Notes under the pieces: model-generated
The model's input: the letters and a program-made list of their open reading frames with translations, nothing else
Database searches by the model: none
Told to the model about the DNA's origin: nothing
Made by a program: the position numbers and the translations under genes
NCBI GenBank assembly: GCA_003646705.1
Contig: QMLK01000021.1
Span: forward strand, 1-9,327
Direction of reading: 5' to 3'
From: Deltaproteobacteria bacterium
GTDB taxonomy: Bacteria > Desulfobacterota > B13-G15
DNA length: 9,327 bases
In this document: positions 1-9,327 of the stretch, piece by piece
Layout: every line of letters starts with the position of its first letter
How positions within the stretch are numbered: position 1 is the stretch's first letter

Positions 1-676
1 AGCCGAGATCGTCAAGGAGCGGGGTATAGTGCTCCACACGGACGCGGTGCAGGCTGTGGGGAAGGTGGAGATAGATCTGCGGAGGCTCCCGATAGACCTC
101 CTCTCCCTATCCGGGCACAAGTTCTACGCCCCCAAAGGCGTAGGGGCGCTCTTCGTACGGCGCGGTACCCCCTGGGTGCCCTTCGTGTTGGGCGGTCACC
201 AAGAGGGCGGCAGGAGGGCTGGTACGGAGAACACGGCCTCTATCGTGGGGCTCGGGAAGGCCTCTGAGCTCGCCAAGGAGGAGGTGGCCGATCAGGGGAG
301 GATCAAGGCCCTAAGGGACAAGTTGGAGAGGGGGATCATGGAGTCGATCCCCCAGGTGTTCCTCAACGGCGACCCTGACAGACGCCTCCCCAACACCTCC
401 AACCTCTGCTTTGTGGGTGTGGAGGGGGAGGCGTTGCTCTTGAGGCTCGACGACGAAGGGATAGCGGTGTCGACGGGTTCCGCCTGCTCCTCGGGCAGCG
501 GGGAGCCCTCCCACGTCCTCCGGGCCATGAAGGTGCCAGAGCCCGCCGTCCACGGGGCCATCCGTTTCTCCTTGGGGCGCTACACCACCGAGGAGGATAT
601 AGACTACGTCCTGGAGAAGGTCCCCACGGTCGTCCAAGAGCTGCGGGCCCTCTCCCCCCTCTGGCCCCCGACTTAA
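1..676 (+). CDS. nifS: Cysteine desulfurase, class I (NifS/IscS), C-terminal part
   Basis: PLP-dependent enzyme that removes sulfur from L-cysteine as an enzyme persulfide for Fe-S cluster assembly. The reading frame is open from base 2, so the N-terminal part lies outside the window; the GTG at 29 is an internal valine, not a start. Visible hallmarks are HTDAVQ with the cofactor-contacting Asp and Gln, SGHK with the PLP-binding lysine (codon 119-121), GTEN, and the catalytic loop STGSACSSGSGEPSHVL with the sulfur-accepting Cys at 485-487. The class I loop and the Cys followed by SSGS mark the NifS/IscS branch rather than SufS. The frame ends with TAA at 674-676 and converges on the kinase gene, with the two stops interleaved. 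It is encoded opposite the IscU-like scaffold at 4518-4961, its likely partner. Family assignment is very secure; the choice between nifS and iscS is not. Confidence 0.95.
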   Translation, partial: AEIVKERGIVLHTDAVQAVGKVEIDLRRLPIDLLSLSGHKFYAPKGVGALFVRRGTPWVPFVLGGHQEGGRRAGTENTASIVGLGKASELAKEEVADQGRIKALRDKLERGIMESIPQVFLNGDPDRRLPNTSNLCFVGVEGEALLLRLDDEGIAVSTGSACSSGSGEPSHVLRAMKVPEPAVHGAIRFSLGRYTTEEDIDYVLEKVPTVVQELRALSPLWPPT

Positions 677-1509
677 CCTCCTGCACGTCCGTAAAGCCTT
701 TCCTCCAAGGTCCACCCCAACCTCCAGAGGAGGACCCGAAGGCGATAGCGCTTAAGGTGCCTCCTTAAGGCCTCCTCGAGGTCCCTCCGCCCCCTGGCGT
801 AGGTCCTCCAGAAGGTCAGCTTGTCGGCGTCGCTCAAAGGGAGCCCCCTCCGCCTGAGCTTCTCGGCGGAGCGGTCAAGCCTCTTCAGGTTCTCCATCCT
901 CATGGCTGGGCTCAGAGAGGGATGGCGGGTGGCCCGGTCGAAGTCTATGATCAGGACCTCGCCGTCCTCCACGAGGAAGTTCTTCAGATGTAGGTCCCCG
1001 TGCAGGACCCCCAGGTCGTGGACCATCCTGGTGAGCTCAGCGGCCTTTCTGATGATCGTCCTCTTCTGCCCAAGGGGCGGCCTCCCCCTGAGGTAGGTTA
1101 TCAAGTCCACCACCCGGGGCAGGTAATGGGTTATCAGATAGCCCCGGTAAAAGGGTCCCACCCCTTCGCGGATGGCCGCCACGGGTTCCAAGGTCCTCAC
1201 CCCCCTCTGTCTCAGGCCCTCCGTGATGAGCAGCTCCTGGAAGGGACGGTCCCCGAAGAGGAAGAGGTCTTCGTTGAAGGCCCTGAGGAGGCCACCATGC
1301 AGGTACCTCCTCACCACCAAGGCTACCTCCCCTTCCACCACCAAAAGGCTTCCCCTGCCCCGGAGGGGACCCCCTTGGTCGAGGCCCCTGAAGAGGGAAC
1401 GGGGTTCAAGCAGCCCCTTCTCCCTCAGATAGGGGAGGTAGGCCTCCTTGGCGAGGATCCTCCTCGAACCCTCTTCAAGCTCGATGAAGCCCTTGGGCAG
1501 TCCCTCCAA
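673..1509 (-). CDS. Kdo/WaaP-type lipopolysaccharide kinase family protein
   Basis: Small protein-kinase-like fold of 278 residues, resembling the 3-deoxy-D-manno-octulosonic acid kinase (KdkA) and WaaP/InaA group that phosphorylates LPS core sugars at the inner membrane. The catalytic loop HGDLHLKN (170-177) carries Asp172 and Asn177. The metal-binding motif is IIDFDRA, with Asp189 as the likely DFG-equivalent. A candidate helix-C Glu is at 92, and the VVRRY strand (65-69) precedes a glycine pair typical of KdkA. The start is TTG at 1509, chosen because GGAG lies seven bases upstream (1517-1520) and no in-frame ATG exists before the kinase core. This start lies 35 bases inside the upstream transporter gene. 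It is the last gene of the run, and its TAA interleaves with that of nifS. A RIO-like or other small-molecule kinase is possible; why it sits with metal genes is unclear. Confidence 0.8.
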   Translation of the reverse strand: MEGLPKGFIELEEGSRRILAKEAYLPYLREKGLLEPRSLFRGLDQGGPLRGRGSLLVVEGEVALVVRRYLHGGLLRAFNEDLFLFGDRPFQELLITEGLRQRGVRTLEPVAAIREGVGPFYRGYLITHYLPRVVDLITYLRGRPPLGQKRTIIRKAAELTRMVHDLGVLHGDLHLKNFLVEDGEVLIIDFDRATRHPSLSPAMRMENLKRLDRSAEKLRRRGLPLSDADKLTFWRTYARGRRDLEEALRRHLKRYRLRVLLWRLGWTLEERLYGRAGG

Positions 1510-2683
1510 GGTCGAACTCCAAATCCTTCAGTCTTTCATCACTGGCCTTCAGGACCTCTACCCCCGCGTTGGACAGGACGTAGAAGGGTCCCTTGCCCTC
1601 TAAATCGGCCCTGGAGACGAGCTTGTCAACCCCCTCCTTCAGGAGCCAATGGCTGACCTTCATGCCGCGGCCCTTTCCCTCCTCGGCGTAGGGGTTCCTC
1701 AGCACCTTCTCATCTAGGACCTTGCCGTCCGACAGCCTGAACTTCACGAAGTAGAAATAGGGCGCCTCCCCGAAGTGCTCGGACAGCCTCTCCTTGTCCA
1801 CCTCCAGGGGCACGGCGTAGGTCAAGCTGTCCTTGTGCTCGGGTTCGTAGTGGATGAGGATGTGGTCCACGAAAGGGACCTCCTGCCAGATCTTGTCCTC
1901 CAGGGCCATGACCGCCCTATGGGCCCGCTCGAAGTCCCTCACCTTGAGGATGAGCTCCGCCTCTATGAACCGGTATTTGCCGGAGTTGCGCCCCCAGAGC
2001 CCCTTTATCTCCGCCACCCTCGGGTCCGAGAGGATGATGGCCTTTATCTTGTCGAGGGTCTGAAAGTCGAGGGAGGCGTCCAGCAGCACCCTTATCGCCT
2101 GAAGGGCGATGCCCAGCCCCATCCTCGCGATCAGTGCCACCATCACGAGGGCCGCCGCCTTGTCGAGATAGCTGAACCGGAGTAACCCCCCCAAGAGTCC
2201 CCCGAGGATCATGGTGGAGGATAACATATCGCTTCGTACGTGGTAGGCCTCAGCCGACAGGCTCGGCGAGTTGAACTCCCTTGCCTTGCCCCCTATCCAG
2301 CGGGAGAAGAGGTAGGTGGCCAGGACCGTGATCCCCACTCCTGCCATGGCGAAGGGGATCTCCTCCACCATCAACCCCTTTCGGGAGAGGAAGGCCTCCC
2401 TCGCTATCTCATAGCCCGCCAGCAGGATCAGGAAAGAGACCCCCAGGGAGATCAGGTTCTCCAACTTGTAGAGGCCGTAGGGAAAGGTCTTGCTGTGCCT
2501 GCGCGAGAGCATGATCCCCGCGAAGAGGGAGGCCGAGGAGACCACGTCGCTGAAGGAATGCACGGCGTCAGCCTTCAAGGCCACACTACCCGAAAGCACC
2601 GACAACCAATACTTGAAGAGGGCCAGGGAGAGGTTGAAGCCGAGGGCCGTGAGGGCGATCCTGCCGTCTCGGGGGATCTTCAT
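1475..2683 (-). CDS. Cation diffusion facilitator transporter with C-terminal NifX-like domain
   Basis: Inner-membrane metal-ion/proton antiporter of the CDF family fused to a dinitrogenase-cofactor (NifX/NifB-type) domain; 402 residues, where a plain CDF has about 300. Residues 8-200 hold the hydrophobic transmembrane segments. The metal site is visible as H42xxxD46 in TM2 (within ADAVHSFSD) and H148xxxD152 in TM5 (within AEAYHVRSD), the His/Asp pattern of zinc-, cobalt- or iron-type CDFs. Residues about 205-283 form the cytoplasmic CDF domain ending at HILIHYEP. From about 288 the chain changes to a NifX-like fold: LSEHFGEAPYFYFV, then a V-K-E-N-P-like strand and a long helix. This domain has Ala where the stand-alone NifX proteins here have Cys after HFG. 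ATG at 2683 overlaps the upstream stop by four bases (ATGA) and has AAGGA upstream. The substrate metal cannot be told from sequence. Confidence 0.9.
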   Translation of the reverse strand: MKIPRDGRIALTALGFNLSLALFKYWLSVLSGSVALKADAVHSFSDVVSSASLFAGIMLSRRHSKTFPYGLYKLENLISLGVSFLILLAGYEIAREAFLSRKGLMVEEIPFAMAGVGITVLATYLFSRWIGGKAREFNSPSLSAEAYHVRSDMLSSTMILGGLLGGLLRFSYLDKAAALVMVALIARMGLGIALQAIRVLLDASLDFQTLDKIKAIILSDPRVAEIKGLWGRNSGKYRFIEAELILKVRDFERAHRAVMALEDKIWQEVPFVDHILIHYEPEHKDSLTYAVPLEVDKERLSEHFGEAPYFYFVKFRLSDGKVLDEKVLRNPYAEEGKGRGMKVSHWLLKEGVDKLVSRADLEGKGPFYVLSNAGVEVLKASDERLKDLEFDLGGTAQGLHRA

Positions 2684-3414
2684 CGGTCCTTGGTCATGGT
2701 GACGAGCCTTATGCCGTGGCGGTGCAGCTGCCTGAAGGTGGCCCCCTGGGCGATGTACCTCAAGGCCTCCCCTTCGTCCACCACCAAGGACCCCGATAGG
2801 GCTGCTATGCCGTGATCGAAGAGGAGGGGGGTCAAGGGGGTTGTGGGGCCTATCAGCATTACGAAGCTGTCCTCGGGACAGAGGCTGAGGAGCCCCTCGA
2901 GGGTGTGGTTGATGAAGGCCGTGCCCGTGATGCCTATCACCTGGCAGCGGGGCAGCACCTCCTGGGCCTCATGGGCGGGGAGGTCCCCCTGGCGGGGGTG
3001 TTGCTCCAGCACGAAGAGCCTCCTGGCGACCTTGCGGAGCTCATCAACGAAGGGGAAATGGCCCACGATGGCCACGTCCTTCCCAGCCCCCTTTTCCGCC
3101 AACAGTCCGAAGGCGTTCTGCTCCTTCAGCTTGCCTTCGTCTACCTCGAGCAGCGAGTTTATGGCCGCCATGCCGATGGAGGCCTCGAGGAGGGAGTCCG
3201 ACAGCGCTAGGCGGGCCACCTCCCCTGCTGGCCTCCCCTCAAGGGTTCCAGCTTGCCTCACAGGGGGGGCTTCGTGGGGGTGGTCCTCGCGGAAGGTGGA
3301 GGCCAGGCCGGCGCGACGAGATCCCACAAGGGTCCAGAAGGCCCCCACCAGTACTCGCCTCACTGGGACCTCCTCGTCCTTCAGCCCTTGGAGGATCTCC
3401 TCTAAGATCTTCAA
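2680..3414 (-). CDS. DUF4213/DUF364 putative heavy-metal chelation protein
   Basis: Predicted cytoplasmic protein of 244 residues with the two-domain layout of the DUF4213-DUF364 family (COG2014), whose structure from Desulfitobacterium suggested metal chelation; no reaction is established. The N-terminal domain (about 1-90) includes the GLASTF strand and the helix ending at INSLL. The C-terminal Rossmann-like domain begins at VAIVGHFPF (114-122) and carries ITGTAFINHTLEGLL (162-176), then IGPTTPLTPLLFDHGI (188-203) and SGSLVVD (207-213), which are the family's conserved loops. The TTG at 3414 is taken as the start because it follows the upstream TAG after one base and the N-terminus aligns with the family; the ribosome site is weak (AAGAAGAG). 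Its stop overlaps the transporter start, so chelation and transport may be coupled. Family call firm, function inferred. Confidence 0.87.
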   Translation of the reverse strand: MKILEEILQGLKDEEVPVRRVLVGAFWTLVGSRRAGLASTFREDHPHEAPPVRQAGTLEGRPAGEVARLALSDSLLEASIGMAAINSLLEVDEGKLKEQNAFGLLAEKGAGKDVAIVGHFPFVDELRKVARRLFVLEQHPRQGDLPAHEAQEVLPRCQVIGITGTAFINHTLEGLLSLCPEDSFVMLIGPTTPLTPLLFDHGIAALSGSLVVDEGEALRYIAQGATFRQLHRHGIRLVTMTKDR

Positions 3415-3415
3415 G

Positions 3416-4546
3416 CTAAGGCTCTTCTTCCCTTGGGCGGGGATCTCTGCGGGGTCGGGTGAAGATCACCCTGTACTTATCCTCCTGGCCCTCGAAGCAG
3501 ATACGGCACCTCTGGCACTCTTCCCCCTCTTCGTCGGGTTCCTCCACCGCGGAGGGGGGCTCCAAACGGACCTCAAAGCCCGCCTCCTCGTACATCTTCA
3601 CCATCTCGCTCAAGCGGGGCTCAGAGGCCACGAACCTCCTCGTCCACCCCTCCCGAAGGAGCTCCTGTCCCTTGGCCGTCCCCTTCTCAGCCCCGATGAG
3701 CCTCTCGGAGAGGCGTTGCCAAAGGGCCTCGATCTCTCCCCCGACCCCTGTGGGGACCTCTAAGGGCGTCTTGCCCTCACTCAGGGCCTCTATCACCCTT
3801 CGGTCAAAGGGGATCTTGCCCAGCACTTCCACCCCCTCCTGCCGACAGAAGTCCTCCACCTCGTGGGCCTTCTGTAAGTTTACGTCGAACTTGTTGATGC
3901 AGACAAGGGCCTCCACCCGCAGACGACGGCATAGCTCCAGGACCCGTTTGAGGTCGTGGAGGGCCGCCACCGTGGGTTCAGTGACCACCAAGGCCATATC
4001 CACCCCCGACAGCGACGATATGACCGGACAGCCCACCCCGGGTGGCCCATCCACAAGGATTAGGTCCTCCCCCTTCTCCTCCGCCAACTCCTTGGCCCTC
4101 TTCCTCACCTCGGCCACCAATTTGCCCGAGTTCTCCTCGCCCATCTCCAACTGGGCATGGATCATGGGACCGAAGGCCGTCTCCGAGAGGTACCAGTGGC
4201 CGGAGAGGTGGTCCTGCATGGAGATGGCCTCCTCGGGACATCCCAGGGCGCAGAGGCCGCAGCCCTCGCATTCGATTAGGTCCACCTCTCCGTCCTCTAT
4301 GGCCCCGAAGCGGCACAACTCGGTGCAGCGGCCGCAACCTGTGCACCGCTCGAGGTCCACCTGCGGCTTCCTACCTCCGTAGAAGGTGCCCTCCTGGAGG
4401 ACCTTCGGCTTGAGCAGGAGGTGTAGATCCGCTGCGTCCACGTCGCAATCGGCCAGCACCGCCCTTTCGGCCAGCCGGGCGAAGGAGGCCACAAGGGTCG
4501 TCTTCCCGGTGCCCCCTTTACCGCTTATCACCAGAATTTCCTTCAC
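3416..4546 (-). CDS. MinD-superfamily ATPase with inserted 2[4Fe-4S] ferredoxin and Cys-bearing C-terminal tail
   Basis: Soluble P-loop ATPase of the COG1149 type (MinD/Mrp relatives carrying a ferredoxin), thought to couple ATP hydrolysis to Fe-S or metal-cluster handling; the exact role is unknown. The deviant Walker A motif GKGGTGKTT is at 9-17, and the switch/Walker B strand ILVDGPPGVGCP is at 163-174. The ferredoxin insert has two full motifs: Cys68, 71, 74, 78 and Cys93, 96, 99, 103. The ATPase core ends near 284. An extra segment of about 90 residues follows, starting at RRFVASEPRLSEMVKMYEEA and containing Cys344, Cys347 and Cys350. It looks like a separate small domain fused on and could bind a metal. 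The start is GTG at 4546, supported by AGGAGGAAGG directly upstream; it lies 29 bases inside the scaffold gene. Confidence 0.9.
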   Translation of the reverse strand: MKEILVISGKGGTGKTTLVASFARLAERAVLADCDVDAADLHLLLKPKVLQEGTFYGGRKPQVDLERCTGCGRCTELCRFGAIEDGEVDLIECEGCGLCALGCPEEAISMQDHLSGHWYLSETAFGPMIHAQLEMGEENSGKLVAEVRKRAKELAEEKGEDLILVDGPPGVGCPVISSLSGVDMALVVTEPTVAALHDLKRVLELCRRLRVEALVCINKFDVNLQKAHEVEDFCRQEGVEVLGKIPFDRRVIEALSEGKTPLEVPTGVGGEIEALWQRLSERLIGAEKGTAKGQELLREGWTRRFVASEPRLSEMVKMYEEAGFEVRLEPPSAVEEPDEEGEECQRCRICFEGQEDKYRVIFTRPRRDPRPREEEP

Positions 4547-4961
4547 CCTTCCTCCTGAGGTAGTCGGAGATGGCGTAATGGAGCCCTACCACCCCCAGCA
4601 GGGAGCAGTGGGCCTTGCCCGAGGGGATGCCCCCTGCGGCCTTGATCACCTCGTCGTCGGTGATCTCCAAGGCCTCCTCTATCCGGCGACCTATGGCCAG
4701 CTCGCTCAAGATGCTGGTGGTGGCGATGGCGGCGGCGCAGCCGAAGACCTTGTAGCGCAACTCGGTGATGCGGTCGTCCTTCACCTTGATGTAGAGCCTG
4801 ATGTGATCCCCACAGCGCGGGTCCCCCACCAGGGCTACCCCGTCCGCCTCCGGGATCTCCCCCACGTTGCGCGGGTGGCGGAAGTGGTCCATCACCTTCT
4901 CGTTGTAAAAGAGCACGCCGCTTTCAGGAGGTGTCTCGTAGAGCTTCCGCCAGTCCTGCAT
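4518..4961 (-). CDS. IscU/NifU-type Fe-S cluster assembly scaffold
   Basis: Scaffold on which [2Fe-2S] or [4Fe-4S] clusters are built from desulfurase-derived sulfur before transfer to target proteins. All three cluster-ligating cysteines are present: Cys50 in GDPRCGD (with Asp52, which in IscU governs cluster release), Cys75 in FGCAAAIATTS, and Cys119 in GKAHCS. The family signature YNEKVMDHFRHPRNVGEI is at 19-36. The protein has 147 residues, close to IscU and the NifU N-terminal domain, with no NFU or ferredoxin domain attached. About 17 residues precede the usual family start; ATG at 4961 was kept because a GGGGGG run precedes it, although a GTG at codon 16 is possible. The gene lies between the two ferredoxin-ATPases, two bases after one and overlapping the other by 29 bases. 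This implies translational coupling and perhaps a physical complex. Confidence 0.93.
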   Translation of the reverse strand: MQDWRKLYETPPESGVLFYNEKVMDHFRHPRNVGEIPEADGVALVGDPRCGDHIRLYIKVKDDRITELRYKVFGCAAAIATTSILSELAIGRRIEEALEITDDEVIKAAGGIPSGKAHCSLLGVVGLHYAISDYLRRKGEGNSGDKR

Positions 4962-4963
4962 GG

Positions 4964-5806
4964 TTAGCCCCCCGAGGAGAGTTCCTTCACCTTGAGGAGG
5001 ATGGAGGAGAAAAGCCCCCTGTAGTGGGGCAGTTCCTCGACGACCAGTCCCCCCCGGGAACAGACCTCGCTTATCCTGGGGTCAAAGGGTATCTCAGCCA
5101 GAAGGGGGATTTCCTCTCCCTGGAGGTACTCCCTCACCCCCTGGTCCCCCACGTCTGCTCGGTTCAGCACCACCCCCATCTTGATCCCCAGCTTCTTCAC
5201 CATCCCCACGGCGAGCGTGAGGTCGTAAAGGCCGAAGGGGGTAGGTTCGGTCACCAAGCAGCAGAAGTCCGCCCCCTTCACCGTCTCCACTACGGGGCAG
5301 GAGGTACCCGGAGGGGCGTCCAGGATGGCCATGAGCGACGGATCTATGAGGGCCTTGGCCTTCCTTATGACGGGGCTGGGCATGGGTTCTCCCACATGGA
5401 GGACCCCCTGGATCAGGCGGAGGCTTCCCCTCTTGCCCACCTCCACCCTGCCTATCTCCTTGGGCCTCTCGGATATGGCCCCTTCGGGACATACAAAGGA
5501 ACAGGCCCCACAGCCATGACAGAGCTCTTCGAAGAGCAAGACCTGCTGCCCGAGGACCATCAGGGCGTGATACTCACAGGCCTCAGCACACCTGCCGCAG
5601 TGGGTGCACTTCCCTTCGTCTATCTGGGGCAAGGAGAGGGTTACGGGGATGACCCCTTCGGTCTCGATGGGTTTGATGAAGAGGTGTACGTTGGGTTCCT
5701 CGGCATCGCAATCCACCAATTGGACCTCCCCCGCCACGGAGGCCATGTTTGTGGCCACCAAAGTCTTGCCCGTTCCCCCCTTTCCGCTGGCCACCGCGAG
5801 GATCAC
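4964..5806 (-). CDS. MinD-superfamily ATPase with inserted 2[4Fe-4S] ferredoxin
   Basis: Second COG1149-type cytoplasmic ATPase, 280 residues, with core and ferredoxin but without the tail seen in its neighbour at 3416-4546. Walker A is GKGGTGKT (8-15). The strand LVDCDAEEPNVHLF (30-43) follows, and the Walker B/switch region is ILDAPPGTSCP. The ferredoxin insert has Cys67, 70, 73, 77 and Cys96, 99, 102, 106, enough for two [4Fe-4S] clusters. The two ATPases are related but clearly diverged, and such tandem pairs are a known arrangement in anaerobes; they may form a heterodimer. The GTG start at 5806 shares GTGA with the DUF169 stop and is preceded by GGAGG five bases away. Family assignment is firm; the substrate or client is unknown. 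A role in cell-division placement is unlikely given the ferredoxin. Confidence 0.91.
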   Translation of the reverse strand: MILAVASGKGGTGKTLVATNMASVAGEVQLVDCDAEEPNVHLFIKPIETEGVIPVTLSLPQIDEGKCTHCGRCAEACEYHALMVLGQQVLLFEELCHGCGACSFVCPEGAISERPKEIGRVEVGKRGSLRLIQGVLHVGEPMPSPVIRKAKALIDPSLMAILDAPPGTSCPVVETVKGADFCCLVTEPTPFGLYDLTLAVGMVKKLGIKMGVVLNRADVGDQGVREYLQGEEIPLLAEIPFDPRISEVCSRGGLVVEELPHYRGLFSSILLKVKELSSGG

Positions 5807-6423
5807 GATCCCTCCAGGAGCCTTTTGGCCACCTCCACGGGGAGCCCCACAATGACCCTGTCCCGCGGGATTCCACCATGCCTCCGCGACTCCTCACAGC
5901 CGAAGGAGAGGGTGAGCTTTGCGTCGCGAAAGGCCCTCACGGCCACGTTGCTGCAAAGGGCAGCGATGCTCGAGAGCTCGACCCTCGGCCTTTCGCAGAA
6001 GAGGGCTTCGTAGCGCCTGAGGAGCTTCATGACCTGCTGGGGCTGAAGATAGGCCATGAAGACCTGGGGTTCCCCCTCTGTATTTATCCCGATGGCCCTG
6101 AGGCCTCCGTCCAGGGTGGGCAGGTCTCCAATGGCCTCCACCGCATACCGGTGGGGGAACCCCGCCTGTTCCTCCAGGCGTGCCTCCATCGCCCCTCGAA
6201 CATCGTGGTTCCACCCGAAGGCGTAGCGGGCGGCGTCACAACTGAGGCTTTCGGCGGTGAGGACCACTGGGACCAGGCTGGCCCTGGTGACCGCCTCGCA
6301 GAAGCGAACCCCCTCAAGGTGCGTTCCCCCTTTCGGCATCCCCCCGTAGGAGAACTCCAGCCTGTACCACCTCCCTCCAAAGGAGCTCTCCATCTGCCTG
6401 AGGACCTCTTTCAGGTCCATCAT
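5803..6423 (-). CDS. DUF169 family protein (COG2043)
   Basis: Uncharacterised cytoplasmic protein of 206 residues belonging to the DUF169 (COG2043) family, common in archaea and anaerobic bacteria; no biochemical function is known. Family hallmarks are RFCEAVTRA (Cys42), VVLTAESLSCDAARYAFG (Cys62), the central region GEPQVFMAYLQPQQVM, SIAALCSNVAVRAF (Cys157) and LSFGCEESRRHGG (Cys176). Four conserved-looking cysteines suggest a metal or cluster site, which is inference. The open frame extends to 6474, but the start is placed at ATG 6423: GAGG lies five bases upstream and the start forms an ATGA overlap with the upstream stop. The next codon, ATG 6420, is an equally possible start. Its 3' end overlaps the ferredoxin-ATPase start by four bases. 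Confidence 0.85.
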   Translation of the reverse strand: MMDLKEVLRQMESSFGGRWYRLEFSYGGMPKGGTHLEGVRFCEAVTRASLVPVVLTAESLSCDAARYAFGWNHDVRGAMEARLEEQAGFPHRYAVEAIGDLPTLDGGLRAIGINTEGEPQVFMAYLQPQQVMKLLRRYEALFCERPRVELSSIAALCSNVAVRAFRDAKLTLSFGCEESRRHGGIPRDRVIVGLPVEVAKRLLEGS

Positions 6424-6641
6424 CCCTTCCTCAGCATCGGAGTACCGCACTTGGGACAGGGTACCTGAAAACAAGGGACCCCTGGCTTATGGGGTACGCT
6501 GGCGCCGCACTGTGGACAGACACACTGCCCTCCAGGCCCCAAACCCCTTCCCATGCCTCGACTCCATCCCCTTCCCCCTCTACCCCTTCCCGAGCCTCTA
6601 CCGAGGCCCCCCGGTGGTCCAGTACCATCACCTCTTGGCAT
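6420..6641 (-). CDS. Gly/Arg-rich small protein with C-terminal zinc ribbon
   Basis: Protein of 73 residues. Residues 1-37 are almost wholly Gly, Arg, Pro and Ser and begin MPRGDGTGPPGG, an opening typical of DUF5320-type small proteins found beside NifX and Mrp genes. Residues 38-73 form a rubredoxin-like zinc ribbon: CVCPQCG (Cys40, 42, 45) and VPCPKCG (Cys62, 65), with Cys57 between them. The function is unknown; metal binding is expected from the paired CxxC knuckles. It is a real gene because it has its own start five bases after the FmdB stop, an AAGGG just upstream, and an ATGA overlap with the DUF169 start. The coding sequence is purine-rich and includes a run of G tracts at 6568-6591. 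The related gene at 8646-8966 has the low-complexity part but no ribbon. Confidence 0.8.
   Translation of the reverse strand: MPRGDGTGPPGGLGRGSGRGRGGRGWSRGMGRGLGPGGQCVCPQCGASVPHKPGVPCFQVPCPKCGTPMLRKG
6568..6591 (-). other. Possible G-quadruplex motif in coding RNA
   Basis: On the coding strand there are four G runs of 3, 4, 5 and 4 bases separated by loops of 2, 4 and 2 bases, which meets the usual pattern for an intramolecular quadruplex. A fifth run occurs further along near 6544-6547. It falls inside the Gly/Arg-rich half of the small zinc-ribbon gene, so GGG and AGG codons account for its origin. Whether it folds in the mRNA or affects translation is unknown. Confidence 0.45.
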
Positions 6642-6646
6642 GTCCC

Positions 6647-6904
6647 TTACCCCCTTTCACAGCATCTTTTGGGGTTGGCGCAGGAGACCCCCTTTTCGCA
6701 GCACCGTTCATCGCCCCTCCCCCACCTCTGGCTGCTCGCCGAAAAGCCTCCCTCCTTGAAGGTGAAGGAGCTCGGCGAAAGGATCCGCTCTATGTCTTTG
6801 CTGCCGCAGTGTTTGCATTCGAGGGGGTCGTCCTTGTCACCCATTCCTTGAAAGATCTCAGAGATCCGTCCACAGGCCTGACAGCGATACTCATAGATGG
6901 GCAT
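6647..6904 (-). CDS. FmdB-family zinc ribbon protein with Cys-rich tail
   Basis: Small putative regulatory or metal-binding protein (85 residues). The N-terminus MPIYEYRC followed by CG (Cys8, Cys11) and the second knuckle CKHCG (Cys30, Cys33) are the signature of the FmdB/CxxC-CxxC zinc-ribbon family, and SPSSFTFKEGGF (43-54) matches the usual Ser/Phe-rich stretch after it. The last 20 residues are unusual in cysteine content: Cys68, 69, 75, 81 and 82, able in principle to bind a further metal or cluster. ATG at 6904 has AAGGAGG upstream. The gene sits 22 bases after a NifX-family gene and five bases before the Gly/Arg zinc-ribbon gene. FmdB was named for regulation of formamidase, but a regulatory role here is only a guess. 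Confidence 0.88.
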   Translation of the reverse strand: MPIYEYRCQACGRISEIFQGMGDKDDPLECKHCGSKDIERILSPSSFTFKEGGFSASSQRWGRGDERCCEKGVSCANPKRCCERG

Positions 6905-6926
6905 CCCCTTCCTCCTTGAGCCGAGT

Positions 6927-7304
6927 TCACCACCTTCCCCTTCCCATGCCCGAGTGGGGGGAAGCGGTGGCGGAGGTCGCCTCCTGGAGCCTTCCCTCCT
7001 TGAAGAGCTCCACGCTCTTCCTCACGGTCCCTTCAGCGCCCACGTAGACCTTCACCCCCGCGGCTTGAAGTCCTGCCATGGCGTTCGGCCCGATATTGCC
7101 CGTGATGACCGCCTGGCCCCCCTTGTTCGCCACGAGTTGAGCTGCCTGCACCCCAGCCCCCCCTGCGGCCATGGCCGCTTGATTCTCGACGGCCTCAAAG
7201 GCCATCGTATCGGTATCGACGATGACGAAGAAGCTACAGCGTCCAAACCTGGGGTCCACGGGGGCATCGAGGTCCGCCCCCGAGGCGGTGACTACGACCT
7301 TCAT
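6927..7304 (-). CDS. NifX/NifB-type metal-cofactor binding domain protein (copy 1)
   Basis: Stand-alone member (125 residues) of the dinitrogenase iron-molybdenum cofactor biosynthesis family, which in nif systems binds cofactor precursors such as NifB-co. The family start MKVVVTASG is followed by DPRFGRCSFFVIVD with Cys23, then AVENQAAMAAGGAG and ITGNIGPNAMAGLQAAGVKVY, the helix-loop expected to cradle the ligand. After residue 100 the tail becomes Ser/Gly/His-rich and ends GMGRGRW, echoing the Gly/Arg/Trp composition of the small proteins in the same run. ATG at 7304 has GGAGG upstream. A second copy lies 18 bases away at 7323-7691, and a third, fused version ends the transporter. With no nitrogenase genes here the ligand is unknown. 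Confidence 0.93.
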   Translation of the reverse strand: MKVVVTASGADLDAPVDPRFGRCSFFVIVDTDTMAFEAVENQAAMAAGGAGVQAAQLVANKGGQAVITGNIGPNAMAGLQAAGVKVYVGAEGTVRKSVELFKEGRLQEATSATASPHSGMGRGRW

Positions 7305-7322
7305 TTCATCCCTCCTTTTCCT

Positions 7323-7691
7323 TCAACATCTCCTGTGGTGTTCCTCACAGGCCCGAGCGCCCCTCAAACTGCCCTCGAGGAAGGCCCCCAGCACCTCATC
7401 CACGGGGGCTGACCCCCCCGTGGTCACCACCTCGATGCCGAACTGCTCGAACATCTCTATGGCCCTGGGGCCCATGCCGCCGGCGATGATCACATGGGCT
7501 CCGAGGGATTTTATGAACTGGGGCACCATACCGGGCACGTGGCTCTGATAGTAGGGATTTTCGACCACCTCCACCCTGAGGACTTGCCCATCTTCCACAT
7601 CCACCACGGTGTAGAAGGGACACCTTCCAAAGTGGGCGCTCATCTGTCCCTTGAGCCCCTCCTGGTCATCGCTGGCTATGGCTATCCTCAT
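7323..7691 (-). CDS. NifX/NifB-type metal-cofactor binding domain protein (copy 2)
   Basis: Second stand-alone NifX-family protein, 122 residues. The order of motifs is MRIAIASDD, then [15 protein letters not shown] with His20 and Cys24, then [20 protein letters not shown] with a further His, [21 protein letters not shown], and the final helix. It keeps the His-Phe-Gly-Arg-Cys arrangement and the His-containing loop that copy 1 lacks, so the two copies probably differ in ligand or partner. The C-terminus is CEEHHRRC, two Cys flanking two His, a likely extra metal site. ATG at 7691 overlaps the Mrp stop by four bases (ATGA), so it is probably translated together with the carrier ATPase. Confidence 0.93.
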
Positions 7692-8578
7692 CTCCTTTCA
7701 CCCCCTTTTTCCATCAGCTCTTTGCACCTCCGGGCGATCTCCTTCAGGGCTCGGGCGGCATCGGAATCCGGCTCCGAGAGCACGTAGGGAGGACCACTGT
7801 CCCCCTTCTGCACTATCTCGGGATCTATGGGGACCCTCCCGAGGAAGGGGACCCCAAGTTCCCCGGCCGCCCTTTCACCGCCGCCCGTCTTGAAGAGTGG
7901 GATCAGCTCGCCGCAATGAGGGCAGCGCAACCCACTCATGTTCTCCACGACCCCCAGTACCGGCACCTTCAACATCCTGCTGAAGTTGACGGCCTTGCGG
8001 GCGTCAAGCAGGGCCACATCTTGAGGGGTGGTCACCACCACCGAGCCGTCCATCCTCTCCTTTATGAGTTGAGCCGCACTGAGGGGTTCATCCCCGGTTC
8101 CTGGGGGAAGATCCACGATGAGGAAGTCGAGATTGCCCCAGTCAACCTCGGTCAAGAACTGCCTGATGGCTGTGTGTTTCAGCGGACCCCTCCACACCAC
8201 CGGAGAATCGGGATTGGGCAACAGGAAGGCCATCGAGATCAGCCTCAGATTGGGGAATACATCCACGGGCTTTATCCCGTCTTCCCCACCTATCAAGGGC
8301 CTCCAATCGAGGCCGAACATCTTGGGGACGTTGGGACCGTGGATGTCGGCATCGAGCAGCCCCACCTCGTGGCCCTCCTTGGCTAGGGCCGCTGCGATGT
8401 TCACCGCTATCGTGGTCTTGCCCACTCCGCCCTTTCCGCTTATCACCATCATGGCATGCCGGATCCTGCCCAGCTGCCTCTTGAGCCTCTCCTCCTCATG
8501 GGCGCGCTTTTCCTCCTCAGTGCACCTTTTGGCCTCTTCACACGTCGAGCAAGATCTGTCCTTTTCACAACGCTCCAT
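7688..8578 (-). CDS. mrp: Mrp/Nbp35-type Fe-S carrier P-loop ATPase
   Basis: Cytosolic ATPase of the Mrp/ApbC/Nbp35 family that binds a [4Fe-4S] cluster at a dimer interface and delivers it to target proteins; 296 residues. Walker [10 protein letters not shown] is at 48-56, [16 protein letters not shown] at 74-89, the switch DLPPGTGD at 156-163, and the bridging-cluster CPHC at 219-222 within [12 protein letters not shown]. The N-terminus adds four cysteines, Cys4, 10, 13 and 19. The C-x2-C-x5-C part matches the N-terminal cluster motif of eukaryotic-type Nbp35, with a shorter first spacing; bacterial ApbC lacks it. ATG at 8578 has GGGAGG eight bases upstream. It is the first ATPase of the run and is translationally coupled to the NifX copy at 7323-7691. 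The assignment is very strong; client proteins are unknown. Confidence 0.95.
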
Positions 8579-8626
8579 CTCTGCCTCCCGCGATAAAAGA
8601 CTGGGACTCCCTTCCCTCGGGGAGGA

Positions 8627-8643
8627 GAGGGGGATACCCCCTC
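8627..8643 (-). other. Small GC-rich stem-loop between genes
   Basis: A perfect seven-base-pair inverted repeat (GAGGGGG pairing with CCCCCTC) with a three-base loop lies two bases after the TAG of the gene at 8646-8966. The following RNA is C/T-rich without a real U tract, so it is a poor intrinsic terminator. It may mark an mRNA end, a processing site or a stability element before the Mrp gene. The remaining part of this 67-base gap holds only the Mrp ribosome site. Confidence 0.45.
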
Positions 8644-8645
8644 AT

Positions 8646-8966
8646 CTATTCCTCCTCCAGTTCTCGAAGCCTTCGGTTGATCTCCTCCAGCTGTTCCTTC
8701 AGGAATTCAGCCTGATCCTTCAGGAGCTCTCTCTCCTGTTCCCTCGTGAGAGGACCCCCCCACGGTGTCCCAAAGAAGGGCCCTGGTCCGAAGAAGGGGC
8801 CCATCGCTCCGGGCCCCCAGGGCCAAAAACCCCAGGGTCCCCATGGCCCCATACCCCAATAGGGACCGCTCCCCCATGGGGCCTTCTCCTCACCCGTCCT
8901 CTCTCCTGACTCGCCTTGGGGGGGATACCCCATGTATCCCCATCCCGGCCCCCAACGTCTTCGCAT
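8646..8966 (-). CDS. DUF5320-like Gly/Trp/Pro-rich protein with C-terminal coiled coil
   Basis: Protein of 106 residues in two parts. Residues 1-70 are low-complexity, rich in Gly, Trp, Pro and Phe (nine Trp in all), with repeats such as GPWGPWGF and GPFFGPGPFFG. Residues 73-106, from LTREQERELLKDQAEFL onward, form an amphipathic charged helix with heptad leucines, a probable coiled coil. This two-part build is typical of DUF5320-type proteins next to NifX/Mrp genes; their role is unknown. The frame could begin at GTG 8975, but that codon is part of the perfect AGGAGGTGA ribosome site, so ATG 8966, eight bases after AGGAGG, is the better start. No signal peptide or membrane helix is evident. 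Oligomerisation through the helix and a binding or scaffold role for the flexible half are inference. Confidence 0.82.
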   Translation of the reverse strand: MRRRWGPGWGYMGYPPQGESGERTGEEKAPWGSGPYWGMGPWGPWGFWPWGPGAMGPFFGPGPFFGTPWGGPLTREQERELLKDQAEFLKEQLEEINRRLRELEEE

Positions 8967-8971
8967 ATCTC

Positions 8972-8980
8972 TCACCTCCT
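8972..8980 (-). promoter_or_regulatory. Strong ribosome binding site deciding the start at 8966
   Basis: AGGAGGTGA on the coding strand is a full match to the anti-Shine-Dalgarno sequence. AGGAGG lies eight bases before ATG 8966, and its GTG overlaps the alternative upstream start, which rules that start out. The same nine bases at the same spacing precede the gene at 9090-9242. Confidence 0.8.
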
Positions 8981-9014
8981 TCGGTCGTCATCCTAAGTCA
9001 CCGAGGTGCGGAGA

Positions 9015-9048
9015 AAGGCCGGGGGCAGGCTGAAATCGCCCCGGCCTT
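9015..9048 (-). terminator. GC-rich hairpin, possible weak terminator or attenuator
   Basis: A perfect ten-base-pair inverted repeat (AAGGCCGGGG with CCCCGGCCTT) encloses a 14-base loop. Reading on the coding strand, the stem is followed by TCTCC, so only a short CTTTCT pyrimidine stretch is present, and termination would be partial at best. It sits 41 bases after the stop of the Trp-rich gene and 48 bases before the next start, the longest gene-free part of the window (8967-9089). Partial termination or mRNA processing here could set small-protein levels apart from those of the downstream enzymes. Confidence 0.45.
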
Positions 9049-9089
9049 CCCCACGATGCCCCGATTTGGGCCAACGCGTCATCCCGGAC

Positions 9090-9242
9090 TTACCACCACC
9101 ATGGCTGCCGAGGGCCGTAGTAGCTCCAAGGCCACCATCCCCACCAAGCCCAACCGGGGATACCGGTGGCCCAGAACCGCCACCTCCAGCCTCGGCCTCT
9201 GCCCCGCCAGCCCCAGCCGGGTCCCCAGAACCACCAGGGCAT
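9090..9242 (-). CDS. Tryptophan-rich 50-residue small protein
   Basis: Short gene that length-limited gene calling would miss. The translation starts [12 protein letters not shown], continues [19 protein letters not shown] and ends GPRQPWWW, with a TAA at 9090-9092. Seventeen of 50 residues are Trp, with Gly, Arg and Pro making up much of the remainder; there is no Cys and no Lys. The central block, Arg-Gly repeats followed by ATG-I-PGW, resembles a motif I associate with DUF5320-like small proteins near NifX genes, from memory. Support for translation is strong: AGGAGGTGA eight bases before the ATG, the same arrangement as the next gene, and similar composition to its neighbours. The function is unknown. 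Membrane-interface or aromatic scaffold roles are possible, as is a translated leader, since a hairpin follows. Confidence 0.72.
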
Positions 9243-9247
9243 CCTCC

Positions 9248-9256
9248 TCACCTCCT
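9248..9256 (-). promoter_or_regulatory. Strong ribosome binding site of the Trp-rich gene
   Basis: AGGAGGTGA on the coding strand, followed by a second GGAGG that abuts ATG 9242. The AGGAGG core is eight bases from the start codon. This is the main evidence that the 50-codon frame is translated. Confidence 0.75.
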
Positions 9257-9273
9257 TCCCTCTGCAGCCTTTA

Positions 9274-9327
9274 CTACCAGGGCCCCCAGGGTGGACCGAA
9301 GGACCTCATCCTCCCACGGCCCCAGCC
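9274..9327 (-). CDS. C-terminal end of a Gly/Trp/Arg-rich small protein (partial)
   Basis: The frame entering from the right edge reads [17 protein letters not shown] and stops at TAG (9274-9276). Its Gly, Trp, Arg and Pro content matches the two following genes, so it is probably the end of another DUF5320-like small protein, 31 bases upstream of the Trp-rich gene. Only 17 codons are visible. The ATG at codon 7 has GGAGG-like bases too close to act as a ribosome site, so a start outside the window is more likely. Confidence 0.5.

Follow-up and report, generated by a model that had tools for sequence, protein, structure and literature searches.

A short reading frame close to the end of a contig from a Deltaproteobacteria bacterium raises the question of why a protein would devote one residue in three to tryptophan, and whether such a protein is made at all. 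The window considered here, the whole stretch of 9,327 nucleotides that was analysed, carries the frame on the minus strand (9242..9090), with an ATG start, a TAA stop and 17 TGG codons. Its 50 residues include 17 Trp, 10 Gly, 6 Arg and 6 Pro; 21 are aromatic, 6 are basic and none is acidic. The ribosome site AGGAGGTGA (9248..9256, minus strand) lies five bases 5′ of the ATG, bearing out the strong site described in an earlier note on this DNA. A GTG three codons 5′ of the ATG offers an alternative start in the same frame, but the MPWW encoded at the ATG is also the beginning of both related copies, one in a second genome of the same family (G001) and one a metagenome protein (P0001). The Trp-rich ORF matched none of the Pfam and NCBIfam models, and the structure predicted for it has low confidence, with a mean pLDDT of 54.7.

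Frames of this kind might open by chance in a G-rich strand or encode a Trp-sensing leader peptide, and the strand is indeed G-rich, with antisense frames open across the ORF. However, the TGG triplets are distributed 17/0/0 over the three frames, the best frames of 5000 dinucleotide-preserving shuffles average 4.7 TGG and never exceed 10, so that none reaches 17, and the best 50-codon stretch in the other five frames of the whole window holds 9. No Trp genes are found among the identified genes of the window. The G001 copy (43 aa, contig C161) has its own ribosome site, AGGAGGTGG, and P0001 supplies a third copy of 44 aa; 13 of the 17 Trp are invariant across the three. Over 44 aligned codons (gaps placed by protein alignment), the window and G001 copies differ at 32 bases, with 5, 8 and 19 differences at codon positions 1, 2 and 3. 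The comparison of synonymous with non-synonymous change proposed in the earlier note gives a pS of 0.73 and a pN of 0.14, a ratio (pN/pS) that is an upper bound because pS is near saturation. The 57 bases of the core, which aligns without gaps, show 9 changes and all 19 residues are identical; the five other frames of the core keep 10 to 14 of 18–19 residues, and one of them gains a stop. Trp has a single codon, and therefore its retention is itself a constraint on the protein. The frame disruption in close relatives that the earlier note had named as counter-evidence is absent from the one same-family genome, G001. Chance frame and Trp attenuator are both rejected on the shuffles and the frame-specific conservation, with the three copies pointing the same way, and we regard them as extremely unlikely. 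The Trp-rich ORF is a real gene under purifying selection, and the real small protein that had been proposed from the letters stands.

The relatives of this protein indicate what it may be. When the three-copy profile was run against 395 genomes of the phylum, the top match outside the family (G141, E 2.6e-9) was a 104-aa full-length DUF5320 protein (PF17253), which has a relative from Candidatus Desulfofervidaceae and whose centre carries the core of the Trp-rich ORF. The local score of the ORF against the G141 protein is 170, compared with at most 123 for 1000 composition-shuffled queries run against the same 25 proteins. DUF5320 proteins have three parts: an N-terminal MPxGDGTGPxGxGPMTGRxxGYCAGY, with small variations among the 25 proteins compared; a variable centre rich in Arg, Gly and aromatic residues, often with an ATG-x-PGW end; and a C-terminal coil (helix 70–103), the sole region with some confidence in a model of mean pLDDT 56.8. 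The ORF shares with DUF5320 the central GRGW-WRFWATG-x-PGW module, the same place in the operon and the same neighbours. Unlike DUF5320, it has no N-terminal GDGTGP...CAGY part (all three copies lack it) and no coil, is half the length, has far more Trp and gives no PF17253 match. Since a complete DUF5320 protein contains its core, the ORF is no orphan but the central module of DUF5320 on its own, an identity that is well supported by sequence comparison. DUF5320 itself is found in a range of anaerobes, among them Methanosarcina acetivorans and Thermotoga maritima, and its named sources include Thermodesulfovibrionales, Chloroflexota, Syntrophales, Omnitrophica, Atribacteria and Methanotrichaceae. 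It is barely named in the literature searched, and the available text of one paper that does mention it gives no tested function (PMC7565180). Full-length DUF5320, searched by sequence against the PDB, returned nothing meaningful, the best match (E 0.001) being a phosphoribosyltransferase.

Stand-alone copies are known from just two genomes, plus a single metagenome protein. Among 5.8 billion proteins, both a single-sequence query and the three-copy profile (4 candidates each) found P0001 as the only further copy. A scan of genome contigs with the three-copy alignment, which may leave out the window's own kin, gave 593 pattern matches, none of them confirmed by tblastn. From a contig scan with Mrp as the query came 22 named loci, of which none was matched by the Trp-rich query and two (L084, L085) held a DUF5320-like frame. 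The profile matched 23 of the 395 phylum genomes at E 0.01. The stand-alone form was present in two of these, the window genome (G000; ~83% complete, 270 contigs) and G001, and a DUF5320-type frame stood at the locus in 14 of the remaining 21. The seven matches without such a frame (L059, L060, L061, L063, L066, L068 and L071) are probably due to chance. A literature search for Trp-rich small proteins yielded nothing of use.

The genes on either side of the ORF appear to supply the missing parts of DUF5320. Upstream, the last 17 codons and stop of a gene cut by the contig end (9274..9327, minus strand) have a counterpart in G001, and are likely the end of a protein made of the N-terminal and central parts of DUF5320; the G001 DUF5320 at this position ends WRFRGLFGPWW. 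Another contig of the window genome, C93, ends inside an N-terminal part of DUF5320, with a sigma54 regulator and a NifX-like gene ahead of it, and we infer that contigs C93 and C21 adjoin. Downstream lies a 109-aa protein (8646..8975, minus strand) that is Gly/Trp/Pro-rich and then continues as a DUF5320-type C-terminal coil (PF17253, 28.2 bits, cut-off 27), so that the neighbours of similar style reported earlier are confirmed. On a single G001 contig the order is NifX0, a coil-less DUF5320 (81 aa from a GTG) and the Trp-rich ORF, with the contig end just beyond. In G001, the Trp-rich gene and the DUF5320 gene each contain the ATG-x-PGW core, and therefore one is a duplicate. A single DUF5320 gene that has been frameshifted or cut in three is ruled out by this duplicate core and by the separate ribosome sites.

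Relatives differ in how these parts are assembled. In G004 and G007, which belong to the same taxonomic order as the window genome, one full DUF5320 lies between NifX0 and Mrp, and in G002 and G003 that interval holds an array of DUF5320 pieces. In the G002 array, full-length forms stand alongside an N-terminal plus central form, a Trp-rich centre with coil and a form fused to NifX. Its modules thus seem to be shuffled among G001, G002, G003, G004, G007 and the window, whose ORF is the barest form seen. One G002 piece (L036 5610-5828, contig C4), a 63-residue Trp-rich centre with coil, occupies a middle position, with full DUF5320 on one side and the window ORF on the other. Small aromatic frames were also noticed elsewhere in these operons: G007 (L039 7668-7841, contig C3) has one between NifX1 and FmdB that is 59 aa long when counted from the ATG, contains 10 Trp and 12 Tyr/Phe, ends RGRGRGRWFWGPWWF and has no Pfam match, and in G002 the slot between NifX1 and FmdB holds a short frame ending GRGKGRWFWGPWWF.

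The rest of the window gives this module its setting, and all of the genes that follow are on the minus strand. Next in order are an Mrp/NBP35 ATPase that corresponds to the first part of a split MrpORP (7688..8578; PF10609; NF041136 356.5 bits over model positions 2–252, cut-off 450) and NifX2, which matches the Di-Nase part of MrpORP (7323..7691; PF02579). These two genes (7323–8578) overlap by 4 bases; Mrp aligns with the beginning of the MrpORP model and NifX2 with its end, under its cut-off, and MrpORP thus appears to be split into two genes here. NifX1 (6927..7304; PF02579) has the orange protein ORP (2wfb) as its nearest solved structure and MTH1175 as the second nearest. There follow an FmdB-type zinc ribbon (6647..6904), a CPQCG zinc-ribbon protein (6420..6641), a DUF169 protein (5803..6474), a MinD-like ATPase with ferredoxin motifs resembling Orp3/Orp4 (4964..5806), a NifU-like scaffold (4518..4961), a second MinD-like ATPase with ferredoxin motifs (3416..4546), a DUF364/DUF4213 protein of putative heavy-metal chelation (2680..3414) and a cation efflux protein that carries PF02579 at its C-terminus (1475..2683). 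The CPQCG protein has a DUF5320-like start, MPRGDGTGP, which it and DUF5320 share as if it were a common N-terminal tag. Within the reach of each locus, G002, G003, G004 and G007 repeat the window gene order, except that DUF169 was not found in the G003 locus; in G001 a NifU gene runs divergently.

The Desulfovibrio ORP complex comprises Orp3, Orp4, Orp5, Orp8 and MrpORP, and is sigma54-controlled (PMC6345978; PMC3897727). The window resembles that cluster in its orange-protein-like PF02579 protein and its pair of MinD-like ATPases bearing ferredoxin motifs; probable counterparts of the Mrp/NBP35 and Di-Nase parts are there as well, and contig C93 of the window genome has a candidate for the sigma54 regulator. 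It differs in having MrpORP in two genes and in its additional DUF5320 pieces, NifU, DUF169, DUF364 and cation efflux genes. Two divergent operons, as in the ORP cluster, are not seen in this stretch, where the cluster genes all lie on one strand and contig ends hide the remainder. A strict sigma54 pattern gave no match before NifX0, but GG-N10-GC sites with 9–10 of 12 consensus positions lie 5′ of NifX0 in G000, G002, G003 and G004, and the similar site of G007 falls under the threshold of 9. About 60 bases before the sigma54-like site of the window genome (L037 4580-4600, contig C93) is a perfect inverted repeat, TTTGTTGC-GATTT-GCAACAAA, perhaps an activator site. On its gene content, the window operon is an ORP-type iron–sulfur gene cluster. 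What the earlier note missed is that the ORF is not a stand-alone oddity and is instead a DUF5320 central module within such a cluster.

The company kept by DUF5320 at large is similar. A NifX, Mrp or MinD homologue lies within 1.5 kb of DUF5320 at 27 of 30 loci in 19 of 22 genomes, the 30 loci being a subset of 42 matches and including some that are themselves PF02579–DUF5320 fusions; NifX alone accounts for 26 of the 30. The Mrp and MinD labels are not separated because the two queries match each other's families. Three of the 22 genomes (G015, G023 and G037) have DUF5320 with none of the three homologues in that range. All nine further DUF5320-bearing loci from the three-copy profile search have NifX within 1.5 kb. 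Twelve loci were meant as DUF5320-free controls, from which L053, L055, L062 and L070 were removed for their DUF5320-like frames and NifX; NifX, Mrp or MinD was present in 0 of the 8 that lack DUF5320, one of which (L063) has a sigma54-regulator match. The strongest sign that DUF5320 and PF02579 may act together is their fusion. Seven proteins from seven genomes carry PF02579 and then PF17253 above both cut-offs, each a PF02579 domain followed by the DUF5320 centre and coil (L036 6634-7251, L043 325-912, L044 1217-1771, L046 3618-4208, L095 5700-6242, L096 5369-5962 and L097 5540-6121); these were picked by eye, and prove that fusions exist but say nothing on their frequency. The NifX1 tails of the fusions are mostly Gly, Met and Arg with few Trp, which speaks against a common Trp wrap.

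This layout recalls IssA of Pyrococcus furiosus, in which a PF02579 domain precedes a tail that is Pro-rich and then cationic, aromatic and Gly-rich; the 70 residues of the tail include 7 cationic, 14 aromatic, 15 Gly and 11 Pro (PMC5524996). The authors of that work proposed that the tail wraps anionic thioferrate, with aromatic contacts stabilising the wrap, and long-tailed IssA relatives keep Trp, Gly and Arg (PMC5524996). The ORF resembles IssA in its tail chemistry (Trp, Gly, Arg, Pro) and its association with PF02579 domains, and the PF02579–DUF5320 fusions have the same layout. It differs in being a separate gene without PF02579, which is found in other genes of the operon. Because the fusions share the IssA layout and the ORF has the tail chemistry by itself, we propose that this free-standing central module of DUF5320 works in trans as an IssA tail around metal sulfide, a tentative reading that we hold at somewhat below an even chance. 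On this reading the NifX-like PF02579 proteins, which the ORF product would need to meet, would hold metal-sulfide material, and the Trp-rich chain, predicted to be disordered and aromatic, would wrap it; Arg would supply charge and Trp packing around a thioferrate or Mo/Cu-sulfide chain, and the flanking N-module and coil proteins would complete the assembly. The ORF matches the cationic IssA tail in aromatic and Gly content, but its charge is weaker in two of the three copies. Trp rather than charge is conserved, since the two copies outside the window have only 3 and 4 basic residues and 1 acidic; electrostatic wrapping alone thus fits poorly, and Trp packing would carry most of the load. 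No conserved Cys is found among the three copies.

Other uses can be imagined for the same chain. Its role might be purely structural, as a sticker that holds the N-module protein and the coil protein of a split DUF5320 together in one complex with no contact to metal or sulfide, which would agree with the split and module-shuffled DUF5320 of G002 and G003 and with the coil as the only part modelled with some confidence; we consider this unlikely, since protein assembly by itself leaves the DUF5320–PF02579 fusions and the extreme Trp content unexplained. A Trp-dense chain could also sit in the lipid interface and so fix the ORP-type complex to the membrane or a cell pole. Summed Wimley–White interface energies favour such an anchor, at about −27 kcal/mol in the window ORF and −26 in its G001 counterpart, as do the polar MrpORP of Desulfovibrio and the amphipathic helix, like that of MinD, in Orp3/Orp4 (PMC6345978). 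However, full-length DUF5320, with the same core, comes to +1 and so lacks a favourable interface energy, and the cation efflux gene is the only one in the cluster with a membrane protein by Pfam, which leaves an anchor unlikely, to much the same degree as the sticker. Nucleic-acid binding through Arg-Gly and aromatic residues is very unlikely. The window ORF does contain RGRGRGW, and an archaeal DUF5320 protein appears as a possible G-quadruplex binder in a motif scan (PMC7565180), but the RGRGRG run is missing from the other two copies and the neighbours are metallo-cluster genes. Among the uses suggested in the earlier note, cluster packing fits the neighbours best, membrane interface is a lesser possibility and RNA binding is backed by composition alone.

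Packing of metal sulfide by a Trp-rich chain acting in trans could extend to the whole family. DUF5320 might be a modular metal-sulfide packing kit of ORP-type operons in anaerobes, made of an N-part, an aromatic wrap, a coil and a PF02579 fusion, with the ORF as the bare aromatic wrap in trans. The ORF product would then be a dedicated Trp sheath around a polymer of metal sulfide bound to protein, and would belong to an IssA-like system of Fe–S storage that bacteria build from several subunits; taken as a whole, this is a doubtful but conceivable picture. The fusions tie DUF5320 to PF02579 and their layout ties it to IssA, giving a widespread family a testable role. The proposed role would also offer a reason for a protein to spend one residue in three on costly Trp and, if true, would mean that a multi-part version of IssA serves some anaerobes in handling or storing iron and sulfur.
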